Below, in pieces: positions 1 through 64,000 of a stretch of 64,000 nucleotides of DNA; the first letter of the stretch is position 1; each line of letters begins with the position of its first letter. The stretch is from Natronorubrum thiooxidans (GTDB lineage: Archaea; Halobacteriota; Halobacteria; Halobacteriales; Natrialbaceae), in contig NZ_FTNR01000005.1 in NCBI RefSeq assembly GCF_900156475.1, positions 186,001 to 250,000 of the forward strand, given 5' to 3'. The notes beneath the pieces were generated by a model. The model ran no database searches and was not told the DNA's origin. It saw nothing but the letters and a program-made list of their open reading frames with translations. The position numbers and the translations under genes are program-made.

Positions 1-1
1 G

Positions 2-820
2 TTGTCGTTCGGTCACGCGGCGTTTTTCGGTACCGGCATGTATACCGTCGTGCTCGTGATGGGGCAGGCCGGGATCAACGATCTCGTGGTATTGCTCCTG
101 CTTGCGATGATCATGTCCGGGATCGTCGGTGCCATCATTGGCGCGTTGTCCGTCAAGACCCACGAGATCTACTTCGCGCTGTTGACACTGGCACTGGCAC
201 AGCTGCTGTACATCCTTGCCGTTCGAGACATCGGCGGACTCACTCGCGGGACCGACGGGATCGGTGTCTCCCGGCCCGATTTCTTCGGCATTCCAGTGAG
301 CGAACTGTCGGCACAGATCTACCTGCTCGGGTTCTACTACCACGTCGTGTTGGTGGCCCTGGCCGCGACGATCGTCCTGCTCTGGTTCGTCCTCCGATCA
401 CCGTTCGGACTCACGCTGAAGATGATCCGTGAGAACGAGACGCGAGCGGAGATGACCGGCGTCCCGGTGTTGCGATACCGCGTCTACTCGATGATCCTGT
501 CGGCGATGATCGTCGGCCTCGGCGGCGCGCTGTACGCCGTCCTGATCGGCCACATTACCCCGGAGTATCTCGACTGGACGATGTCGGGTGAGATCGTCTT
601 CATGGCGTTGCTCGGTGGCATTGGAACCTTCTTCGGCCCGGTCATCGGTGCCGGTGGCTTCATCATGCTGCAGGAGTTGGCGCTGTCGTACACCGAGTAC
701 TGGCACTTTACGATGGGGCTCGTGCTGTTCGTCGTCGTCCTGACGCTACGTGAAAACGGCATCTGGGGCGGCGCAAAGACGCTCGTCGAGATGATCACCG
801 ATCGGCGGGGTGAACAATGA
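2..820 (+). CDS. livM: Branched-chain amino-acid type ABC transporter permease LivM (5' truncated)
   Basis: This is a membrane permease of a LivHMGF-type importer for branched-chain amino acids or related organic acids. The first visible residues, SFGHAAFFGTGMYT, match the conserved LivM core motif, so the gene begins before the window. The TTG at position 2 is not taken as the start. About 270 residues are visible with six or more hydrophobic segments. The cytoplasmic loop ENETRAEMTGVPVLRYR, which docks the ATPase, lies near visible residue 145, and the C-terminal GGIGTFFGPVIGA is typical of the family. The stop overlaps the livG start by four bases (ATGA), so the genes are translationally coupled. 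The true substrate cannot be read from the sequence. Confidence 0.93.
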   Translation: MSFGHAAFFGTGMYTVVLVMGQAGINDLVVLLLLAMIMSGIVGAIIGALSVKTHEIYFALLTLALAQLLYILAVRDIGGLTRGTDGIGVSRPDFFGIPVSELSAQIYLLGFYYHVVLVALAATIVLLWFVLRSPFGLTLKMIRENETRAEMTGVPVLRYRVYSMILSAMIVGLGGALYAVLIGHITPEYLDWTMSGEIVFMALLGGIGTFFGPVIGAGGFIMLQELALSYTEYWHFTMGLVLFVVVLTLRENGIWGGAKTLVEMITDRRGEQ

Positions 821-1575
821 GTACAGAACCAATCCTCAAAACCGAAAACGTTCGCAAAGATTTCGGAAGTATCGTCGCCGTCGATGGCGTCAGCGTCGAG
901 TTCTACGACGACGAAATCGTCGGCATCATCGGTCCCAACGGGGCCGGCAAGACCACGTTCACGAACCTCATCTCGGGTGCGTTGCCGTTGACCGATGGGA
1001 CCATCGTCTTCGACGGCGAGGACATCTCGAGCCTGCAAAAGTACAAGCGGGTCCGTCGGGGACTCGTCCGCTCGTTTCAGATCCCACAGATCTACGACGA
1101 GATGACGGTGTTCGAGAACATGCAGGCGAGCGTTCTCTCGCGAAAACAGGAGAACAATCGCCTGTTCATGCCAACCAACCGGGACAGCGCCTCCGTCAGC
1201 GAGACGGAGCGACTCCTCGAGTTGTTCAACCTCGAGGCCCACGCGGACGACCACACCGAACACCTCCCACACGGCGTCCGAAAGGTCCTCGACGTGGCGA
1301 TGTCGTTCGCACTCGAGCCGGAGATCATGATCCTCGACGAGCCGACCAGCGGCGTCGGCTCGCGCGAGAAAAACGCCGTCATGGAGACGATCACCGAGGC
1401 TGCGGTCGAACAGCACATCGGCCTGATATTCATCGAACACGACATGGAACTCATTCGCGACTACTCCGACCGGATTATCGCCCTCCACGAAGGGCGCGTG
1501 CTCGCCGACGACGATGTGGCGGCCGTGATGGAATCAGAGGAAGTCAACCAGTTCATCCTCGAGGGAGGTGTCTGA
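817..1575 (+). CDS. livG: Branched-chain amino-acid type ABC transporter ATP-binding protein LivG
   Basis: One of the two ATPase subunits powering the Liv-type importer. The protein has 252 residues, usual for LivG. Walker A GPNGAGKT lies at about residues 39-46 and Walker B plus D-loop read IMILDEPTSG. The ABC signature is degenerate: the canonical LSGGQ position reads LPHGVRKVLDVAMS, in keeping with the relaxed LSYGxQR signature of LivG proteins. The ATG at 817 overlaps the livM stop by four bases, which supports it over an upstream GTG. livF follows with its start two bases beyond this stop. The assignment as LivG rather than LivF rests on order and signature. Confidence 0.93.
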   Translation: MSTEPILKTENVRKDFGSIVAVDGVSVEFYDDEIVGIIGPNGAGKTTFTNLISGALPLTDGTIVFDGEDISSLQKYKRVRRGLVRSFQIPQIYDEMTVFENMQASVLSRKQENNRLFMPTNRDSASVSETERLLELFNLEAHADDHTEHLPHGVRKVLDVAMSFALEPEIMILDEPTSGVGSREKNAVMETITEAAVEQHIGLIFIEHDMELIRDYSDRIIALHEGRVLADDDVAAVMESEEVNQFILEGGV

Positions 1576-1576
1576 G

Positions 1577-2305
1577 ATGAGCCAAGAGCCACTGCTCGAG
1601 ATCGACGACATCACCGTGACGATCGACAAGGCGAGGGTCCTCGAGGCGGTCTCGATCCGGATCGAACCGGGCGAGTCCGTTGCCCTGATCGGCCGCAACG
1701 GAGCCGGCAAGACGACGACGTTCCGGACGGTGATGGGCCAGACCGCGATTCAGAACGGCTCGATTCGTGTGCGTGGGACCGACCTCACGGATCAGCCCTC
1801 ACGGACGCGGATCCAACACGGAATCGGGTTCGCGCCGGAAGACCGACGGTTGTTCACGACCCTCACTGTCGAGGACAACATCCGGATGTCGACGTGGGGA
1901 AGCGATGACGTCAGCGACGACGAGTTCCGAGAGCGTCGCGACCGGATCCTCGACATTTTCCCAGAGATGGAGGAGTTCCTCGATCGGCCCGCCGGCCAGC
2001 TCAGTGGCGGGGAACAAAAGATGGTCACAGTCGGCCGGGCGCTCGCGTCGGACCCGGATATCGTATTGCTCGACGAGCCGTTCGAAGGGCTTGCACCATC
2101 TGTCCGGGAACGATTCCGTGAGGGCGTCGAGCGCATCAAGGACCTCGGCATCTCGATCGTCGTCGCGGAGTCGAACGTCCGCCATGCGGGCGAGATCGCC
2201 GACCGCGGGTACGTGATCGAACGAGGAGAGATCGTCACCAGTATCGACGACGACGAACCGATCGTCGACAATGCGGAGATCAAACGCATCTTCGAAGGCA
2301 GCTAG
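1577..2305 (+). CDS. livF: Branched-chain amino-acid type ABC transporter ATP-binding protein LivF
   Basis: The second ATPase subunit of the Liv-type importer, 242 residues from the ATG at 1577. A GTG at 1568 inside the livG end is also open, but the ATG gives the usual MSQEPLLEIDD start. Walker A is GRNGAGKTT, the signature is an intact LSGGEQKMVTVGRAL, and Walker B reads IVLLDEPFEGLAP, the LivF form. The stop lies one base before the next start at 2307, so all four genes form one operon. The intact signature here contrasts with the degenerate one in LivG, which is normal for these heterodimers. Confidence 0.94.
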   Translation: MSQEPLLEIDDITVTIDKARVLEAVSIRIEPGESVALIGRNGAGKTTTFRTVMGQTAIQNGSIRVRGTDLTDQPSRTRIQHGIGFAPEDRRLFTTLTVEDNIRMSTWGSDDVSDDEFRERRDRILDIFPEMEEFLDRPAGQLSGGEQKMVTVGRALASDPDIVLLDEPFEGLAPSVRERFREGVERIKDLGISIVVAESNVRHAGEIADRGYVIERGEIVTSIDDDEPIVDNAEIKRIFEGS

Positions 2306-2306
2306 C

Positions 2307-2693
2307 ATGGGTCGACCAACCGCAGGCGAGACACACACGTTCGAACGGACGTTCACGACCGACGAGGTCGAACGGTTTGCCGAGCTCTCAGGCGACAGAC
2401 AGGATCAGCACACGGAACCCGACGAGGGCGGACAGCTGCTGGTCCACGGCCTGCTCACCGCGACCCTGCCCACGAAAATCGGCGGCGACCTCGAGGTCCT
2501 CGCAACGGAGATGACGTTCCAGTTTCGCCAGCCGGTCTACACCGGCGAGCAGATCACTTGTCTGTGGACGTTCGACACCGTTGACGAACGGGACGACCGC
2601 TACGCCGTTACCGTCGATATCGAGTGTACGAACAACGATGCGGAGTCCGTTCTCACCGGCGATATCGAGGGCCTCATCTGGAAGACGTCCTGA
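2307..2693 (+). CDS. Hotdog-fold MaoC-like dehydratase/thioesterase-type protein
   Basis: A 128-residue protein that looks like a single hotdog domain of the MaoC-like hydratase family, which acts on acyl-CoA thioesters. Family-like features are FTTDEVERFAELSGDRQDQHTE at the N-terminus (cut of a longer match), then GQLLVHGLLTATLPTKIGG, where VHG supplies the expected histidine, and EMTFQFRQPVYTGEQI in the second half. The start at 2307 lies one base after livF, so it is probably cotranscribed with the transporter. That suggests the transported substrate is metabolised through CoA thioesters. The exact reaction is not readable. The downstream gene runs in the opposite direction. Confidence 0.72.
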   Translation: MGRPTAGETHTFERTFTTDEVERFAELSGDRQDQHTEPDEGGQLLVHGLLTATLPTKIGGDLEVLATEMTFQFRQPVYTGEQITCLWTFDTVDERDDRYAVTVDIECTNNDAESVLTGDIEGLIWKTS

Positions 2694-2717
2694 GCGGGCG
2701 ACAGCGCCATCGAACGG

Positions 2718-3623
2718 TCAGATTGCGGACTCGAGTCCGTCCTCGATGTCGAGTCCGAGGTAGTCCGCAGCCGTCCGATAAAAGAGGTCTCGAGTCGTCT
2801 CCCGCGGCAGCTCTCGAGCGAGTAATCCGGCCCGTTCGTTACGATAGGGGTAGGGAATGTTCGGGAAGTCCGAACCGTACATGATGGAATCCGAGAGGTC
2901 AATGAGGGTTTCGTCCGTGATCGTCGACGGATCGAACCCCATCGTCTCCTCGGCCGAAGTCGACATCGCGAACGTCGTGTCCAGATAGACGGTCTCGTGC
3001 TCGCGGGCGAACGCGAGGAACCGATCGACCTCGTAGGTACCCATGTGTGCACAGCAGACCCGAACGTCCGGATAGGAGTCGATCAGGTCGGCAAAGGCGT
3101 CTGCCCCGACGTACTCGGTGTCCTCGAACATCGGTGCCGTCCCGCCGTGGTAGGTGATCGGTCGATCGTACGCCGCCGCAACCTCGAGCGCTGGCTCGAG
3201 TCGCGGGTCTGCGGGCCGACACTCTTGGACGGGACAGTGGATCTTCAGACCTCGAGCGCCCGCCTCGAACGCATCCCGGACGACGGCTGCGACGGCATCA
3301 TCGTCGGGATGAACCGTCGCGAACGGGAGCAGCATGTCTGAGTCGGTGGCTTGCTCGAGCAGCCAGTCGTTCAACTCGCGAGCAATCCCCGCTTTGTGCG
3401 CGTATGGGAGGGCGACGTAGGCCTCGACGCCCGCCGTACGGAGGACGGCCTCGATTTCCGGTCGCGTCGTCGGACTCGAGAACTCCCAGTCGGTCTCGGC
3501 GCTGAGCGACCGACGAATCGCGGCGGCGAGTCGGTCCGGAAACAGGTGCGTGTGGGCATCGATCGCCGGGGCAAAGGCGGTCGACGGCTCCTCGGACGGT
3601 GTCTGTGGCTCGGGGGGTGACAT
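2718..3623 (-). CDS. Amidohydrolase-family metal-dependent hydrolase (TIM-barrel)
   Basis: A 301-residue member of the amidohydrolase_2 group, which includes decarboxylases such as ACMSD and assorted hydrolases. The metal-binding DAHTHLFPD lies at about residues 22-30, ITYHGG supplies the next histidine, CCAHMGT a further one, and YGSDFPNIPY carries the late catalytic Asp. The start chosen is the ATG at 3623 (MSPPEPQ). An upstream extension to 3695 is open but reads as low-quality spacer. It converges on the Liv and hotdog operon with a 24-base gap. Membership in a catabolic cluster with that operon is inference from position only. Confidence 0.8.
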   Translation of the reverse strand: MSPPEPQTPSEEPSTAFAPAIDAHTHLFPDRLAAAIRRSLSAETDWEFSSPTTRPEIEAVLRTAGVEAYVALPYAHKAGIARELNDWLLEQATDSDMLLPFATVHPDDDAVAAVVRDAFEAGARGLKIHCPVQECRPADPRLEPALEVAAAYDRPITYHGGTAPMFEDTEYVGADAFADLIDSYPDVRVCCAHMGTYEVDRFLAFAREHETVYLDTTFAMSTSAEETMGFDPSTITDETLIDLSDSIMYGSDFPNIPYPYRNERAGLLARELPRETTRDLFYRTAADYLGLDIEDGLESAI

Positions 3624-3761
3624 AGTACGCTGAGAGACTCGGGACTCGAGTCGTGTATGAGAGAGTCGGGATCCTGTCAAATAGGTGTACTGCAACCGGC
3701 GAGGGAGGGTCGATCACGCGGATACGAAATGAAAGAGTCGGCTTGCGGTCGAACGAACCAC

Positions 3762-5330
3762 TCAGCTGAATTTCTGGACCGTCACGTCGAGGGTATCGAG
3801 GTCGACAATCGGAGCGTAGCCGGCGTCGGGGTCGATGTTGACGCTCTTCTGGAAGTCGGTCTGTGACTGCCAACACCCGGAGTTAATGGCGAGTACGTTG
3901 TGATACTTGCCGAAACCGAGTTTGTGGACGTGGCCGGTGTGGAAGATGTCAGGAACCTCGTCCATGACGAGGTAATCCCGTTCTTCGGGTGCGAGACGGG
4001 TGTGGCCACCGAACTGCGGGGCGACGTGGCGCTTTTTGAGCAGGTGGTACATCGCCTTGTGTGGCTCCTCGTAGCTCGCTTTCTCCTCGGGGAGTTCAGC
4101 AATCACTTCGTCCAGACTGACGCCGTGGTACATGAGCACAGAGACGCCCTCGAGGGTCACCGTCGAGGGATTGCTCACAATTCGTGGATCGTGGGCCGAC
4201 ATGATCTCTCGGAGGTCCTCGTTGAACCCGGGCTGGGGCTCTGCGAGGCGCACCGCGTCGTGGTTGCCCGGGATCATGACGATCTCGATATCGCCGGGCA
4301 CCTGTTTGAGATACTCGTTGAACACCTCGTACTGCTCGTAGATGTCGACGATATCGAGTTCCTCATCCTGATCGGGGTAGATCCCGACCCCTTCGACCAT
4401 GTCGCCCGCGAGCAGCAGGTACTCGACGTGTTGGGCCTGATCCGTATGCAGCCAGTCCGTAAACCTATTCCAGGCGTCGTGCATGAACTCCTGGCTGCCG
4501 ACGTGGACATCGCTGATCAGCGCCGCCTGCACGTGGCGGTCCGCCGTCGATGGCTCATGCGTCCGCGGAATGTCGGGGAAATACATCGAGTCGACAAAGG
4601 CGATCCCCGAATCGTCGGCGAGGGTTCCTTCCATCGCCAACACCTCGTCACAGAGCAACTCTCCGACAAGATCAGCGTACTCCCTGTCTTTCATCACTAG
4701 CCACGGGAACGTTCCCGTCGCGTCCTCGAGTTCGACTAGCCAGTGGCCGCTCGCAGTCGACCGAATGTCGTTGACCAGCCCGACCATTCCGACCTCACCA
4801 CCGCCGGGCATGTTCTGGATCGCCGTCGCCGGCCGGTGGTTGACCCGCCCTCGCAGTGTCGACCCGAGTCGCTCGAGGCGATCCCGGAACACCGAAACGA
4901 AGTCGCTGTACTCGCCGGTACCCGTACTCTCGCCGGTCATATCGCCGGCGATCTCGAGCGATCGCAGTTCGGGGTCGGCCGACCGCTCGACACCCGAAGA
5001 CCCCTTCGTTTCCACTGGAGCACCCGCACCGCTGGCTGGTGGGGTTGCTGTGTCATCTCCAGTCGAAACAGGGGGGTCTGTGGTGTCGAGTTTGGAAGCA
5101 GGATCCCGTTCGCCCCCCATCGATTTCGGATCCGGATCGGTCGCCACAAGCGCCGACTGAACGTGGTCGGTTCGGACGACCAGCGCATCCTCGGGCAGCG
5201 TGTCGATAACGCGTTCGAGAGCCGCCTGCGGATCGTCCGCCGACGTGAGCTGTGTCACAGCCTCACGTTCGGCGTTGTAGCCACGGCTGGTGAGTTCACT
5301 GACGATCCGAGCTGACGCCTCGAGTGGCAC
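3762..5330 (-). CDS. polB: DNA polymerase II (PolD) small subunit DP1
   Basis: The small subunit of the archaeal replicative polymerase PolD, which carries the 3'-5' exonuclease. Starting at the GTG at 5330 (read as MPLEASARIVSEL, the usual haloarchaeal beginning) gives 522 residues. A longer frame to 5408 exists, but a T-rich promoter-like stretch at 5351-5360 sits inside it. Domains: a helical N-terminus (to about residue 60), an acidic Pro/Ser/Thr linker (about 65-130), an OB-like region, then a calcineurin-like phosphoesterase with ISDVHVGSQ, LLLAGDMVEG, MIPGNHDAVR and IFHTGHVHKLG. The linker DNA contains two inverted ORB-like sequences at 5000-5021 and 5056-5078. The neighbours sec11 and orc1 match the conserved oriC1 gene order. 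Confidence 0.95.
   Translation of the reverse strand: MPLEASARIVSELTSRGYNAEREAVTQLTSADDPQAALERVIDTLPEDALVVRTDHVQSALVATDPDPKSMGGERDPASKLDTTDPPVSTGDDTATPPASGAGAPVETKGSSGVERSADPELRSLEIAGDMTGESTGTGEYSDFVSVFRDRLERLGSTLRGRVNHRPATAIQNMPGGGEVGMVGLVNDIRSTASGHWLVELEDATGTFPWLVMKDREYADLVGELLCDEVLAMEGTLADDSGIAFVDSMYFPDIPRTHEPSTADRHVQAALISDVHVGSQEFMHDAWNRFTDWLHTDQAQHVEYLLLAGDMVEGVGIYPDQDEELDIVDIYEQYEVFNEYLKQVPGDIEIVMIPGNHDAVRLAEPQPGFNEDLREIMSAHDPRIVSNPSTVTLEGVSVLMYHGVSLDEVIAELPEEKASYEEPHKAMYHLLKKRHVAPQFGGHTRLAPEERDYLVMDEVPDIFHTGHVHKLGFGKYHNVLAINSGCWQSQTDFQKSVNIDPDAGYAPIVDLDTLDVTVQKFS
5000..5021 (-). repeat. ORB-like element inside polB linker (copy 1)
   Basis: On the + strand this reads ccccttcgtttccactggag. 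Its complement has the same layout as the origin element at 9530 (TCCA, two bases, GAAACGAAGGGG). It lies in the disordered linker of PolD small subunit, where it encodes roughly PVETKGS. It forms an inverted pair with the copy at 5056-5078. Confidence 0.6.
5056..5078 (+). repeat. ORB-like element inside polB linker (copy 2)
   Basis: The + strand reads tctccagtcgaaacaggggg, matching the origin element tctccagttgaaacgaaggg at most positions. It lies 35 bases from the inverted copy at 5000-5021. In the polB frame it encodes part of DTTDPPVSTGDD, a low-complexity linker. Confidence 0.6.
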
Positions 5331-5480
5331 GTCTCTCGCATTCGTGGGCGAAAAGAAAAGGATACCGTAATACGGCGAGGCGAGCCCAGCCAGGACTCCA
5401 GTCGACACCGGAACTGGACCGTTTCACTCTCGATGGTGCGAACAGAAGGTTGATTGTGAGCCCCAGCAAAACGGGTGACG

Positions 5481-6497
5481 ATGAGCGGTCCTAGCCCCGG
5501 TGGTCCATCTGACGACGCCGATGACTCCAGAGAGGATTCCAACGGTCGGCCCACCCATGATCGTGATCGACAGGACAGCCGCGATCGTAACCGACAGGAC
5601 CGAAACAGCGCTCAGGGGTGGACACCGCCAGGCGCAGACGATGCTGACGAATGGACACCACCGGGAGAGCCGTCCGAAACGCCCCCAAAGACCACCGAGA
5701 CCGACGGCGTCACGATCGACGATGACGGCCTCGTTCGCTGGTTTCTGCGCTCCAAAAACGAGAGCGTCGTCCTGGCTCGAGACGTCGCGAGCAGCGTCGC
5801 CATCGTCGCTGTCATCGGCCTGCTTCTCTTCGGGGTCAGCGGGATCTGGCCGCCACTGGTCGCCGTCGAAAGCGGGAGCATGGAGCCGAACATGCAGCGA
5901 GGCGATCTGATCTTCGTCGTCGACGACGACCGATTCGCCGGTGACGACCCCGTCGCCGGTACCGGCGTCGTCACGCTCGAGGACGGCGAAGCGAACGGAC
6001 ACGAAAAGTTTGGCGAAGCTGGCGACGTCATCGTCTTTCGGCCCAACGGCGATCCAGGCGAGACACCGGTGATCCATCGCGCCCACTTCTGGGTCGAAGA
6101 AGACGAAAACTGGGTCGATACCAAAGCTAACGAGGAGATCATCGGTGATGCGACCTGTGCTGACGTCCAGACTTGTCCGGCGAATCACGACGGGTTCATC
6201 ACGAAAGGCGATGCGAACAGCGGTTACGACCAGTATCGAGGTGGTGCTCGGACCGACGTCGTCAGAACCGAGTGGGTCACCGGAAAAGCGATGTTCCGCG
6301 TCCCGTGGCTCGGCCACGTCCGGCTGACGTTCGACGAACTGTTCGGCGGGATAATTCTCCCATCGCCGGTGCTCGAGAGCGTTCCAGAGGCTGTGAGTCC
6401 CGATTCTGCTGCCCTGCAGGCCGGGCTAGCCGGTTCGACCGGGCTCGCTGGCACCAGCGCTGGTGTCGCCGTTGCCGTCGGTCGCTACCGGAACTAA
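5481..6497 (+). CDS. sec11: Archaeal/ER-type signal peptidase I (Sec11)
   Basis: A membrane-bound protease that removes signal peptides from Sec-exported proteins. The ATG at 5481 gives 338 residues; an in-frame GTG lies six bases earlier. An acidic, Pro-rich N-terminal tail of about 90 residues precedes a membrane segment (VAIVAVIGLLLFGVSGIW). Then come the catalytic serine motif VESGSMEPNMQRGDLIFVV, the second box VIFRPNGDPGETPVIHRAHF with the catalytic His, and GFITKGDANSGYDQYRG with the conserved Asp. A second hydrophobic stretch ends the protein. It uses Ser/His/Asp rather than the bacterial Ser/Lys dyad. It is divergent from polB, and this pairing next to orc1 is conserved at haloarchaeal oriC1. 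Confidence 0.95.
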   Translation: MSGPSPGGPSDDADDSREDSNGRPTHDRDRQDSRDRNRQDRNSAQGWTPPGADDADEWTPPGEPSETPPKTTETDGVTIDDDGLVRWFLRSKNESVVLARDVASSVAIVAVIGLLLFGVSGIWPPLVAVESGSMEPNMQRGDLIFVVDDDRFAGDDPVAGTGVVTLEDGEANGHEKFGEAGDVIVFRPNGDPGETPVIHRAHFWVEEDENWVDTKANEEIIGDATCADVQTCPANHDGFITKGDANSGYDQYRGGARTDVVRTEWVTGKAMFRVPWLGHVRLTFDELFGGIILPSPVLESVPEAVSPDSAALQAGLAGSTGLAGTSAGVAVAVGRYRN

Positions 6498-6576
6498 ACG
6501 GCTGCGAAGCTCGTATTCGGTCGTGACGACATCGGTTGCTGTGGAGATCGTATTCAGTTGTGACGACAGCACGGGT

Positions 6577-6619
6577 CGTCCCCTTGTTTCGCGAGTCGTC
6601 CCCTTGGTTCGACTCGAGG
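6577..6619 (-). repeat. Two tandem ORB-like elements between sec11 and a lipoprotein gene
   Basis: The + strand shows tcgtccccttgtttcgcgag followed directly by tcgtccccttggttcgactc. Two copies about 21 bases apart carry the C-string and gtttc/ggttc core of the origin elements, both oriented on the minus strand. They sit in the 129-base gap where sec11 and the lipoprotein gene converge, so they could also affect transcript ends. The match to the origin copies is weaker on the 3' side. Confidence 0.45.
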
Positions 6620-6626
6620 CGTGGTG

Positions 6627-7070
6627 TCACTCGCCAGTCGTGATCTCGAGGCGAAGTTCGTCGCCGTCTTGGACAACGTATTCGGTTGGATCGACCGTCT
6701 CACCGCTAACGAGAAACGTAAGCTCCGTCTCCGGCTCGCGACCGTCGTAGTCGGTGCCGTCGATAGTGACGACGTGGTCGTCTCCCTGCTGTGTGCATGC
6801 AAAATGCGGGAGGAGATCGAGTCCCTCGGCGAACGTCACCGGTTCTGCCCCCTCCATATACCAGTAGTCGTCCTGCTCGTGGAGATGAAATTCGAGCGAG
6901 TCGTTGGCGGCGTTTTCGGACTGAAACCGGTCTGCAGAGAGGTCGATGGCCTCGCCGTCAACGATAACCTCGAGCTCACCGCGCTCGAACTCGACTTCGC
7001 CGTCGGTGAAGATACAGCCGGCAAGCGAGACGAGACTCGCCGTTGCGACGATCGCGCTGCGCCGTTTCAT
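6627..7070 (-). CDS. Small haloarchaeal lipoprotein of unknown function
   Basis: A 147-residue predicted lipoprotein. MKRRSAIVATASLVSLAGC is a short signal with twin basic residues and a lipobox whose Cys is at residue 19, so it is likely anchored outside the membrane. The start is the ATG at 7070; a further in-frame ATG seven codons upstream would bury the signal. The mature part is acidic and beta-rich (EVEFERGELEVIVDGEAIDL, ending DELRLEITTGE), suggesting a small beta-grasp-like fold, but I do not recognise a family. It lies between sec11 and orc1. It ends 67 bases upstream of nothing regulatory that I can see. Confidence 0.7.
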   Translation of the reverse strand: MKRRSAIVATASLVSLAGCIFTDGEVEFERGELEVIVDGEAIDLSADRFQSENAANDSLEFHLHEQDDYWYMEGAEPVTFAEGLDLLPHFACTQQGDDHVVTIDGTDYDGREPETELTFLVSGETVDPTEYVVQDGDELRLEITTGE

Positions 7071-7136
7071 ATGAGGGGAACGTCGTGACACAGTATTACT
7101 GGCTTGTCGATTCCCACAGCGCTGGGATCGGGCGGT

Positions 7137-8699
7137 CTAGTTTTCGAATCGAGCCTGGACGAACGGCTGGACGTCGTCGATACTACTCAGTCGAGAATCG
7201 GAGAGCAAGACGGCCTCCGTCTCTTCGAGTGGAACCGAGAGACTGATCTCTTTGGTCCGACCGTATCGTCCTTTCGAGACGACGACCGCGTTGACGATCC
7301 CGAGCATGTCGAGTTCGCTGATGAGATCGGTGACACGCCGTTGGGTCAGGACGTCGGCGTCGATCTCCTCACAGAGGCGTTTGTAGATATTGAACACCTC
7401 GCCCGTGTTGATGCTGTGCACGCCGTTTTTCTCGAGGAGGATGATCGCAAAGAGGACGAGTTTGCTCTGGGTGGGCAGCGTGCGGACGACTTCGACGACC
7501 CGGTCGAGTTCGATCTTGTCCTGAGCCTGCCGAACGTGTTCCTCGACGATCGTCTCCGTCTGGGAGCGTTCGGCCAGTTCACCAGCAGTACGAAGCAGGT
7601 CCAACGCGCGACGCGCGTCCCCGTGTTCCTGTGCGGCAAAGGCTGCACACAACGGGATCACGTCGTCAGACAGCGCACGCTCTTTGAATGCGACCTCCGA
7701 GCGATGTTTGAGGATGTCCCGGAGCTGGTTGGCGTCGTAGGGTGGGAACACAATCTCTTCTTCACCCAGCGAGGATTTGACACGCGGATCGAGGAAGTCG
7801 GTGAACTTCAGGTCGTTGGAGATACCGATGATTGAAACTCGGGAGTTCTCGAGTTCGGAGTTCATCCGTGAGAGATTATAAAGCGTGTCGTCGCCGCTTT
7901 TTTCGACGAGTTTGTCGATCTCGTCTAACATGATGACGACGACGCGTTCGTCGTAATCGACGGCATCGAAAAAGACGCTGTAGACGCGGTCGGTTGGCCA
8001 CCCGGTCATGGGTACCTCCTCGAAGGAATCTTTGTCCTCCTCGAGGCTCTCGATGCGGGCGGTGACCTCACTGCGGGCGCTAAACGGTGTGGACTCGAGG
8101 GGATGTGCTGACGTGGACTCGGCAGCGACATCGGCAGCCGCGTCTGATTCAGAGTCGACAGTGGCGTCGGAGGCCGCTGTTTCGTGTGCGTCCACGGCCT
8201 CGAGCAGGTCCTCGAGATCGTCGATCCGGTCGTCGATTCGGGCTTTGTTCTTCTCGATGAACTTGTTTGCGAGCTGTGCAAGCACGCGATACTGGGTATC
8301 GGTCACCTCGCAGTTGATGTACTCGACGTCACAGGGGACGCTGTATTTCTGGGAGGTGCTCTCGAGTTCCTTGCTGACGAACTTTGCGCTCGCCGTCTTT
8401 CCCGTCCCGGTTTTGCCGTAAATGAGGATGTTCGACGGCGTTTCACCACGGAGCGCGGCGACGAGGATCGTCGCCATCTTGTTGATCTGGTCGCTCCGGT
8501 GTGGGAGTTCGTGTGGCGTATAGGACGGGCGAAGGACTTCCTTGTTCTCGAAGATCGGTTCACCACTGAGCAGATCGTCGAACAGCCCTTGGCTCGACTC
8601 CTCGTCGCCGAGCTCGGTTTCATCGATGCTCGAGAAACCCGGTGTCTCGTCGATATCGGCCTGCTCCGACCCCGTCGGTTCTGAATCATCGTCTGACAT
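7137..8699 (-). CDS. orc1: Origin recognition/helicase-loading ATPase Orc1/Cdc6
   Basis: The AAA+ initiator that binds ORB sequences and starts chromosome replication. The ATG at 8699 gives 520 residues (MSDDDSEPTGSEQAD). Walker A GKTGTGKT is at about residues 95-102, Walker B is VVIMLDEIDKL, sensor-type ISNDLKFTDFLDPRVKSSL follows, and the C-terminus is a winged helix (SKLVLFAIILLEKNG to VSKGRYGRTKEISLS). The N-terminal 50 residues are acidic and disordered. An extra Ala/Ser/Glu-rich insert (roughly residues 178-225) separates the Walker motifs. It sits beside the repeat-rich region at 8700-9750, and an ORB-like element lies 14-35 bases upstream of its start, suggesting autoregulation. Confidence 0.97.
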   Translation of the reverse strand: MSDDDSEPTGSEQADIDETPGFSSIDETELGDEESSQGLFDDLLSGEPIFENKEVLRPSYTPHELPHRSDQINKMATILVAALRGETPSNILIYGKTGTGKTASAKFVSKELESTSQKYSVPCDVEYINCEVTDTQYRVLAQLANKFIEKNKARIDDRIDDLEDLLEAVDAHETAASDATVDSESDAAADVAAESTSAHPLESTPFSARSEVTARIESLEEDKDSFEEVPMTGWPTDRVYSVFFDAVDYDERVVVIMLDEIDKLVEKSGDDTLYNLSRMNSELENSRVSIIGISNDLKFTDFLDPRVKSSLGEEEIVFPPYDANQLRDILKHRSEVAFKERALSDDVIPLCAAFAAQEHGDARRALDLLRTAGELAERSQTETIVEEHVRQAQDKIELDRVVEVVRTLPTQSKLVLFAIILLEKNGVHSINTGEVFNIYKRLCEEIDADVLTQRRVTDLISELDMLGIVNAVVVSKGRYGRTKEISLSVPLEETEAVLLSDSRLSSIDDVQPFVQARFEN

Positions 8700-8712
8700 C
8701 CGTCGTACACAT

Positions 8713-8734
8713 ACCCCCTCGTTTCGAGTGGAAT
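8713..8734 (-). repeat. ORB-like element just upstream of orc1
   Basis: The + strand reads ccccctcgtttcgagtggaa, so the element points with its G-string toward orc1. It occupies the position where a TATA box for a leaderless orc1 transcript would be expected. A TATA-like ggtattaaattc at about 8847-8858 is the alternative promoter, which would leave a leader of roughly 120 bases containing this element. Confidence 0.75.
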
Positions 8735-9207
8735 TTCGGACTCGCACGCAGGAATCTCGGGGAGGAGATGGCCCAGGGCGGGCAACCGACTCTATTGTAC
8801 TCCTGAATCGAGTCCAGTTGATGCAAACGAAACAGAGGAAAAGCACGGTATTAAATTCTTCCCTTCAACCAGTGACTACCACTCAAATGAGACCGGTTTG
8901 GCCAGCTAACAGTCAGAACAAGCCCGCTGGTGCGAACGGGCGACTGTTTGGACAACTCCTTCGAAACACGGCCGTTTCGAGTCCACTCTGGAGTGGTGAG
9001 GTCACTCTTGAGTGTGAGCGGTTAGAACGCGGACCGAACGTGGAGGGTGCTTTCGAGCATATAGGTGGAGGCCGCTTCCGGAGATCGTGGGTGAAGGCCA
9101 CTTTTGGAGACAGCGAGCTCGGAGAAGGAGGGAGTTGATAATGTGAACTAATGACAATAATAGGATAAATGGTGTCAAACCACATGAAATGGTGGAATCG
9201 ACCCTAA

Positions 9208-9236
9208 CCCCCCACCCCTTTGTTTCGGGTGGAACC
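9208..9236 (-). repeat. Origin recognition box with C/G-string (left, minus orientation)
   Basis: The + strand shows a C6-A-C4 run followed by tttgtttcgggtggaacc. Its complement begins GGTTCCACCCGAAACAAAGG and ends in a long G-string. The opposite-facing element is at 9530-9557, and the two bracket the AT-rich segment. Confidence 0.85.
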
Positions 9237-9246
9237 TGACGAGAGT

Positions 9247-9265
9247 GGGGGGTGGGGGGAGGGGG
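9247..9265 (+). repeat. G-rich tract next to the left ORB
   Basis: Runs of six, six and five guanines separated by single T and A bases. It lies ten bases beyond the left ORB and is inverted relative to that element's own G-string. The spacing would allow a G-quadruplex or an extra initiator contact. Confidence 0.7.
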
Positions 9266-9310
9266 TCTCTGTAACGAGAAGTTTTATATTGGTAGGTCAG
9301 AAACACGGTC

Positions 9311-9408
9311 CGTAGCACTAGCAAAGCACATATTTTACTAGAAGAGGTTGTTTTAGTTACTAGGAAACACTAGAATGACCCAGCTCAGCGCCTCGAGTTA
9401 CTAGAACC
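9311..9408. repeat. Cluster of five ACTAG sites in the AT-rich part of the origin
   Basis: Five ACTAG pentamers occur within about 90 bases (near 9316, 9338, 9359, 9369 and 9401), most as ttACTAGaa or ttACTAGga. The central pair is separated by five bases. CTAG is otherwise scarce in this DNA. The cluster lies between the two facing ORBs, where unwinding is expected. Confidence 0.6.
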
Positions 9409-9510
9409 ACTGCAAGTCACGAATTCACCGTTCTAACTCCCTTCTCGATACTGTTCTCGTCGGTTTCACCTTCGATCCACGACTTGCATCGGCGGATACT
9501 ACCGATCAGG

Positions 9511-9557
9511 CCCCCACCCCTTCGACAGTCTCCAGTTGAAACGAAGGGGTGGGGGTG
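9511..9557 (+). repeat. Right ORB within a perfect 14-bp inverted repeat
   Basis: cccccaccccttcg at 9511-9524 is repeated exactly as its complement cgaaggggtggggg at 9542-9555, with a 17-base spacer. The right-hand arm is the G-string of an ORB reading ctccagttgaaacgaagggg from 9530. The left arm lacks the ccagttgaaa half, so the palindrome may hold one full element and one bare G-string. Confidence 0.85.
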
Positions 9558-9686
9558 TCTCGAGACGGCGATATCTACCTCGTGAGTACCACACGTGAGT
9601 GTGACCGACACTCGTGTGTCTTAATATCATTAATATCGTCGATGTCGACAGCTCACAACGATTGAACTGTCTACACGTCTGACGTA

Positions 9687-9696
9687 GGCTTAAGTG
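9687..9696 (+). promoter_or_regulatory. TATA-like promoter of oapA operon
   Basis: ggcttaagtg is the best TATA-like element before oapA. Transcription would start near 9718, giving a leader of roughly 30 bases before the ATG at 9751. Confidence 0.45.
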
Positions 9697-9750
9697 AGTT
9701 CAGTTTGTAGTACGCGCAGATGCACCCCGCGGTGCTGGAGGGCCCCACAG

Positions 9751-10389
9751 ATGGGACTGTTCACAGAACTTAAAGATAGTATCTCTCGGGTTACGGACCG
9801 CCTGTTTGCGGAAGAGGAACCCAAACGAATCGGTATCTACGGTCCACCAAACGCCGGAAAAACGACGCTTGCCAATCGAATCGCTCGAGACTGGACTGGT
9901 GACGCGGTCGGTGCGGAGAGTCACATTCCACACGAAACACGACGTGCGCGCAGGAAAGAGAACGTCGAGATCGAACGCAACGGGAAGTCGGTAACGATCG
10001 ACATCGTTGATACACCTGGTGTGACAACGAAAGTCGACTACGAGGAGTTTACCGACGAGATGGACGAAGACGACGCTATCCGCCGCTCTCGCGAGGCGAC
10101 CGAAGGCGTCGCGGAAGCGATGCACTGGCTTCGTGAGGACGTCGACGGCGTCATCTACGTCCTCGACAGCGCAGAGGATCCGATCACACAGGTCAACACG
10201 ATGTTGATCGGCATCATCGAGTCTCGCGATCTCCCGGTGCTTATTTTCGCGAACAAGATCGACCTCGATGAAGCCAGCGTCAAACGGATCGAAGACGCTT
10301 TTCCACAGCACAAAACGGTCCCGCTGTCGGCCAAGGAAGGCGAGAACATGGATGAAGTCTACGCGAACATCGCGGAGTACTTCGGGTGA
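9751..10389 (+). CDS. oapA: Origin-associated GTP-binding protein OapA (Era/Der-like GTPase)
   Basis: A 212-residue small GTPase, first gene of the conserved trio beside haloarchaeal oriC1. G1 is GPPNAGKT (about residues 30-37), G3 DTPG, G4 NKID and G5 LSAKEG, so the GTPase core is complete. An acidic segment (TDEMDEDDAIRR) follows switch II. The ATG at 9751 (MGLFTELKDSISRVTDRLF) is preferred to an earlier in-frame start at 9694, which lies on top of the putative TATA element. It runs away from orc1 and is followed six bases later by oapB. Its cellular role is unproven; the link to replication comes from conserved position. Confidence 0.88.
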   Translation: MGLFTELKDSISRVTDRLFAEEEPKRIGIYGPPNAGKTTLANRIARDWTGDAVGAESHIPHETRRARRKENVEIERNGKSVTIDIVDTPGVTTKVDYEEFTDEMDEDDAIRRSREATEGVAEAMHWLREDVDGVIYVLDSAEDPITQVNTMLIGIIESRDLPVLIFANKIDLDEASVKRIEDAFPQHKTVPLSAKEGENMDEVYANIAEYFG

Positions 10390-10395
10390 GAGTCA

Positions 10396-10797
10396 ATGCC
10401 TAAAGCAACCAACACGGATGACCCGGACGCTCCCGACGGTGTCCAGATCGACCTGATCAGCGGCGAACGCATGGACGGCATGGCGACCATGGAGAAGATC
10501 CGAATGATCCTCGATGGCGTCCATGACGGGAACATCGTCATCTTGGAGGAGGGGCTGACCCCCGACGAGGAGAGCCGACTCATCGAGGTGACGATGGCCG
10601 AGATCAGCCCCGATGAGTTCAACGGGATCGAGATCGAGACGTATCCAAAATCAGAGACGCGGAACTCCTCGCTGCTCGGTCGCATCATGGGTGGCGACGA
10701 GTCAGCGGCGAAGCTGACGGTTATCGGGCCGGCAAACCAGATCGAAACGCTCCACAAGGACGAAACGCTGATCAGCGCGCTCGTGTCTCGAGACTAA
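10396..10797 (+). CDS. oapB: Origin-associated protein OapB (DUF2073)
   Basis: A 133-residue archaeal protein matching the DUF2073 family, which always accompanies the OapA GTPase. Typical stretches are GVQIDLISGERMDGMATMEK, ILEEGLTPDEESRLIEVTM and FNGIEIETYPKSE. There are no membrane segments or nucleotide motifs. It lies between oapA (six-base gap) and oapC (one-base TAATG overlap), so all three are translated together. From memory, OapB has been tied to control of origin activity in haloarchaea; the sequence here shows only family and context. Confidence 0.85.
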   Translation: MPKATNTDDPDAPDGVQIDLISGERMDGMATMEKIRMILDGVHDGNIVILEEGLTPDEESRLIEVTMAEISPDEFNGIEIETYPKSETRNSSLLGRIMGGDESAAKLTVIGPANQIETLHKDETLISALVSRD

Positions 10798-11777
10798 TGC
10801 CCCACGAATGTACGAACTGCGGCCGAACGTTTCCTGACGGCTCCAAAGAGATGCTGTCGGGCTGTCCAAACTGTGGTGGGAACAAGTTTCAGTTTGCGCC
10901 ATCCGGACAGACGACCGAGTCGACCGAATCAGCAGCGTCGACGTCGGCCGAGCCAGCCGGTGGGACCGGCACAGCCGACACCACCGGAACTGTCAAACGC
11001 GCCGCAGACACCGTTCGTGGCTGGGTCTCGTCGGAGTCCAAACAGTCCGCTGAGCCAACGCAGTCCGCTGAGCCAACGCAGTCCGCTGAGCCAACACGGT
11101 CCGCTGAAGAGTCCCTCGAGAACCGGACTCCAGCGACCGACGCGAGTCATGACGAATCCGACGGTTCGTGGCCCGAACCTGAAACATCGTCCGCGCCCGA
11201 ACAGCGCACTGACACGGACGAGTTCACCGAATGGCCGGAGACGGCTCGCCGACCCGAGGATCGGTCGACGGCAGTGGGCGACGAGTCAAGCGACGTTGAC
11301 CGAGAACACGCCACGTTCGAGTCCGCGTCTCCGACGACGTCGACTTCCGACAAGTCGGTCGACTCGTCGCCCTCGAGTGGTGAGCACTCGACGCTCGAGG
11401 ACAGCGAAAATACGGCCCAGGCCGACGCCCGAAGCGAGGTCGTTTCGACGGCCGACCTGCCGTCCGAAACACCCCACTCCACGTCGGATGCAGGTGCGGA
11501 GCCGACGGAGGCGGATGGGCCGGGCGACGAGGCAGGCACACAACCACCGGACCACGGCCGGGTCGTCAGCGAGCCATCGGGCGACCAGCCATCCATCGAG
11601 GAGCTTCGAGCGGAACTCAACGAGCAGTTCGAGAGCATCAAGATCGTCAGCCCTGGGCAGTACGAACTCAACCTGATGGAACTGTACAATCGCGAGGAAT
11701 ACATCATCTCCCTCCAGGAAGACGGCCGCTACGTCATCGACGTTCCGGACTCATGGCATGCCGACGACGACGAATAA
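10797..11777 (+). CDS. oapC: Origin-associated zinc-ribbon protein OapC
   Basis: A 326-residue protein in three parts. The N-terminus (residues 1-40) is a zinc ribbon, CTNCGRTFPDG and CPNCGGNKFQF. The long middle (about 45-255) is acidic, Ser/Thr/Glu-rich and disordered, and contains three copies of QSAEPT. The C-terminal 65 residues are conserved and foldable (IEELRAELNEQFESIKIV, then YNREEYIISLQEDGRYVIDV). The ATG overlaps the oapB stop by one base. The two-ended layout suggests an adaptor linking a zinc-finger contact to the C-terminal domain. The partner is unknown. Confidence 0.85.
   Translation: MPHECTNCGRTFPDGSKEMLSGCPNCGGNKFQFAPSGQTTESTESAASTSAEPAGGTGTADTTGTVKRAADTVRGWVSSESKQSAEPTQSAEPTQSAEPTRSAEESLENRTPATDASHDESDGSWPEPETSSAPEQRTDTDEFTEWPETARRPEDRSTAVGDESSDVDREHATFESASPTTSTSDKSVDSSPSSGEHSTLEDSENTAQADARSEVVSTADLPSETPHSTSDAGAEPTEADGPGDEAGTQPPDHGRVVSEPSGDQPSIEELRAELNEQFESIKIVSPGQYELNLMELYNREEYIISLQEDGRYVIDVPDSWHADDDE
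11043..11096 (+). repeat. Three tandem copies of an 18-bp unit in oapC
   Basis: cagtccgctgagccaacg occurs three times head to tail (the third with a final a), followed by a degraded fourth start. It encodes QSAEPT repeats in the disordered linker. Its length is a multiple of three, so copy number can vary without breaking the frame. Confidence 0.9.
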
Positions 11778-12054
11778 CGGCTTCCGAGACTCGCGTTAGT
11801 GACACCCTTCCGTTTCGACTGTAATCTCTATCGAGAGCTCCTCTCTGCGGAATGTATGGCAGCAGTTGGCTCCATCTGAACTGGTGGTGTGGTGATCGAT
11901 CACGTGGGCTGTTGTAGATCGGAATGTCGGCTGCACGTGTCGATGACCCAGTCGGCTATCGAATACCGAACACGCACAGCATCGGTGCTCGTTGAGAGCT
12001 CGCGTTTCGGTCAAGAAAGATGGATTTAAGCGACGTGACTGACTTCGTCTACGC
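11778..12054. other. Intergenic region after oapC
   Basis: 277 bases without a convincing gene. It includes an imperfect ORB-like string (cacccttccgtttcgactgt at 11803-11822), and a Cys/His-rich minus-strand frame that lacks a believable start. The promoter of the next operon lies at its right end. Confidence 0.4.
12024..12030 (+). promoter_or_regulatory. TATA element before the 29-residue peptide gene
   Basis: atttaag lies about 28 bases before the ATG at 12055, the spacing of a leaderless haloarchaeal transcript. Confidence 0.6.
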
Positions 12055-12144
12055 ATGAGCAAACCAACCAAGGTCGTCCTCATGACGATCGCTGTATCGG
12101 CGCTGCTGTCGCTGCTGGTCGTCTCCCAGATGGTCCTCGTCTGA
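12055..12144 (+). CDS. 29-residue single-span membrane peptide
   Basis: A mini-gene encoding MSKPTKVVLMTIAVSALLSL and nine more hydrophobic residues ending SQMVLV. It would be one transmembrane helix with a positively charged N-terminus. It has its own TATA element at leaderless distance, and its stop overlaps the start of the next gene (TGATG), so it is translationally coupled. Such very small hydrophobic ORFs are often missed in annotation. It may be a true membrane peptide or a translated leader for the next gene. Conservation in related genomes would decide. Confidence 0.6.
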   Translation: MSKPTKVVLMTIAVSALLSLLVVSQMVLV

Positions 12145-12926
12145 TGTTCGAGGGCCGCGAGCTCTCGAGTCCGGTCGAGACAGTCCGAGATGCGTACGCG
12201 CCCGACGTGCAGGTACTCGACTGTGAGCGTGATTTCGAGACGCTGCCACCCGCACAAGCGGAGGATCTCGGCCTGCTCGTCGACGCACTCGAGCCCGCGA
12301 GCTATCCGCCAGCGTGGCTGCCCGACGACGCACCGACGCTGCTCGCTCGCTACGCGAGTTCGGATCTGACGATCGGGATGCCGGGCGATGGCAGTGTCGT
12401 CTGGACGCGCCAGACCGAACCGCCACTCGTGCTGGTGAAACCACGCGTCAAGGGATCACCCGAGGCGTTCGTCGACTTCCTGCTCGCCGAGGCGTTCGTG
12501 GAACTCGATCTCGGGGTGCCAGAACAGTTCATCGGCTTCTTCGAGGACGACTATCGCGCGCTCGACCGAGCGGTCGACCTCGGGCCGAGTGGCACCTATC
12601 AGGTCGCGGCGGCGCTGTACGACGGCTGGGTCGGTCTCCAGACACGGGCCGTCTTCTCGAGTTGGCACGACGACCACCCCGAACTTGCCGCCGCGTGGCA
12701 GGACGCGGGAACGCGACTCGAGGACCGTGTTGCGGGACTGCCGCGGGCGGTCGCCCGCGGGGAGACGGAGTTTGCAGACGCGACGGAGCTTGCGTGTGCG
12801 GCGATCAAACACGCGATCGAGTTACCAGCGCCGTTTGCGGCGCTTGACACTGATGCCTACCGCGACCACGGTCCCGAGTACGCGATCAAGTGGGCCGAGA
12901 AGACGTTCGAGTCACTCGCCAACTAA
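12144..12926 (+). CDS. Conserved haloarchaeal protein of unknown function
   Basis: A 260-residue acidic soluble protein. I recognise it only as a conserved haloarchaeal type of gene, not by function. It has no membrane helices and no Cys pairs or nucleotide motif. Recognisable stretches are WLPDDAPTLLARYASSDLT, PLVLVKPRVKGSPEAFVDFL and YDGWVGLQTRAVFSSW, and the C-terminal half looks helical. Its ATG overlaps the stop of the 29-residue membrane peptide, so the pair is one unit, possibly with the peptide tethering or controlling this protein (inference). It stays close to oapABC, which suggests the block is old. Confidence 0.75.
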   Translation: MFEGRELSSPVETVRDAYAPDVQVLDCERDFETLPPAQAEDLGLLVDALEPASYPPAWLPDDAPTLLARYASSDLTIGMPGDGSVVWTRQTEPPLVLVKPRVKGSPEAFVDFLLAEAFVELDLGVPEQFIGFFEDDYRALDRAVDLGPSGTYQVAAALYDGWVGLQTRAVFSSWHDDHPELAAAWQDAGTRLEDRVAGLPRAVARGETEFADATELACAAIKHAIELPAPFAALDTDAYRDHGPEYAIKWAEKTFESLAN

Positions 12927-13153
12927 CGTTGCGAAACCGGCTGGGTCCAGCGTCACACACCCAACTCGAGCACTGTCGTCTCGACCACCCGATTGGCGCG
13001 ACGAGACGACAACCGCTTGATTTCTGGTCCTGGTACCGTCCAAGAGTGACACAACGACTGGCTCGAGTCCGTGCTGAACCTCGTTACTGCTGGGGCTTGA
13101 ACAGTTTTCGTCGAAAAAACCGCTGTCAGCGAGACCGCGTGCTCCGATGCCGG
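12927..13153. other. Convergent intergenic spacer
   Basis: 227 bases between two converging genes. I see no coding frame, repeat or clear terminator beyond short T/A runs (cgtcgaaaaaacc near 13110). Confidence 0.4.
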
Positions 13154-13732
13154 TCAGAACTCGGCGTCGATGCTGCCGTCTGCGTCTAGGTCGATGATCC
13201 CATCGAACAGGGTGCGGAACTCGTCGACGAGTGCGTCGTCGTGGGGCTCTTCGGAGACGTGGAACAATCCCACAGCGTCGTGTTTCTCGAGGAGGTCGAG
13301 AATGCGTTCGACTGCCTCGAGGGCTTGGTCGTCGCCCGCGTAGTAGGCGAGTTCGGTGACGGAGTCGAAGCTGAGCCGGAGTTTTCCGTCGTGGGCCTCG
13401 AGGAAGCCGTCGATATGTTCGACGATGCCGTCGACGTCGTCGGGGGCGGCGACGTAGTGGACGGTGTCGCTTGTCCGTCGCGAGTAGCCCCGTTCGATGC
13501 TCAGGGTGTCGAGGATCTCGGCGCAGTCCTCGTCGACGTCGTAGTACTCGAGTTTTTGTCTGACCTCGCGGGCCGTGGTTCGAGTGGAGACGACGAGGAA
13601 GTTGTCGGTGTCGGTTTTGAGAAAGTCGGTGTCGATACGGTCGGTTTCACCGGTGCTTGGATGCAACAACAGCACGCCTGTCCCACCAGGTACCGTGTCC
13701 GGTGTGCCGTCGATTTCGAGCGCGTACTCCAT
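13154..13732 (-). CDS. RecA-fold (HTR-like) protein without a P-loop
   Basis: A 192-residue protein resembling haloarchaeal HTR-like/KaiC-related RecA-fold proteins. The pattern TGVLLLHPSTGETDRIDTDF followed by NFLVVSTRTTAREVRQKLEY resembles a RecA strand order. The spot where a Walker A would sit (HPSTGETD) has no GKT, so ATP binding is doubtful. The Walker B region reads GKLRLSFDSVTELAYY. The start at 13732 (MEYALEIDGTPDTVPGG) is supported by the TATA element cttaatag at 13760-13767, about 30 bases upstream; an earlier in-frame start at 13756 lies too close to that element. Function unknown. Confidence 0.65.
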   Translation of the reverse strand: MEYALEIDGTPDTVPGGTGVLLLHPSTGETDRIDTDFLKTDTDNFLVVSTRTTAREVRQKLEYYDVDEDCAEILDTLSIERGYSRRTSDTVHYVAAPDDVDGIVEHIDGFLEAHDGKLRLSFDSVTELAYYAGDDQALEAVERILDLLEKHDAVGLFHVSEEPHDDALVDEFRTLFDGIIDLDADGSIDAEF

Positions 13733-13759
13733 ACTGACGTGAACAACTTTCGGCACTGA

Positions 13760-13767
13760 CTTAATAG
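13760..13767 (-). promoter_or_regulatory. TATA element of the RecA-like gene
   Basis: The complement of cttaatag (CTATTAAG) lies about 30 bases before the ATG at 13732, consistent with a leaderless transcript and deciding between two possible starts. Confidence 0.55.
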
Positions 13768-13835
13768 TGCGGATGTTGAAGGCCGCGCTGACGCCGGTCG
13801 ATGTCTCATCGTCTTTCGGTTTCTTCCTCGAGTTC

Positions 13836-15455
13836 TCAGCTCAGATTGTCGTTTTCCTGTCGTAACAAAACCAGCATCGAGAATCCCGAGATGAGAATAA
13901 GGAGAAGCGAAGGGATGGCCGCATACCGGTAGGCGAGGGCATCCTGGGCGTCCCAGATGATGATTACGAGCGTATCCATCCCGATAGGGCCAAGCATCAG
14001 CGTCACCGGTAGCTCCTTCATCGTCGTCAGGAACACCAGAACGCCGCCGACGATTACGCCCGGTACGATCAACGGTAATGTAACGCGGCGAAACACCTCG
14101 AATCGGCCGGCATTGAGGGTACGAGCCGCTTCAATCGTCTTATCGTCGACCTGCAAGACGGACGACCGGATGGTGCCGACCGCCTGCGGAAGGAAGCGTA
14201 CGACGTACGCGAACACGAGCAACCAGACTCCTTGTCGGTAGAACGAGGGCAATGTTCTGGTTCCAAGAAACACCAGTGCGAGGCCGATGACGACGCCCGG
14301 AACGGCGAACCCGATGTAGGTCGCTCGTTCCAGTACCCGCGAAATCAGGGAGTTCGTCCGGCCGGAGTAGTAGGCGATCGGCAGGGCAAACGCACACGCA
14401 ACGAGTGCAGCCAACAGGGCGAGACGGACCGAATTGTACGCGAACTCCCACTGAAACTCGAGTGACGGAATCGGGTCGCCCTCACTTCGGAACAACCAGT
14501 TGGTGAAGATCGCGACCGGAACGACCAGCGTGACGATACCGATCGTCGAGATGAACCCCATAGCCGGCCACTTCCAGTACCCGAGCCGTATCGTTGTGCC
14601 GCTGCTGGTACCGCCGCTTACGTCTTCATCACGTCCGATACCAGCTTCGATGACGAGGACGACGGCGGCAATCGCTATCAACTGTAACGCGAGCAATGCG
14701 GCGTATTCGACGCCAAACCCGCTGAATTCCCAGTATATTGTGCTGGTAAAGACGCTTGCCTGCATGAACGCTGGCGTCCCGAAATCCGATATCGCATAGA
14801 GTCCCGCGAGCAACGCTCCGGCGGCGATTCCCGGCCTGATCTGGGGAAGCGTGACGCGCCGGAACGCCTCGAACCAGCCGGCGTTGAGCGTGCGTGCGGC
14901 GTCGACAATCGAACTGTCCATCGAGAGGAGTGCCGCTCGCGTCGTCAAAAACACGTACGGGTACGTATACAACGTGATAATGAACACCGCGCCTCGTAGT
15001 CCGTCGACTCGCGGGAGTGTGACGCCGAACAGTGAGTCGATCTCTCCTCCCGATCCGAACATGGAGACGAACGCGATCGCCCCGATATAGCTCGGGATGA
15101 CGAGCGGAAGCGCGGCTACGATCGTCCAGAACCGTGGGTACGGTAAGTCGGTTCGGGTCGTCAGGACGGCGAGTGGAACGCCGAGCAGGATCGAAAACAG
15201 CGTGACGAACAGCATCAACCCGATGCTGTTCGCCGTAATCCTGGCGGTTTGCGAGGAGACGATGAGCTCGTATGCACGCAGGGGATCGACCGTCGACGCC
15301 TGCCAAACCAGCCAGAACATCGGGGAGACGACGAGGAACGCGAGGATCGAACTCACGACGGCCAATCCGATCATCCACGGATCGACCCGCTCGAACCGCT
15401 CGGTGATCCTTTCGGAGTGCTGTGACATGTCGACGGCGTCTTTGATAGATTTCAT
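13836..15455 (-). CDS. Iron(III) ABC transporter permease (FbpB/SfuB type, fused double domain)
   Basis: A 539-residue permease with two homologous halves of about six membrane helices each, as in FbpB of ferric iron importers. Each half has an EAA loop: DAARTLNAGWFEAFRRVTLP near residue 190 and EAARTLNAGRFEVFRRVTLP near residue 455. These dock the ATPase. The first codon at 15455 and a Met nine codons later are both possible starts. The binding protein is encoded just upstream on the same strand, but no ATPase gene follows; the next gene is RecA-like. The energising subunit must be encoded elsewhere. Substrate is inferred from the partner and from the DtxR-type boxes. Confidence 0.92.
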   Translation of the reverse strand: MKSIKDAVDMSQHSERITERFERVDPWMIGLAVVSSILAFLVVSPMFWLVWQASTVDPLRAYELIVSSQTARITANSIGLMLFVTLFSILLGVPLAVLTTRTDLPYPRFWTIVAALPLVIPSYIGAIAFVSMFGSGGEIDSLFGVTLPRVDGLRGAVFIITLYTYPYVFLTTRAALLSMDSSIVDAARTLNAGWFEAFRRVTLPQIRPGIAAGALLAGLYAISDFGTPAFMQASVFTSTIYWEFSGFGVEYAALLALQLIAIAAVVLVIEAGIGRDEDVSGGTSSGTTIRLGYWKWPAMGFISTIGIVTLVVPVAIFTNWLFRSEGDPIPSLEFQWEFAYNSVRLALLAALVACAFALPIAYYSGRTNSLISRVLERATYIGFAVPGVVIGLALVFLGTRTLPSFYRQGVWLLVFAYVVRFLPQAVGTIRSSVLQVDDKTIEAARTLNAGRFEVFRRVTLPLIVPGVIVGGVLVFLTTMKELPVTLMLGPIGMDTLVIIIWDAQDALAYRYAAIPSLLLILISGFSMLVLLRQENDNLS

Positions 15456-15684
15456 TGCATATTCCGTTTACCGGGCGAGCAGTCTTCGGTTATCGTTTGA
15501 TCCGGGCTCAGGTCTCTTGAAACGCTTGATTTCACATCCGTCAACGCGTGGTCGCTATCGAAGCGATCGATGTTTGAGAGCGCTCGATCATAACGACGGG
15601 ACAGTAAAAAGTGGGTGACGGCTGTCGCAGCGGACCGTCCTGCGACGGGGACAGACACTCTCGGCGTTGTGGGGCTGTTCGTCG
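15456..15684. other. Spacer between iron-binding protein and permease genes
   Basis: 229 bases with no gene. It is long for an operon gap. The permease could have its own start signal here: its complement contains tattccgtttaccgg-like AT-poor sequence, but no strong TATA element. Confidence 0.35.
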
Positions 15685-16878
15685 TTAGAGTGGGAGCATC
15701 CCTTCTTCTTCCAGGAGTTCGCGGGCCGCCTGCAGTTCCATGTCGAAGCTGCTAAGATTGAACTGCGGCGGGTTGAGTTCGTCGAGATCCGGCAGCGGAC
15801 CAACGTACTCGACGCCGTCGACGACGGGGTACTCGCCATTGGTTTCCATCATGAACTCCTGTCCTTCGGCAGCGACGAGGTGACGGGTGAACTCCGCGAT
15901 GAGTTCGGGATCGTCGACGTTGTTCGTGACGGCCACGCCGGCGACGCTGAACAGACAGCCGGCGTCGTCCTCGGTGAACGTGATCCGGAGCGGCGCGCTG
16001 GAGTCCTCGTTGACGATCCGTGCGGCGTAGTAGCTGTTGCCGAGCGCCACGATCGGATCGTCGTCACCGCCTCGATTGACGGCTGCGGCCTGGTCGCCAC
16101 CGCTCGAGAAAAGCTGGGGATCCTGGTCCATGAAATCGCGGATCCATTGACGGGTTGTTTCTTCTCCCTCGAGTTCGACCATCGCCTGAATGAATCCACG
16201 GAACGTCCCGGAGTTGGGTCGCGTCGAAATGATTCCCTCGAACTGCGGGTCGGTTGCATACTCGAAGATGTCGGTCGGGAAGTCATCGGCGTCGCCATCC
16301 CACCGTTCGCTGTTGTACTGGATCGAGCGCACGCGGCCGCTCACGCCGGTCCAGAATCCGTCCGGCTCGCGGTAGCTCTCGGGAACGGCGTCGACGACGT
16401 CGCTCGGAAGCTGTTGGACCAGCCCCTCGTCGTGAACTGCGCCCAGGGCCCCAGGGTCCTGCGAGTAGAACACGTCTGCCGGCGTGGCGTCACCTTCTTG
16501 GATCAGTTGGTTGACCTGTGCGTCGTTGTCGTCGTAGCTGCGGTTGATCGTGAGTCCATCATACTCCTCTTCGAGCATCTTGAAGACGAGGTCGATCTGT
16601 GAGCGCTTTCGACCGGAGTAGACGTTGATCTCTCCTTCGAGATCGCCGAGATCGTCCCAGTTGATCGCAGTCGAATCGACCGGAGTTTCGATTGGATCGG
16701 CGTCGGCGACGGCTCCGCCGCCGCTCCCACCGTTTCCATCGTCGCCGTCATCGTCACCGTTTCCGAGACAACCGGCAATACCCGTAAGACCGGCCACAGA
16801 AACGCCCGAGGCCGCGAGGAACCGTCGTCGATCGATCGCCGTCTGTCGCGTCGAATTGCGGTTGGGTTCTTTCATCAT
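15685..16878 (-). CDS. Iron(III) ABC transporter substrate-binding lipoprotein
   Basis: A 397-residue extracellular binding protein of the FbpA/FutA type. The N-terminus has a Tat motif (DRRRFLAASG) and a lipobox GIAGC, followed by a Gly/Asp-rich spacer to about residue 60. The mature domain starts with INVYSGRKRSQIDLVFKMLEE, the classic ferric-binding opening, and contains YSQDPGALGAV, YYAARIVNEDSSAPLRI and TNNVDDPELIAEFTRHL. Two adjacent ATGs (16878 and 16875) are possible starts. A perfect DtxR-type palindrome ends only five bases upstream of the first, so iron-dependent repression is likely. Confidence 0.93.
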   Translation of the reverse strand: MMKEPNRNSTRQTAIDRRRFLAASGVSVAGLTGIAGCLGNGDDDGDDGNGGSGGGAVADADPIETPVDSTAINWDDLGDLEGEINVYSGRKRSQIDLVFKMLEEEYDGLTINRSYDDNDAQVNQLIQEGDATPADVFYSQDPGALGAVHDEGLVQQLPSDVVDAVPESYREPDGFWTGVSGRVRSIQYNSERWDGDADDFPTDIFEYATDPQFEGIISTRPNSGTFRGFIQAMVELEGEETTRQWIRDFMDQDPQLFSSGGDQAAAVNRGGDDDPIVALGNSYYAARIVNEDSSAPLRITFTEDDAGCLFSVAGVAVTNNVDDPELIAEFTRHLVAAEGQEFMMETNGEYPVVDGVEYVGPLPDLDELNPPQFNLSSFDMELQAARELLEEEGMLPL

Positions 16879-16882
16879 CTAG

Positions 16883-16900
16883 TTTTAGGCCAGCCTAAAA
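16883..16900. promoter_or_regulatory. DtxR/IdeR-type metal-repressor box 1 (perfect palindrome)
   Basis: ttttaggccagcctaaaa is a perfect inverted repeat with 8-bp arms and a CA centre. It ends five bases before the ATG of the iron-binding protein. Palindromes of this form are known targets of haloarchaeal DtxR-family (Idr/SirR-like) regulators. A protein here would block the transcription start or ribosome access. Confidence 0.8.
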
Positions 16901-16989
16901 TACAAATACCTTCCGATGTTCCCGCGAGGAGAGATGAGGAGACGGTGTAGCGGTTGCTGTCTTCGCGGTCCGAATCCGATGCCCACGGA

Positions 16990-17005
16990 TTTCGGCCAAC
17001 CTAAA
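16990..17005. promoter_or_regulatory. Degenerate DtxR-type box 2
   Basis: tttcggccaacctaaa is a half-conserved form of the palindromes at 16883 and 17024. The right arm is intact and the left arm has ttt-cgg instead of tttagg. It lies 19 bases from box 3. Confidence 0.5.
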
Positions 17006-17023
17006 CCTCTCCAACCCCTTCTT

Positions 17024-17039
17024 TTTAGGCCAACCTAAA
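17024..17039. promoter_or_regulatory. DtxR/IdeR-type metal-repressor box 3
   Basis: tttaggccaacctaaa has arms of six matching bases (tttagg / cctaaa) around a central CCAA-type core. It lies about 220 bases from the methyltransferase start and 150 bases from the iron-binding protein gene, so it may control an upstream promoter of either. Confidence 0.65.
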
Positions 17040-17260
17040 GAGTGTATCGGAACTATCCAAACCGTCGAAACGTATGGATCGTCGACTCGTTCGTCTGTCG
17101 TCGACTTTGCCGACAGGCTCGGACACTACGAACTTGGCGACTGTTACCACCACAGTGTGATGCTCGAGCCTGCCACAGTACAGCGTGGTCTCGCACGTGT
17201 CCCTGACCGATCGAAACACGAGTCGAATCGGTTTTGGCTCCCGGGACTGATTCCCCGTAC

Positions 17261-17941
17261 ATGAGCGTCCGCGACGAGTTCGACGAGTGGGCCGAAAGCG
17301 GCCGGGATCGAGGGATGGAAGACCGCCACTGGCACACCGCTAAACACGCGCTCGCACGCATGCCGGTCGAAGACGGTGATACCGTCCTCGATCTCGGCTG
17401 TGGGAGCGGCTACGCCGGCCGTGCCCTCCGAGACACCAAGGATGCGGGCCGAATCTACGGGTTGGATGGCTCGCCCGAGATGGCCAGAAATGCCGCCGAC
17501 TATACCGACGACTCACAGGTCGGATTCGTCGTCGGTGACTTCGATTCGCTGCCGTTTGCCGACGACTCCATCGATCACGTCTGGTCGATGGAGGCGTTTT
17601 ACTACGCCGCCGATCCCCATCAGACGCTCGAGGAGATCGCTCGAATCCTCAGCCCCGGTGGGACGTTCTACTGTGCAGTCAACTATTACGAGGAGAACGT
17701 CCACTCCCACGAGTGGCAGGACAATATCTCGATCGAGATGACCCGCTGGGATCGCGACCAGTACCGCGCGGCGTTCCGCGACGCCGGTCTCTACGTCGCC
17801 GAACAGGACCACGTGCCGGACCGCGAAATCACGATCCCCGATGCAGATGCGTTCCCGACCGACGACTGGGACTCACGGGAGGCGATGGTCGAACGCTACC
17901 GCGAGTTCGGAACCCTGTTGACCGTCGGCGTCTCCCCCTGA
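17261..17941 (+). CDS. Class I SAM-dependent methyltransferase
   Basis: A 226-residue methyltransferase with a Rossmann-type AdoMet site. Motif I is VLDLGCGSGYAGRAL (about residues 42-56), the acidic loop is IYGLDGSPEM, motif II-like VVGDFDSLPFADDSIDHVWS, then ARILSPGGTFYCAVNYYEEN. The substrate is not readable; the tail is aromatic-poor and acidic. The ATG at 17261 (MSVRDEFDEWAES) is preferred to a GC-rich extension from 17234. It is divergent from the iron transporter with DtxR-type boxes between them, so iron control is possible but not shown. Confidence 0.88.
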   Translation: MSVRDEFDEWAESGRDRGMEDRHWHTAKHALARMPVEDGDTVLDLGCGSGYAGRALRDTKDAGRIYGLDGSPEMARNAADYTDDSQVGFVVGDFDSLPFADDSIDHVWSMEAFYYAADPHQTLEEIARILSPGGTFYCAVNYYEENVHSHEWQDNISIEMTRWDRDQYRAAFRDAGLYVAEQDHVPDREITIPDADAFPTDDWDSREAMVERYREFGTLLTVGVSP

Positions 17942-17968
17942 TTTCGACTCGAGACACTGTCGATTACA

Positions 17969-17990
17969 ACCCCTTCACTTCGACTCGAGT
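17969..17990 (-). repeat. ORB-like element after the methyltransferase gene
   Basis: The + strand reads aaccccttcacttcgactcg, close to the origin pattern but with cacttc for cgtttc. It sits in the 100-base convergent gap between the methyltransferase and DUF1684 genes. Confidence 0.4.
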
Positions 17991-18041
17991 CATCGTTCCG
18001 TCGGTGGGTTTTTAGACACACGCTCGAGTGGAAGCCACCCT

Positions 18042-18635
18042 CTATGCGAACCGTTCGCCCGCCGGAATCGTCACCTCGAGCCAGTTTTCTTCCGGTGGGA
18101 GCGGACAGTCGAACGTCTCGCTGTAGGCACAGAACGGCGAGTACGCGAGGTTGAAGTCGACGACGAGCTCGTCGCCATCTGTGAGGTCTCGATCCGGCGA
18201 CAGTTCCATGTAGCGACCGCCCTCGTAGCTTTGCTGGCCGGTCGTCTTGTCGCGGAACGGGACGAACAGCGGCTCCTCGTTCGGGCTCTCGAGCTGGTAG
18301 GCCGCGAGTTCGAAGGTGCCGTCCTCGAGGTCCTCCTCCTCGCGCTCTAAGTCAAACTCCAGAGTCGCGACCCGGAGATAGCGCATCTCTCGGCCTGCGG
18401 TCGTCTCCATCAGGACGACCTCGGGATCGTCGTGGACCGTTGCGGTCGCGCTCACGCGGTAGGTCGGATCCGGCGCGAAGTAGTCGAGGCCGTCGAACGC
18501 GTCCCGTTCCTCGGGTGGGATCGGTGACTGTGGATGCTCGGCAAAGAACTCGTCTTTCTCGTCGCGTTTCGACTCGAGTTCGTCGCGCCAGCGATCGACA
18601 TCGACGTCGCCGTTAGTATCGGTGGAATCGCTCAT
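18042..18635 (-). CDS. DUF1684 family protein
   Basis: A 197-residue soluble protein of the DUF1684 family, found widely in bacteria and haloarchaea with no settled function. Family landmarks are all present: FDGLDYFAPDPTYRVSATAT near the start, LFVPFRDKTTGQQSYEGGRY in the middle, then VVDFNLAYSPFCAYSETFDC and CPLPPEENWLEVTIPAGERF at the end. The paired Cys in the C-terminal part and the Asn/Tyr motif are the invariant family residues. It has no signal peptide, so it is cytoplasmic. The start at 18635 follows a short acidic Asp-rich opening. Confidence 0.9.
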   Translation of the reverse strand: MSDSTDTNGDVDVDRWRDELESKRDEKDEFFAEHPQSPIPPEERDAFDGLDYFAPDPTYRVSATATVHDDPEVVLMETTAGREMRYLRVATLEFDLEREEEDLEDGTFELAAYQLESPNEEPLFVPFRDKTTGQQSYEGGRYMELSPDRDLTDGDELVVDFNLAYSPFCAYSETFDCPLPPEENWLEVTIPAGERFA

Positions 18636-18705
18636 ACCGGACCTACCGGCGCAGCAGGGGAATGGGTTGTGTTTCGCTCGAGCGGGACTCGAGCCCGCGC
18701 TGTCG

Positions 18706-18945
18706 CTATTCCTCGATCGTCAGGACGCCATTGTGGACCGAGATATCGCTCGCTTCCGGCGGCAGTTCGAACTCGAACTGCTCGTCGTCGGTGACGATAA
18801 TCGCGGTCGAGCCGACGACGTCGACCGTGAGGTCCTCACCTGCGTGGCCGAAATCGACTGCAATGACGCTGCCGTCCTCGTACTCGAGGGTTCGGACGAC
18901 TGCACCGCCGTTATCGACGTTCTGGAGGGGTTTGGGGACTTTCAT
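18706..18945 (-). CDS. Small Hsp20-like haloarchaeal protein
   Basis: A 79-residue protein beginning MKVPKPLQNVDNGG. Its body is a run of short beta strands (SVIAVDFGHAGEDLTVDVVG, then QFEFELPPEASDISVHNGVL), ending GVLTIEE. The hydrophobic pattern and the GVLTI ending resemble the edge of an alpha-crystallin (Hsp20) domain, but it is too short for a full one. Conserved small haloarchaeal proteins of this shape exist without known role. It lies upstream of the DUF1684 gene on the same strand with a 70-base gap, so cotranscription is possible. Confidence 0.68.
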   Translation of the reverse strand: MKVPKPLQNVDNGGAVVRTLEYEDGSVIAVDFGHAGEDLTVDVVGSTAIIVTDDEQFEFELPPEASDISVHNGVLTIEE

Positions 18946-19115
18946 ACCTGTCTTAGGGGCTCACCGAATTAAAGTGACACCCCTACACACGCTCCCGTCG
19001 GTACCGACGATCGGCTGTCGCGATTCCGCCGAGCGTGAGTTCGAGCCGGCACCGACGAAGGTTTATACTCGATGGCGCGGCCAACACAGTTCGTCAACGC
19101 TATGCGGGACCGACG

Positions 19116-21512
19116 ATGAGTACGGGAAGCATGACGGACTGGCGTTCGATTTTCGGCCACGATCAGCCCTACGACGAGCAGGTCGACGGTATCGAGACCA
19201 CGATCGACACTGCTCGAGACGGTGGCTACACCGTCGTCGAGGGAGCCTGTGGCACCGGGAAGACGATGATCGCGCTCACTGCAGGGATCGATCTCGTGCG
19301 CGATCCGGACACCGACTACGAGCGCGTATTCGTGCTCACAAGCGTCAAACAGCAACTGCGCCAGTTCGAAGCCGACCTCGAGACGATCAACGAGAACCTC
19401 CCCGACGACTGGGACCCCGTTTCGGGGCTCACGCTCGTCGGGAAAGCCGACGTCTGTCCGTACAACCGCGAAGGGGCGGGTGGGATCGATGACGGCAACG
19501 TCTACGACCGCTGTGAGACGCTGCGGGACCGAACCCGTGATCTCACCGGCGAGGGCGGCGAGACGACCGCTGCAAGCCTCGCCGCGAGCGCGCGCCAGCA
19601 ACAGACCGGCCTCGCTGATAGCGGCCGATCCGGTCCAACCGGGCGATTTCTCGAGACCGCCGACGAGACGGCCGCCTATCCGCCGGAAATGCCGACCTAT
19701 TCAGATGGCGGCCCCGTCGGTGCCGAAACCGAGTACTGCCCGTTCTACGCCCAGTACCTCGAGGATCTCCCCGAGGAAGGCAGCGATGGAGACACGGGCG
19801 AGGCCGTCCCGTACGATTTCACCGAGGCCGGGATGATCACGCCCGAGGATCTCGTCGCGCGCTCGGTGGCCCACGGGAGCTGTCCCCACTCGATTATGGG
19901 GGCCGTCCTCGGTCACGCCGAAGTCGTCCTCGGGAACTACTACCACGCGTTCGACCCGCGGACGACCGGCTCGTTTACCGGCGCACTGCTCGATGACTCG
20001 ACGTTCGTCGTCTGCGACGAGGCTCATATGTTAGAGCCACGCGTGCGCGACCTCGTCAGCGACGGGGTCGCCGACACGACCCTGCGTGACGCCGAGACCG
20101 AACTCTCGAGGGTCATCCAGCCGATCAAATTCGAACGCGAGGGGCGACACGCCGAGGGCGGCTCGAAGACGGCCGACGCCGACCTCGTGCGCGCGGAACT
20201 GGACGACAGCGACGTTACTTTCGAGGAACTGAATCGCACCCTCGAGTTCGTTCGGGACCTCCGGGAGGAACTCGATCGCCGGGTCACTACCTATCTCGAC
20301 CGGAACCACAGGGGGTGGCGGTCGAATCTCCACGAGCTTTCCGATGCAGAAATTCCGCTTCGGGACCCAGCTGAGCCAGCCGAAGACGAACTCACCGCGT
20401 GGGCGCGCAAAGCGGACCACAGCGACGCCGAGTGGGTCCGCGCCGAATCCGTCGGGGCCGTCGTCGAACGGATTTTAAACGAGGCCGAAGAAGAAGACCG
20501 AACCCGTGCTGCGCCCGCTGTGGGTCGCATCCTCGGGGAGTGGTACCGACGGGACCACGTTGACTACTTCCGCGAGATCGAACTCGAGCGCACCTGGGAC
20601 GAAACCGAACCCGCCGACTCGTGGCGGCGGGCCTACAGTGCGAGTCTCGCCCTGCATAACTGCGTGCCGAGCGACGCGATCGGCGACCGCCTCGCGACCT
20701 TTGGCGGCGGGATCCTCATGAGCGCGACCTTGGAGCCGGTGGACGCCTTCACGGAGGTGACGGGCCTGGAGTACCTCGCACGCGAGGAAGACAGACCCGT
20801 CGTCGAGCGACGCTACGGACTGCACTTCCCCAAAGAAAACCGCGAGAGCTTCGCGGTTTCGGTCCCGAAATTTACGTATGACAATCGCGGCCGGCCGGAC
20901 GAGGACACGCAGACCAGAACGGCCTACACGGACGCGATCACGAAAATCGGCCGGCTCCCGGGGAACGTCCTCGTTGGGATGCCGAGCTACGCCGAGGCCG
21001 AGTGGATCGCCGGGCGGCTCGAGGCCCGCCTCGAGAAACCCGTCTTGCTCGATGCGGCGAGCGACGACGAGACGACCCAGTCGCTCAAACACGAGTTCTT
21101 CGCGGGCGAGGGCAAAGTGCTCGTCACGAGTCTCCGGGGGACGCTGACCGAAGGTGTCGACTACAGCGGCGACCGGCTCTCTGCGGCCGTCGTCTGTGGC
21201 GTCCCGATCGTCAACACCTCGAGTCCCCGGACCAAAGCCGTTCGACGGGCCTACGACGACGCGTTCGGGGACGGCTTTGCGTACGCGCTGACGATCCCTG
21301 CAGTGCGCAAGGCCCGACAGGCGATCGGTCGCGTCATCCGCTCGCCGGACGACGTCGGCGTCCGCGTCCTGTTGGACGAGCGGTACGCCCGCGAGAGCTG
21401 GGATTCCGTGCGGCCGTATCTTCCCGATGACGGCGAGTTCCAGACGGTGAGTCCGGACATGCTCGGGATGGGCCTCGAGCAGTTCCGGTCTCGACTCGAC
21501 TTCGAGTCGTAA
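19116..21512 (+). CDS. XPD/Rad3-like superfamily 2 DNA helicase with Fe-S cysteines
   Basis: A 798-residue DEAD_2-type helicase, ATP-driven 5'-3' DNA unwinding in repair or transcription by family. Walker A is EGACGTGKTMIA (about residue 45), the DEAH box is VVCDEAHML, and motif VI is QAIGRVIRSPDD. Four cysteines placed as in the XPD 4Fe-4S domain are seen in DVCPYN, YDRCETL, EYCPFYAQY and HGSCPHS, but an insert of about 70 acidic residues separates the second and third. The start chosen is the ATG at 19116; another ATG follows at 19131. A TATA-like ggtttatact is near 19060. It is divergent from the small Hsp20-like gene. Confidence 0.9.
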   Translation: MSTGSMTDWRSIFGHDQPYDEQVDGIETTIDTARDGGYTVVEGACGTGKTMIALTAGIDLVRDPDTDYERVFVLTSVKQQLRQFEADLETINENLPDDWDPVSGLTLVGKADVCPYNREGAGGIDDGNVYDRCETLRDRTRDLTGEGGETTAASLAASARQQQTGLADSGRSGPTGRFLETADETAAYPPEMPTYSDGGPVGAETEYCPFYAQYLEDLPEEGSDGDTGEAVPYDFTEAGMITPEDLVARSVAHGSCPHSIMGAVLGHAEVVLGNYYHAFDPRTTGSFTGALLDDSTFVVCDEAHMLEPRVRDLVSDGVADTTLRDAETELSRVIQPIKFEREGRHAEGGSKTADADLVRAELDDSDVTFEELNRTLEFVRDLREELDRRVTTYLDRNHRGWRSNLHELSDAEIPLRDPAEPAEDELTAWARKADHSDAEWVRAESVGAVVERILNEAEEEDRTRAAPAVGRILGEWYRRDHVDYFREIELERTWDETEPADSWRRAYSASLALHNCVPSDAIGDRLATFGGGILMSATLEPVDAFTEVTGLEYLAREEDRPVVERRYGLHFPKENRESFAVSVPKFTYDNRGRPDEDTQTRTAYTDAITKIGRLPGNVLVGMPSYAEAEWIAGRLEARLEKPVLLDAASDDETTQSLKHEFFAGEGKVLVTSLRGTLTEGVDYSGDRLSAAVVCGVPIVNTSSPRTKAVRRAYDDAFGDGFAYALTIPAVRKARQAIGRVIRSPDDVGVRVLLDERYARESWDSVRPYLPDDGEFQTVSPDMLGMGLEQFRSRLDFES

Positions 21513-21543
21513 TCGCACCTGGCTCTCGAGGCGAGGGCGCTAA

Positions 21544-21852
21544 TCAGTCGGAGCGGCGAACCGTCACCGTCGGTGCCGTCGTCTCGACGTACAGCGAGTA
21601 CAGCAAGATCGTGAACCCGCCGGCGGTGAACGCACTCTGGATCGTCACGCCGAGGGCGACGCTCCCCTCGAAGAGGTGGGCGATTGCGCCACCCAGCGAT
21701 CCGATGACGATGAACCCGAAACCGGCTGCGACCGCACGCAGGGCTGTCGAGCCAGTCCGTCGAAAGGCCCGGTAGGCGAGCAGCGCAACGGCACCGCCGG
21801 TGAGCAGCGTTGCAGTGTTGGCAACTGCAATGAGGAGTGTGTATTCGTTCAT
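21544..21852 (-). CDS. Small three-helix membrane protein
   Basis: A 102-residue hydrophobic protein starting MNEYTLLIAVANTATLLTGG. It has three predicted membrane spans (about residues 5-27, 38-60 and 70-90), a short RRTG loop between the first two, and an ETTAPTVTVRRSD tail. The ATG at 21852 is preferred to a longer Arg-rich frame from 21909. The pattern is common among small haloarchaeal membrane proteins of unknown role. It converges on the XPD-like helicase with a 31-base gap. Confidence 0.65.
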   Translation of the reverse strand: MNEYTLLIAVANTATLLTGGAVALLAYRAFRRTGSTALRAVAAGFGFIVIGSLGGAIAHLFEGSVALGVTIQSAFTAGGFTILLYSLYVETTAPTVTVRRSD

Positions 21853-22010
21853 GGCTTCGTCGAGTCGAGACGCCGCCCGCGTCCCGCTCGGACGGCAACT
21901 GGTCGACACTCGAATTCCTGTTTGGCTATCGGCTATTCCGCAGTTCTCTCACTTGAGTGACGCTGTCTGTTCCCAGTTCGAGAGAACACTGACCGATGTC
22001 GAAACCGACA

Positions 22011-23159
22011 CTATCGAGTCTCGACGTCGTCCGTCTCGAATCGATCCACCCAGTCCGTGAGCCATGCTTCGAGCGCTCCGCGGAGTTCGGTATAGCTCGT
22101 CGAGATCGGCTCCGGTGGTCGACGTGCTGTCTCTTCGAACAGTGGACGGGGGGCGACGCTCTCGTCCTCGATAGCTGGGAACTGAACGTTCCGGCGGGCG
22201 AGTTCGGACTGGATCTCACTCGAGAGGACGAACTCGAGGAACGCGTAGGCGAGATCGGGTTCGGTCGCCGCGTCGAAGATGCCCATTCCCTCGGGAAGCG
22301 CGTACCCCTCCTCGTTCGGAAACGCGACCTGATGGCGGGCCGAATCGCGGTCGTCGACCGCGGCAAAGATGGGATCGCTCGAGTAGGAGACGACCAGCGG
22401 CCGGTGTTCGTCCAGATACGCGTCGTAGTAGGTGTCGCTCCAGGAGTTGCGTACCTCGACGCCGTTTCCCACGAGGTCTGCCCAGTAGTCGAACGCGTCC
22501 GCTTCGCCCATCGCCTCGATTGTCCACAGCAAGAACGCCTGTCCCGGCATCGAGTGGCCCGGATGCTGGGCCAACAGCGTCTCTGCGTACGCGGGATCGA
22601 GCAGGTCGTCGAACGTCTCTGGTCCCTCGAGTTCGTCCTCGTCGTAGACGAGGCTGACGTAGCCCGTGTCGTAGGCCAGCCCACGCCCGTGTGGATCACC
22701 CAACGCGAGTTCGTCGCGGATGCGCTCGGAGCCGTCGATCCGATCGCGGTTGAGCTCGCGGAGCAGCCCACCCTCCCCGACCCTGTCGTCGATTCGTGCG
22801 AGATCGCCCACGGTGAACCCGAGGAGGATGTCGACATCGATCTCGGCGGCGTACTCGCCGCGTCGAACGTAGTGTTCGACACCCTCGGTCGGGACGATCC
22901 ACTCGAGTTCGGCGTCGGGATACGCTTCCAGAAATGACTCCTCGAGCCACGGGCCGGCCGGGTTCGGGCCCGTGACCATCGATCGGTAGGTGGCGATTCG
23001 GAGCGTGCCATCGTACTCGGGCTCGTCAGGCTCCGGGTCGCCGTTTTCGGGGCCGTCCGGTGGCTCGTCATCGCCGTTTCGGGTGAGACAGCCAGCGAAG
23101 CCAGCTACTGCGCTCGTGCCTGTGGCTCCGATCGCCCGAACGACCGTCCGACGCTTCAT
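22011..23159 (-). CDS. Thiamine-type ABC transporter substrate-binding lipoprotein (TbpA-like)
   Basis: A 382-residue binding protein of the TbpA/ThiB type. KRRTVVRAIG is a Tat-like signal and GFAGC the lipobox, followed by a Pro/Asp/Glu spacer. The mature domain begins with TLRIATYRSM, then DILLGFTVGDLARIDDR, YDTGYVSLVYDEDEL, TFDDLLDP and PLVVSYSSDPIFA, all in the positions seen in thiamine-binding proteins. No permease or ATPase is adjacent: on one side is an AI-2E exporter, divergent by 89 bases, and on the other a small membrane protein. It therefore uses partners encoded elsewhere. Substrate assignment rests on family resemblance. Confidence 0.85.
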   Translation of the reverse strand: MKRRTVVRAIGATGTSAVAGFAGCLTRNGDDEPPDGPENGDPEPDEPEYDGTLRIATYRSMVTGPNPAGPWLEESFLEAYPDAELEWIVPTEGVEHYVRRGEYAAEIDVDILLGFTVGDLARIDDRVGEGGLLRELNRDRIDGSERIRDELALGDPHGRGLAYDTGYVSLVYDEDELEGPETFDDLLDPAYAETLLAQHPGHSMPGQAFLLWTIEAMGEADAFDYWADLVGNGVEVRNSWSDTYYDAYLDEHRPLVVSYSSDPIFAAVDDRDSARHQVAFPNEEGYALPEGMGIFDAATEPDLAYAFLEFVLSSEIQSELARRNVQFPAIEDESVAPRPLFEETARRPPEPISTSYTELRGALEAWLTDWVDRFETDDVETR

Positions 23160-23248
23160 TCATCGAGTATATGTCGTCGAGACGTAAGACTCGTTCCCAA
23201 CCTTCTGCTGGACAGAAAGGTTTTACCGTCGCAGTGTGACCCACGGGT

Positions 23249-24385
23249 GTGACAGCGACGCCGAACGCGACCGCCGATCGAACCCGTCGATACGTACTCG
23301 GGGGTGTCGTCGCGCTTCTCGGCCTCGTTACCGGGGCGATCTTGCTCGAGGTCCTCGGCACGATTCTGTTCGCGCTGACGGTCGCCTACGTCTTGCTGCC
23401 GGTACAGGGCTGGCTTGTCAGACGCGGTCTCTCGGAGTGGGTCGCAGCAGCTGCCGCGACGCTGATCGGTTTTGCCAGCGCCGTCGCCGTCTTCTCCCCG
23501 ATCCTCATCACACTGTACTTCCGCGTCGATCAGCTGATGGCCATCATCGAGGACCTCCCTCGAGAGGTCCCGATCACGGCCTTCGAGATGACGTATACGG
23601 TCGACGTTGCCGAAGTTCAGGCACCCGCACTCGACGTGCTCAGCAGCGCCGCCGTCTCGTTCGCGTCGGCGCTGCCAGTGCTTGCGATCAAGTTCGCACT
23701 CTTCGTTATCCTGTTGTTTGCGATCCTGCTCAAGGGTGATGCGGCCGGTCGAGCCGCGATCGCGCCGATCCCACACGAGTACCGCGACGTCGTCTACGCG
23801 CTCGCGAAACGGGCTCGCGAAACGCTGTATGCGATCTACGTCCTCCAGCTTGCGACGTCGGTCGCGACACTGCTCATCGGCTACCCGCTGTTCTGGCTGC
23901 TCGGCTACGAGGCAGCCTTTACCCTTGCGATCGTCGCGGCGATCTTGCAGTTCGTGCCGATCATTGGCCCGAGCCTGCTGATCCTCCCCATCGCGATCTA
24001 TCACGTTGCCGTCGGCGAGCTCGCCGCGGCCATTCTCGTCGGCGTTCTCGGGGTCGGGCTCGTCGCCTGGTTCCCCGACGTCGGCGTCCGACCACGCCTC
24101 GCCCGTCGCTCCGCCGGCCTGCCCGGGAGCCTCTACTTCGTCGGCTTTACCGGCGGCCTGTTTACGCTCGGCGCGATCGGGATCGTCGTCGGCCCGCTGA
24201 TCGTCGCCGTCTTCGTCGAGGCCGTCGACATCCTCGCCGACGAGGTTAACGGCGACGCCACCTTCAGCGAGCTCGTCGAGGCCGACCCGGAGGGGCCACC
24301 CGGCTCCCGCGGCACTGAGACCACGATGACGACGCCCGAGGACCTCCCATCGGAGGAGTCGGGGTCGCACGCGGCCGACGATTGA
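23249..24385 (+). CDS. AI-2E (PerM/DUF20) family membrane transporter
   Basis: A 378-residue integral membrane protein of the AI-2E family, which includes autoinducer-2 exporters and Na+/H+ antiporters. It starts with GTG at 23249. Membrane segments include YVLGGVVALLGLVTGAILLE, FALTVAYVLLPVQGWLVRR, FASAVAVFSPILITLYF, then a soluble linker. The C-terminal half has ALAKRARETLYAIYVLQLAT, FTLAIVAAILQFVPIIGPSL and GVGLVAWFPDVGVRP, the family's hallmark QFVPIIGP segment. The last 50 residues are acidic and disordered. The substrate in haloarchaea is unknown. The 89-base gap before it separates it from the TbpA-like gene. Confidence 0.9.
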   Translation: MTATPNATADRTRRYVLGGVVALLGLVTGAILLEVLGTILFALTVAYVLLPVQGWLVRRGLSEWVAAAAATLIGFASAVAVFSPILITLYFRVDQLMAIIEDLPREVPITAFEMTYTVDVAEVQAPALDVLSSAAVSFASALPVLAIKFALFVILLFAILLKGDAAGRAAIAPIPHEYRDVVYALAKRARETLYAIYVLQLATSVATLLIGYPLFWLLGYEAAFTLAIVAAILQFVPIIGPSLLILPIAIYHVAVGELAAAILVGVLGVGLVAWFPDVGVRPRLARRSAGLPGSLYFVGFTGGLFTLGAIGIVVGPLIVAVFVEAVDILADEVNGDATFSELVEADPEGPPGSRGTETTMTTPEDLPSEESGSHAADD

Positions 24386-24470
24386 CCGAGCTGTCGATTC
24401 CTGTGACACCACCGGCGGCCGGTCGCCGTTTCCCCCGTCGCTTTTCGCCGTGGCGCTTGTGTATTCGAGT

Positions 24471-25070
24471 ATGCCGACCGCCAGAACGCTCGTCAACGCG
24501 ATCATCGGTGCCGTCGTCAGCGTCGTGCTCTCGTTTATCCCGCTCTCGACCATTCTCGGCGGCGTCGTCGCCGGCTTCCTCGAGGGACCGGACGTCCGCG
24601 AAGGCTCGATCGCCGGCGCGATCGCGGGTGCGATCATGTTCCTGCCGTTCGCCGGCCTCGCGCTCGTCGGGATCGGGATCCTCGGCTTCGGGATGGGGGT
24701 CGCTGCGGCCCCAGTCGAGGGGTTCGTCGTCGCGGCGTTTGCCATCCTCGTGTTCGTCTCGATCCTGTTCGTCTACACCGTCGGCCTGTCGCTACTCGGC
24801 GGCTATCTCGGCGCGTATCTCGCCCGGGAGTACCCCGAGCAACACGCCGACACCCTCGAGACGATCGGCCGCTCGCCGTCGCCGGCGCGGACGGGCTCGA
24901 TCGAACCCACGCGGCCGCCAAGTGCCAGTACTGATCGCTCGAGTCGATCCGATCGTCGGACGGCCGACACGGATCGCGACCGTGGAACTGATTCCCTCGA
25001 GACGGACGATTCGTTCGAGACGGGTGACTCGAGTCGATCCGACCGCGAAAACGAGCGGGACCGACGGTAG
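24471..25070 (+). CDS. DUF5518-type membrane protein with disordered tail
   Basis: A 199-residue protein with four glycine-rich membrane spans in the first 125 residues, starting MPTARTLVNAIIGAVVSVVL and including ILGGVVAGFLEG, GAIAGAIMFLPFAG and LSLLGGYLGAYLA. This matches DUF5518-like small membrane proteins of haloarchaea. The final 75 residues are Ser/Arg/Asp-rich and repetitive (SRSDRR, SLETDDSFETGDSSRSDREN) and likely extend into the cytoplasm. The ATG at 24471 is preferred to an upstream frame from 24450. It follows the AI-2E gene by 85 bases on the same strand. Confidence 0.75.
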   Translation: MPTARTLVNAIIGAVVSVVLSFIPLSTILGGVVAGFLEGPDVREGSIAGAIAGAIMFLPFAGLALVGIGILGFGMGVAAAPVEGFVVAAFAILVFVSILFVYTVGLSLLGGYLGAYLAREYPEQHADTLETIGRSPSPARTGSIEPTRPPSASTDRSSRSDRRTADTDRDRGTDSLETDDSFETGDSSRSDRENERDRR

Positions 25071-25127
25071 TGTATCCGATCGCAACCTGTCTGCGGGTGC
25101 GCCGGCAACCAGTGACGGGAGACCGTC

Positions 25128-26453
25128 TTACTCGTATCGGAGCGCGTCGATCGGGTCCGTCCGCGCCGCTTTCCAGGCCGGGTACAGCCCGGAGGCGATC
25201 CCGACGAGGATCCCGACTGCAACTGCCAACGCAACGTACTCGTAGGGGTAGACCAGCGGTAGATCGATGTACCACGCACCCAGATAGCCGGCGACGAGAC
25301 CCAGTACCGTCCCGAGGATCGCGCCGACCACACCGAGGATCACCGCTTCGGCAAGGAACAGCCCCAGAATTTCCCGGTTCTGTGCGCCGATGGCTTTCAT
25401 GATCCCGATCTCGCGGGTCCGTTCGGTCACGGAGACGAGCATAATGTTCGCGATACCGATCGAGCCCACCACGAGCGAGATCGCCGCAATCCCGACGATG
25501 AAGTTCTGCAACAGGTCGAGAACGTCCTGGAGCTGTTGGAGGAGTTCCGCGCTCGTCTGAAGCGTTATCTCGAGGTCATCACCCAGCAGTTCACTTGCAT
25601 CTGATTCGTCGCTCTCGAGATACGCAATCGCGCTCTCCTGGGCGCGATCGACCGCCGCTTCGTCGGCCGATTCGGCTTCGACAACGATCGCTAGGAAGAG
25701 CGCACCGTCGCTCATCCCGGCCGTGTCGGTGGTGTTCGCGTCGTCACCGCTGCCATCGCCACCGGGGCCGCCGTCGCCGATCGCACCCGGGAACGCGCCG
25801 GCGGCATCCTCGGTGTAGAACGGGTCCGTCGGCACGTAGACGCGTGGCGAAGGCTCGAACCCTTCGAACGGACTCAATCCTTCGGAGGTGTCGGTGATCC
25901 CGACGACGGTGACGGTCGTCTGTTGGCCACCCTGCAAGGCAATCGTCAGTTCGTCGCCGACGCTAACGTCCTCCTCGAACTGCCCAGCCACGGCCGGGTT
26001 GATAACCGCCTCGCGTTCACCCTGTTCGAACTGGCGGCCCTCCTCGAGGGTGTTCTCCCTGATATAGGGCGGCCCGGCTGCGACCAGAGCATCGCTCTGG
26101 GGTGTGATCTCCCCCTCGTAGACGAGCGCCTGCGTCGACAGCGGCATATAGCCGTAGGCCGCCTCGATGTCCTCGTCGTCGTCCAGCGTCTCGAGGTCGT
26201 TCTGACTGAATACGGGTTGGGCGCCGGCGAGTGGGCCGCCTTCGGTTCCCGGTTCGGCGGCCCAGCCGTAGCTGTTGCGCTGGTCGTCGGGGCTGATGTC
26301 GCCGATGACGCCCGCCTGCAGGCTCGCGCCCAGCGTGACGAACGTGATCACCGCCGCGATGCCGATGATGATCCCCAGCGTCGTCAGCGACGAGCGCAGT
26401 TTGTGCCCACGGATCGACCGCCACGAGAGGCGCAGACTCTCTCCGGGCCGCAT
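25128..26453 (-). CDS. MacB/FtsX-type ABC transporter permease
   Basis: A 441-residue permease of the MacB/LolCE class, which extracts or exports lipids, peptides or drugs. The N-terminal helix reads [21 protein letters not shown] large extracellular domain (about residues 45-300) includes the Gly/Asp-rich stretch [18 protein letters not shown]. The C-terminal FtsX domain has three helices ([60 protein letters not shown]). [15 protein letters not shown] is the coupling helix. The start overlaps the stop of its ATPase gene by one base, so the pair is coupled. The exported molecule is unknown. Confidence 0.92.
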
Positions 26454-27217
26454 CAGGAACTCGCCTCGCTGCCGGCGGGGCTCGGGGTGCCGTCACCCGC
26501 GTCGTCGAGCGTTTCGATTCGCTCGATCTTGCCGTCGAGCAGGTGGACGATCCGGTCGGCGCGTTCCGCGACGTGGCGTTCGTGGGTGACGACGACCATC
26601 GTCGTCCCGGCGTCGTGAAACTCCGCGAACAGATCGAGGATGTCGGCTTCGGTCTCCGTATCCAGGTTTCCAGAGGGCTCGTCGGCAAGCACGATCGCCG
26701 GATCGTTGACCAATGCGCGCGCGAGGGCGACCCGCTGGCGCTGGCCGCCCGACAGCTCGTTCGGCAGGTGATCTTCGCGGTCGGCGAGTCCGACCCGCTC
26801 GAGCAGTTCCCGGGCCCGGTCGTGTCGTTCGGTCCGACTGACGTCCTGGAACAACTGCGGGAGAGCGACGTTCTCGAGGGCAGTCAGTCTGGGCATGAGG
26901 TTGAACGTCTGGAAGACGAAGCCTACCGTCGTCCCCCGAAGCGTGGTTCGCTCCCGGCTGTCGAGGGCGGCCACGTCCTGGTCGTCGACGACGACGGTAC
27001 CCTCGGTTGGCGTATCGAGACAGCCCACGAGGTTCATTAGCGTCGATTTCCCCGAACCGCTCGGGCCCATGATCGCCGTATACGATCCTCTCGGGATCTC
27101 GAGGCTGACGCCATCCAGAGCGTGGACGGGCTCGCCGAGCTGGTAGGTTTTGCGAACGTTCTCGAGGGCGACCGCCGTGCCGGTGCTGGATTCCCCCTCG
27201 GATGCGGGTGTTGCCAT
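26453..27217 (-). CDS. LolD/MacB-type ABC transporter ATP-binding protein
   Basis: A 254-residue ATPase partner of the MacB-type permease. Walker A is [16 protein letters not shown]-loop [18 protein letters not shown], signature [16 protein letters not shown], Walker [13 protein letters not shown], and the H-loop is [16 protein letters not shown]. All are intact. The N-terminal 15 residues ([14 protein letters not shown]) are a short disordered extension. The ATG at 27217 is chosen; a longer frame to 27376 reads as non-protein. Its stop overlaps the permease start. It is divergent from rpiA with a 162-base gap. Confidence 0.93.
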
Positions 27218-27379
27218 ACTGACTCGTATACAGCCCTGGGGAAAAAACCTCGAGCCAAACGAGCGGTCAGTTCGCTGTACGGTCTGCCCGAACTGCCCGC
27301 TCGAGACCGTCGTTTGCTCACCTGCTCGACGGGCCACGAGATTGCAACGTTTTTCCCGTCCCCGTGCGCCGTACAACGC

Positions 27380-28087
27380 ATGAAGACGGCAGGCGGATCA
27401 AACGCGGCGAAACGACGTGCCGGCGAACGCGCAGCCGAGGCGGTCGAGGACGGGTTCGTCGTCGGCCTCGGAACCGGCTCGACGGCCGCCTACGCGATCG
27501 ACGCGATCGGACGGGCCGTCGACGACGGCCTCGAGGTAGAGGGGATTCCGACCTCGTTTCAGTCCCGTCGACGGGCGCTCGAGGCCGGAATTCCGTTGAC
27601 GACACTCGATGCGGTCGACGGCGTCGACCTCGCGATCGACGGCGCGGATCAGGTCGCTGACGACCCGGATGCGAGCGGCTACGGCGCGCTCATCAAGGGT
27701 GGCGGTGCTGCACACACGCGCGAAAAACTGGTCGATGCGGCGGCCGACCGGTTCGTCATCGTCGCCGACCCCTCGAAGCTTACACCAACGCTCGAGCGGG
27801 CGGTCCCGGTCGAGGTCATCCCCGACGCACACACTGTCGTCGCTGACCGACTCCGTGACCTTGGCGGCGAGCCGACGCTTCGCGACGCCGAACACAAAGA
27901 CGGGCCGGTCGTCACGGATAACGGAAATCTCGTGATCGACTGTGCGTTCGGCCTGATCAACGAGCCGGAGACGCTCGCGACGCAGCTCTCGAGTGTGCCA
28001 GGCGTCGTCGAACACGGGCTGTTCGTCGGGCTGGCCGACGCGACCTACATCGGGACGGCCGACGGCGTCGACGTGCGAGAGTACTGA
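27380..28087 (+). CDS. rpiA: Ribose-5-phosphate isomerase A
   Basis: A 235-residue enzyme interconverting ribose 5-phosphate and ribulose 5-phosphate, the source of ribose for nucleotides in haloarchaea. Motifs: GFVVGLGTGSTAAYAID (about residues 25-41), the catalytic DLAIDGADQVADD, ALIKGGGAAHTREKLVDAAA with the catalytic Glu/Lys pair, and ADPSKLTPTL. The C-terminus VVEHGLFVGLADATYIGTAD is typical. The ATG at 27380 is chosen over a longer upstream frame. Its stop lies five bases before the frameshifted paralogue on the opposite strand. Confidence 0.96.
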   Translation: MKTAGGSNAAKRRAGERAAEAVEDGFVVGLGTGSTAAYAIDAIGRAVDDGLEVEGIPTSFQSRRRALEAGIPLTTLDAVDGVDLAIDGADQVADDPDASGYGALIKGGGAAHTREKLVDAAADRFVIVADPSKLTPTLERAVPVEVIPDAHTVVADRLRDLGGEPTLRDAEHKDGPVVTDNGNLVIDCAFGLINEPETLATQLSSVPGVVEHGLFVGLADATYIGTADGVDVREY

Positions 28088-28092
28088 CCGCG

Positions 28093-28295
28093 TTACTGTT
28101 CTGACGGTCGCTGCGCTGTGTATAGCTCGTCGTCTCGGCTGAACAGGAGCCCTCGAGGCGAGCCATCGGAACGGTCCAGGGCCGGAGCCGCCCCGTCTCG
28201 GGGGTGTCGAACGCGAGCCGTTCGCCAGCGTCGATGAGCTGCCTCGGGAAGACGGCCTCGAGCAGTCCGATGCTGATCGCCAGCGCGCGGATCAC
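28093..28295 (-). pseudogene. Frameshifted repeat-domain membrane protein, coupled to the next gene
   Basis: The frame starts with GTG at 28295, overlapping the preceding gene's TGA, so it is translationally coupled. It encodes [35 protein letters not shown], then RPWTVPMARLEG, a clear paralogue of the neighbour's [20 protein letters not shown]...ARLEG. After ARLEG (near 28155) the frame runs into antisense of rpiA. Adding one G to the GAGGGC run there continues as LLFSRDDELYTAQRPSEQ and stops at 28093. A single-base loss in a G run best explains the break. It may be natural or a sequencing error. Confidence 0.65.
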
Positions 28296-28717
28296 GCGGC
28301 CCCGTCGCCGGCGGCGTCCGCGCTGTCGTCGGGCTCAGTGCCCGTCTTCGAGAGTGCGACGACGACAAGATACACCACGCCGAGCAGTCGGGCAGCAGGT
28401 TTCACCCACGGTTTCGACTGCAGTTCGTCGTGGTTCGCATATACCAGCCGCTGGCTCTGGTTGATGATCGGCTGTGGGACGAACACGAGCACGACACCGG
28501 CGGCAGCGAGCAGCACGCACGTGGGTGTCCACTCCGACTTTCGACGGGCGAGCAGCCAGACGAAGAGCGCTCCCTCGAGTCGGGCACCCCATAGCGCCCA
28601 CGGTCGGATTTGGGCGTCCTCGGCGTTCTCGAGGGCGATTCGCTCACAGGCGTCGATCACCGGTTGCGGTTTCGCGATCTCGGCGATCCCGAACGCGATC
28701 AGTAGTCTACGTAACAT
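28292..28717 (-). CDS. Small membrane protein with two copies of an ID/NQ-ACERI repeat
   Basis: A 141-residue protein starting [20 protein letters not shown]. It holds two versions of one unit: [20 protein letters not shown] then [20 protein letters not shown], and [20 protein letters not shown] then [20 protein letters not shown]. Each unit has a polar helix and a hydrophobic end that could be a membrane span. The two-unit pattern and the coupled third unit (28295) suggest tandem duplication. No family function is recognised. A disordered [15 protein letters not shown] tail ends the protein. Confidence 0.7.
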
Positions 28718-28840
28718 ACCCACTGTACATCGGCATCCGTGAAAAAGCTCCACTCGTGGTGGGTGAGACGGCGATGCTCGACAGGCGTCGATGAACACCT
28801 TTTCAACGCCCTCACGCTAGTTTCCGGTGGAGACGATTCG

Positions 28841-29902
28841 ATGCCCGAGACATCCGACAGAAAAGACGATCATATCCGCATTATCGAAGAAGAGGACGTC
28901 GAAACCTCGGGAACGGGGTTCGCCGATATCGAGCTCGTTCACGAGGCGCTCCCGGAGGTCCATCGCGACGAGATCGATACGTCGACGACGCTGTTCGGCC
29001 ACGAGCTAGCGGCCCCCATCGTCATCGAGAGCATGACCGGCGGCCACCCGAACACGACGAAAATCAATCGCAACCTCGCCCAAGCCGCCCAGCAAATGAA
29101 CGTCGCCATGGGCGTCGGCAGCCAGCGCGCTGGCCTCGAACTCGACGACGAGGACCTCCTCGAGTCCTACACGGTCGTCAGAGATGTCGCCCCCGATGCG
29201 CTCCTGTATGGCAACGTCGGCGCGGCGCAGTTGCTCGAGTACGACGTTGACGACGTCGAGCGGGCCGTCGAGATGATCGATGCCGACGCGATGGCCATCC
29301 ATCTGAACTTCTTACAGGAGGCTGTCCAGCCCGAAGGCGACGTCGACGCGCGTGGCTGTCTCGCCGAAATCGAGCGGGTCGCTGCCGACCTCTCTGTTCC
29401 GATTGTCGTCAAGGAGACGGGCAGCGGCATCTCGCGGGAGACGGCGATGCGACTCGCCGACGCCAGCGTCGATGCGATCGACGTCGCCGGACAGGGTGGC
29501 ACGACGTGGTCCGGCATCGAGTCCTACCGGGCGGCCGCCGTCGGCGCTGACCGGCAGGAAGCGATCGGCCAGTGCTTTCGCGCCTGGGGCGTCCCGACGG
29601 CGGTCAGCACGCGTGAGGCTGCGTCCGTCCACGACTGTGTCATCGCCAGCGGCGGCGTCCGGTCGGGGCTAGATATCGCCAAAGCAATCGCCCTCGGAGC
29701 CCGCGCTGGCGGCCTCGCAAAGCCGTTTCTCAGTCCAGCCGGCCAGGGAACCGAGGCTGTTGTCGACTTACTCGAGACGCTCGAACTCGAACTCCGAACG
29801 GCGATGTTCGTCACCGGCTCGGCGTCGGTCGAGGAGTTACAGTCAGCCGACCACGTGGTCCTCGGCCGAACAAAAGAGTACCTCGACGGTCGACAGCAGT
29901 AG
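28841..29902 (+). CDS. fni: Isopentenyl-diphosphate delta-isomerase, type 2 (FMN)
   Basis: A 353-residue flavin enzyme converting IPP to DMAPP, a key step in archaeal isoprenoid lipid synthesis. It starts at the ATG at 28841. Motifs: RKDDHIRII (substrate region), [48 protein letters not shown]-like (written [15 protein letters not shown]), [15 protein letters not shown] and [14 protein letters not shown], then [19 protein letters not shown]. These are the hallmark FMN- and Mg-binding sites of Fni/IDI-2. Length is normal. It is transcribed divergently from the repeat-domain membrane protein. Confidence 0.96.
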
Positions 29903-29959
29903 CTGCCCGCTTCCGTTTTCGACGACAGCCGAGCCAGCGGCTGTCTACCGTAGCGTCAA

Positions 29960-29966
29960 TAAAAAA
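29960..29966 (-). terminator. T-run terminator of the histone-fold gene
   Basis: Six to seven A bases on the + strand (taaaaaatact area) become a U-run on the transcript of the minus-strand gene ending at 29984, about 18 bases after its stop. Confidence 0.5.
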
Positions 29967-29983
29967 TACTCGAGTCGCGTACC

Positions 29984-30151
29984 TTACAGGTCGCGGGGCT
30001 GGACCGTCTTCCGGTCGTTTGCTTCTGCACGTCGTGCAGCGTCCTCGAGCAGCTCATCGACTTCCTCGTCGAGTGCTTCGTAGAAGTCCGAAGCGACGTT
30101 TTTGTCATCGAGCGCTTCCTTCACGGCGGCTTTGACGATAAGATCTGCCAT
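29984..30151 (-). CDS. DUF1931-type histone-fold protein
   Basis: A 55-residue protein: MADLIVKAAVKEALDDKNVA, then DFYEALDEEVDELLEDAARR and EANDRKTVQPRDL. This is the DUF1931 archaeal family with a histone-like helix pattern and the end motif NDRKTVQPRDL. It is short, acidic and probably binds DNA or another partner as a dimer. The start at 30151 is fixed by the TATA element aatataaatatt at 30177-30188. Longer frames run into non-coding DNA. It is preceded by a 480-base gap. Confidence 0.88.
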   Translation of the reverse strand: MADLIVKAAVKEALDDKNVASDFYEALDEEVDELLEDAARRAEANDRKTVQPRDL

Positions 30152-30176
30152 ACGATATACGCGTTCCGCGTTCCCC

Positions 30177-30188
30177 AATATAAATATT
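30177..30188 (-). promoter_or_regulatory. TATA element of the histone-fold gene
   Basis: aatataaatatt reads as a strong TATA element on either strand. It lies about 30 bases before the ATG at 30151, the leaderless distance, and thus supports that start. Confidence 0.7.
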
Positions 30189-30633
30189 GTGGTTACTCTC
30201 GGGAATACGGGGGCTGCAGCGGTTGACCCGCCTGTTTCGACGGCACTCACCACCGGAAAGTATATGTTTGATGAACCGAGGATCTGCGTTCGAGTGCTGT
30301 CTGTGGGCGGAACCCCGCTCGCGCGCGGTGTCTGTCCGTCGTGTGCCCTTTCACACGGACCGACGGAATCGAGATACTCGTTCCCAAAGGCGTGTCCGCA
30401 CGAACTCCTCGAGGTGAGGTTCGCGGAGACGGTCCCCGATACGGGATTCGTCGCCGACTGCTAGGCAATAGTGGTCGAGCGAGCGATTGGAATCAGCTGT
30501 CTCGGAAACACGTGTGTGAGTTCCGGAAAATATTATTGGTAGATCGAAAATCCAAACATTGTTTGGAGAAGGTTATTTACCTATTCACCGGGTAGCGTGT
30601 AGTACCGGCCCCAGCCGGTGTGACCACTGCCCA
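30189..30633. other. Largely non-coding gap with a weak zinc-type frame
   Basis: 445 bases. The only candidate gene is the + frame 30264-30464. It could instead be an RNA: the TATA-like aaagtatatg at 30257-30266 would start transcripts near 30290. An AT-rich stretch at 30527-30585 (with ttatttacc) looks like the promoter of the zinc-finger gene at 30634. Confidence 0.35.
30264..30464 (+). CDS. Possible CPxC-containing small protein (doubtful)
   Basis: A 66-residue frame from the ATG at 30264: MFDEPRICVRVLSVGGTPLA, then RGVCPSCALSHGPTESRYSF and ACPHELLEVRFAETVPD, ending VADC. CPSC and CPHE could be zinc ligands, and small CPxCG-type zinc proteins are common in haloarchaea. Against it: no TATA element at leaderless distance, an ordinary GC background and no recognised family. 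Treat as a candidate only. Confidence 0.25.
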   Translation: MFDEPRICVRVLSVGGTPLARGVCPSCALSHGPTESRYSFPKACPHELLEVRFAETVPDTGFVADC

Positions 30634-30783
30634 ATGCCCAAGTGTGACCACTGCGGCGCGCACGTTTCCGAGCGCTTTGCACGTGTCTTCGCCGACCAGA
30701 ACGGAGAAATTCGCGCGTGTGTCAGCTGCTCGGCCAACGCAGGGATTGCAGAAGCCGCGAAAGAGCGCGCTCGCGGCGCCTGA
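30634..30783 (+). CDS. Small CPxCG-type zinc-finger protein
   Basis: A 49-residue protein: [20 protein letters not shown], then [20 protein letters not shown] and ends AAKERARGA. Two CxxC pairs (CDHC and CVSC) make one zinc ribbon. This is a recognised kind of haloarchaeal micro-protein, and several of these affect growth or stress traits. Function here is unknown. The AT-rich ttatttacc about 60 bases upstream is its likely TATA element, which would give a leader. It precedes a GIY-YIG gene by 152 bases. Confidence 0.82.
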
Positions 30784-30935
30784 TCCACTCAAGAACAGCC
30801 ACCGATTACCACGTGCCCCCATTGCGTTGCGTTTCCGTCTCGTTTTCCAGAGATGCGATACCGGGTCCCGTACTGATGCCTATTCTCGTCGAACCGGAGG
30901 GACGAAATCCGTCGACGGCGTACGTTCGCCAGTCG

Positions 30936-31184
30936 ATGTCAGAACACGTTGTCTACGTGCTCGAGTGTGCCGACGGCTCGTTGTATACCGGGTATACGTC
31001 CGACCTCGAGCGACGGGTTCGCGAACACAACGCCGGCGACGGGGCAAAGTACACTCGCGGACGGACGCCGGTCGAACTCAAATACACCGAGCGGTTCGAA
31101 TCGAAATCGACCGCGATGTCCCGCGAGTACGAAATCAAGCAACTGACGCGCCGCGAGAAAGAGCGACTCGTCGGCCTCGAGTGA
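30936..31184 (+). CDS. GIY-YIG nuclease-domain protein (UPF0213 type)
   Basis: An 82-residue single GIY-YIG domain. The N-terminal core is [20 protein letters not shown], where the family GIY...YIG appears as YVL and YTG. It is followed by [20 protein letters not shown] with the catalytic Arg, and [20 protein letters not shown] carries the catalytic Glu. Length fits the stand-alone UPF0213/YhbQ group, which cleaves branched or damaged DNA in bacteria. The ATG at 30936 is chosen over longer frames that precede the domain with Arg-rich sequence. Confidence 0.88.
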
Positions 31185-31359
31185 GACGGGCTGCTGTCCC
31201 ACTGTCTCGGCGCGACCGCAGGACGGCTTGCGGTCGCCCCGAAAATGGGGACCGCAGACCGTATACATCTGTACTCCCGGTGGGACGCGACAGTGATCGT
31301 CTTGTTTCAGTAACCAGTCCACAAAGCAGATACTCTTTCACCTCGTTTCTTGGTATCAT
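31185..31359. other. Intergenic region before the membrane-anchored protein gene
   Basis: 175 bases with no gene. gatactctttc at about 31328 is a weak promoter-like stretch before the ATG at 31360. Confidence 0.35.
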
Positions 31360-32355
31360 ATGGATATCGACATCGTCGACGATCTCAAACGGCCGGCGTA
31401 CACCGGCGAAAACCGGTGTGGGCCGTGTACGGTACTGAACCTGCTCATCGCGGCCGTAGTCGGGTCACTCGTTGCACGCCGATCACGCCTCGGTGGGCTG
31501 CTCGCGGTCGGGCTGTCGATCGGCCTGATCTATCTGCGCGGCTATCTCGTCCCCGGAACGCCGACGCTCACCAAGCGATATCTCCCGCCAGAGGTCCTCC
31601 GCTGGTTCGGCAAGGAGCCGGAACCTGACCTCGCGAGCGGGTTCGGTGCTGGCACGACCGACCCCGCGAACGAGGTGACCCAGCCCCCATCGGCGGACAA
31701 CGATGAGGATGCGGTCCGCAGTGCCGACGATGAGTCGGCGGTCGCGCCAGCGAGGGATGCTACCGACGAGACCGGCGACACCGAGACGAACGTAACGGCC
31801 GCGGACGCTGCCGATTCTGCTGTCGAGGACTCGGTTGTCGACCTCGAGACGTACTTCCTCGAACACGAGATCCTCGAGCCCTGTGCCGACAAAGACGACC
31901 TCTGTCTCACCGACGAGTTCGAGCGCGCCTGGTTCGAGCGGATCGAGACGCTGGACGACTCGGGCCTCGACGCCGAGGCCGTCATCGACGCGTTCGGGTT
32001 CGATGCCGACCCCGAGGCGTTCGACCTCGAGACCCGCGGCGACGCCCACGTACTCCGATCCGACGCCGGCGTAGCCGGGCGCTGGCCGTCCCGTGCCGCG
32101 TTGCTCGCCGACGTCGCCGCCAGTCGCGTCCTCGAGACATGGACACCCGCCTGGGACGACCACGACTCCGAGACGAACGGCCGGATCTGCAATAGCCTCC
32201 GAATGTTCCTCGAGACGTGTCCAACCGGCGGCACGGTCAGCATGGGTGAGGAAGTCGTCGAATCCTGCTGCAGTGCACACGACGTGGTTGCTGTGACCTG
32301 CGATGAGACGGGCGAACGGCTCTTCGAGCAGCGACTCGACACCGTCGACGTTTGA
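31360..32355 (+). CDS. Membrane-anchored conserved haloarchaeal protein
   Basis: A 331-residue protein. N-terminal Cys motif RCGPCTVLNLL, then two membrane spans (LLIAAVVGSLVARR and LLAVGLSIGLIYLRGYLV) within residues 24-65, then TPTLTKRYLPPEVLRWFGKE, then an acidic disordered region (about residues 90-165). A folded C-terminal domain follows, with LETYFLEHEILEPCADKDDL, ETWTPAWDDHD, NSLRMFLETCPTGGTVSMGE and ESCCSAHDVVAVTCDETGE. The several Cys could bind metal. It resembles haloarchaeal conserved membrane proteins; I do not know its function. Confidence 0.75.
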   Translation: MDIDIVDDLKRPAYTGENRCGPCTVLNLLIAAVVGSLVARRSRLGGLLAVGLSIGLIYLRGYLVPGTPTLTKRYLPPEVLRWFGKEPEPDLASGFGAGTTDPANEVTQPPSADNDEDAVRSADDESAVAPARDATDETGDTETNVTAADAADSAVEDSVVDLETYFLEHEILEPCADKDDLCLTDEFERAWFERIETLDDSGLDAEAVIDAFGFDADPEAFDLETRGDAHVLRSDAGVAGRWPSRAALLADVAASRVLETWTPAWDDHDSETNGRICNSLRMFLETCPTGGTVSMGEEVVESCCSAHDVVAVTCDETGERLFEQRLDTVDV

Positions 32356-32432
32356 GACGAGGGGTCGACGCGAGTACTGTCAGCTGTTGTAGACAACGCC
32401 GCCTTTTTCGTCGGTGACGGAGACCCACACGT

Positions 32433-33833
32433 ATGGAGACGATCAGCTTCGGTACCGATGGCTGGCGGGCGACACTCGAGGAGTTTACGACGCCGCGGGT
32501 TCGGATGGTCGGCCAGGCCGTCGCGACGTATCTACAGGACGAGGGACTCGAGGGGACGGTCGTCGTCGGCTACGACGCGCGCGAGACCTCGCGCGGCTTC
32601 GCCGAGGAGTTGGCTCGAACGCTGTGTGCCAACGGCTTCGACGTCATCGTGCCGGACCGCGACCGGCCGACACCGCTGGTCGCCCACGCTATCGTCGAGC
32701 GCGAACTGGCGGGGGGGGTTGCGATCACGGCTTCGCACAACCCACCGGAGTACAACGGCGTGAAGTTCATTCCCGCCGACGGCGCGCCGGCGCTGCCCGA
32801 GGTGACAGACGCCATCGCGGATCGTCTCGCCGAACCCGAGGCGCTCCCCGAAGCCCAACACGGCTCCGTCCGGGAAGTCGACCTGACGACGCCACACGCT
32901 GACGCCGCCCTCGAGTTAGTCGAGGGGATCACTGGCAGTGCCAACCTCTCGGACGCGGGACTGACCGTCGCCTACGACGCCATGCACGGCAGCGGTCGCG
33001 GAACGACTGACGCCATCCTCGAGCGCGTGGGTGTCTCCCTCGAGTGTCTGCGCTGTGAGCGAGACCCGACCTTCGGCGGCGGGGCACCCGAACCCGCCTC
33101 CGAGAATCTCGAGGCGCTGATCGACATCGTCACCGCCGACGGGACCGCGCCGACGCTTGGAATCGCAAACGACGGCGACGCCGACCGCATCGCCATCGTC
33201 ACGCCCGAGCGGGGCTATCTCGACGAGAACCTGTTTTTCGCCGCCCTCTACGACTACCTGCTCGAGGCCGATTCGGGGGCGGTCGTCCGCACGGTCTCGA
33301 CGACCTACCTCATCGACCGCATCGCCGAGGCCCACGGCGAGTCGGTCCACGAAGTCCCAGTCGGGTTCAAATGGGTCGCACAAGCGATGGCCGAGGGCGA
33401 CGCGCTCGTCGGCGGCGAGGAATCCGGCGGCTTCACCGTCCGCGGCCACGTCCGCGAAAAAGACGGCGTCCTCATGGCAGTGCTCGCGGCCGTGATGCAC
33501 GCTGAGGAACCCCTCGACGAGCGCGTGGATCGCTTGCTCGACGAACACGGAACCGTCATCCAGGACAAACTCAGCGTAGCCTGTCCGGACCACGAGAAGG
33601 CTCGGGTGCTTTCGGACCTCGAGGACGAAATGCCCGAGACCGTCGCCGGAACCGACGTCGAGGGCGTCAACACCGCCGACGGCTTCAAGCTCCAGCTCGC
33701 CGACGGCTCGTGGCTGTTGATCCGCCCCAGCGGGACCGAACCTGTGTTACGAGTCTACGCGGAAGCTGCAGACGAGGAACGCGTCGGAGCGTTGCTCGAG
33801 GCCGGCGAGACGTTGCTCGAGCCGCTAGTGTGA
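32433..33833 (+). CDS. Phosphohexomutase (phosphoglucosamine/phosphomannomutase type)
   Basis: A 466-residue alpha-D-phosphohexomutase that moves phosphate between C1 and C6 of hexose phosphates in sugar-nucleotide synthesis. The opening SFGTDGWRATLEEF is typical. The active-site phosphoserine lies in AITASHNPPEYNGVKF, Mg2+ is bound by IANDGDADRIAIV, sugar recognition reads VGGEESGGFTVRG, and the phosphate clamp is IRPSGTEPVLRVYAEAADE. All four domains are present. Whether glucosamine or mannose phosphate is preferred cannot be told; the GEESGG loop and archaeal context fit a GlmM or bifunctional enzyme. Confidence 0.93.
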   Translation: METISFGTDGWRATLEEFTTPRVRMVGQAVATYLQDEGLEGTVVVGYDARETSRGFAEELARTLCANGFDVIVPDRDRPTPLVAHAIVERELAGGVAITASHNPPEYNGVKFIPADGAPALPEVTDAIADRLAEPEALPEAQHGSVREVDLTTPHADAALELVEGITGSANLSDAGLTVAYDAMHGSGRGTTDAILERVGVSLECLRCERDPTFGGGAPEPASENLEALIDIVTADGTAPTLGIANDGDADRIAIVTPERGYLDENLFFAALYDYLLEADSGAVVRTVSTTYLIDRIAEAHGESVHEVPVGFKWVAQAMAEGDALVGGEESGGFTVRGHVREKDGVLMAVLAAVMHAEEPLDERVDRLLDEHGTVIQDKLSVACPDHEKARVLSDLEDEMPETVAGTDVEGVNTADGFKLQLADGSWLLIRPSGTEPVLRVYAEAADEERVGALLEAGETLLEPLV

Positions 33834-33920
33834 GGCGGCTCGTCGGCGGGACGTAGCGCGTTCGCTCGAGTAACCTTTCAAATCGTAAGCGCTTCTATGT
33901 TAGAACACTGACAGCCGCCT

Positions 33921-34243
33921 GTGGCTGACGACCGGGTTACAGTATCCGATGACGACCCAGCCGAGTCAACACGAGGACCGATTCAAATAGCCGTGATCGT
34001 GCTCCTCGCCGTGCTCTGGAAGAGCGGCTCGCTCGTGTTTTCGTTTGTCCTGGTGGTTCTTGGCTAGCTTATCCCTGCTGCTGTCGTCGTTGTCGCGCTG
34101 GCCGTCTTTTTGCCGGTATCCTCGTGTTAGACCCGATTCTCTCGGTGCTTGGGCTTTCGAACCAGGCGATCGCTGCGATCGCCGGCGGTGCCGTCATCGG
34201 TGGGGTGTGGATCGTCGGGCTGAAACTTTTATTCGACTGGTGA
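33921..34243 (+). pseudogene. Decayed small membrane protein gene (nonsense plus frameshift)
   Basis: From a GTG at 33921 the frame reads VADDRVTVSDDDPAESTRGP, then a hydrophobic span (IAVIVLLAVLWKSGSLVFSF) to VLG, where a TAG at 34065-34067 stops it. The same frame continues LIPAAVVVVALAVF. At the T5 run near 34107-34111 it must shift (one T missing) to read FAGILVLDPILSVLGLSNQA and finish GGVWIVGLKLLFDW before TGA at 34243. The restored product would be about 107 residues with three to four spans. One stop and one indel mean it is inactive, unless sequencing errors explain both. Confidence 0.7.
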
Positions 34244-34349
34244 CTCGTTCTCGAGTTTCGGGCCGAAACCGTCGGCAGTCGGTTCCAGTCGACGTCGGGT
34301 TGCGTGCTCCGGGCCCCTTTTTACCACCGTTGACCCGTTGGCTAGAGCC

Positions 34350-34721
34350 ATGAGCGAACACTCCCGCGAGGACGCCGCGTATACGGAACTCGAGCCCGAT
34401 TCGTGGCATCAAACCGACGACGGCAACTACTACATCGACTGTCCGGAGTGTGGCTCCGCGGCGACACTGATGAACGTCGTCACACACGGCCGCTGTAACG
34501 GCTATCTCGATCAGCGAGAAGACGAGACCGAACTCGACGAGGAAGCGTTCGACTGTACGGCGAAACTCTGGCTCGAGCTCGGCTATATGTCCGATCCCAA
34601 GCCGGAGGCAACGAAGTCAGACGCCGAACAGTCCGCCGAGAGCGTCACGACGGGCAAGGGTGTGCCGGCAGAAGGCTCGCCAGCGGGCACGGATGGCACG
34701 GTCGACACCGATCAACAGTAA
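34350..34721 (+). CDS. Small Cys-rich conserved haloarchaeal protein
   Basis: A 123-residue protein starting MSEHSREDAAYTELEPDSWH. Its core YYIDCPECGSAATLMNVVTH contains CPEC, with GRCNGYLDQREDETELDEEAF and DCTAKLWLELGYMSDP giving two more Cys; together they may bind one zinc. The C-terminal 40 residues are low-complexity (GKGVPAEGSPAGTDGTV). No catalytic family is recognised. The ATG at 34350 fits with a purine-rich leader. It is flanked by a decayed gene and convergent cysE. Confidence 0.72.
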   Translation: MSEHSREDAAYTELEPDSWHQTDDGNYYIDCPECGSAATLMNVVTHGRCNGYLDQREDETELDEEAFDCTAKLWLELGYMSDPKPEATKSDAEQSAESVTTGKGVPAEGSPAGTDGTVDTDQQ

Positions 34722-34748
34722 TCTGGCACGTCTCACTCCGCCTGCGTG

Positions 34749-35258
34749 TTAGTTGACGCGCTCCGCCGGGACGCCGACGACCGTCGCGCCTGGTTCGACG
34801 TCCTGGGTAACGACTGAGCCAGCCCCGACGGCAGCGTCTTCGCCAATCGTAATATCACCTAATAGCGTCGCGTTCGCCCCGAGTTGGGCACCGCTTTCGA
34901 CCGTCGGATGCCGCTTAACTGGTTCGTTTGTGTCACCGCCAAGCGTGACGCCGTGATACATGTGGACGTCGTCGCCGATCTCGGCCGTCTCGCCGATGAC
35001 GACGCCCATGCCGTGATCGATCGTCACTCGCCGCCCGACCGTCGCGCCGGGGTGGATTTCGACGCCCGTAAGCGTGCGGACGACGTGTGAGAGCAGCCGT
35101 GCGAGGAGCCGAAAGCCCCGATTCCAGAGCCAGTGAATGCCTAGGTGGGCCCAGACGGCGTGTAAGCCGGGATAGGCGAGGACGACCTCGAGACACCCCG
35201 TCGCGGCGGGGTCACGCTCACACATCGTCCGGGCGTCCTCACGAATGCGTCCGAACAT
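34749..35258 (-). CDS. cysE: Serine O-acetyltransferase
   Basis: A 169-residue left-handed beta-helix enzyme that makes O-acetylserine for cysteine synthesis. The N-terminal helical part ([20 protein letters not shown]) is the short, archaeal/EpsC-like form. The helix starts at [20 protein letters not shown]. The catalytic histidines are in [20 protein letters not shown] and [10 protein letters not shown], and the end [20 protein letters not shown] shows hexapeptide repeats. It could work with metY/metX about 28 kb away in sulfur amino-acid synthesis. It converges on the Cys-rich gene. Confidence 0.93.
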
Positions 35259-35469
35259 CTGTCTGTTGGCTCGAGTCGAGGATCGTGAGGCGATACTGGT
35301 TGGATCGTGCCGCCGGCCGAGTCGGCGGGCGACAACACCGGGACACAGCGTGACGCGGTCGCTTGCTGTCGGTACACGCGGTGTGGCCGGTGGATATCAT
35401 GAACGGACCTAGCAGCGCAGTCCGTGTAAAAAGATTCGTTTCTCGGTCTCCACGCCTCGTCGCCAGCCC
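35259..35469. other. Spacer between cysE and a phosphoesterase gene
   Basis: 211 bases without a believable gene. It holds the cysE promoter region, but no strong TATA element is visible. Confidence 0.35.
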
Positions 35470-36138
35470 TCACTTCCCGCGGGCCAGGCGCTGGCCGATC
35501 CGGTCCGGCAGCCCCGCGTCCGTGACGGCGTTCTGGACTGTCTCGACATCGTATTCGACACGATAGGTATCGACGGTCATCGCCTCGAGGTCGACCACGG
35601 CGTAGCCCGCCCGTGGGTCGCCGTCCCGCGGCTGGCCGACGCTGCCCGGATTGACGACGATACCCTCGGCGTACTGTTCAACACCCTGGATGTGGGTGTG
35701 GCCGAGCACCAGCACGTCTTCGTCCTCGAGCAGCCGCGGCGAGAACTCAGACGGCCGGGTGTAGCGGGTGTATCGCTTTGGATCGTCTGGATGCCCGTGA
35801 ACGAGTTTGATCCGACCGTCGCAGGCGCGCCGTTCCGTCGGGAGCGACTCGAGCCACGCGAGCTGGTCGTCGTCGAGTTGTTCGCTGGCGTGTTCGACGC
35901 CCGCTCGAGCCATCCGATTGAACCCAGCCGGCGTGCCCTCGACGACCGCGGCGTCGTGGTTGCCCATCACCGTCGGCACGTCCCGCCGTCGGAGTTCCTC
36001 GATGCAGTCGGTCGGCCAGGGATTGTAGCCGACGACGTCGCCCGCACAGAGGAGGTCGTCGACGGCGGGCATGTCCTCGAGGACGGCCTCGAGCGCGACC
36101 CGATTCCCGTGGACGTCCGAGATGAGTCCGATCTGCAT
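35470..36138 (-). CDS. Metallophosphoesterase, YfcE/MJ0936-type
   Basis: A 222-residue phosphodiesterase with a dinuclear metal site. Motifs occur in order: GLISDVHGNRVALEAVL (DxH), LLCAGDVVGYNPWP (GD), TVMGNHDAAVVEG (GNHD), IKLVHGHPDD and VLVLGHTHIQGVEQY (GHTH), then NPGSVGQPRDGDPRAGYAVV. This is the family of small archaeal phosphodiesterases such as MJ0936. The physiological substrate is unknown. The ATG at 36138 lies directly before the first motif, so the start is firm. Confidence 0.92.
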   Translation of the reverse strand: MQIGLISDVHGNRVALEAVLEDMPAVDDLLCAGDVVGYNPWPTDCIEELRRRDVPTVMGNHDAAVVEGTPAGFNRMARAGVEHASEQLDDDQLAWLESLPTERRACDGRIKLVHGHPDDPKRYTRYTRPSEFSPRLLEDEDVLVLGHTHIQGVEQYAEGIVVNPGSVGQPRDGDPRAGYAVVDLEAMTVDTYRVEYDVETVQNAVTDAGLPDRIGQRLARGK

Positions 36139-36356
36139 GGGCGTGGCTAATGCGCTCGAGCGGTTTGTAGGTTAGCGAACCGTGTCCCTGCACGGTCACC
36201 AGTCGATTCATCATACGGACTGCTGTCGTCACGTCCCGCCGATCGCCGACCCGTACGTGGCGATCGGCCCGGATCGTTCGCCCTCATGTGGAACCAGCCC
36301 AGTCAGATCTAATCATGATAAAAATTATTAAGTTATATTCATTTGAACTGTAACTG
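36139..36356. other. AT-rich intergenic region
   Basis: 218 bases. The last 60 are unusually AT-rich (aatcatgataaaaattatta area) just before the broken lipoprotein gene and probably hold its promoter. Nothing else is seen. Confidence 0.4.
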
Positions 36357-37351
36357 ATGAATCGGCGACAGTATCTGTCGTATACGGGACTTGCAGTGGT
36401 GACTGCAACCGCAGGCTGTCTCGGGAGTGACGACGACGATTCCGAACCGGCCGGCGGAGACGCGACGGGCGACGACGCCGACTCGGCCAACGGAGAGTCG
36501 GCGGAAACGCCACCGGAGTTCGAAGACGGACCGAGCGAACTCGGCGAAGGCATCGTCTTTTACACCGATCCTGGTGACGCGGAGATTTCGTTTACCCCGT
36601 TCGAGGCGTCGTTTTCGAGCGTGATCGTCGACGAAGCGAACGGCCGGCCGGTGTAAAGACGCCCGACAACGAACTGGTTCTGACGGTGCTCGTTGAGGTG
36701 TCGAACACTGGTGACGAGACGGTCGACGTCCCGGGCGACGTCACCGTTGAGGTGGATGGAGAGCGCTATCGGCACCTCATGAACACGGGCGTCGGCAATG
36801 AGTACGACCAGCTTTCGTCGCTGGAGCCCGGTGAACGGATCGTCCGGACGCTCGCGTTCGATATCCCTGACGTGGACGCGCCGGATCGACTGACGACGAC
36901 CTGGGAAGCCCGTGACCTGACGGGAGCGTTACTCTCATCGACGGCCGAATGGGAACTCGCTCCGGAAGCCGTCACACAGCCTGGCAAGCGCATCGACGGT
37001 CTTGCCGTCGGTGACGTCCTCGAGGTCCGGGATCAGCGGACGCGATACGAACTGACCGTGACTGCCATCGAAACGGACCGTGGTGACGACGGCCGGACGG
37101 CGGTAACACTGGACGTCGAGAACCTCGGTCCATCGACGATCGAGGACCCGATTCACCACAGACTGGCGCTGGTGGCTGCCGATGAACCGGTCGAGCGACT
37201 GGACGGCGACGATCCGTTCGAGCCCGTTCCGCTCGAGCGGGGCGAACGCTCCCGAGTGGAACTCGCGTTCGAGGGGGACTCGGCAGAGAGCCGTCACTTC
37301 GAACTGCAGTTAACTCCGTACGCGACCGCTGTCTGGGAGTCTACGGCGTAA
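36357..37351 (+). pseudogene. Frameshifted Tat-lipoprotein with two-domain beta-rich body
   Basis: The first frame from the ATG at 36357 begins MNRRQYLSYTGLAVVTATAGC, a Tat-type lipoprotein signal. It runs through an acidic spacer and a first domain up to VDEANGRPV, then stops at 36656. The second frame takes over as AGVKTPDNELVLTVLVEVSN, covers another 220 residues (GDVTVEVDGERYRHLMN, VLEVRDQRTRYELTVTAIE, VTLDVENLGPSTIEDPI) and stops at 37351. The shift lies in the GGCCGGCCGG run at 36641-36650. The joined product resembles DUF4352-type extracellular lipoproteins (immunoglobulin-like), but no function is known. Confidence 0.75.
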
Positions 37352-37374
37352 CGGTCCCGATCGGTGACAATTGA

Positions 37375-37965
37375 TCAGTCGCCGTTCTCGAGTGCCGTCT
37401 CGAAGCCGTCGTCGGTTCGGGCGATGCCGGCCGCACAGACGGCGTGTTCGAACTCGAGATCGAACGCCTCGCTTGCGGCGGCATCGGCGCTGTCGGCCTC
37501 GAAGGCGAACGATTCGGGCGCGTTCTTCTCGTAGGTCGCGACCAGCGTCGGCTCCTCGACGGTCTCGACGAGCAGCGCGTCCTTGCGAACCGTGCCGATC
37601 ATGGCCTCGCCGTCGTCGCTCATCGTCGCCGCAATCCGTGGCGTGTCGTAGTCGTCCTTCTCGTAATCCAGCGCCAGCAGGCTCTCGGCGAGCGCGTCCC
37701 GGGCGGGGTAGCCCAGCTCGAGTTTCTCCGCGATCGGATCGACGTGCGAGCCGTTACCGAATGCGGCTGTCTCGCCCGTTGGGGTGTCGACGACGCGTAG
37801 GCAGTTGTAGGAGACGTAGGGGTTGTCCGTCTCCGGCGCGTCGTCGGTAGGACCGACGGTGAGCGCGTCCTCTCGAGCGGTGATCTCGCGGTTCGGGAAC
37901 GAGCGTGACGAGACGCGGTAGGCGCCGACCTCGGGGCCGACGACGACAAATCGTCCAACGTACAT
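37375..37965 (-). CDS. purO: IMP cyclohydrolase, archaeal type (PurO)
   Basis: A 196-residue enzyme closing the purine ring to make IMP, the last step of archaeal de novo purine synthesis. It starts at [20 protein letters not shown] (ATG at 37965). Family stretches: [58 protein letters not shown] and [20 protein letters not shown] (cut). The C-terminus ends with [20 protein letters not shown]. Length matches the PurO family. It is divergent from the HNH nuclease gene by 112 bases. Confidence 0.93.
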
Positions 37966-38045
37966 ACGCGAATGTGTACAGGCACGACGAAAATGTGTGT
38001 CGATTTGTGCATCATCGTCGCTATTCTGCCGCTGGCCGAGGCGAG

Positions 38046-38055
38046 GATTTATATC
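38046..38055 (+). promoter_or_regulatory. TATA element of the HNH endonuclease gene
   Basis: gatttatatc lies about 27 bases before a GTG at 38078. It decides this GTG as the start over longer upstream frames. Confidence 0.65.
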
Positions 38056-38077
38056 CGATGAGGCGGCCAACGGCCGT

Positions 38078-38635
38078 GTGACGTCCGAACGGGAGTGTCT
38101 CGAGTCGTTGCTCGAGGCTGCAAAGCGACTCGGCGAGTCGCCGACGAAAGCACAGTACGAGGAGATGGGGCTGACGCCATCGGCGTCGACCATCTTACGG
38201 GTTGTCGGTGGCTGGAACGTTGCGAAAACGAAAGCCGGCTTCGAAACGGAACCGTCGACGGGAACACGCACTGCGTCGAAGCCTGCGAATATTGAACTGC
38301 CGGACGGAATGGAATGGGAGAACCTCTCTCAGGATCAGCGATGGCACTACAAACACGCCGACTGGAATACTGAGCGGTCGCTCCAACGCCAGAACGCACA
38401 TCGGGCGTGGGCAAATGAACTTCAGCGAACGCGTGGTGGCTGCACCCGATGTGCAGAACAGGACCCTGCATGTCTCGACTTTCACCATGTGAATGAAGAC
38501 GAGAAAGAGATGGCTGTCGGAAAGATGATTTCCTTTGGGTACTCCAGAGATCGAATCAAGGCTGAGATTGAGAAGTGCATCGTTCTCTGTGCGAACTGCC
38601 ATCGAAAAGAACACTACAACCCACCGCTCGACTGA
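38078..38635 (+). CDS. HNH endonuclease with homing-associated repeat
   Basis: A 185-residue protein starting (GTG) [20 protein letters not shown]. Residues 5-55 ([34 protein letters not shown]) form a DNA-binding repeat of the type found with haloarchaeal homing endonucleases. The C-terminal half is a Zn-binding HNH domain: [20 protein letters not shown] carries the metal Cys and the HH, and [19 protein letters not shown] holds the final Cys pair and catalytic residues. It sits between purO and a tRNA gene, a typical site for small selfish nucleases. The AT content is somewhat higher than its surroundings, suggesting transfer. Confidence 0.85.
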
Positions 38636-38736
38636 TCGCCATTCGTTCGCAATCACAGTCGAGTTCGTAACACTCTAATATGGATACCTCCTACAGATAG
38701 GTACGTCGTCGGAAACGAAGCCGACGAAAACACATC

Positions 38737-38809
38737 AGTCCATTGGGGTAGCGGCCAATCCTGAAGCCTTCTGGGGGCTTCGACCCTGGTTCGAATCCAG
38801 GATGGACTA
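38737..38809 (+). tRNA. tRNA-Gln (anticodon CTG)
   Basis: A full cloverleaf of 73 bases. The acceptor stem agtccat pairs with atggact, followed by the discriminator A. The anticodon stem aagcc/ggctt encloses the loop ttctggg, giving anticodon CTG (Gln, codon CAG). The T-arm cctgg/ttcgaat/ccagg is perfect. No intron is present and no CCA is encoded. An AT-rich ctaatatgg about 65 bases upstream may be its promoter. Confidence 0.95.
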
Positions 38810-38854
38810 CTTCTTCCAAACTTTCAACTCGAGAATAATCCTCTCCCCGTCTTC

Positions 38855-38884
38855 GCTTTTCCAGTGGAAACGAGGGGGTCTCTC
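38855..38884 (+). repeat. ORB-like element 46 bases after tRNA-Gln
   Basis: ttccagtggaaacgaggggg matches the origin pattern almost fully (tccagttgaaacgaagggg). A facing C-string, ctctcccc at 38841-38848, makes a partial hairpin with the G-string. It lies in the gap between tRNA-Gln and the convergent oxidoreductase gene, close to the HNH nuclease. Confidence 0.7.
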
Positions 38885-39004
38885 GACCGAGTGGATCACA
38901 GAGAATAGACTGAGCACTCGAGTAGAATCAATCATCAAATACTCGACAAGCAGTGAGTCACTAACAGCAAACCCGCGCTCGAGAACACCTTGCTTTTATC
39001 GTTG

Positions 39005-40333
39005 CTACCGTTCGTAAACACCTTCGCGCTCGAGGTCACCACGCCTCTGCAACACAGTTGGTGTCCGACACATCCCCGGTGCGCCGGTCACCTGTGGGAC
39101 GGTGCAGTTGTTACAGCTTTCACAGAGCACGCGGGCGTTGTCGGGAGCGTCCTTGAGGAGTCGCGCGCCGAGGCGGGGTTCAGCGTAGAACGGACGAGCC
39201 ATTCCGACCATGTCGCAGGCCGGCTCCTCGCTGCCGTCTCCGAGCAGTCGATCCATCCGGCTGCGCTCGCGAATCCCACCCTCGGCGAGCACCGGGATCG
39301 ACACCTGCTCGCGGACGCGCCGGCAGAAGTCCTCGTTCCACGCGGGGTCGAAGTCGTACTGCAGCGACTGGACGCGGTTTGCGGCGGCGACGAGTTTCCG
39401 ACGTGTTGTGCCGCCAAACGCCGCGTCGTACTCGTCGTACAACCCTTCGTTCCCCCAGGCCCGTTCGGGGTATGCTCCGCGAACGATGCTCATGTCCCAG
39501 ACGACCGACGTCTGGACGGGAACGACCGCGTCGTAGCCGATCTTCTCGAGTCGACGGGCGATCTCGATGCCGTCCTCGAGCGAGAGTTTCCGCCGGACGA
39601 CGGGCGAGGGCGGTGCGGGCGTTTCTGCCGGTACTTTGGTGAGTAGCGGAACGTCCCCGGCCCGCTTGCGGATCTCGTCGTGGACGACCGCGAGAAACTC
39701 GAGTCTGGCCTCGGGCGAGCCGCCGAACTCGTCGTCCCGGTGGTTGTAGAAGGGAGACAGGAACTGCTGGACGATACCCATGTTCGCGCCCGCCAGATGG
39801 ATGCCGTCGTAGCCCGCGTCAGCCGCGTACGCTGCCGATCGGCCGAAGTCGGCCGCGAGCTCGTACACTTCGTCGGTCGAGAGGACGTGCGGGTCGGACG
39901 AGAGAAAGCCGAGTCGATCCAGCGCTCGCAACTGCCACGGCGGCTCGGAGACGGCGAGTTGCTCGAGATCTGGATGCTCGCGTCGGTACTCGGCGTGCCA
40001 GGTCTCCATGCTTCGGAGGCCGCCGTGCTCGAGTTGGACGACGATCCGGCTGCCGTGGTCGTGAATCCGGTCGGTCAGCCGCGACAGTCGCTCGACGAAC
40101 TCGGGATCGTGGACGCGGGTCATCCCCGGGGCGGCACAGCCGCCATCGCCGCTGACGATCGTCGCGCCCTGACAGATGAGGCCGACGCCCGACTCGGCGG
40201 CGGGTTCGAGGTCGTCGATCAGCGTGTCGACCGCGTCGGGACCGTTGCCGGCACACTCGAGCAGCGGCGCGCGATAGAGCCGGTTTGGGATCGTCACGCC
40301 GCCGATCTCGATCGGGTCCTCGAGGGTGGCCAT
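39005..40333 (-). CDS. NADH:flavin oxidoreductase, old yellow enzyme/2,4-dienoyl-CoA reductase type
   Basis: A 442-residue FMN TIM-barrel oxidoreductase. It opens with EIGGVTIPNRLYRAPLLECA. Active-site pieces are IVVQLEHGGLRSMETWH, AADFGRSAAYAADAGYDGIH and FLSPFYNHRDDEFGGSPEAR, the family's hallmark NxRxDxxGG. The C-terminus has the Cys set CESCNNC and GMC, placed as in the 4Fe-4S site of 2,4-dienoyl-CoA reductase, but the FAD/NAD domain that follows in that enzyme is missing. Substrate is unknown; reduction of an alpha-beta unsaturated carbonyl is expected. Confidence 0.88.
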   Translation of the reverse strand: MATLEDPIEIGGVTIPNRLYRAPLLECAGNGPDAVDTLIDDLEPAAESGVGLICQGATIVSGDGGCAAPGMTRVHDPEFVERLSRLTDRIHDHGSRIVVQLEHGGLRSMETWHAEYRREHPDLEQLAVSEPPWQLRALDRLGFLSSDPHVLSTDEVYELAADFGRSAAYAADAGYDGIHLAGANMGIVQQFLSPFYNHRDDEFGGSPEARLEFLAVVHDEIRKRAGDVPLLTKVPAETPAPPSPVVRRKLSLEDGIEIARRLEKIGYDAVVPVQTSVVWDMSIVRGAYPERAWGNEGLYDEYDAAFGGTTRRKLVAAANRVQSLQYDFDPAWNEDFCRRVREQVSIPVLAEGGIRERSRMDRLLGDGSEEPACDMVGMARPFYAEPRLGARLLKDAPDNARVLCESCNNCTVPQVTGAPGMCRTPTVLQRRGDLEREGVYER

Positions 40334-40456
40334 GCAGGGCGTATCACGGGAGCGAATAAGAGCGTAGTGGCGATCGCGATCGGTTCCGGGACGTCTCGAG
40401 TCGCCGTTACGGTCGAATCGCGGATCGCCGACTCGAGGTCGACGGCATGAGCGGCG

Positions 40457-41500
40457 TCAGGGCGGGAGGACGACCGCACGGCCCTCGATTTCGTTGTGCT
40501 CGAGGCGTTCGGCGACCGTGTTGATCTCACCGAGGTCGTGGCGTTCGGTGTGGAGTTCGACGTCGCCGCGGTCGACGAGCGCGACGAGTTCCTGGAGTTC
40601 GGCGTACTTGCCGACCAGCGTGCCACAGAAGGCGAACTCGCCGTTGACCAGCGCCTGGCTGGGTTCGTGGATGTGGCCGCCGTAACCGACGATATGGTGG
40701 TCGCCGCCGGCGGCGACGATCTCCGGTGCCAGCGCAGTCGTCTCGTCTCTGCCGACGAAGTCGACGACCTGCTGTGCGCCCTCGTCGTCGGTTAGATCCG
40801 CGACGACGTCGGCGAGGTCCTCCTCGGCGGAGTTGACGGTGTGGCGCGCGCCGAGGTCGTCGGCCAGTTCGAGCGCCTCGTCTTTGATGTCGGCGGCAAC
40901 GATGGTTGCGGCGCTCATCGCGTCGAGACACTGCAGGCCGATATGGCCGAGGCCGCCGACGCCGATGACGACACAGGTGTCGCCCGGGTTCAGTTCGCGG
41001 ACGGCCTTTTTTGTGGCGTGGTAGGCCGTGATTCCCGCATCGGCGTGGGGAGCGATCTCAGTTGGGTCGACACCGTCGGGTAGCGGGATGACCGCTCGCT
41101 CGTTAGTCCGGAGGTACTCGGCGAAGCCGCCGTCGGTGGTGAGGCCGTTGAACGCGCTGTTCTCGCAGTACATATCCTCGCCGAGCCGGCAGGGCCGACA
41201 GATGCCACAGGTCTGGACGGGATGACAGATGACCGGATCACCCTCCTCGACCAGTGTCACTTCGTCGCCCGTTTCGGCGACGATACCGGCGTTTTCGTGT
41301 CCCAGCGTCATCGGTAGATCCTGTGGCGCGTACTCTTGCCACATGCCTTCGATAATGTGGTTGTCCGTCTGACACCACCCCGCGCCTTTGACCTCGATCA
41401 GTACGCCATCGGAGCGTTCGATTTCAGGGCGATCGACGTCATCGATCGAGAGTGCGTCGCTCATCTCGTCTGTGTACTCGTGGAGACGGGCTGCTTGCAT
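40457..41500 (-). CDS. Zinc-dependent medium-chain alcohol dehydrogenase
   Basis: A 347-residue zinc dehydrogenase. Catalytic zinc ligands are in GWCQTDNHIIEG and TLGHENAG. Structural zinc is held by the four Cys of CHPVQTCGICRPCRLGEDMYC-type spacing (CGICRPC, then C). The NAD(P) fold is VVIGVGGLGHIGLQCLDAMS. Its final stretch TERHDLGEINTVAERLEHNE is typical. It is divergent from an amidohydrolase and a MIP18-family gene; in Actinobacteria such an ADH, amidohydrolase and MIP18 protein accompany propane/acetone monooxygenases. No monooxygenase is present here. Confidence 0.92.
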   Translation of the reverse strand: MQAARLHEYTDEMSDALSIDDVDRPEIERSDGVLIEVKGAGWCQTDNHIIEGMWQEYAPQDLPMTLGHENAGIVAETGDEVTLVEEGDPVICHPVQTCGICRPCRLGEDMYCENSAFNGLTTDGGFAEYLRTNERAVIPLPDGVDPTEIAPHADAGITAYHATKKAVRELNPGDTCVVIGVGGLGHIGLQCLDAMSAATIVAADIKDEALELADDLGARHTVNSAEEDLADVVADLTDDEGAQQVVDFVGRDETTALAPEIVAAGGDHHIVGYGGHIHEPSQALVNGEFAFCGTLVGKYAELQELVALVDRGDVELHTERHDLGEINTVAERLEHNEIEGRAVVLPP

Positions 41501-41648
41501 GGTACCAAGTTACAGTCCAACACACGCAAAGAAAACGTTCCCCCAAAGCGTCGCTCACTGTGAATCTATGGGTGTTGAGACAGTAGGCTCGCCACTACAT
41601 ACATACTCCATATAGAAATTATAACTCACAAATTCCTGAAAAAGACTG
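41501..41648. promoter_or_regulatory. Divergent promoter region with TATA element at 41611-41624
   Basis: 148 bases between the dehydrogenase and amidohydrolase genes. tatagaaattataa at 41611-41624 is about 28 bases before the amidohydrolase ATG at 41649, which supports that start. A T-rich stretch (complement of caaagaaaacg, 41526-41536) may serve the dehydrogenase. Shared control is likely. Confidence 0.6.
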
Positions 41649-42743
41649 ATGGCTTATGGTAACAATAATCATGATACAATGTACCGCAATAACGGTGAAG
41701 AGATCTTCGTCATCGACGGCCACGTACACCTGTGGGACGCCACGGAGGACAACATCAAACACGACGGTGGGGAGGAGTTCATCCAGTGTTTCTACGACTA
41801 CCACACGACGTTCACGCCCGAGGACCGTCAGTGGGACATCTCCGAGTATCGGAAATACGGCGCTGATCGGATGGTCGAAGACTTATTCGCCAACGCGGCC
41901 ACCGATATGGCGATCTTCCAGCCGACGTATCTGACCGATTTCTACACGGAGGGGTTCAATACTACCGAACAGAACGCCGAACTCGCGACCGAACACCCCG
42001 AGCGGTTCATCCTCAACGGGACGTTCGACCCGCGCGACGGCGAGGACGGCCTCGAGTACCTCGAGAAACTCCACGACGAGTACGAGATTCCCGGGGTCAA
42101 ACTCTACACCGCCGAGTGGCGTGGCGACTCGAAAGGGTGGCGACTCGACGACGAGGAAGCCTTCGAGTTCTTAGAGAAGTGCCAAGAGCTCGGTATCGAG
42201 AACATCCACGCTCATAAGGGGCCGACGATCCGCCCCCTCAACCGCGACGCGTTCGACGTGAAAGACGTCGACGACGCGGCCTCGTCGTTCCCGGAACTCA
42301 ACTTCGTCGTCGAACACGTCGGCCTCCCGCGACTCGACGACTTCTGCTGGATCGCCGCCCAGGAGAACAACGTCTACGGCGGCCTGGCCGTCGCCGCGCC
42401 GTTCGCCCAGAACCGGCCGGGCAAGTTCTCCGAGATCATGTCCGAACTCCTCTGGTGGCTCGGCGAGGATCGCGTCCTCTTCGGCTCGGATTACGCGCTG
42501 TGGAACCCCGACTGGCTCGTCGGGGAGGTCCTCGAGGCCGAACTCACGCAAGAACACCGCGCGGAGTACGGCGTCGAGTGGGATCTCGAGACCAAACGGA
42601 AGGTGATGGGTGAGAACGCGGCCGAGTTATACGACATCGATATCGAGGCGAAACGCCAGGCGTTCCAGGACGACGAGATCAGCCAGCAGTTCGGGCTCGA
42701 GGACCACTACGCGAGCGAAGAGCCCGCCGCGGCGGACGACTGA
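41649..42743 (+). CDS. Amidohydrolase-family protein (accessory to an ADH/MIP18 group)
   Basis: A 364-residue TIM-barrel amidohydrolase. VIDGHVHLWDATEDN carries the HxH site (about residues 22-28), GVKLYTAEWRGDSKGW holds the carboxylate/Lys position, HAHKGPTIRPLN and VVEHVGLPRLDDFCW provide further His, and DRVLFGSDYALWNPDW the late Asp. This subtype is large and Trp-rich and is found with alcohol dehydrogenases and MIP18-like proteins in propane-monooxygenase loci. The Met at 41649 is chosen because of the TATA element at 41611-41624. The stop overlaps the next gene's start (one base). Confidence 0.88.
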   Translation: MAYGNNNHDTMYRNNGEEIFVIDGHVHLWDATEDNIKHDGGEEFIQCFYDYHTTFTPEDRQWDISEYRKYGADRMVEDLFANAATDMAIFQPTYLTDFYTEGFNTTEQNAELATEHPERFILNGTFDPRDGEDGLEYLEKLHDEYEIPGVKLYTAEWRGDSKGWRLDDEEAFEFLEKCQELGIENIHAHKGPTIRPLNRDAFDVKDVDDAASSFPELNFVVEHVGLPRLDDFCWIAAQENNVYGGLAVAAPFAQNRPGKFSEIMSELLWWLGEDRVLFGSDYALWNPDWLVGEVLEAELTQEHRAEYGVEWDLETKRKVMGENAAELYDIDIEAKRQAFQDDEISQQFGLEDHYASEEPAAADD

Positions 42744-43555
42744 TGACCGCCCAGACGTCCGACGGCCCGACTCGAGCGGCCGTCCGCGATCGACTGGACC
42801 GCGTGACCGATCCGGAACTCGACCGGTCGATCGTCGACCTCGAGTACATCGATTCGATCGAGATCGACGGCGGCCGCGTCAGCGTCACGTTCACGCTGCC
42901 GACGGCGTGGTGTTCGCCGGCGTTTGCCTGGATGATGGCGGTCGACGCCCGCGACGAGATCGAGTCACTGCCAGCGGTCGAGACGGCTCGGATCACGCTC
43001 ACAGAGCATATGCACGAGACGGAGATCAACCGCGGCGTCAACGAACGGCTGTCCTTTGCCGAGGCGTTTCCCGACGCTGACGGCGATGTCGAGGCCGTCC
43101 GTGGGGAACTCGACGAGAAGGCACGGGTCGCACGGCAGTACGACGCGGTCGAGACACTGCTCGAGGCCGGCCTCCACGCCGAGGCGATCGTCGACCTCCG
43201 ACTTCGAGACCTCGAGGTGGCCGATCCCGGGGCCAACACGGCTCGAGCGGACAGTACCGAGACAGCGACCGACGACACGATCGCCATCTACGCCCACGAC
43301 CGCTCGTTTGCCGTTTCAGTTCCCGCGGCACCGCTCGAGCGCTATCTCGAGAAAGCCCGCGAGACGACCCTCGTGACGGATCCCGACGAGCGACTGTTCC
43401 GAACACCCGAGGGAGAGCCGATCCCGCTCGAGTCGTTCGACCTCGTCCGCCGGCGCGGGCGACTCGCACAGGTCAACATGTCGAGTCAGGGTGGGATCTG
43501 TGACGGGCTTCGGGAGGCCAGAGAGGGGCGGCTCGAGGAGACTGCCGACGACTGA
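42743..43555 (+). CDS. MIP18/DUF59-family Fe-S assembly-type protein with extension
   Basis: A 270-residue protein. The N-terminal 110 residues are a MIP18 (DUF59, PaaD/SufT-like) domain: RVTDPELDRSIVDLEYIDSI, RVSVTFTLPTAWCSPAFAWM with the conserved Cys, and VETARITLTEHMHETEINRG. The rest is an extra domain (ADADGDVEAVRGELDEKARVA-type helix; IAIYAHDRSFAVSVPAAPLE; LAQVNMSSQGGICDGL). MIP18 proteins mature metal centres. The ATG overlaps the amidohydrolase stop (tgATGa), so the two are coupled, which hints that it matures that enzyme or a linked oxygenase. Confidence 0.85.
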   Translation: MTAQTSDGPTRAAVRDRLDRVTDPELDRSIVDLEYIDSIEIDGGRVSVTFTLPTAWCSPAFAWMMAVDARDEIESLPAVETARITLTEHMHETEINRGVNERLSFAEAFPDADGDVEAVRGELDEKARVARQYDAVETLLEAGLHAEAIVDLRLRDLEVADPGANTARADSTETATDDTIAIYAHDRSFAVSVPAAPLERYLEKARETTLVTDPDERLFRTPEGEPIPLESFDLVRRRGRLAQVNMSSQGGICDGLREAREGRLEETADD

Positions 43556-43589
43556 CGGGCAGTGGTGTGGGCGTCGACAGCGACGCCGA

Positions 43590-44117
43590 TTATTTGTCGA
43601 CCTCGAGCAAGGCGACCCGTTCGCGAACCAGCGCAACTAGCGACGCGTCGGTCGCCTCGCGTTCGGCGTCGGTGATCTCGAAGAACGAACACAGCGTTTC
43701 CTCGGCAGGTGACTCGAGTGTTGGCTCGGTGTCGACGACGGCCTCGAGTTCGACGAGTGTCTCGAGAGCAGCCGCCTCCGAACTCTCCTGACCCCCTTCG
43801 TTTCCAGTCGAACCGCCGTCGACCAGCATCACGGCCCGCTGTCTGCCCTCGCCGACGCCCATCTCGAGGGCGTCGTCGATCTGGCGACGGCCGGCGGCGT
43901 ACAGCAGGATTTCGACTGCCCGATCTCGGGCGATGTTCTCGCCGCGGTCGATGGCGCGGTCGGCCAGTTCGAGGGCATGCTCGAGGTGGGTTCGATCGGC
44001 GACGTAGCGCGCATCAAAGGCCTGGATCGTCACGTCGTGTCGGTCACTGACCTCGCCGAGTTGGCTCACGAACGAGTCGATGTCGTCGATCTCGAGTGTA
44101 CATTCGAGTAGCTGCAT
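43590..44117 (-). CDS. cgi121: KEOPS complex subunit Cgi121
   Basis: A 175-residue protein of the Cgi121/TPRKB family, part of the KEOPS complex that makes N6-threonylcarbamoyladenosine in tRNA. The opening LLECTLEIDDIDSFVSQLGE is typical, followed by IQAFDARYVADRTHLEHALE and AVEILLYAAGRRQIDDALEM with the invariant Gly-Glu (GVGEG). A Ser/Gly/Glu-rich linker (STGNEGGQESSEA) is encoded by an ORB-like string at 43791-43813. The start overlaps the hel308 stop by one base. The pair hel308-cgi121 recurs in archaea. Confidence 0.92.
   Translation of the reverse strand: MQLLECTLEIDDIDSFVSQLGEVSDRHDVTIQAFDARYVADRTHLEHALELADRAIDRGENIARDRAVEILLYAAGRRQIDDALEMGVGEGRQRAVMLVDGGSTGNEGGQESSEAAALETLVELEAVVDTEPTLESPAEETLCSFFEITDAEREATDASLVALVRERVALLEVDK
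43791..43813 (-). repeat. ORB-like element inside cgi121 linker
   Basis: The + strand reads acccccttcgtttccagtcg, followed by aac. The complement gives a G-string and GACTGGAAACGAAGGGGGT, close to the origin elements. It encodes GSTGNEGGQ in the disordered linker. Confidence 0.6.
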
Positions 44118-46468
44118 TAGAAGTCACCCAGGCTGGATTGGCTGTCGTCGTCGCGTTCGCTGGCCGCCGGCGTTTCGGAGCCGCGACTCGAGGCAGCCGT
44201 GTCCCCACCGCTGGCCGAGGTCACCGGCTCGACGCCGTCCATCGAGGGATCCTCGCGGCCGGCGTTCTCGAGGATGGTTTCGGCCGTCTTCGCCCCTTTG
44301 AGCGCGCTCAGGATGACGCCTTTGTCCGCGCTCCGGAGGTCGGCTGGCTCCTCGATACCGACCTCGTAGAGCCGGCGGGCGCGTTTGCGACCGACGCCCC
44401 CGACGGAGACGAGTTCGAGCAATTCCTCACCGACGCCGTGTTCGACGCGCGCGCGGGCCTCGCGGACGGCGACGGTCCACTCGCTGTCGATTTCGGCGGC
44501 CAGTGACTCGGCCGCCCCGAGCAGCCACTCGGCGGTGTCGACTTTTCCCCGGAGGTCGCCGGGGCCGATCTTGTACCGTTCAGTGAGTCGATCTTCGTCG
44601 TCCTCGCTGGCCCAGTCTGCAAGCAGTTTGCCCGTCTTGAGCGCGGCCAGCCAGTCCTCGAACCGGTCGTCTTCGTACTCGCTTGGCGCGTCGCCCAGAA
44701 GTTCGGCCTCGCGTTCGTAAAACAGTTCGCCGAACGTGTCGTCTTCGCCCGACCGGAGGTAGAGTTCGTACATGTCGGGCGTCCGCGAGACGAGTTGGTA
44801 CAGCCCCAGCGCGGTCGGGCGCTCGTCGGCGTCCTCGAGGCCGTGGACGATTTCGGCGGCGCTCATCGGATCGAGATACAGTCGGGAGACGGTGTGGCCG
44901 AGGCTGGTCGCCTCGAGTCGTTCGTCACCCTGTGACGACTGCTGTGTCGCGAGGTCGGCCGCGGAGGTGAATGCGCTGGCGGCGTCGTCTGTCGGCTCGG
45001 TCCCGCCCTCGCGTTCGATGAAGTCGTTGGACTCGAGGTACTGCAAGACCGTCTCAGTCACCGTCTCGAGGCGGCCCGCCTCGGTGGACTGGCTCGCATA
45101 GAGGGTGGCCTCGAGGAACTCGAGGAGTTCTTCGCGCGTTCGGGCGAAGCCGGAGGCGATAGTCGCGAGCACGTGGGTCCGCAGGGCTGGCTCGGCGGCG
45201 AGTTTCGAACGGACGGGCTCGGGGTCGGCCCAGATGTAGCGGTCGAACAGCTCCTGGCTGTCCTCGTGGCTTTTCGCGAGCAGGACGGCCTCGCCGTAGG
45301 GGTCGAGTCCTGGCCGGCCTGCCCGGCCCATCATCTGGTGGACCTCGAGGACGTCGAGCGGGGCCATTCCGCCGGCGCTGGGGTCGAAACGTCGCCAATC
45401 ACGGACGATAACGCGCCGGGCGGGCGTGTTGACGCCGGCAGCGAGCGTCGGCGTCGCCGAGATGACCTTCAGCAGTCGGTCGCGGAAGGCGTCCTCGACG
45501 ATCGTTCGCTGGGTGCTCGAGAGGCCGGCGTGGTGAAACGCTGAGCCCTGCTCGACGCAGTCGGCCAGATCCGCGCTGGTTTCGGTGTCGCTGTCCTCGC
45601 GGATCGCCTCGGCCAACCCGGCCAGTTCGGCGCGCTCGTCGTCGGAAATTTCACGAGTCGCGACCTGTCCCAACCGCCGTGCGGCAGCTTCGGCGTTGCG
45701 CCGGGAGTTGACGAAGACGAGCGAGGAGCCGCCTTCCTCGAGGATGTCGCGGACGAGCGCAGCCTCTTGTTTCTCCGAGCCCTCCACGGGGACTTCATGT
45801 GTCGAGCCATCGTCGAAGTTGAGGGCGTTGCCGTAGTGGACGCCCATCTGCAGGTCGATCGGTCGCCAGTCGGTGTCGACCAGCGCGGCGTCGAGCCAGT
45901 CGGCGATCTCGTCGGCGTTGCCGACCGTCGCCGAGAGCGCGACGACCTGCATTCCGGGGTTGAGTCGCCGGAGTTTAGCGAGGGTGACCTCGAGCGTCGG
46001 TCCACGATTGCGGTCGTCGATGAGGTGGACCTCGTCGCTGACGACGCAGGTGAGATCCGAGAGCCAGTCAGCGCCGTTTCGAACGAGCGAGTCGACCTTC
46101 TCGCTGGTCGCGACGATGATATCCTTCGTGGCGAGCCACTCGCTGGTCGACTCGTAGTTGCCTGTCGTGACGCCGACGGTGACGCCGAACTCCTCGTAGG
46201 CCTCGAACTCGGCCTTTTTTTCGCTGGCGAGCGCTCGCAGGGGGACGATGTAGAGTGCTTTTCCACCGCGTTCGATCGCCGACAGCATCGAGAGGGCAGC
46301 GATCATCGTCTTCCCGCTGGCGGTGGGGACGGCGGCGACGAGGCTGTCGCCGTCGGTTGCGCCGGCCTCGACCGCCGCGGCCTGTGGCGGGTAGAGCTCC
46401 TCGATGCCCTCGCGCTGGAAGTGGTCGATGGCACCGGGTGGGAGCCCCGACAGCTCCTCGAGATTCAT
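44117..46468 (-). CDS. hel308: Superfamily 2 DNA helicase Hel308
   Basis: A 783-residue 3'-5' helicase that acts at stalled forks. Starting at [20 protein letters not shown] (ATG at 46468). Motif Q region [11 protein letters not shown], motif [15 protein letters not shown], motif [13 protein letters not shown] (DExH form), motif [15 protein letters not shown], and motif [22 protein letters not shown]. The winged helix and ratchet domain follow. The C-terminal helix-hairpin-helix is [20 protein letters not shown], and the tail ends [11 protein letters not shown], a possible PCNA or RPA-binding QxxL peptide. It is translationally coupled to cgi121. A long N-terminal extension in the same frame is ignored as non-homologous. 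Confidence 0.95.
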
Positions 46469-46572
46469 TATCCGCACTTGGCGCGTGCTTCGGTTTAAAG
46501 TATCGTCTCGAGGAGCACTGACTCGAGTCGTTCGTCGATAGACCGATAGGGTACGGGACTGAACACGGCCGT

Positions 46573-47004
46573 ATGGCTCCTGATCACGTCCTCGTCCCCA
46601 CGCTCGGCCGGCCGCGAGAGGACGAGGCGCTCGCCTACGCGCTCGAGACGTTTCCCGACGCGGACGTAACGCTGCTGGCCGTCGTGACACCGCTCGATGC
46701 CCCGTTGAGCGAGGGCGGGGTGCTCGAGCGAGACGAGGACCGCCTCGAGCAGACCCACAGTCGCGCGAAATCGCTGCTCAAGTCGGTTGCCGACGACGCG
46801 GCGAGCGAGCGGGTTCGGATCGACGTTCTCGAAGGACGTCCCGGCACCGTCGTTCCGCAGTATGCAAGCGACGAAGCCGTCGACCACGTGGTTATGCACG
46901 GACACGGAACGACGACACCCGGATTCGTCCGGCGGTTTCTCGGCCGCAACGTCGCCACGACGGTCGTCGAGCGCACCGACGAGCCGGTGACGGTCCTCGA
47001 ATGA
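46573..47004 (+). CDS. Universal stress protein (UspA) domain protein
   Basis: A 143-residue UspA-type protein. It starts [20 protein letters not shown], has the usual alternation of strands and helices, and ends with [20 protein letters not shown]. That matches the ATP-binding GxxG-x9-G(S/T) motif, with the last Ser/Thr in [18 protein letters not shown]. Function in haloarchaea is unknown beyond stress links. It is divergent from hel308 and converges on the phosphate transporter, with a nine-base gap. Confidence 0.88.
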
Positions 47005-47013
47005 GGTGCCAAC

Positions 47014-48234
47014 TCAGCCGCCGATAACGGCCGCGAACAGCTGGTAGAGACCGTAGCCGACGACGATCGAACTGCCGAGTGTCAACAGCCAGAACGTGAC
47101 TGTTACGCCGATTTTGCGCCGCGAGACGCCCGCCGAGCCAGCCGCCAGCCCGCCACCGATGACTCCCGAGAGGATGATGTTGTTCAGCGAGATGGGGATC
47201 CCGAGTGCGATGGCTAGCTGGGCGATGATGAATCCGGGAACGAGCGCCGCGATCGACCGGCGAACGCCGAGTTGAGCGTACTCTCGAGAGGTCGCCTGCA
47301 ACAGCCGTGGTGCGCCCATCCACGCGCCGGCGAGGATGCCGGCCGCACCCAGCGCGAGCAGCGTGGTGCCCGGCAGCCCGAGTTCGATCCGGAAGAGGTT
47401 CTCGAGTGGGCCGGTCGCGAGTCCGACCTGTGAGCCGCCCGAGGAGAAGGCGACGATGCCGCCGAGGACGAGCAGGAACGACCGAATCCCGCCATCGACG
47501 TCGACAAGGACGCGTTTTCGAACCCAGTAGAAGGCAAGCGCACCGACCCCGATCGTCACGAGGACGGTGCCGAGATCCGCGCCCGCGGCGAGCGTTGGGC
47601 CACCGCCGACCTGCCGGGAGAGAAATCTCGAGAGCGTGCCCTGGTCGGCAGTCGGATCGGGGATGACGCCGAGCCGGATATTCGCGACGATTGCGCCGAC
47701 GATCCCCGCCAGTAGCGGCACACCGACCGATTCGGGGATGTCGTCACGCCGAAGGGTAACTGCGGTCGCGTACGCCAGTCCGCCGGACATGAAGGGGACG
47801 AGCAGCCAGAAGATGCCGAGTCGCTGGTAGGTCGCTATCGCCGGATCGCCGCCGAGTGAGAGGCCAACACCGACCATTGCGCCCGTCGTCGCGAACGCGG
47901 CGGGGATCGGATACCGGGTATAGATCCCGATCGCCATGAACGTCGCCGCCGTTAGCAGGCCCGCGGTGGCCGCCAGTGGCGTGATCGCCACGCCATCGAT
48001 CAGATCCGCACCGACGGTCTCGGAGATGCTCCCGCCCTGCATGAGCGCCCCCGCGGCCGCGAGCAGGCCAATGACGAACGCCGCCTGCATCGTCGAGATC
48101 GCGTTCGCGCCGATCGCAGGTGCAAACGGCGGCGAGTTACTGTTCGCTCCGAGCACCCACGCCATGAACAAGCAGGTGACGACAGCAGCCCCGACGAGTA
48201 CCACGAACGAGAGTGCAACCATTCCGTTCATCAT
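47014..48234 (-). CDS. pitA: Inorganic phosphate transporter, Pit family
   Basis: A 406-residue membrane protein with about ten spans. The two Pit signature loops are WVLGANSNSPPFAPAIGANA near the N-terminus and ISLNNIILSGVIGGGLAAGS near the C-terminus, forming the inverted repeats. Start: two neighbouring Met codons (48234, 48231); an earlier GTG at 48264 is also open. Haloarchaeal Pit genes often pair with a DUF47 regulator, but none is here. The mid-part has the RQVGGGPTLAAGADLGTVLV spacer. It most likely couples phosphate to Na+ or H+ uptake. Confidence 0.92.
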   Translation of the reverse strand: MMNGMVALSFVVLVGAAVVTCLFMAWVLGANSNSPPFAPAIGANAISTMQAAFVIGLLAAAGALMQGGSISETVGADLIDGVAITPLAATAGLLTAATFMAIGIYTRYPIPAAFATTGAMVGVGLSLGGDPAIATYQRLGIFWLLVPFMSGGLAYATAVTLRRDDIPESVGVPLLAGIVGAIVANIRLGVIPDPTADQGTLSRFLSRQVGGGPTLAAGADLGTVLVTIGVGALAFYWVRKRVLVDVDGGIRSFLLVLGGIVAFSSGGSQVGLATGPLENLFRIELGLPGTTLLALGAAGILAGAWMGAPRLLQATSREYAQLGVRRSIAALVPGFIIAQLAIALGIPISLNNIILSGVIGGGLAAGSAGVSRRKIGVTVTFWLLTLGSSIVVGYGLYQLFAAVIGG

Positions 48235-48311
48235 CGTTAGCTGACCGTCGTCAAAAACGTTCACTTTGGTCAGCCGAGCGTGGCGTGGTCTCGCCTCGAG
48301 TCCCGTCAGGG

Positions 48312-48318
48312 CTTTATC
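48312..48318 (+). promoter_or_regulatory. TATA element of the ferredoxin gene
   Basis: ctttatc lies about 26 bases before the ATG at 48341, leaderless spacing. Confidence 0.55.
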
Positions 48319-48340
48319 GACGACCGCCGAACCACCGCGT

Positions 48341-48586
48341 ATGAAGGTCGAATACGATGAAAATACCTGTATCGGGATGTTTCAGTGTGTCGCCGAGTGG
48401 GAAGCATTCGAGAAGGACAAATCAAAAGGCAAGGCCGTACTCGAGGATAGCGAGGAGGTCGACGACGGTGTCTTCGTCCGCGAGGTGCCCGAGGACGCGG
48501 AGTTCGACGCGAAGTTCGCCGCTCGGACGTGTCCCGTCGACGCGATCACGATCTACGACGACGACGGCGAGCAGCTGATTCCCTGA
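48341..48586 (+). CDS. Single-cluster ferredoxin
   Basis: An 81-residue ferredoxin. The first Cys group is TCIGMFQCVAEW, with only two Cys (C-x5-C). The last Cys is in RTCPVDAITIYDDDGEQ. The spacing fits a 3Fe-4S or unusual 4Fe-4S single-cluster ferredoxin. Between them it is acidic and Lys-rich (KDKSKGKAVLEDSEEVD). The start at 48341 (MKVEYDENTC) is set by the TATA element. It is divergent from pitA and followed by mdh on the other strand. The redox partner is unknown. Confidence 0.85.
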   Translation: MKVEYDENTCIGMFQCVAEWEAFEKDKSKGKAVLEDSEEVDDGVFVREVPEDAEFDAKFAARTCPVDAITIYDDDGEQLIP

Positions 48587-48691
48587 CACTGATTTTCGTC
48601 TCGGCGTGTGGACTTCTCGCTGTCTCGGCTCGAGGTCGAGCCCCGAGGCATTCTGCCTTGGCCGTCTGTAGACGAACTCCACACCGAATAT

Positions 48692-48698
48692 AAAAAAA
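48692..48698 (-). terminator. T-run terminator of mdh
   Basis: A run of seven A on the + strand gives a U7 tail on the mdh transcript 21-27 bases beyond its stop at 48719. A GC-rich gcgctgccg lies just before it. Confidence 0.55.
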
Positions 48699-48718
48699 GC
48701 GCTGCCGATGCGATCGAA

Positions 48719-49633
48719 TTACGCGATTTTATCGTACTGCTCGGACAGCTTCTCGGCGGCCTCGCCGAGCTGATTGCGCTCGAACTCCGTGAGGTCCCAC
48801 TCGACGACCTCCTCGACGCCGTTCGAGCCCAACCTGACGGGGACACCGAAGGCGGTGTCTTCGTGACCGTACTCGCCCTCGAGGACGACGCTGCCGGGGA
48901 GTACGTCGCCCGTGTCCCGCAGAATGGCCTCGACCATGTGGCCGACGCCGGTCGCCGGGCCCCACTCCGTTGCGCCTTTCTTTTCGATGACGTTCATCGC
49001 CGACGTCTGGAGTTCCTCGAGCAGGTCGTCTTTCTCCTCGTCGGAGAACTCGAGGTCTTGGCCGTCGACGCGGACCTTCGAGAAGACGGGAACCTGGGCG
49101 TCGCCGTGTTCGCCGAGGATGGTCGCCTCGACGTTCTGGACGGGTGCGTCGAAACGCTGGGAGATCACGTACCGGAAACGCGCGGAGTCGAGTCGACCGC
49201 CGAAACCGATTACCTGCTCGCGTGCGCGGTCACCGACCTCGTAGAGGTGGCGGTTGAGCAGGTCCACCGGGTTCGACGTCGTCACCGTCACGAAGTCGTC
49301 GTTGTACTCGGCCAACGAGGAGCCGATGTCCTCCATGATCGGCGCATTGTCGCCCGCCAGATCGATCCGGGTCTGGCCCGGCTGGCGCGGGATGCCGGCC
49401 GTAATGACGACGACGTCCGAGCCCTCGGTCGCCTCGTAGCCACCCTGTCGGACCGTCGTGTTCGAGTCGTAGGCCGCGCCGTGGTTGGCGTCCGCAGCCT
49501 GCCCGATCGTCGTGTCTTCCTGGTCCGGAATGTCGACGAAGACGAGTTCGTCCGCGATGTCCCGAAGCGCGATGTTGTAGCCCGCAGCGGCTCCGACCGT
49601 TCCAGCCGCGCCGACCACGCTAACTTTCGTCAT
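48719..49633 (-). CDS. mdh: Malate dehydrogenase, LDH-like
   Basis: A 304-residue NAD(P)-dependent dehydrogenase of the citric acid cycle. NAD site: [20 protein letters not shown]. Substrate loop: [20 protein letters not shown], with the Arg pair that distinguishes malate over lactate. The catalytic His is in [20 protein letters not shown], and [20 protein letters not shown] lies in the C-terminal half. Haloarchaeal MDH is the textbook example of a salt-adapted enzyme, and this one shares its acidic surface. The start (MTKVSVVG) is the ATG at 49633. Confidence 0.96.
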
Positions 49634-49794
49634 ACTACATACATCTCCACTCTCCCACGCGTTAAATCCATCGAAAGAGACACCCACGCATACGCTGACG
49701 GAGGCGTCACCGACCGCATTCGGTCCGATTTCGACTCGAGTGCCGGCCCACCGAAACCGAACCGATCATGATCGCTGCTTGCGGACGTTCGCCC

Positions 49795-50256
49795 ATGCGT
49801 GTCAGCGTTATTGGCGGCGGCGAGATCACCGACGAGCAGGCAGCCCGCGCCGAGGCCGTCGGCCACGAACTCGCGGCTCGAGGCCATACGGTCGTCTGTG
49901 GCGGCCGCGGCGGGACGATGGAAGCCGTCTGTCGCGGAGCCAAAGCCGAAGGCGGCACGACGATCGGTATCCTGCCGAGCGAGCGCTGCGAGCAGGCGAA
50001 CGAGTACGTCGACATCCCCATCGCGACCGGGCTGGGCCACGCCCGGAACGCGCTCGTCCCGCTGAACGGCGACGCAGTCATCGCGCTCGCCGGCGGCGTC
50101 GGGACGCTCTCGGAACTGGGCTTTGCCGGCATCTACGACCGGCCTGTCGTCGGCCTCGAGACCCACGACGTCCCCGCGCTCGAGGACGTCCTCGAGACCG
50201 TTACAACGCCCGAAGCGGCCGTCGACGCCGCCGAGGCCGCCGCCGGCGAGCCATAA
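49795..50256 (+). CDS. LOG-like/TIGR00725 family nucleotide-binding protein
   Basis: A 153-residue Rossmann-type protein related to LOG/lysine-decarboxylase-like and DprA-like folds. It starts MRVSVIGGGEITDEQAARAE. The signature GHTVVCGGRGGTMEAVCRGA and ALAGGVGTLSELGFAGIYDR are the two loops that bind phosphate of a nucleotide. LOG proteins are phosphoribohydrolases of cytokinin-like nucleotides, but this subgroup is functionally open. An ATG at 49768 is also in frame; the second Met is preferred because the fold starts directly. Confidence 0.85.
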   Translation: MRVSVIGGGEITDEQAARAEAVGHELAARGHTVVCGGRGGTMEAVCRGAKAEGGTTIGILPSERCEQANEYVDIPIATGLGHARNALVPLNGDAVIALAGGVGTLSELGFAGIYDRPVVGLETHDVPALEDVLETVTTPEAAVDAAEAAAGEP

Positions 50257-50289
50257 CCTTTCTGACACTGCGCCCGAAACCGGTCTCGC

Positions 50290-50829
50290 ATGCACCGCAG
50301 AGCCCTCCTCCGCAGCGGAAGCGTCGTCGCCCTCGGCGTCACCGCCGGCTGTCTCGATACTGTCGACCGAATGACGTGGTCCAGCGGCGTCGGCTCCCTC
50401 CATCGCCCCGGTGAAATCAGACTCGGCGATCGCGATCCAGCCGACAGCGTCGGTGTCGGCGCGATCTACCGGGACGCGGACGCGACTGACGAGGTCTCCG
50501 CTACGGCCGACCTGCCGGCGGCCGAGGCGATCACAGACACTGACTGGGAGCGAAACGCCTTGCTGGTCGTCCAGCTCAGCCGGCCAGCCGACACGGCGGC
50601 GTCGATCGGCTTCGGTCCGGGTGGGCCGGAGCGATCAGGGCTGCGCGGGCTGTCGGTCGACGCCGAGGTTCGACCGTGGAACGGGGTTCCGGACTCGCTC
50701 GCCAACGCCGACAGGCTCGAGTACACCCTGGTTCAGAGGTTCGAACAGCCACGCGCGTTCGTTCCCCGTTCTGCGACGATAACCGTCTCCGGCCCGGCTG
50801 GACGGACACTCGGGCACATCGATGCCTGA
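50290..50829 (+). CDS. Tat-exported haloarchaeal lipoprotein
   Basis: A 179-residue secreted protein. MHRRALLRSGSVVALGVTAG and C make a Tat motif (RRALL) and a lipobox (TAGC, Cys at residue 21). The mature part is beta-rich: ADSVGVGAIYRDADATDEVS, WERNALLVVQLSRPADTAAS, TLVQRFEQPRAFVPRSATIT. It has no membrane helix after the signal. I do not recognise its family. It follows the LOG-like gene by 33 bases and precedes the SSSCA1-type gene, on the same strand. Confidence 0.75.
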   Translation: MHRRALLRSGSVVALGVTAGCLDTVDRMTWSSGVGSLHRPGEIRLGDRDPADSVGVGAIYRDADATDEVSATADLPAAEAITDTDWERNALLVVQLSRPADTAASIGFGPGGPERSGLRGLSVDAEVRPWNGVPDSLANADRLEYTLVQRFEQPRAFVPRSATITVSGPAGRTLGHIDA

Positions 50830-50941
50830 GTTCCCTCAACGCACCGTCGATTTGATTAGCCCGGGATCGCCTCCTGTCGTTTCTCGTTCGACCACTGTCG
50901 ACTTCGCAGCTTTTTCGACGTTCCACAGCGTCTAGATGGGT

Positions 50942-51667
50942 ATGAGCGACTTCGATAAGGAAGCCGAGCGCGAGAAACTTCGGGAGAAGTACGAACGCGA
51001 CAAACAGGAGCGTCAGGCGACCCAGCGGATGAGCGACCTGCTGCTCAAGGGCGCGACGATGACCAACTCTCACTGTGGCACCTGTGGCGATCCGCTGTTC
51101 CAACAGGACGGCACCACGTTCTGTCCGAGCTGTCACGGCAACCCCGACGCCGTCGAGGGAACGAATCTCGAGGCCCAGCCGGCCGAGGAGTCGAGCGACC
51201 GACCGGCGGCCACGGAACTGCCTGCCCACGGCGAAGACCGCGAGCCGGCAGCCGAATCCGGCTCCACAGACGACGAAGCAGCCGTTGGCGACCGCGATGC
51301 CGACGACCAGCCACAACAGCCCGCCGAGACGCCGGCGGACAAACGCCACACTCGAGCGACCGACTCGCCCTCGAGTGCCGACGCTTCGGATCGGGACGAG
51401 GACGCTTCGGCCACCGAGACCCAGCCACAGACGGACACTCCGGGTCGGAACACCGCAGCGCCAGCAACGGGTGACATGCGATCCGCACGCCGCCCGCCAG
51501 CCACCTCCCCGTCCGCCAGCGGCGACCTCGAGGCCGCCCACGCCTCGCTCGTGCAGGCCTTAGAGAAGTTCGCGGCCGAAGCGGCCGCCACCGATGACCC
51601 TCGATACGCCACGGAGTGTCTCGAAGCCGCCCGCGAGGCGAGCGAGACGCTCGAGACGCTGCGCTGA
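50942..51667 (+). CDS. SSSCA1/ZNRD2-type zinc protein (Sjogren autoantigen family)
   Basis: A 241-residue protein. The N-terminal 65 residues match the archaeal Sjogren's syndrome/scleroderma autoantigen 1 family: MSDLLLKGATMTNSHCGTCG, DPLFQQDGTTFCPSCHGN, a zinc ribbon with two Cys pairs, preceded by a charged helix (EREKLREKYERDKQERQATQ). The middle (about 75-185) is acidic, disordered and linker-like. The C-terminal 50 residues form a predicted helix (ASLVQALEKFAAEAAATDDP, then YATECLEAAREASETLETL). The start could be 50936 or 50942; the second gives MSDFDKEAE. Role unknown, perhaps a scaffold. Confidence 0.85.
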   Translation: MSDFDKEAEREKLREKYERDKQERQATQRMSDLLLKGATMTNSHCGTCGDPLFQQDGTTFCPSCHGNPDAVEGTNLEAQPAEESSDRPAATELPAHGEDREPAAESGSTDDEAAVGDRDADDQPQQPAETPADKRHTRATDSPSSADASDRDEDASATETQPQTDTPGRNTAAPATGDMRSARRPPATSPSASGDLEAAHASLVQALEKFAAEAAATDDPRYATECLEAAREASETLETLR

Positions 51668-51695
51668 ATTACATCGAATCCGGTCGTACGCTGAC

Positions 51696-54149
51696 TCAGC
51701 CGGTGTAGTCGCTCCCGATAACTTCCCGCATCCGTTCGGCGGTCACTGCGCCGACGCCGTCGGCCGCCTGTAGCTCGTCTTCGCTGGCGATCATCACCGC
51801 CTCGACGGTGCCGAACTCCTCGAGCAGCGACCGGGCCGTGACGGGGCCGATTTCGGCGATCGAGGAGACGACGTACTCCTGTTGTTCCCCGATGGTCTTG
51901 GACTGTTTCTCGCCGTGGACCGACACCTCGCGGTCGGCGGTCTCCTGTTCGCGACCCGCGATCACGGCGAGCAGTTCTTTCGTTTCGTCCTCGCCCTCGG
52001 TCCGGAGCACGCTCGCGCCGAAATCGACGGCGAGACTCGAGAGCGCGCCCCGAATCGCGTTCGGGTGGATATCCCGCTGTTCGTAGAGGCCATCGCCCTC
52101 GACGACCACGATGGGCCGCGAGTAGTGTCTGGCCATCGCGCCGACCTGCTCGAAGACCGATCGGTCGCCGTTGACCAGCGAGTCGACGAAGTCGGCGACG
52201 GATTTGCGCTCGACGACGACTCGATCAGAGAGGATGTAGTCGCCCACGTCGAGCGTCTCGAGGCGGATCTCGATTTGCTCTCGTTTCGAGAGTTCCCGGG
52301 CGATAGTGGCGTCCATCTCGCGCTGATCGGCGACGACCTCGATCAGGTCGCCCTCGGCGTGGGGCTCGTGGGTCTCGACTGCCTCGCCGTTGCCGTCGCT
52401 GCGATCCGTGCCGTCATCGTCGTCGTTCTCATCCGACGTTTTCCCCGCGAAATCCGTCAGTCCGGGCTGTGGCCCAACCCCTTCAGTTCCACTGGAAGAA
52501 TCGCCGACTGCGTCGGGGTTGCCCCCGTTCCCAGCTACTTTCACTTCGCTCTTGTCGTCGAAGTCAGTCAGCGCCTGCTGGGAGTCGTCGAGTTCGTCCT
52601 CGAGGTCGTCGGCGACCCCTTTCAGGGCGCGCAGTTCGGACTCCATCTCCTTTTCGCGGCGCTGGGAGATCCAAAAGTAGGCCTCGTCGCGGGTATCCTC
52701 GGCCATGAGCACGACGACACGGCCCTCGGACTGGCGACCCGTTCGGCCCTTGCGCTGGATCGACCGGATTGCCGTCGGGACGGGTTCATAAAAGAGCACG
52801 AGGTCGACCTCGGGAACGTCGAGGCCTTCCTCGGCGACCGACGTCGAGACGAGTACCTCGAACTCGGCAGCCCGGAACTCGTCGAGCACTTCCTGTTGCT
52901 GTTTCTGGGTCATCCCGTCGCTCCCCTCGCGGTCGCCCTGTCCGACGAACCGCTTGGCGTCGAAACTCTCGCTCAAGAACTCGGTCAGCGCCTCCGCGGT
53001 GTCGCGGGATTCCGTGAAGACGATCACTCGCTCGCCGCCCTCGAGACCCAGCGTCTCGGCCAGTAGCATCCGCGTCTTGCGGTATTTGGGATGCAACTGG
53101 TCGAACGACTCCGCTTTCCGCATCGCCTCGCGCACGCGTGGGTCGGAGACCATCCGCTGGCTGGCCTTCGAGGCCCCCGACGAGCGGGCCTGATTGCGCT
53201 GGCGGTCGAAGTACCGACAGACTGCCTCGACGCTTTGGGTCTCGACGAGCGTGACGGCCTGGCGGAGTTTCATCACCTCGGCGTGGATGGACATCCCTTT
53301 GAACCCCTTCGACTGGTCGTTGTTGATCAGCCCCTGGAGTTCCGCGCGCATTCGGTTCAGATCCTTCTGGGACTGGTCGGGCTGGGTCGAACTCGCGACA
53401 CCCATCTCTTTTAATTTCTCGAGGCGGTCCGTGACTACCTCGTTCAGCGTATCCCGGATCTCGAGGACCTCCTCGGGGAGGTCGATGCGCTCCCACTCGA
53501 CGTCGGTGTCGTAGGTAAACTCCGAGACGTCGGCGTCGTCTTCGGTCATCACCTCGACCTCCCGGAGGCCGAGGTTTTCACAGACCTCGAGGATAGCCTC
53601 CTCGTCGCCGCCGGGCGAAGCACTCATCCCGGTCACGAGCGGCTGCGTCGCGTCGCCGTGGTAGCGCTCGGCAATGTAGTTGTAGGCGTAGTCGCCGGTT
53701 GCGCGGTGACACTCGTCGAATGTGATGTGAGTGACGTCGGCAAGCGAGATGCGGCTCCCAACGAGATCGTTTTCGATCACTTGCGGGGTCGCCATGACGA
53801 CCGTCGCATCCGTCCACAACTCGGCGCGGTCGTCCGGGCTGACGTCGCCGGTGAAGACGACGATCTCTTCCTCAGGAATCTGGAGGGCTTCCCGGTAGAA
53901 ATCCGCGTGTTGCTGGACGAGGGGTTTCGTCGGCGCGAGCATCAGCGATTTCCCGCCGACCTCGTCGAGTCTGCGGGCGGTGACGAGCAGGCTGACGGTG
54001 GTTTTTCCGAGTCCCGTTGGAAGACAGACGAGCGTGTGGTCGTTTGCGGCTGTACCGGCGAGTTTCAACTGATAAAGTCGTCGCTCGAGGAAGTTCGGCT
54101 CGAGCAGCGGGTGTTCGATCGAGGGGACGCCCTCGTCCGTCGTAGCCAT
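51696..54149 (-). CDS. hef: Hef helicase-nuclease (FANCM/XPF-like)
   Basis: An 817-residue fork-processing enzyme. The SF2 helicase part has CLPTGLGKTTVSLLVTARRL, TFDECHRATGDYAYNYIAE (DExH variant) and the C-terminal VLVSTSVAEEGLDVPEVDLV and SIQRKGRTGRQSEGRVVVLM. A disordered Ser/Gly linker (about residues 540-625) is followed by the XPF-type nuclease: ERKSVADFVDSLVNGDRSVF is the ERKxxxD active site. The tail is a helix-hairpin-helix (IGPVTARSLLEEFGTVEAVM, ADGVGAVTAERMREVI). ATG at 54149 chosen. The linker DNA holds an ORB-like string at 52476-52498. Confidence 0.95.
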   Translation of the reverse strand: MATTDEGVPSIEHPLLEPNFLERRLYQLKLAGTAANDHTLVCLPTGLGKTTVSLLVTARRLDEVGGKSLMLAPTKPLVQQHADFYREALQIPEEEIVVFTGDVSPDDRAELWTDATVVMATPQVIENDLVGSRISLADVTHITFDECHRATGDYAYNYIAERYHGDATQPLVTGMSASPGGDEEAILEVCENLGLREVEVMTEDDADVSEFTYDTDVEWERIDLPEEVLEIRDTLNEVVTDRLEKLKEMGVASSTQPDQSQKDLNRMRAELQGLINNDQSKGFKGMSIHAEVMKLRQAVTLVETQSVEAVCRYFDRQRNQARSSGASKASQRMVSDPRVREAMRKAESFDQLHPKYRKTRMLLAETLGLEGGERVIVFTESRDTAEALTEFLSESFDAKRFVGQGDREGSDGMTQKQQQEVLDEFRAAEFEVLVSTSVAEEGLDVPEVDLVLFYEPVPTAIRSIQRKGRTGRQSEGRVVVLMAEDTRDEAYFWISQRREKEMESELRALKGVADDLEDELDDSQQALTDFDDKSEVKVAGNGGNPDAVGDSSSGTEGVGPQPGLTDFAGKTSDENDDDDGTDRSDGNGEAVETHEPHAEGDLIEVVADQREMDATIARELSKREQIEIRLETLDVGDYILSDRVVVERKSVADFVDSLVNGDRSVFEQVGAMARHYSRPIVVVEGDGLYEQRDIHPNAIRGALSSLAVDFGASVLRTEGEDETKELLAVIAGREQETADREVSVHGEKQSKTIGEQQEYVVSSIAEIGPVTARSLLEEFGTVEAVMIASEDELQAADGVGAVTAERMREVIGSDYTG
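52476..52498 (-). repeat. ORB-like element inside hef linker
   Basis: The + strand reads aaccccttcagttccactgg, followed by aag. The complement has the CCAGTGGAACTGAAGGGGTT form of the origin elements with one changed core base. It encodes SSGTEGVGP between helicase and nuclease domains. Confidence 0.55.
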
Positions 54150-54280
54150 TGCCAGTGGTTCATCGCCGTCGTGAATAAGGGTTCTCGTACCGCAGTGAAA
54201 GTGAATGGTGGCTGCGAAACGCACCGTCGATGCCAGTGTGTCGGCCGTCAGTATAAGACCGGTCGTCACCTAGCCATGGT

Positions 54281-54781
54281 ATGGCAACACGGCTCTCCAC
54301 GCAGCGACTCCCCGACGCCGAGTCGGTGCTCACCGCGCTTGGCTTCGTCGTTCTGCTCAACGTCGTCGGCGGGCTGCCCGGCCTGCTGTCTTCGCCCGAC
54401 AGCGCGTGGTTTCGAAGCCTCGAGAAGCCGTGGTTCTACCCGCCCGAGCTCGCGTTTCCGATCGTCTGGACGGCCCTCTTTACGCTGCTCGGAATCGCGC
54501 TGTGGCTGGTCTGGCGCAGCGACGCTCCCGGCCGTCGGCTCGCGCTTGGCCTGTTCGCGGTCCAGATGCTGTTCAACGTCGCGTGGACGCCGACGTTCTT
54601 CACGCTCGAGGCGCTCGGCGTCGCGTTCGGGATCATCGTCGTCCTCTGGGTGTCGATCGTCGCCACCATTGGGGCCTTTGCTCGCGTCGACCGTCGCGGA
54701 GCTGCGTTGCTCGTGCCGTATCTCGCGTGGGTAACGTTCGCTGCCGTGCTCAATGTCGAACTCTGGCGGCTGAACGGCTAA
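54281..54781 (+). CDS. tspO: TspO/MBR family membrane protein
   Basis: A 166-residue protein with five membrane helices. Hallmarks are EKPWFYPPELAFPIVWTALF, LFTLLGIALWLVW and LFAVQMLFNVAWTPTFFTLE, ending VPYLAWVTFAAVLNVELWRL. TspO proteins bind porphyrins and cholesterol-like ligands and respond to light, oxygen or stress. The start at 54281 is in an extended N-terminus of 15-20 residues before the first helix. It is divergent from hef by 131 bases. Confidence 0.92.
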   Translation: MATRLSTQRLPDAESVLTALGFVVLLNVVGGLPGLLSSPDSAWFRSLEKPWFYPPELAFPIVWTALFTLLGIALWLVWRSDAPGRRLALGLFAVQMLFNVAWTPTFFTLEALGVAFGIIVVLWVSIVATIGAFARVDRRGAALLVPYLAWVTFAAVLNVELWRLNG

Positions 54782-54871
54782 ACGCGACGGATTGATCCGT
54801 CAGTGCTTCTCGACGCGGCTGAGACGTTTCTCATCAAAAGAGTAACAATAGTTGACTAATATTTTCACAGT

Positions 54872-55807
54872 ATGCCCGCGATCGAACTCCACAGCGTGAC
54901 CAAACGCTACGAGCGACCCGGCCTCTTCGGCGGCCGGTCGGTCACCGCCCTCCACGACCTCGACCTCACCGTCCGCTCCGGTGAGATATTCGGCTTTCTG
55001 GGCCCGAACGGGGCCGGGAAGTCGACGACGATCGATATCCTCCTCGACTACGCCGCCCCGACCGAGGGCACGGTTCGCGTCCTCGGTCAGGACGTTGCGA
55101 CCGACAGTACTGCTGTCCGCGACCGGATCGGCGTCCTCCCCGATGGCTATGGCCCGATCGGCGAGCGAACGGGCCGTGAACACGTTCAGTTCGCTATCGA
55201 GGCGAAAGACGCCGCCGATGATCCGGACGACCTGCTCGAGCGCGTCGGCATGCGCGGCCCCGACGCGTATCCCGTCGAGCAGTACTCGAAGGGAATGGCC
55301 CAGCGACTCATGCTCGCGATGGCGCTGGTCGGCGAGCCCGACCTGCTGATCCTTGACGAACCCTCGACGGGCCTCGATCCCAACGGCGCTCGAACCATGC
55401 GCCGGATCGTCCGCGAGGAAAACGCCCGCGGCGCGACCGTCTTCTTTTCGAGTCACATCATGGAGCAGGTCGAGGCGGTTTGTGATCGCATCGCCATCCT
55501 CGACGGCGGTGAACTCGTCGCCGTCGACACGATCGACGCGCTGCGCGAGTCCGTCGGCACCACCGCGACCGTGACGGTCGACCTGTCGTCGGTTCCCACA
55601 TCCGCAGTCGATCACGTCCGTTCGCTCGAGGGCGTCTCCGGCGTCAAGACGAACGGGACGACGGTCGCCGTCGCCTGTGAAAACGCGGCCAAAGCGTCGG
55701 TCGTTGCCGCCTTCCACGACTCCGCGGTCGACGTGCTTGACGTGACCACGAGTGAGACGTCGCTCGAGGAACTGTTCGAGAGCTACACGCGAGGTGTTGC
55801 ACAGTGA
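54872..55807 (+). CDS. ABC-2 type exporter ATP-binding protein
   Basis: A 311-residue ATPase. Walker A is GPNGAGKSTTIDILLDYAAP, the signature is QYSKGMAQRLMLAMALVGEP (canonical LSGGQ replaced by YSKGM, as in NosF/DrrA-type ATPases), Walker B LLILDEPSTGLDPNGARTMR, H-loop VFFSSHIMEQVEAVCDR. The C-terminal 80 residues form the regulatory extension (TVTVDLSSVPTSAVDHVRSL). Its stop overlaps the start of the permease gene by four bases (GTGA). The pair resembles NosF-NosY or multidrug exporters; substrate unknown. Confidence 0.93.
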   Translation: MPAIELHSVTKRYERPGLFGGRSVTALHDLDLTVRSGEIFGFLGPNGAGKSTTIDILLDYAAPTEGTVRVLGQDVATDSTAVRDRIGVLPDGYGPIGERTGREHVQFAIEAKDAADDPDDLLERVGMRGPDAYPVEQYSKGMAQRLMLAMALVGEPDLLILDEPSTGLDPNGARTMRRIVREENARGATVFFSSHIMEQVEAVCDRIAILDGGELVAVDTIDALRESVGTTATVTVDLSSVPTSAVDHVRSLEGVSGVKTNGTTVAVACENAAKASVVAAFHDSAVDVLDVTTSETSLEELFESYTRGVAQ

Positions 55808-56646
55808 GCGCGGCGTCGGGACTCGGCCTGTTCGTCCGCGAAGACGTTCGTGATACCATCCGCGAGCGGCAGTTCCAGCTGCTTGTCGGGATTTACGTCC
55901 TGCTTGCGCTGCTCATCACCTACACGGCGGGCCGGTCGACGTCACCGGGCCATCGCGGTGGCCCCGAACTGATCCCGTCGGTGCTTCCCCTGTTTGCGAT
56001 GTTGACGCCACTGCTGGCGCTCGGCTTTTTCGCATCTGCGATCGTCGAGAAGCGAACGGGCGGCGCGCTCAAAGTCATGCTCGGACTCCCGATCGATCGC
56101 GGAACGGTCGTGCTCGGTACCTTCGTCGGGCGGACCCTCGTTCTCTGTACGGCAATCGCCACCGCGTTGTTGGCTGCCGTTCCGGTTGCCGTGGTCCGTG
56201 GTGTCGCCGTCGACCCTGCCAGACTCGCGACCGTCGCGGTGATTCTCGCCCTGCTTGGCGTCACGTTCACCGCGTTCGCCGTCGCCATCTCGGCGGTCGT
56301 TCGGTCGGCGACGCGGGCGACGGTCGCCGCGTTCGGCGTCTTCGTGCTCTTTTTCTTTCAGCTCTGGACGCGACTTCCCTACACCGTGTTGTACGTCCGC
56401 CACGGCTTTTCGTATCCCGAGACGATCCCCGAGTGGGTCGACATCGTTGCGGCACTGAATCCCGTCGCCGCGTACACGAACCTGTTTGCCGGCGTCTATC
56501 CGGATCTCAACAGCGGGACGTTCGTCCAGCCGCCAGCCGAGCCGGCAGTGTACGAACGGCCGGCGTTCGCGCTCGCTGTGCTCGTGGGATGGATCGTCCT
56601 CACGATCGGCGTCGGCTATCGGCGGTTCCGAGCCACCGATCTCTGA
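55804..56646 (+). CDS. ABC-2 type permease (NosY-like)
   Basis: A 280-residue permease with six spans. It starts at GTG 55804 overlapping the ATPase stop. Segments include FQLLVGIYVLLALLITYTAG, PSVLPLFAMLTPLLALGFFA, a family-like IVEKRTGGALKVMLGLPIDR loop, TVVLGTFVGRTLVLCTAIAT, TVAVILALLGVTFTAFAVAI and AFALAVLVGWIVLTIGVGYR. The fifth and sixth are split by a large external loop (FSYPETIPEWVDIVAALNPV), typical of NosY/CopY-like permeases. Partner of the preceding ATPase. Confidence 0.92.
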   Translation: MSAASGLGLFVREDVRDTIRERQFQLLVGIYVLLALLITYTAGRSTSPGHRGGPELIPSVLPLFAMLTPLLALGFFASAIVEKRTGGALKVMLGLPIDRGTVVLGTFVGRTLVLCTAIATALLAAVPVAVVRGVAVDPARLATVAVILALLGVTFTAFAVAISAVVRSATRATVAAFGVFVLFFFQLWTRLPYTVLYVRHGFSYPETIPEWVDIVAALNPVAAYTNLFAGVYPDLNSGTFVQPPAEPAVYERPAFALAVLVGWIVLTIGVGYRRFRATDL

Positions 56647-56787
56647 GACGGATTGCTGTAACTGTTTACCGTCGATCGCCAGAACGGGTTGGCGATCGGC
56701 GGTCATTGACTACAGGAACTCGTCTGAGTGGTTTCCGGACGACTCGAGGGAGTCGTCTCGCCTGCGAGTGCAGGGATGCGGACTCGA

Positions 56788-57372
56788 TCACAGGAACTCG
56801 AGTGCGAGCCAGGCCAGCACGCTGGCGTAGATCGGGATCGTCAGGTTGTCGTCGACGATGTAGTCGCCGAGGCGGAGTTTGACGCCGTCGGCGATGGTCG
56901 CCCCGAGGGCTGCCGCGACTACGGCCAGCGGCGTCTCGTAGAGAAACGGCGTGGCGATGATCGTCGAGACGACGAACATCGTGACCAGCACCTTCGGCCC
57001 CTTGATGAATTTGAGGCTGTTGTCCGAGACGGTACCGCTGATCGGATCGCCGAGTGAGAGCATCAACATCGCCGGCAGCGCGATTTGGGCCGGAAACACG
57101 AGGACGGCGACCGTCATGCTGAGCATATAGTAGCCATACCCCGCGAACTGGTCTTGTTCGTACTCTCGAGTGAGTTTATCGTACAGCGACAACTCGAGGC
57201 CGACGCGAAGGCGGAGGAACTCGAGGCCGATCACGCCCAGTGAGAGAACCGTCATCAGGACGCCGAATCGCGCCCACGTCAGTCCGAGGTCAAGGGAGTT
57301 CGCGAGGAGATAGAGTGCGACCAGTCCCGAGCCGCTCGCGTGGACCAGTCGTCGCTTCAGTTCGTCGGCCAT
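56788..57372 (-). CDS. Dolichol kinase/CDP-type membrane enzyme (SEC59/VTE5-like)
   Basis: A 194-residue membrane protein of the phosphatidate cytidylyltransferase/dolichol kinase superfamily. It starts MADELKRRLVHASGSGLVAL, with the conserved RRLVHASG opening; a GTG one codon earlier is also open. Helices and loops follow: TVLSLGVIGLEFLRLRVGLE, YYMLSMTVAVLVFPAQIALP, LMLSLGDPISGTVSDNSLKF (the GDPxxG active-site region) and AALGATIADGVKLRLGDYIV (a second DG/GD pair). The substrate is presumably a polyprenol or diacyl/diether lipid. It is convergent with the ABC-2 pair. Confidence 0.85.
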   Translation of the reverse strand: MADELKRRLVHASGSGLVALYLLANSLDLGLTWARFGVLMTVLSLGVIGLEFLRLRVGLELSLYDKLTREYEQDQFAGYGYYMLSMTVAVLVFPAQIALPAMLMLSLGDPISGTVSDNSLKFIKGPKVLVTMFVVSTIIATPFLYETPLAVVAAALGATIADGVKLRLGDYIVDDNLTIPIYASVLAWLALEFL

Positions 57373-57599
57373 CACCGGAAGTCTCGAAGGTGGCGACCTT
57401 CAGTCCGTCGGTTCGCCGATATATCGGTGACTGTCCGTCGGTGACGCAGACCACAGCACGTCACAAAATAGGGACAGCCGACAGTGTCGGTGTCCGATCG
57501 AACCCACCAATTATACGGACCGCTGTCAGTCAGGTCTGGCGCGACCGCGAACTCCTGCGGTCGCTCCGGGACATCGGGACAGGAGACCGTCTCAGGCAG
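57373..57599. other. Intergenic region
   Basis: 227 bases with no gene. It includes the promoter region of the dolichol-kinase-like gene (gatatatcggtgactg near 57420 is AT-rich). Confidence 0.35.
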
Positions 57600-57929
57600 T
57601 CACTCCTCGTGTGGCTCGACGACGATCGTCCCGTGGCTCGAGACGGTCACGCGACAGCCCTCGTACGAAAAGGTCACCTCGATGGACGTGTCTCGAGTCG
57701 AGATCATCAGGTCGGCGAGTGCTTCAGGGTCGATCGTCTCGAACAGCGGCGGCATGGTTAGCGGATCGCAGTTTGTGACGGTCCCCACAGCTTCGACGAT
57801 CGTGACGACGATCGTCTTGGAATCCGCGTCGAACCGGGCGTGGAACGTCCCGGTGGTGGGATCGTAGCCGATACTATCTTCGCCGAACGAGTGGGACGAG
57901 CCGGAATCGGGGTGTGCCGTATCAGTCAT
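57600..57929 (-). CDS. HalOD1 output-domain protein
   Basis: A 109-residue protein matching the haloarchaeal output domain HalOD1. The start MTDTAHPDSGSSHSFGEDSI is an acidic lead, then SKTIVVTIVEAVGTVTNCDP, PPLFETIDPEALADLMISTR and IEVTFSYEGCRVTVSSHGTI form the domain with its typical DPLxxPPLxxxID pattern. HalOD1 is used as an output domain of haloarchaeal signalling proteins. It lies 46 bases downstream of the HTH-10 regulator on the same strand, so the two are probably expressed together. Confidence 0.88.
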   Translation of the reverse strand: MTDTAHPDSGSSHSFGEDSIGYDPTTGTFHARFDADSKTIVVTIVEAVGTVTNCDPLTMPPLFETIDPEALADLMISTRDTSIEVTFSYEGCRVTVSSHGTIVVEPHEE

Positions 57930-57975
57930 TGGGCGGACTACTGTAGACGCGGTTGTAAGGGTGGACGCTGACCAG

Positions 57976-59100
57976 TCAGCGTGCGTTCGCGCCGGACTTC
58001 TCGAAGAGATGCCGGAGAACGGTCCGCTGGGCCTTGCGAAGGTGCTGGTTGAAGGTCTGTCGCGTAACACCGAACCGATCCGCCAGTTCGTCGCCGGTGC
58101 TGGTCCGTGGCGTCTCAAAGTAGCCCCCGAAGTACGCGGTGTCGAGCACGGCGAGTTGTCGATCGGTGAGCGCGTCGGTGACGATGTCGTACAGGAGGTG
58201 TGGCGAGTAGACGAGTTCCTCGGATACCAGTTCGACTTCGGGGTGAAACGCCCGAATGCCGTCCGCGGCTAGCCGGGGGTCTACGTCCCCTGGAAGCTCT
58301 CCGAGGAACCTGACCTCGTTGGACGCGACGATGACGGCGCGAGCACGACCGCCAAGGGACGGAAACACCTGTGAGACGGTTCCCGATTCCGCCTGGGCTT
58401 CGATTCGGCTGTACCCGTCGATCGAGCTGAGCAACCGTGCGTCGAGATAGTGCGGGACCTCTTCGACGGCAGTGACGAAGTCGCTCGCAGGGAGGTCGGA
58501 CGTCCCCATGTACTGGACGGTTGTCTCCTCCGGCAGCGAGACGACGGAGTCGACCTCGATTCGCGTTTCGCCGCTGTCGACGCGAAGGGACGGCGGGACC
58601 GCCGACTGATCCGTCCGGAACTCGACGAGTCGCACGTGATCGCTGGTCAACCGCTCCTCGCGCCGTTTCAACGCGGTCACGTCCTCAAACGAGACGACGA
58701 CGTACTCGACCTCGCCTGCCTCGTCCAGGACGGGTGACGAATTGCTCGAGAGCCACCGCTCGGAGCCGCCCGGAAGTTCGATCCAGTGTTCGAAGCCGTA
58801 CTCGGGGGTGCCCGTTTCGAAGACACTCGCGACGGGGTGTTCGGCTATCGGGATAGGTGTGCCGTCGTCGTGGTAGATGTTCCAATCAGCCAGATCACAC
58901 GCGTCAGTAACGAGTGTCTCGCGTGCGATGTCGAGTGTCGCTGCTGCGCGTTCGTTGGCGAAGGTAATCGTCTTCGTCTGATCGACCACGACGGTACTGA
59001 CCGGGCCGACGTCGAACGCACGTTGCGCGAGATCTTCGGGTGGGGTATATGCGGCCGCGCTCTCACGGCGACCGGCCGGGTCGTCGTCTTTCTCACTCAT
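57976..59100 (-). CDS. PAS-sensor transcriptional regulator, bacterioopsin-activator (HTH-10) type
   Basis: A 374-residue regulator. Residues about 30-150 are a PAS domain: FDVGPVSTVVVDQTKTITFA, NERAAATLDIARETL and WLSSNSSPVLDEAGEVEYVV. A linker domain typical of Bat (LTSDHVRLVEFRTDQSAVPP, then TVQYMGTSDLPASDFVTAVE) follows. The C-terminal HTH-10 is LTDRQLAVLDTAYFGGYFET then GDELADRFGVTRQTFNQHLR. It has no GAF domain as in full Bat. The ATG at 59100 (MSEKDDDPAGRRES) is chosen over a GTG at 59184. Ligand and targets are unknown; redox or light sensing is possible by family. Confidence 0.9.
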   Translation of the reverse strand: MSEKDDDPAGRRESAAAYTPPEDLAQRAFDVGPVSTVVVDQTKTITFANERAAATLDIARETLVTDACDLADWNIYHDDGTPIPIAEHPVASVFETGTPEYGFEHWIELPGGSERWLSSNSSPVLDEAGEVEYVVVSFEDVTALKRREERLTSDHVRLVEFRTDQSAVPPSLRVDSGETRIEVDSVVSLPEETTVQYMGTSDLPASDFVTAVEEVPHYLDARLLSSIDGYSRIEAQAESGTVSQVFPSLGGRARAVIVASNEVRFLGELPGDVDPRLAADGIRAFHPEVELVSEELVYSPHLLYDIVTDALTDRQLAVLDTAYFGGYFETPRTSTGDELADRFGVTRQTFNQHLRKAQRTVLRHLFEKSGANAR

Positions 59101-59509
59101 CGACTCACTGTCCGGTCGCTGTCTCGACGAGCCACCTCGAGCCGGCCGAGTCGCTGGTGGTTCATGCTGCTGGTAGGCAGTCACCGAATAAAGGTGTTCT
59201 ACTAGTAACAGATCGGAACGGACTCCGCCGCCAGCGGACAGGACTGCGTCGCTCGTGACGGCCGGTCTGGCCCATTATGTTTTTTATATCTCATTAATAA
59301 TCTTGCATGTTATACTATTCGAACAGCTATTTCGACATCGCGTCGACTGCCAGCGGGAGGTTCAGTTCGTCGCTCGATCAATCTGTGGTACCGATGCGCA
59401 CCATTGGACTGCAGACTGTTAGCGAAATTATAATTTGTGCATACTGCTCGCGTCTGCAACTGATCAGTGTCGAGCGGCTGTCGCTGCAAAAAAAACCTAC
59501 AGAAACGCG
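59101..59509. other. AT-rich intergenic region
   Basis: 409 bases between the HTH-10 and halocyanin genes. No credible gene is seen. AT-rich stretches around 59279-59310 and 59425-59440 may be promoter DNA, and the A-run at 59488 is a terminator for halocyanin. Confidence 0.45.
59488..59495 (-). terminator. T-run terminator of the halocyanin gene
   Basis: An eight-A run on the + strand gives a U8 end on the minus-strand transcript, 15 bases after the stop at 59510. Confidence 0.6.
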
Positions 59510-59983
59510 TTATTCGACCTGCAGGTCGCCGACCATTGTGGTGTTGTGAGGTTCACAAATGTAGGTCGTCATCTCGGAGCTGGCCGTAAAGTCGAGGAAC
59601 TGGTCGTCGCCACCCTCGGAGGCCTGCTCCGTCTCGAGGCCGTCGATGACGTCGCCGTCGTCGTTTCGGATCTCGAGGTTGTGGTTTGCGCCGTCGCCTT
59701 CGTTCCAGCCCATCGTGTAGTCCTCGCCTTCTGTGAGGACGAGCGTTGGGTTCGAGGTACCCGAGATGCTGTCTGGCGACTCGCCTTCCCAGCCAGCCGT
59801 CTCGGCAAAGAAAACGATCTCCGTGCCTGCTTCGATTTCGTAGGTGTCGCCGCCGTCGCCACCGTTCTCGCCGCCGTTACCGTTGCCCTCGTCGCCGGAA
59901 CAACCGGCGACGAGTGCTGTCGCTGCTGCTGCGCCCGTGACCTTCAGCGTCTTCCGCCGCGTGATTGGGTTATCTCGTGCCAT
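59510..59983 (-). CDS. Halocyanin-type blue copper lipoprotein
   Basis: A 157-residue membrane-anchored plastocyanin-like electron carrier. TRRKTLKVTGAAAATALVAG and C form a Tat signal with lipobox. A Gly/Asn/Glu-rich spacer (DEGNGNGGENGGDGGD) follows. The cupredoxin domain has the first copper His in GDGANHNLEIRNDDGDV, then TTYICEPHNTTMVGDLQVE with Cys, His and Met ligands. All four ligands of a type 1 copper site are present. The start at 59983 is the ATG before ARDNPIT. Partners in the respiratory chain are not encoded nearby. Confidence 0.93.
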   Translation of the reverse strand: MARDNPITRRKTLKVTGAAAATALVAGCSGDEGNGNGGENGGDGGDTYEIEAGTEIVFFAETAGWEGESPDSISGTSNPTLVLTEGEDYTMGWNEGDGANHNLEIRNDDGDVIDGLETEQASEGGDDQFLDFTASSEMTTYICEPHNTTMVGDLQVE

Positions 59984-60111
59984 CAACAATGAATTAGTAT
60001 TGAACACATAAAAATGGATATCCTCCATCGTTACACCGTCATGCGTTTTCATACCACATTCGTTTGCTGTATTTCTCAGCCAGTGACTAGTTGGAATTTC
60101 CACGAGGGCGA

Positions 60112-61344
60112 TCAGGTGCGGTCGCTGCTCTCGCCCGTAAGCCGTGTTGTGCCGCCGAGTCCCCATTGGAGGAACGCAGGCGCGGCCAGCAGAGCGATGG
60201 CGATCTCGAGGCCACCGACGGCGAGAAACGCGAGGTCGTAGCCGTAGTTGCCGGCGACGGTGCCGCCGATGAGGAAGCCGCCGAGAAAGCCCAGGCTGCC
60301 GGCGATGTTGAAACCGGCCATCGCAACGCCGCGTTCGCGTTCGCCGGCGATATCGGTGACGAGCGCCATCGTCGCCGGTGAGACCAGCGCGCCGAGGACG
60401 CCGACGGCGATCATTGCGAGCGCGGCTGTGGCGACCGACGGCGCAGCGCCGACGGCGACGATGCCGAGGCCGTAACACAGCGAGCCGATGACGATCGGGA
60501 TCGCCCGACCGATTCGGTCGGACAGCGCGCCCATGGGGTACTGCAGCAGGGCGAACGGCGCGAAAAAGCACGCCAGCAACAGCCCCGTCGTGGCAGGACC
60601 GAGGTCGAACGCCTCCTGGAAGTACAGGGTTCCGACGAGGGCGAAAAACCCCGCCGTCATTCGGTCGACGAAGCCGAAGGTGTAGGGAATCGACAGCGCT
60701 GGCCGTCGTCGCAGGCCCTCGAGGAGCGCGCGGGCGCTCCGGCGGCGATTCGGCGTGCGATCGGTGACGACTGTGACGAGCGCTCCGACGCCGACAAGCA
60801 AGACGGCGGCACCGATCAGTGGCGCGATCGGGTCGAGTTCGGTGAGTTGGCCACCGATGGGAGCGCCGAGGGCGGCCCCGAGCCCGATCGCGATCCCCGC
60901 AGCACCCATGTTCCGTCCGTGGCCGCCGTCGAGATCCATCAGCATGGTCATCGTCAGCGAGAACGCGCCGATCGTCATCGCTCCCTGAAGAACTCGCAAG
61001 AGGAGGACGCCCTCGAACGAAACCCATCCCACTGCAGGAACGACGGCGAGCGTGGCGTAGCCGACGGCCCCCGCCAGTGCGCCGGCGATAATAAACGGCG
61101 TTCGCCGTCCCGTCACGTCGCTTGCGACGCCCCAGACGCCGACGAAGGCGACGTAGGCGGCGAACTCGGCGACGAGAAACCACATACTCGCATCGAGTGC
61201 GGTTGTGGCGAACGGCGAGGTCGTCGCGTCGGCTCCCAGCGTCTCGACGAGTGTTGCGACACCCGGGTAGAGCAACAACTGTGAGAACAACACGGCGAAG
61301 ACGACGGTAGCGAGCACGACCCGATCACGGTCACTCGAGTGCAC
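60112..61344 (-). CDS. Major facilitator superfamily transporter
   Basis: A 410-residue permease with twelve spans. The A-like loop GVWGVASDVTGRRTPFIIAG and the second-half equivalent PMGALSDRIGRAIPIVIGSL mark the two six-helix halves. The latter matches the GxLaDRxGrk signature of drug/proton antiporters. Other helices: TIGAFSLTMTMLMDLDGGHG, LGAALGAPIGGQLTE, LAFLAVGGLEIAIALLAAPA. It is likely an exporter (DHA-like) for drugs, lipids or sugars; substrate unknown. It is divergent from the DUF6517 gene by 132 bases. Confidence 0.92.
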   Translation of the reverse strand: MHSSDRDRVVLATVVFAVLFSQLLLYPGVATLVETLGADATTSPFATTALDASMWFLVAEFAAYVAFVGVWGVASDVTGRRTPFIIAGALAGAVGYATLAVVPAVGWVSFEGVLLLRVLQGAMTIGAFSLTMTMLMDLDGGHGRNMGAAGIAIGLGAALGAPIGGQLTELDPIAPLIGAAVLLVGVGALVTVVTDRTPNRRRSARALLEGLRRRPALSIPYTFGFVDRMTAGFFALVGTLYFQEAFDLGPATTGLLLACFFAPFALLQYPMGALSDRIGRAIPIVIGSLCYGLGIVAVGAAPSVATAALAMIAVGVLGALVSPATMALVTDIAGERERGVAMAGFNIAGSLGFLGGFLIGGTVAGNYGYDLAFLAVGGLEIAIALLAAPAFLQWGLGGTTRLTGESSDRT

Positions 61345-61476
61345 GACCGATACGTTGCCACTGGGGGACTATCAACCCGTTCGTCTCGAAAGCACCGCTG
61401 GGACCCGTCTCACCGGTATCGCTCGATCCGACTCGGAACCGACACGCTTTCGCCGCTCGGTGGCCTGGTTCTGTCG

Positions 61477-62133
61477 ATGACGATCACGCGTCGACGTCTG
61501 CTCGCGGCGGGGGCAACTGCCGGTCTGGGACTCATCGCCGGCTGTAGCGATATCGCCCGGGAGTCGCTTGCCGCGTCTCCAGCTACCGTCTCCCCGGCGG
61601 CCCTCGAGGAGACCGGCTACGGCGAACACACCGTCGACGAACTGCGCATCGAGCGAACCGTCGGCCGGTTCGGGTTCGACCGAACGATCGCGGTTCGAAA
61701 CTGGAACGCCGAGTACGACCGCGCGCTCGCACTCGAGGCACTGGGTCTCGGACGTGTCCAGACCGCGGTCGTCTCCGTGCTCAGTACGCCACAGATTGCC
61801 GTACTCGGCCGCACGCTCAATCCCGTCGGCGAGTACTCGACGGACGAACTCGTCGCCCTAATTCAGGACCGCTATGACGAACTCGAGGACGTTCAGTACG
61901 TCGATGGGGAACTCGTCTCAATGCTTGGCAGCGAGACGACGTTCGCTCGTTACCGCGGACGTGCTCGGCTGGTTCCGGCCGAAACCACGATCGACGTCAC
62001 CATTCAGGTGAGCGAAGCCGTCGAGCATGGCGACGATTTTGTGGTTGGTGTCGCGGTCTATCCCTGGACAGGGAACGTCGGGTCTGAGTCAGCCGCGGTT
62101 CGAACGCTGCTCGAGGCACTCGAACACGAATGA
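61477..62133 (+). CDS. DUF6517-type Tat lipoprotein
   Basis: A 218-residue secreted lipoprotein. MTITRRRLLAAGATAGLGLI then AGC is a Tat/lipobox signal. The rest shows the haloarchaeal DUF6517 pattern: TGYGEHTVDELRIERTVGRF, RTIAVRNWNAEYDRALALEA, VVSVLSTPQIAVLGRTLNPV and ALIQDRYDELEDVQ. The C-terminal part ends AVYPWTGNVGSESAAVRTLL. Function unknown. The ATG at 61477 is chosen over an upstream Arg-rich extension. It precedes metY by 150 bases, with its own end signal not obvious. Confidence 0.85.
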   Translation: MTITRRRLLAAGATAGLGLIAGCSDIARESLAASPATVSPAALEETGYGEHTVDELRIERTVGRFGFDRTIAVRNWNAEYDRALALEALGLGRVQTAVVSVLSTPQIAVLGRTLNPVGEYSTDELVALIQDRYDELEDVQYVDGELVSMLGSETTFARYRGRARLVPAETTIDVTIQVSEAVEHGDDFVVGVAVYPWTGNVGSESAAVRTLLEALEHE

Positions 62134-62282
62134 GCCGCTATCGACACCGTCCCGTCCCCAACGCATCGCGCCGGCGGGACACCCGTACGGTCTCGAGGGA
62201 CGTGTGTGAACGCGCCCGAATCGGCCACGGTTTTTGCCGTTACTGCGACGCATATGAGTCTGTAGAAGTATGCATACTAAAC

Positions 62283-63629
62283 ATGAGCGACGACGCGAGC
62301 GACGGGACGAATACGGGCTGTCCCGAGCGCGGTCTCGGGACACGAAGCGTCCACGCCGGACAGTCCCCCGATCCGGAAACGGGGGCAATGGCACCGCCGA
62401 TCTACCAGACGACATCCTACGTCTTCGACGACGCCGATACCGCCGCCGAACGCTACGCCCTGGAGGACGACGGCTACATCTACTCTCGGATCGCCAACCC
62501 GACCGTCACGGTCCTCGAGGATCGACTCGCCTCGCTCGAGGGCGGGGCAGGTGCGGTCGCGACGGGCAGCGGGATGGCCGCACTGGATTCTGCAGTGTTG
62601 ATCTTGGCCGAGGCGGGCGATAACATCGTCTGCTCGACGGACACCTACGGCGGGACGACCGCCTACTTCGCCAAGACGGCGAGTCGACGGAACATCGAGA
62701 CGCAGTTCGTTCCGACCCTCGAGTACGACGCCTACGCGGACGCGATCGACGAGAACACCGCCTTTGTCCACGTCGAGACGATCGGCAACCCCTCGCTCGT
62801 CACGCCCGATTTCGAGCGCATCGCCGAGATTGCCCACAACAACGGCGTTCCGCTGGTCGTCGACAACACCTTCGCGACGCCGGCGCTCTGTCGCCCACTC
62901 GAGCACGGCGCGGACGTCGTCTGGGAGTCGACGACCAAGTGGCTCCACGGCTCGGGTACGACAGTTGGCGGCGTCCTCGTCGACGGCGGCTCGTTCCCGT
63001 GGGGCGAGCACGGCTACGACGAAATCGCCGGCCAGAACCACGCCTACCACGACGTCGACTTCTCGCGGGACTTCCCCGAGGCACCCTTCGCGGCGACGGC
63101 CAGATTCCGATCGCTTCGCAGTCTGGGCAACCAGCAGTCGCCGTTTGACGCCTGGCAGACCCTCCAGGGCCTCGAGTCCCTGCCGCTTCGTGTCGAAAAA
63201 CACTGCGAGAACGCCGCCATCGTCGCGGAGTACCTCGCGGACCACGACGACGTCGCCTGGGTTACCCACCCCGGCCTCGAGACCCACCCGACACACGACA
63301 ACGCCACGAACTACCTCACCGATTTCGGCGGGATGGTCGCGTTCGGCCTCGAGGCAGGGTATCAGGCGGGCAAGGTCTTCTGTGAGAGCGTCGAGGTCGC
63401 CTCGTTCCTTGCGAATATCGGCGACGCGAAGACGCTCGTCATCCACCCCGCGAGTACGACTCACGGGCAGTTGACACCCGCAGAGCGCGAAGAAGCGGGC
63501 GTGACCGACGACCTCATTCGGATGTCGGTCGGCATCGAAAACCCCGAAGACATCTTGGCGGACCTCGAGCAGGCGATCGAAACGGCAACGCGAGCAGCGA
63601 CCGATACGAGCGAGGATCGACAGCCATGA
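62283..63629 (+). CDS. metY: O-acetylhomoserine sulfhydrylase/cystathionine gamma-synthase type PLP enzyme
   Basis: A 448-residue PLP enzyme of the Cys/Met-metabolism family. It catalyses sulfide addition to O-acetylhomoserine by family and context. It opens [20 protein letters not shown] and [20 protein letters not shown]. The PLP-binding Lys is in [20 protein letters not shown], cofactor contacts include [35 protein letters not shown] and [20 protein letters not shown]. The C-terminus reads [20 protein letters not shown]. Its stop overlaps the metX start by four bases, so both enzymes act in sequence in homocysteine synthesis. Confidence 0.94.
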
Positions 63630-64000
63630 CGACGAGAGACACGGTCGACGTCGGCGAGTTCCAGTTCCTTTCCGGCGAGTCGATTCCGACCCTCGAGGTC
63701 GCCTACGAGACGTACGGCGAGTTTACCGGCGACAACGCGGTGTTGGTCTGTCACGCGCTGACCGGCAGCCCCCACGTCGCCCGCCGGCCCGACGCCGGCG
63801 GCAACACGGCAGGCCAGGCGCGTGCCTGGTGGGGCGACGTCGTCGGCCCCGGGAAAGCGATCGACACGACCGAGTACTACGTCGTCTGTGCGAACGCGCC
63901 GGGGTCGTGTTACGGGACGACAGGGCCGGCAAGCGAGAATCCCGAGACCGGCGAGCCCTACGGCACCGACTTCCCACCCGTCACCGTCGGCGACTGGACA
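63626..64000 (+). CDS. metX: Homoserine O-acetyltransferase MetX (3' end beyond the window)
   Basis: The N-terminal 125 residues of an alpha/beta-hydrolase-type acyltransferase. It starts [20 protein letters not shown], with [20 protein letters not shown] (oxyanion-region CHALTGS) and the conserved [20 protein letters not shown], then PVTVGDWT at the window end. The nucleophile Ser motif lies downstream, so catalysis cannot be checked. It overlaps the metY stop by four bases. Acetylation rather than succinylation is the usual haloarchaeal assignment, and the substrate feeds the neighbouring metY enzyme. Confidence 0.9.

Follow-up and report, generated by a model that had tools for sequence, protein, structure and literature searches.

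What do the accessory genes of a propane or acetone monooxygenase do in an archaeon that has no such enzyme? The question is raised by three genes in a 64,000-nucleotide stretch of Natronorubrum thiooxidans DNA (the window), encoding an alcohol dehydrogenase (ADH), an amidohydrolase-family protein (AMH) and a MIP18-domain protein (MIP). Maps of propane and acetone monooxygenase gene clusters have long included AMH and MIP, yet full-text searches, covering main texts, found no function given for either in the papers that draw both beside a di-iron monooxygenase (SDIMO), and the literature likewise yielded no member of the AMH family with a reported reaction. Based on the analysis presented here, we put at roughly one in two the probability that the trio represents an inducible catabolic module independent of an oxygenase, with AMH and a dedicated MIP operating beside a secondary-alcohol dehydrogenase and with a C3 compound as the probable substrate.

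Organisation of the locus

Open reading frame and Pfam analysis confirmed the arrangement described in the initial annotation, with ADH divergent from AMH and AMH coupled to MIP (Table 1). The AMH stop and MIP start codons overlap in the sequence TGATG at about 42741-42745, and 148 bp separate the divergent ADH and AMH genes. Since the majority of homologues have their start at AMH residue 11, that of AMH may lie 30 bases further in, at the ATG at 41679. Alignment with 30 same-family relatives revealed conserved patches in the shared intergenic region, for example GATAACGTTCCCC near ADH and CTGAAAAAG before AMH, while inspection of this region by eye detected no clean palindrome. In MIP, the FeS_assembly_P match (PF01883, E 2.4e-16) spans residues 11-82 of 270.

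Table 1. Features of the ADH-AMH-MIP locus (positions are those of the window)
Feature	Position	Strand	Basis
ADH, Zn-dependent medium-chain alcohol dehydrogenase, predicted secondary-alcohol type, 347 aa	40457..41500	-	Pfam ADH_N + ADH_zinc_N
Intergenic region between the divergent ADH and AMH	41501..41648	.	Alignment, 30 same-family relatives
AMH, predicted Amidohydro_2 metal enzyme, 364 aa	41649..42743	+	Pfam Amidohydro_2 (PF04909), E 1.9e-47
MIP, MIP18/DUF59 protein with helical C-terminal extension, 270 aa	42743..43555	+	Pfam FeS_assembly_P

The neighbours of the trio in the window, as identified by Pfam and open reading frame analysis, are an OYE-family protein, a KEOPS Cgi121 protein and a helicase-like protein. 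The OYE-family gene (PF00724, 39005-40333, on the ADH strand) adjoins ADH in about 25 loci, apparently in the window's family only, and a gene with a homing-endonuclease-associated repeat (PF18780) is located at 37997-38635. No GroEL-sized open reading frame is present beside the trio, and no GroEL-like chaperonin recurs in the haloarchaeal neighbourhoods of the trio.

The ADH sequence contains the structural-zinc motif CxxCxxCx7C, and its closest solved chains in a PDB sequence search are the alcohol dehydrogenase 1h2b and ADH-A of Rhodococcus ruber, relatives which suggest an enzyme of the secondary-alcohol type. A branch with a support of 91 separates the archaeal and bacterial trio ADHs from eight ADH paralogues of the N. 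thiooxidans genome, and the window ADH is 44-47% identical to the bacterial trio ADHs as compared to 28-33% for the paralogues.

Conservation of the trio in haloarchaea

In a set of 98 haloarchaeal loci (97 further loci and that of the window), AMH is present in all 98, MIP in 96 and ADH in 92, with ADH being divergent in 88 across a gap of usually 86-330 bp. An AMH orthologue (65-92% identity) occurs in 49 of the 195 genomes of the order and MIP is confined to exactly the same 49, so that AMH is the partner which MIP follows. The flanking genes change between families, the three neighbours named above being those of the window's family while an E1 dehydrogenase, small zinc-finger-like proteins or amidohydrolases are found in others; it is therefore the trio, and not the region, that is conserved. 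These data support the trio well as a conserved unit, grouped far beyond chance, and the single function which the initial annotation read from the shared promoter region gains strength from them, as the genes stay together in almost all relatives rather than being found apart. The notion that the three are independent genes which became neighbours by chance could draw on the occasional detachment of ADH, but the linkage across many families with differing flanks, the 49/49 co-occurrence of AMH and MIP and the recurrence of the linkage in several bacterial phyla make it the least credible of the explanations considered here.

Variation within the unit mainly concerns ADH. It is missing or moved in six of the 98 haloarchaeal loci, some of them located at the end of a contig, and next to some of the bacterial AMH-MIP pairs no ADH was detected, for which reason it may not be an obligatory member. 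In three other haloarchaeal genomes AMH, MIP and ADH form one operon, divergent from a gene for an IclR-like regulator; in two haloarchaea (loci L200 and L202) such an IclR-AMH-MIP-ADH operon is neighboured by genes for a beta-keto acid cleavage enzyme, an SDR and a periplasmic-type binding protein. One genome (G156) harbours a broken second AMH copy which MIP still adjoins.

Bacterial relatives and the search for an oxygenase

The trio has clear bacterial relatives. Matches on plasmids show 50-58% identity to AMH and align with MIP over nearly its full length, and in Caballeronia, Aminobacter, Bradyrhizobium, Paracoccus and Gemmobacter the genes for an SDIMO alpha subunit, reductase, beta subunit and MmoB are followed by AMH, MIP and GroEL, with ADH nearby, which matches the published layout of propane monooxygenase loci (PMC4428276, PMC6849523, PMC9213486). 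In the group V SDIMO operons, prmABCD of Gordonia TY-5 and Rhodococcus and mimABCD of Mycolicibacterium, the downstream genes are given as an amidohydrolase, a 'metal-sulfur cluster biosynthetic enzyme', an ADH and GroEL, and include orthologues of all three trio members (PMC4428276, PMC6849523). The adjacency of AMH and MIP, the MIP extension and an ADH of the above-mentioned 44-47% identity are shared with these operons; in contrast, the window trio lacks hydroxylase, reductase, coupling protein and GroEL, its ADH is divergent rather than co-directional, and its host is archaeal. The likeness to monooxygenase-linked accessory genes proposed in the initial annotation is thus borne out by sequence for all three genes. 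The 150-residue extension of MIP, which had been considered unusual, is normal for the family, as it also occurs in both SDIMO-linked and oxygenase-free bacterial homologues.

Among 80 bacterial AMH loci sampled from genome contigs, an SDIMO alpha gene is present within the flanks of 54 and absent from those of 26, two or three of the latter being short contigs. The phyla in which oxygenase-free trios were found are Chloroflexota, Thermomicrobiota, Bacillota, Poribacteria and Actinomycetota. Among the oxygenase-free loci, most of which carry MIP and ADH, are those of Thermomicrobium, Thermoflexus, Thermogemmatispora, Chloroflexus, Ktedonobacterales, Poribacteria, Bacillota and one actinobacterium. 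Those of Thermomicrobium, Thermoflexus, Thermogemmatispora, Chloroflexus, Poribacteria and Bacillota resemble the window trio in combining the same three families with no SDIMO nearby, and differ from it in gene order (MIP-AMH-ADH, AMH-MIP-ADH or ADH-MIP-AMH). In Thermomicrobium the order is IclR-MIP-AMH-ADH, and the Thermogemmatispora trio also adjoins an IclR gene. The trio is therefore a stand-alone, oxygenase-free unit in a quarter of the haloarchaea examined and in several other lineages. The initial annotation was correct in that the oxygenase is missing, both from this locus and from the genome (see below), but its description of the monooxygenase as the usual companion of these genes overstates the case, given how widespread oxygenase-free trios are.

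A partner oxygenase encoded elsewhere in the N. thiooxidans genome, one of two alternatives previously offered, could be envisaged because the di-iron hydroxylase family PF02332 is present in eight of 22 bacterial genomes with oxygenase-free loci, that is, at a distance from the trio; it is absent from the other 14, for which genome completeness is not given. However, a profile search detected no PF02332 protein in the 100% complete N. thiooxidans assembly. As the initial control genomes were silent in this search, positive controls were added, and all five SDIMO-linked genomes matched. Only three of 392 haloarchaea possess PF02332, none of which has MIP, rendering this alternative very improbable. 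The divergent SDIMO-like hydroxylase subunits of the three haloarchaea (L168 in G128, L169 in G379 and L170 in G243) exhibit about 25% identity to group V alpha subunits and are unlinked to the trio. With the oxygenase absent and the trio conserved, the other alternative, a different pathway, is favoured.

Other candidate partners fared no better. The PaaA/PaaC oxygenase is absent from the N. thiooxidans genome, and Paa genes show no association with the trio elsewhere (32/49 trio genomes versus 84/146 others), due to which a role for MIP as a Paa oxygenase factor was rejected. Acetone carboxylase (gamma subunit) does not track the trio either (3/49 trio genomes versus 14/146 others), a result which weighs against the C3 module favoured here.

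The haloarchaeal trio may also be regarded as the remnant of a bacterial SDIMO operon from which the oxygenase was lost, the rest being retained for part of its function, for example the oxidation of alcohols. Besides the clear kinship to SDIMO-linked genes, this explanation can call on the AMH tree, in which SDIMO linkage switches several times, so that losses may happen, and in which an Acidiphilium locus without an SDIMO is sister to a locus bearing one. Yet the haloarchaeal AMHs form one clade (support 100), placed with weak support among oxygenase-free lineages, and a single clade uniting them with the core alphaproteobacterial SDIMO group is rejected (p-AU 1e-6), a result which further undercuts the idea of a usual monooxygenase. 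Together with the lack of an oxygenase beside the trio in any relative examined and the full conservation of key AMH and MIP residues described below, this makes a remnant improbable. A single SDIMO origin, with the SDIMO-linked AMHs as one clade, was likewise rejected (p-AU 4e-9). As the root of the AMH tree was not inferred, gain and loss of SDIMO linkage are indistinguishable in it; that the module predates its link to the oxygenase is a reading of this tree and not a result.

AMH and MIP as a putative enzyme and its proposed partner

AMH belongs to Amidohydro_2 (PF04909) by a profile score above the cut-off, a barrel fold and a metal-ligand-like His/Asp set consisting of H25, H27, H189, H223 and D281, to which K151 is added. 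H25, K151, H189, H223 and D281 are invariant (each 184/184), H27 is kept in 182 of 184 sequences, and the metal-site residues are retained in oxygenase-free members. Both exceptions constitute a Bacillota pair, Peribacillus and Jeotgalibacillus (L073 and L156), which have Ala at position 27 and a DJ-1/PfpI gene in the place usually occupied by ADH. The AlphaFold model of AMH is a barrel (pLDDT 90, pTM 0.90), whose nearest folds in Foldseek (E about 1e-9) are BB4693, the 2,3- and 2,6-dihydroxybenzoate decarboxylases, LigJ hydratase and ACMSD. AMH shares the barrel and the HxH, His, His, Asp pattern with the ACMSD/dihydroxybenzoate decarboxylase/LigJ hydratase branch, although identity is 13-17% and the TM-score about 0.5-0.6, and it differs from this branch in a Trp-rich conserved set of its own. 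Neither a PDB sequence search nor Foldseek identified a close solved structure; the sole PDB sequence matches, designed PPR proteins aligning with residues 131-183, were taken as chance or compositional. Because its metal site is complete, AMH itself probably has enzymatic activity.

MIP resembles SufT, PaaD and MIP18 in its DUF59 domain, DPELD motif and conserved Cys, and differs from them in the helical extension with a second invariant Cys. Two cysteines of MIP are invariant (182/182 each): Cys57 belongs to the DUF59 domain and Cys253 to the extension. The AlphaFold model (pLDDT 89.5, pTM 0.84) comprises the DUF59 domain plus helices, and PDB matches cover the DUF59 part only, the helical extension being without a solved relative. 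MIP scores below the NCBIfam equivalog cut-offs for PaaD (33.7 versus 180 bits) and SufT (19.8 versus 202.6), and also below those of the SUF-associated models. As the distribution of MIP follows that of AMH rather than that of any oxygenase, its likely task lies with AMH, either in metal loading or in a complex; the 49/49 co-occurrence and the invariant cysteines fit the earlier proposal that MIP matures the AMH metal site.

An alternative role for both proteins is that of metalloenzyme maturation factors, comparable to the GroEL-like MimG for Mim, with a haloarchaeal client elsewhere and ADH as a downstream enzyme. MIP does belong to the FeS_assembly_P family and weakly matches haloarchaeal PaaD, and in many SDIMO operons AMH and MIP lie between the hydroxylase genes and GroEL. 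Against this, N. thiooxidans has neither an SDIMO nor PaaA/PaaC, Paa genes are not associated with the trio, and the AMH metal site is complete. In Actinomycetospora grown on 2-hydroxyisobutyrate, moreover, the ADH and amidohydrolase of the Mim cluster, by which acetone is hydroxylated to acetol, account for 6.1% and 3.2% of the proteome, respectively; both are as abundant as the oxygenase subunits, and the cluster is also induced on acetone (PMC7176365). Such abundance is enzyme-like. The group VI SDIMO Smo, whose described cluster contains ADH, AldDH and GroEL and neither AMH nor MIP, works in a new host, which indicates that the latter two are not a general SDIMO need (PMC11057499). A maturation role for both is therefore considered unlikely. 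That AMH and MIP occur together and intact in organisms without such an oxygenase means that they are not merely its helpers, and at least two of the three genes probably have metabolic work of their own.

In the catabolic module favoured here, ADH would reversibly convert a small secondary alcohol or hydroxyketone to the corresponding carbonyl compound, while AMH, as a metal-dependent ACMSD-like barrel, would catalyse a second step on the same or a neighbouring compound. MIP would serve AMH through the Cys57/Cys253 pair, and the substrate would induce expression via the divergent promoter or, in other lineages, via the IclR regulator. The likeliest substrates would be C3 compounds of the 2-propanol, acetone, acetol and methylglyoxal family, as suggested by the SDIMO-linked Mim cluster with its acetone-to-acetol step and its induction on acetone. 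In proteobacteria and actinobacteria the module would have joined group V SDIMOs, more than once or with repeated losses, the oxygenase then supplying its C3 compounds from propane or acetone. We infer the action of MIP on AMH, the AMH reaction, inducibility in N. thiooxidans and the C3 substrate from the comparisons above. A more specific and tentative proposal, on the unlikely side, is that AMH and MIP constitute a new two-component metalloenzyme, in which a paired-Cys DUF59 protein assists an amidohydrolase-fold enzyme or forms one of its subunits, the enzyme handling acetone, acetol or methylglyoxal in the absence of an oxygenase. In this proposal the module would have existed before di-iron monooxygenases adopted it. 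If AMH and MIP were one metalloenzyme, this would explain a step of ketone or alkane breakdown and reveal a new role for DUF59 proteins; genetically tractable haloarchaea offer clean systems in which to address their function, free of confusion with an oxygenase.

Recurrent neighbours of the oxygenase-free bacterial loci are mostly locus-specific (transport, methionine synthesis, amidases). Neighbours pointing to methylglyoxal or acetol are confined to a few loci, those of the others being unrelated: the glyoxalase gene gloA in Rhizobium N324, DJ-1/PfpI in Peribacillus and Jeotgalibacillus, and, at locus L053, which is without an oxygenase, an iron-type ADH between ADH and AMH. A sigma-54 regulator at the oxygenase-free Peribacillus locus (L073:7449-9464) and a sensor fragment at that of Chloroflexus (L133, about 9160-9700) resemble regulators of SDIMO-linked operons, a similarity which hints at a shared inducer; along with gloA, DJ-1 and the iron-type ADH, they provide weak hints of a C3 substrate.
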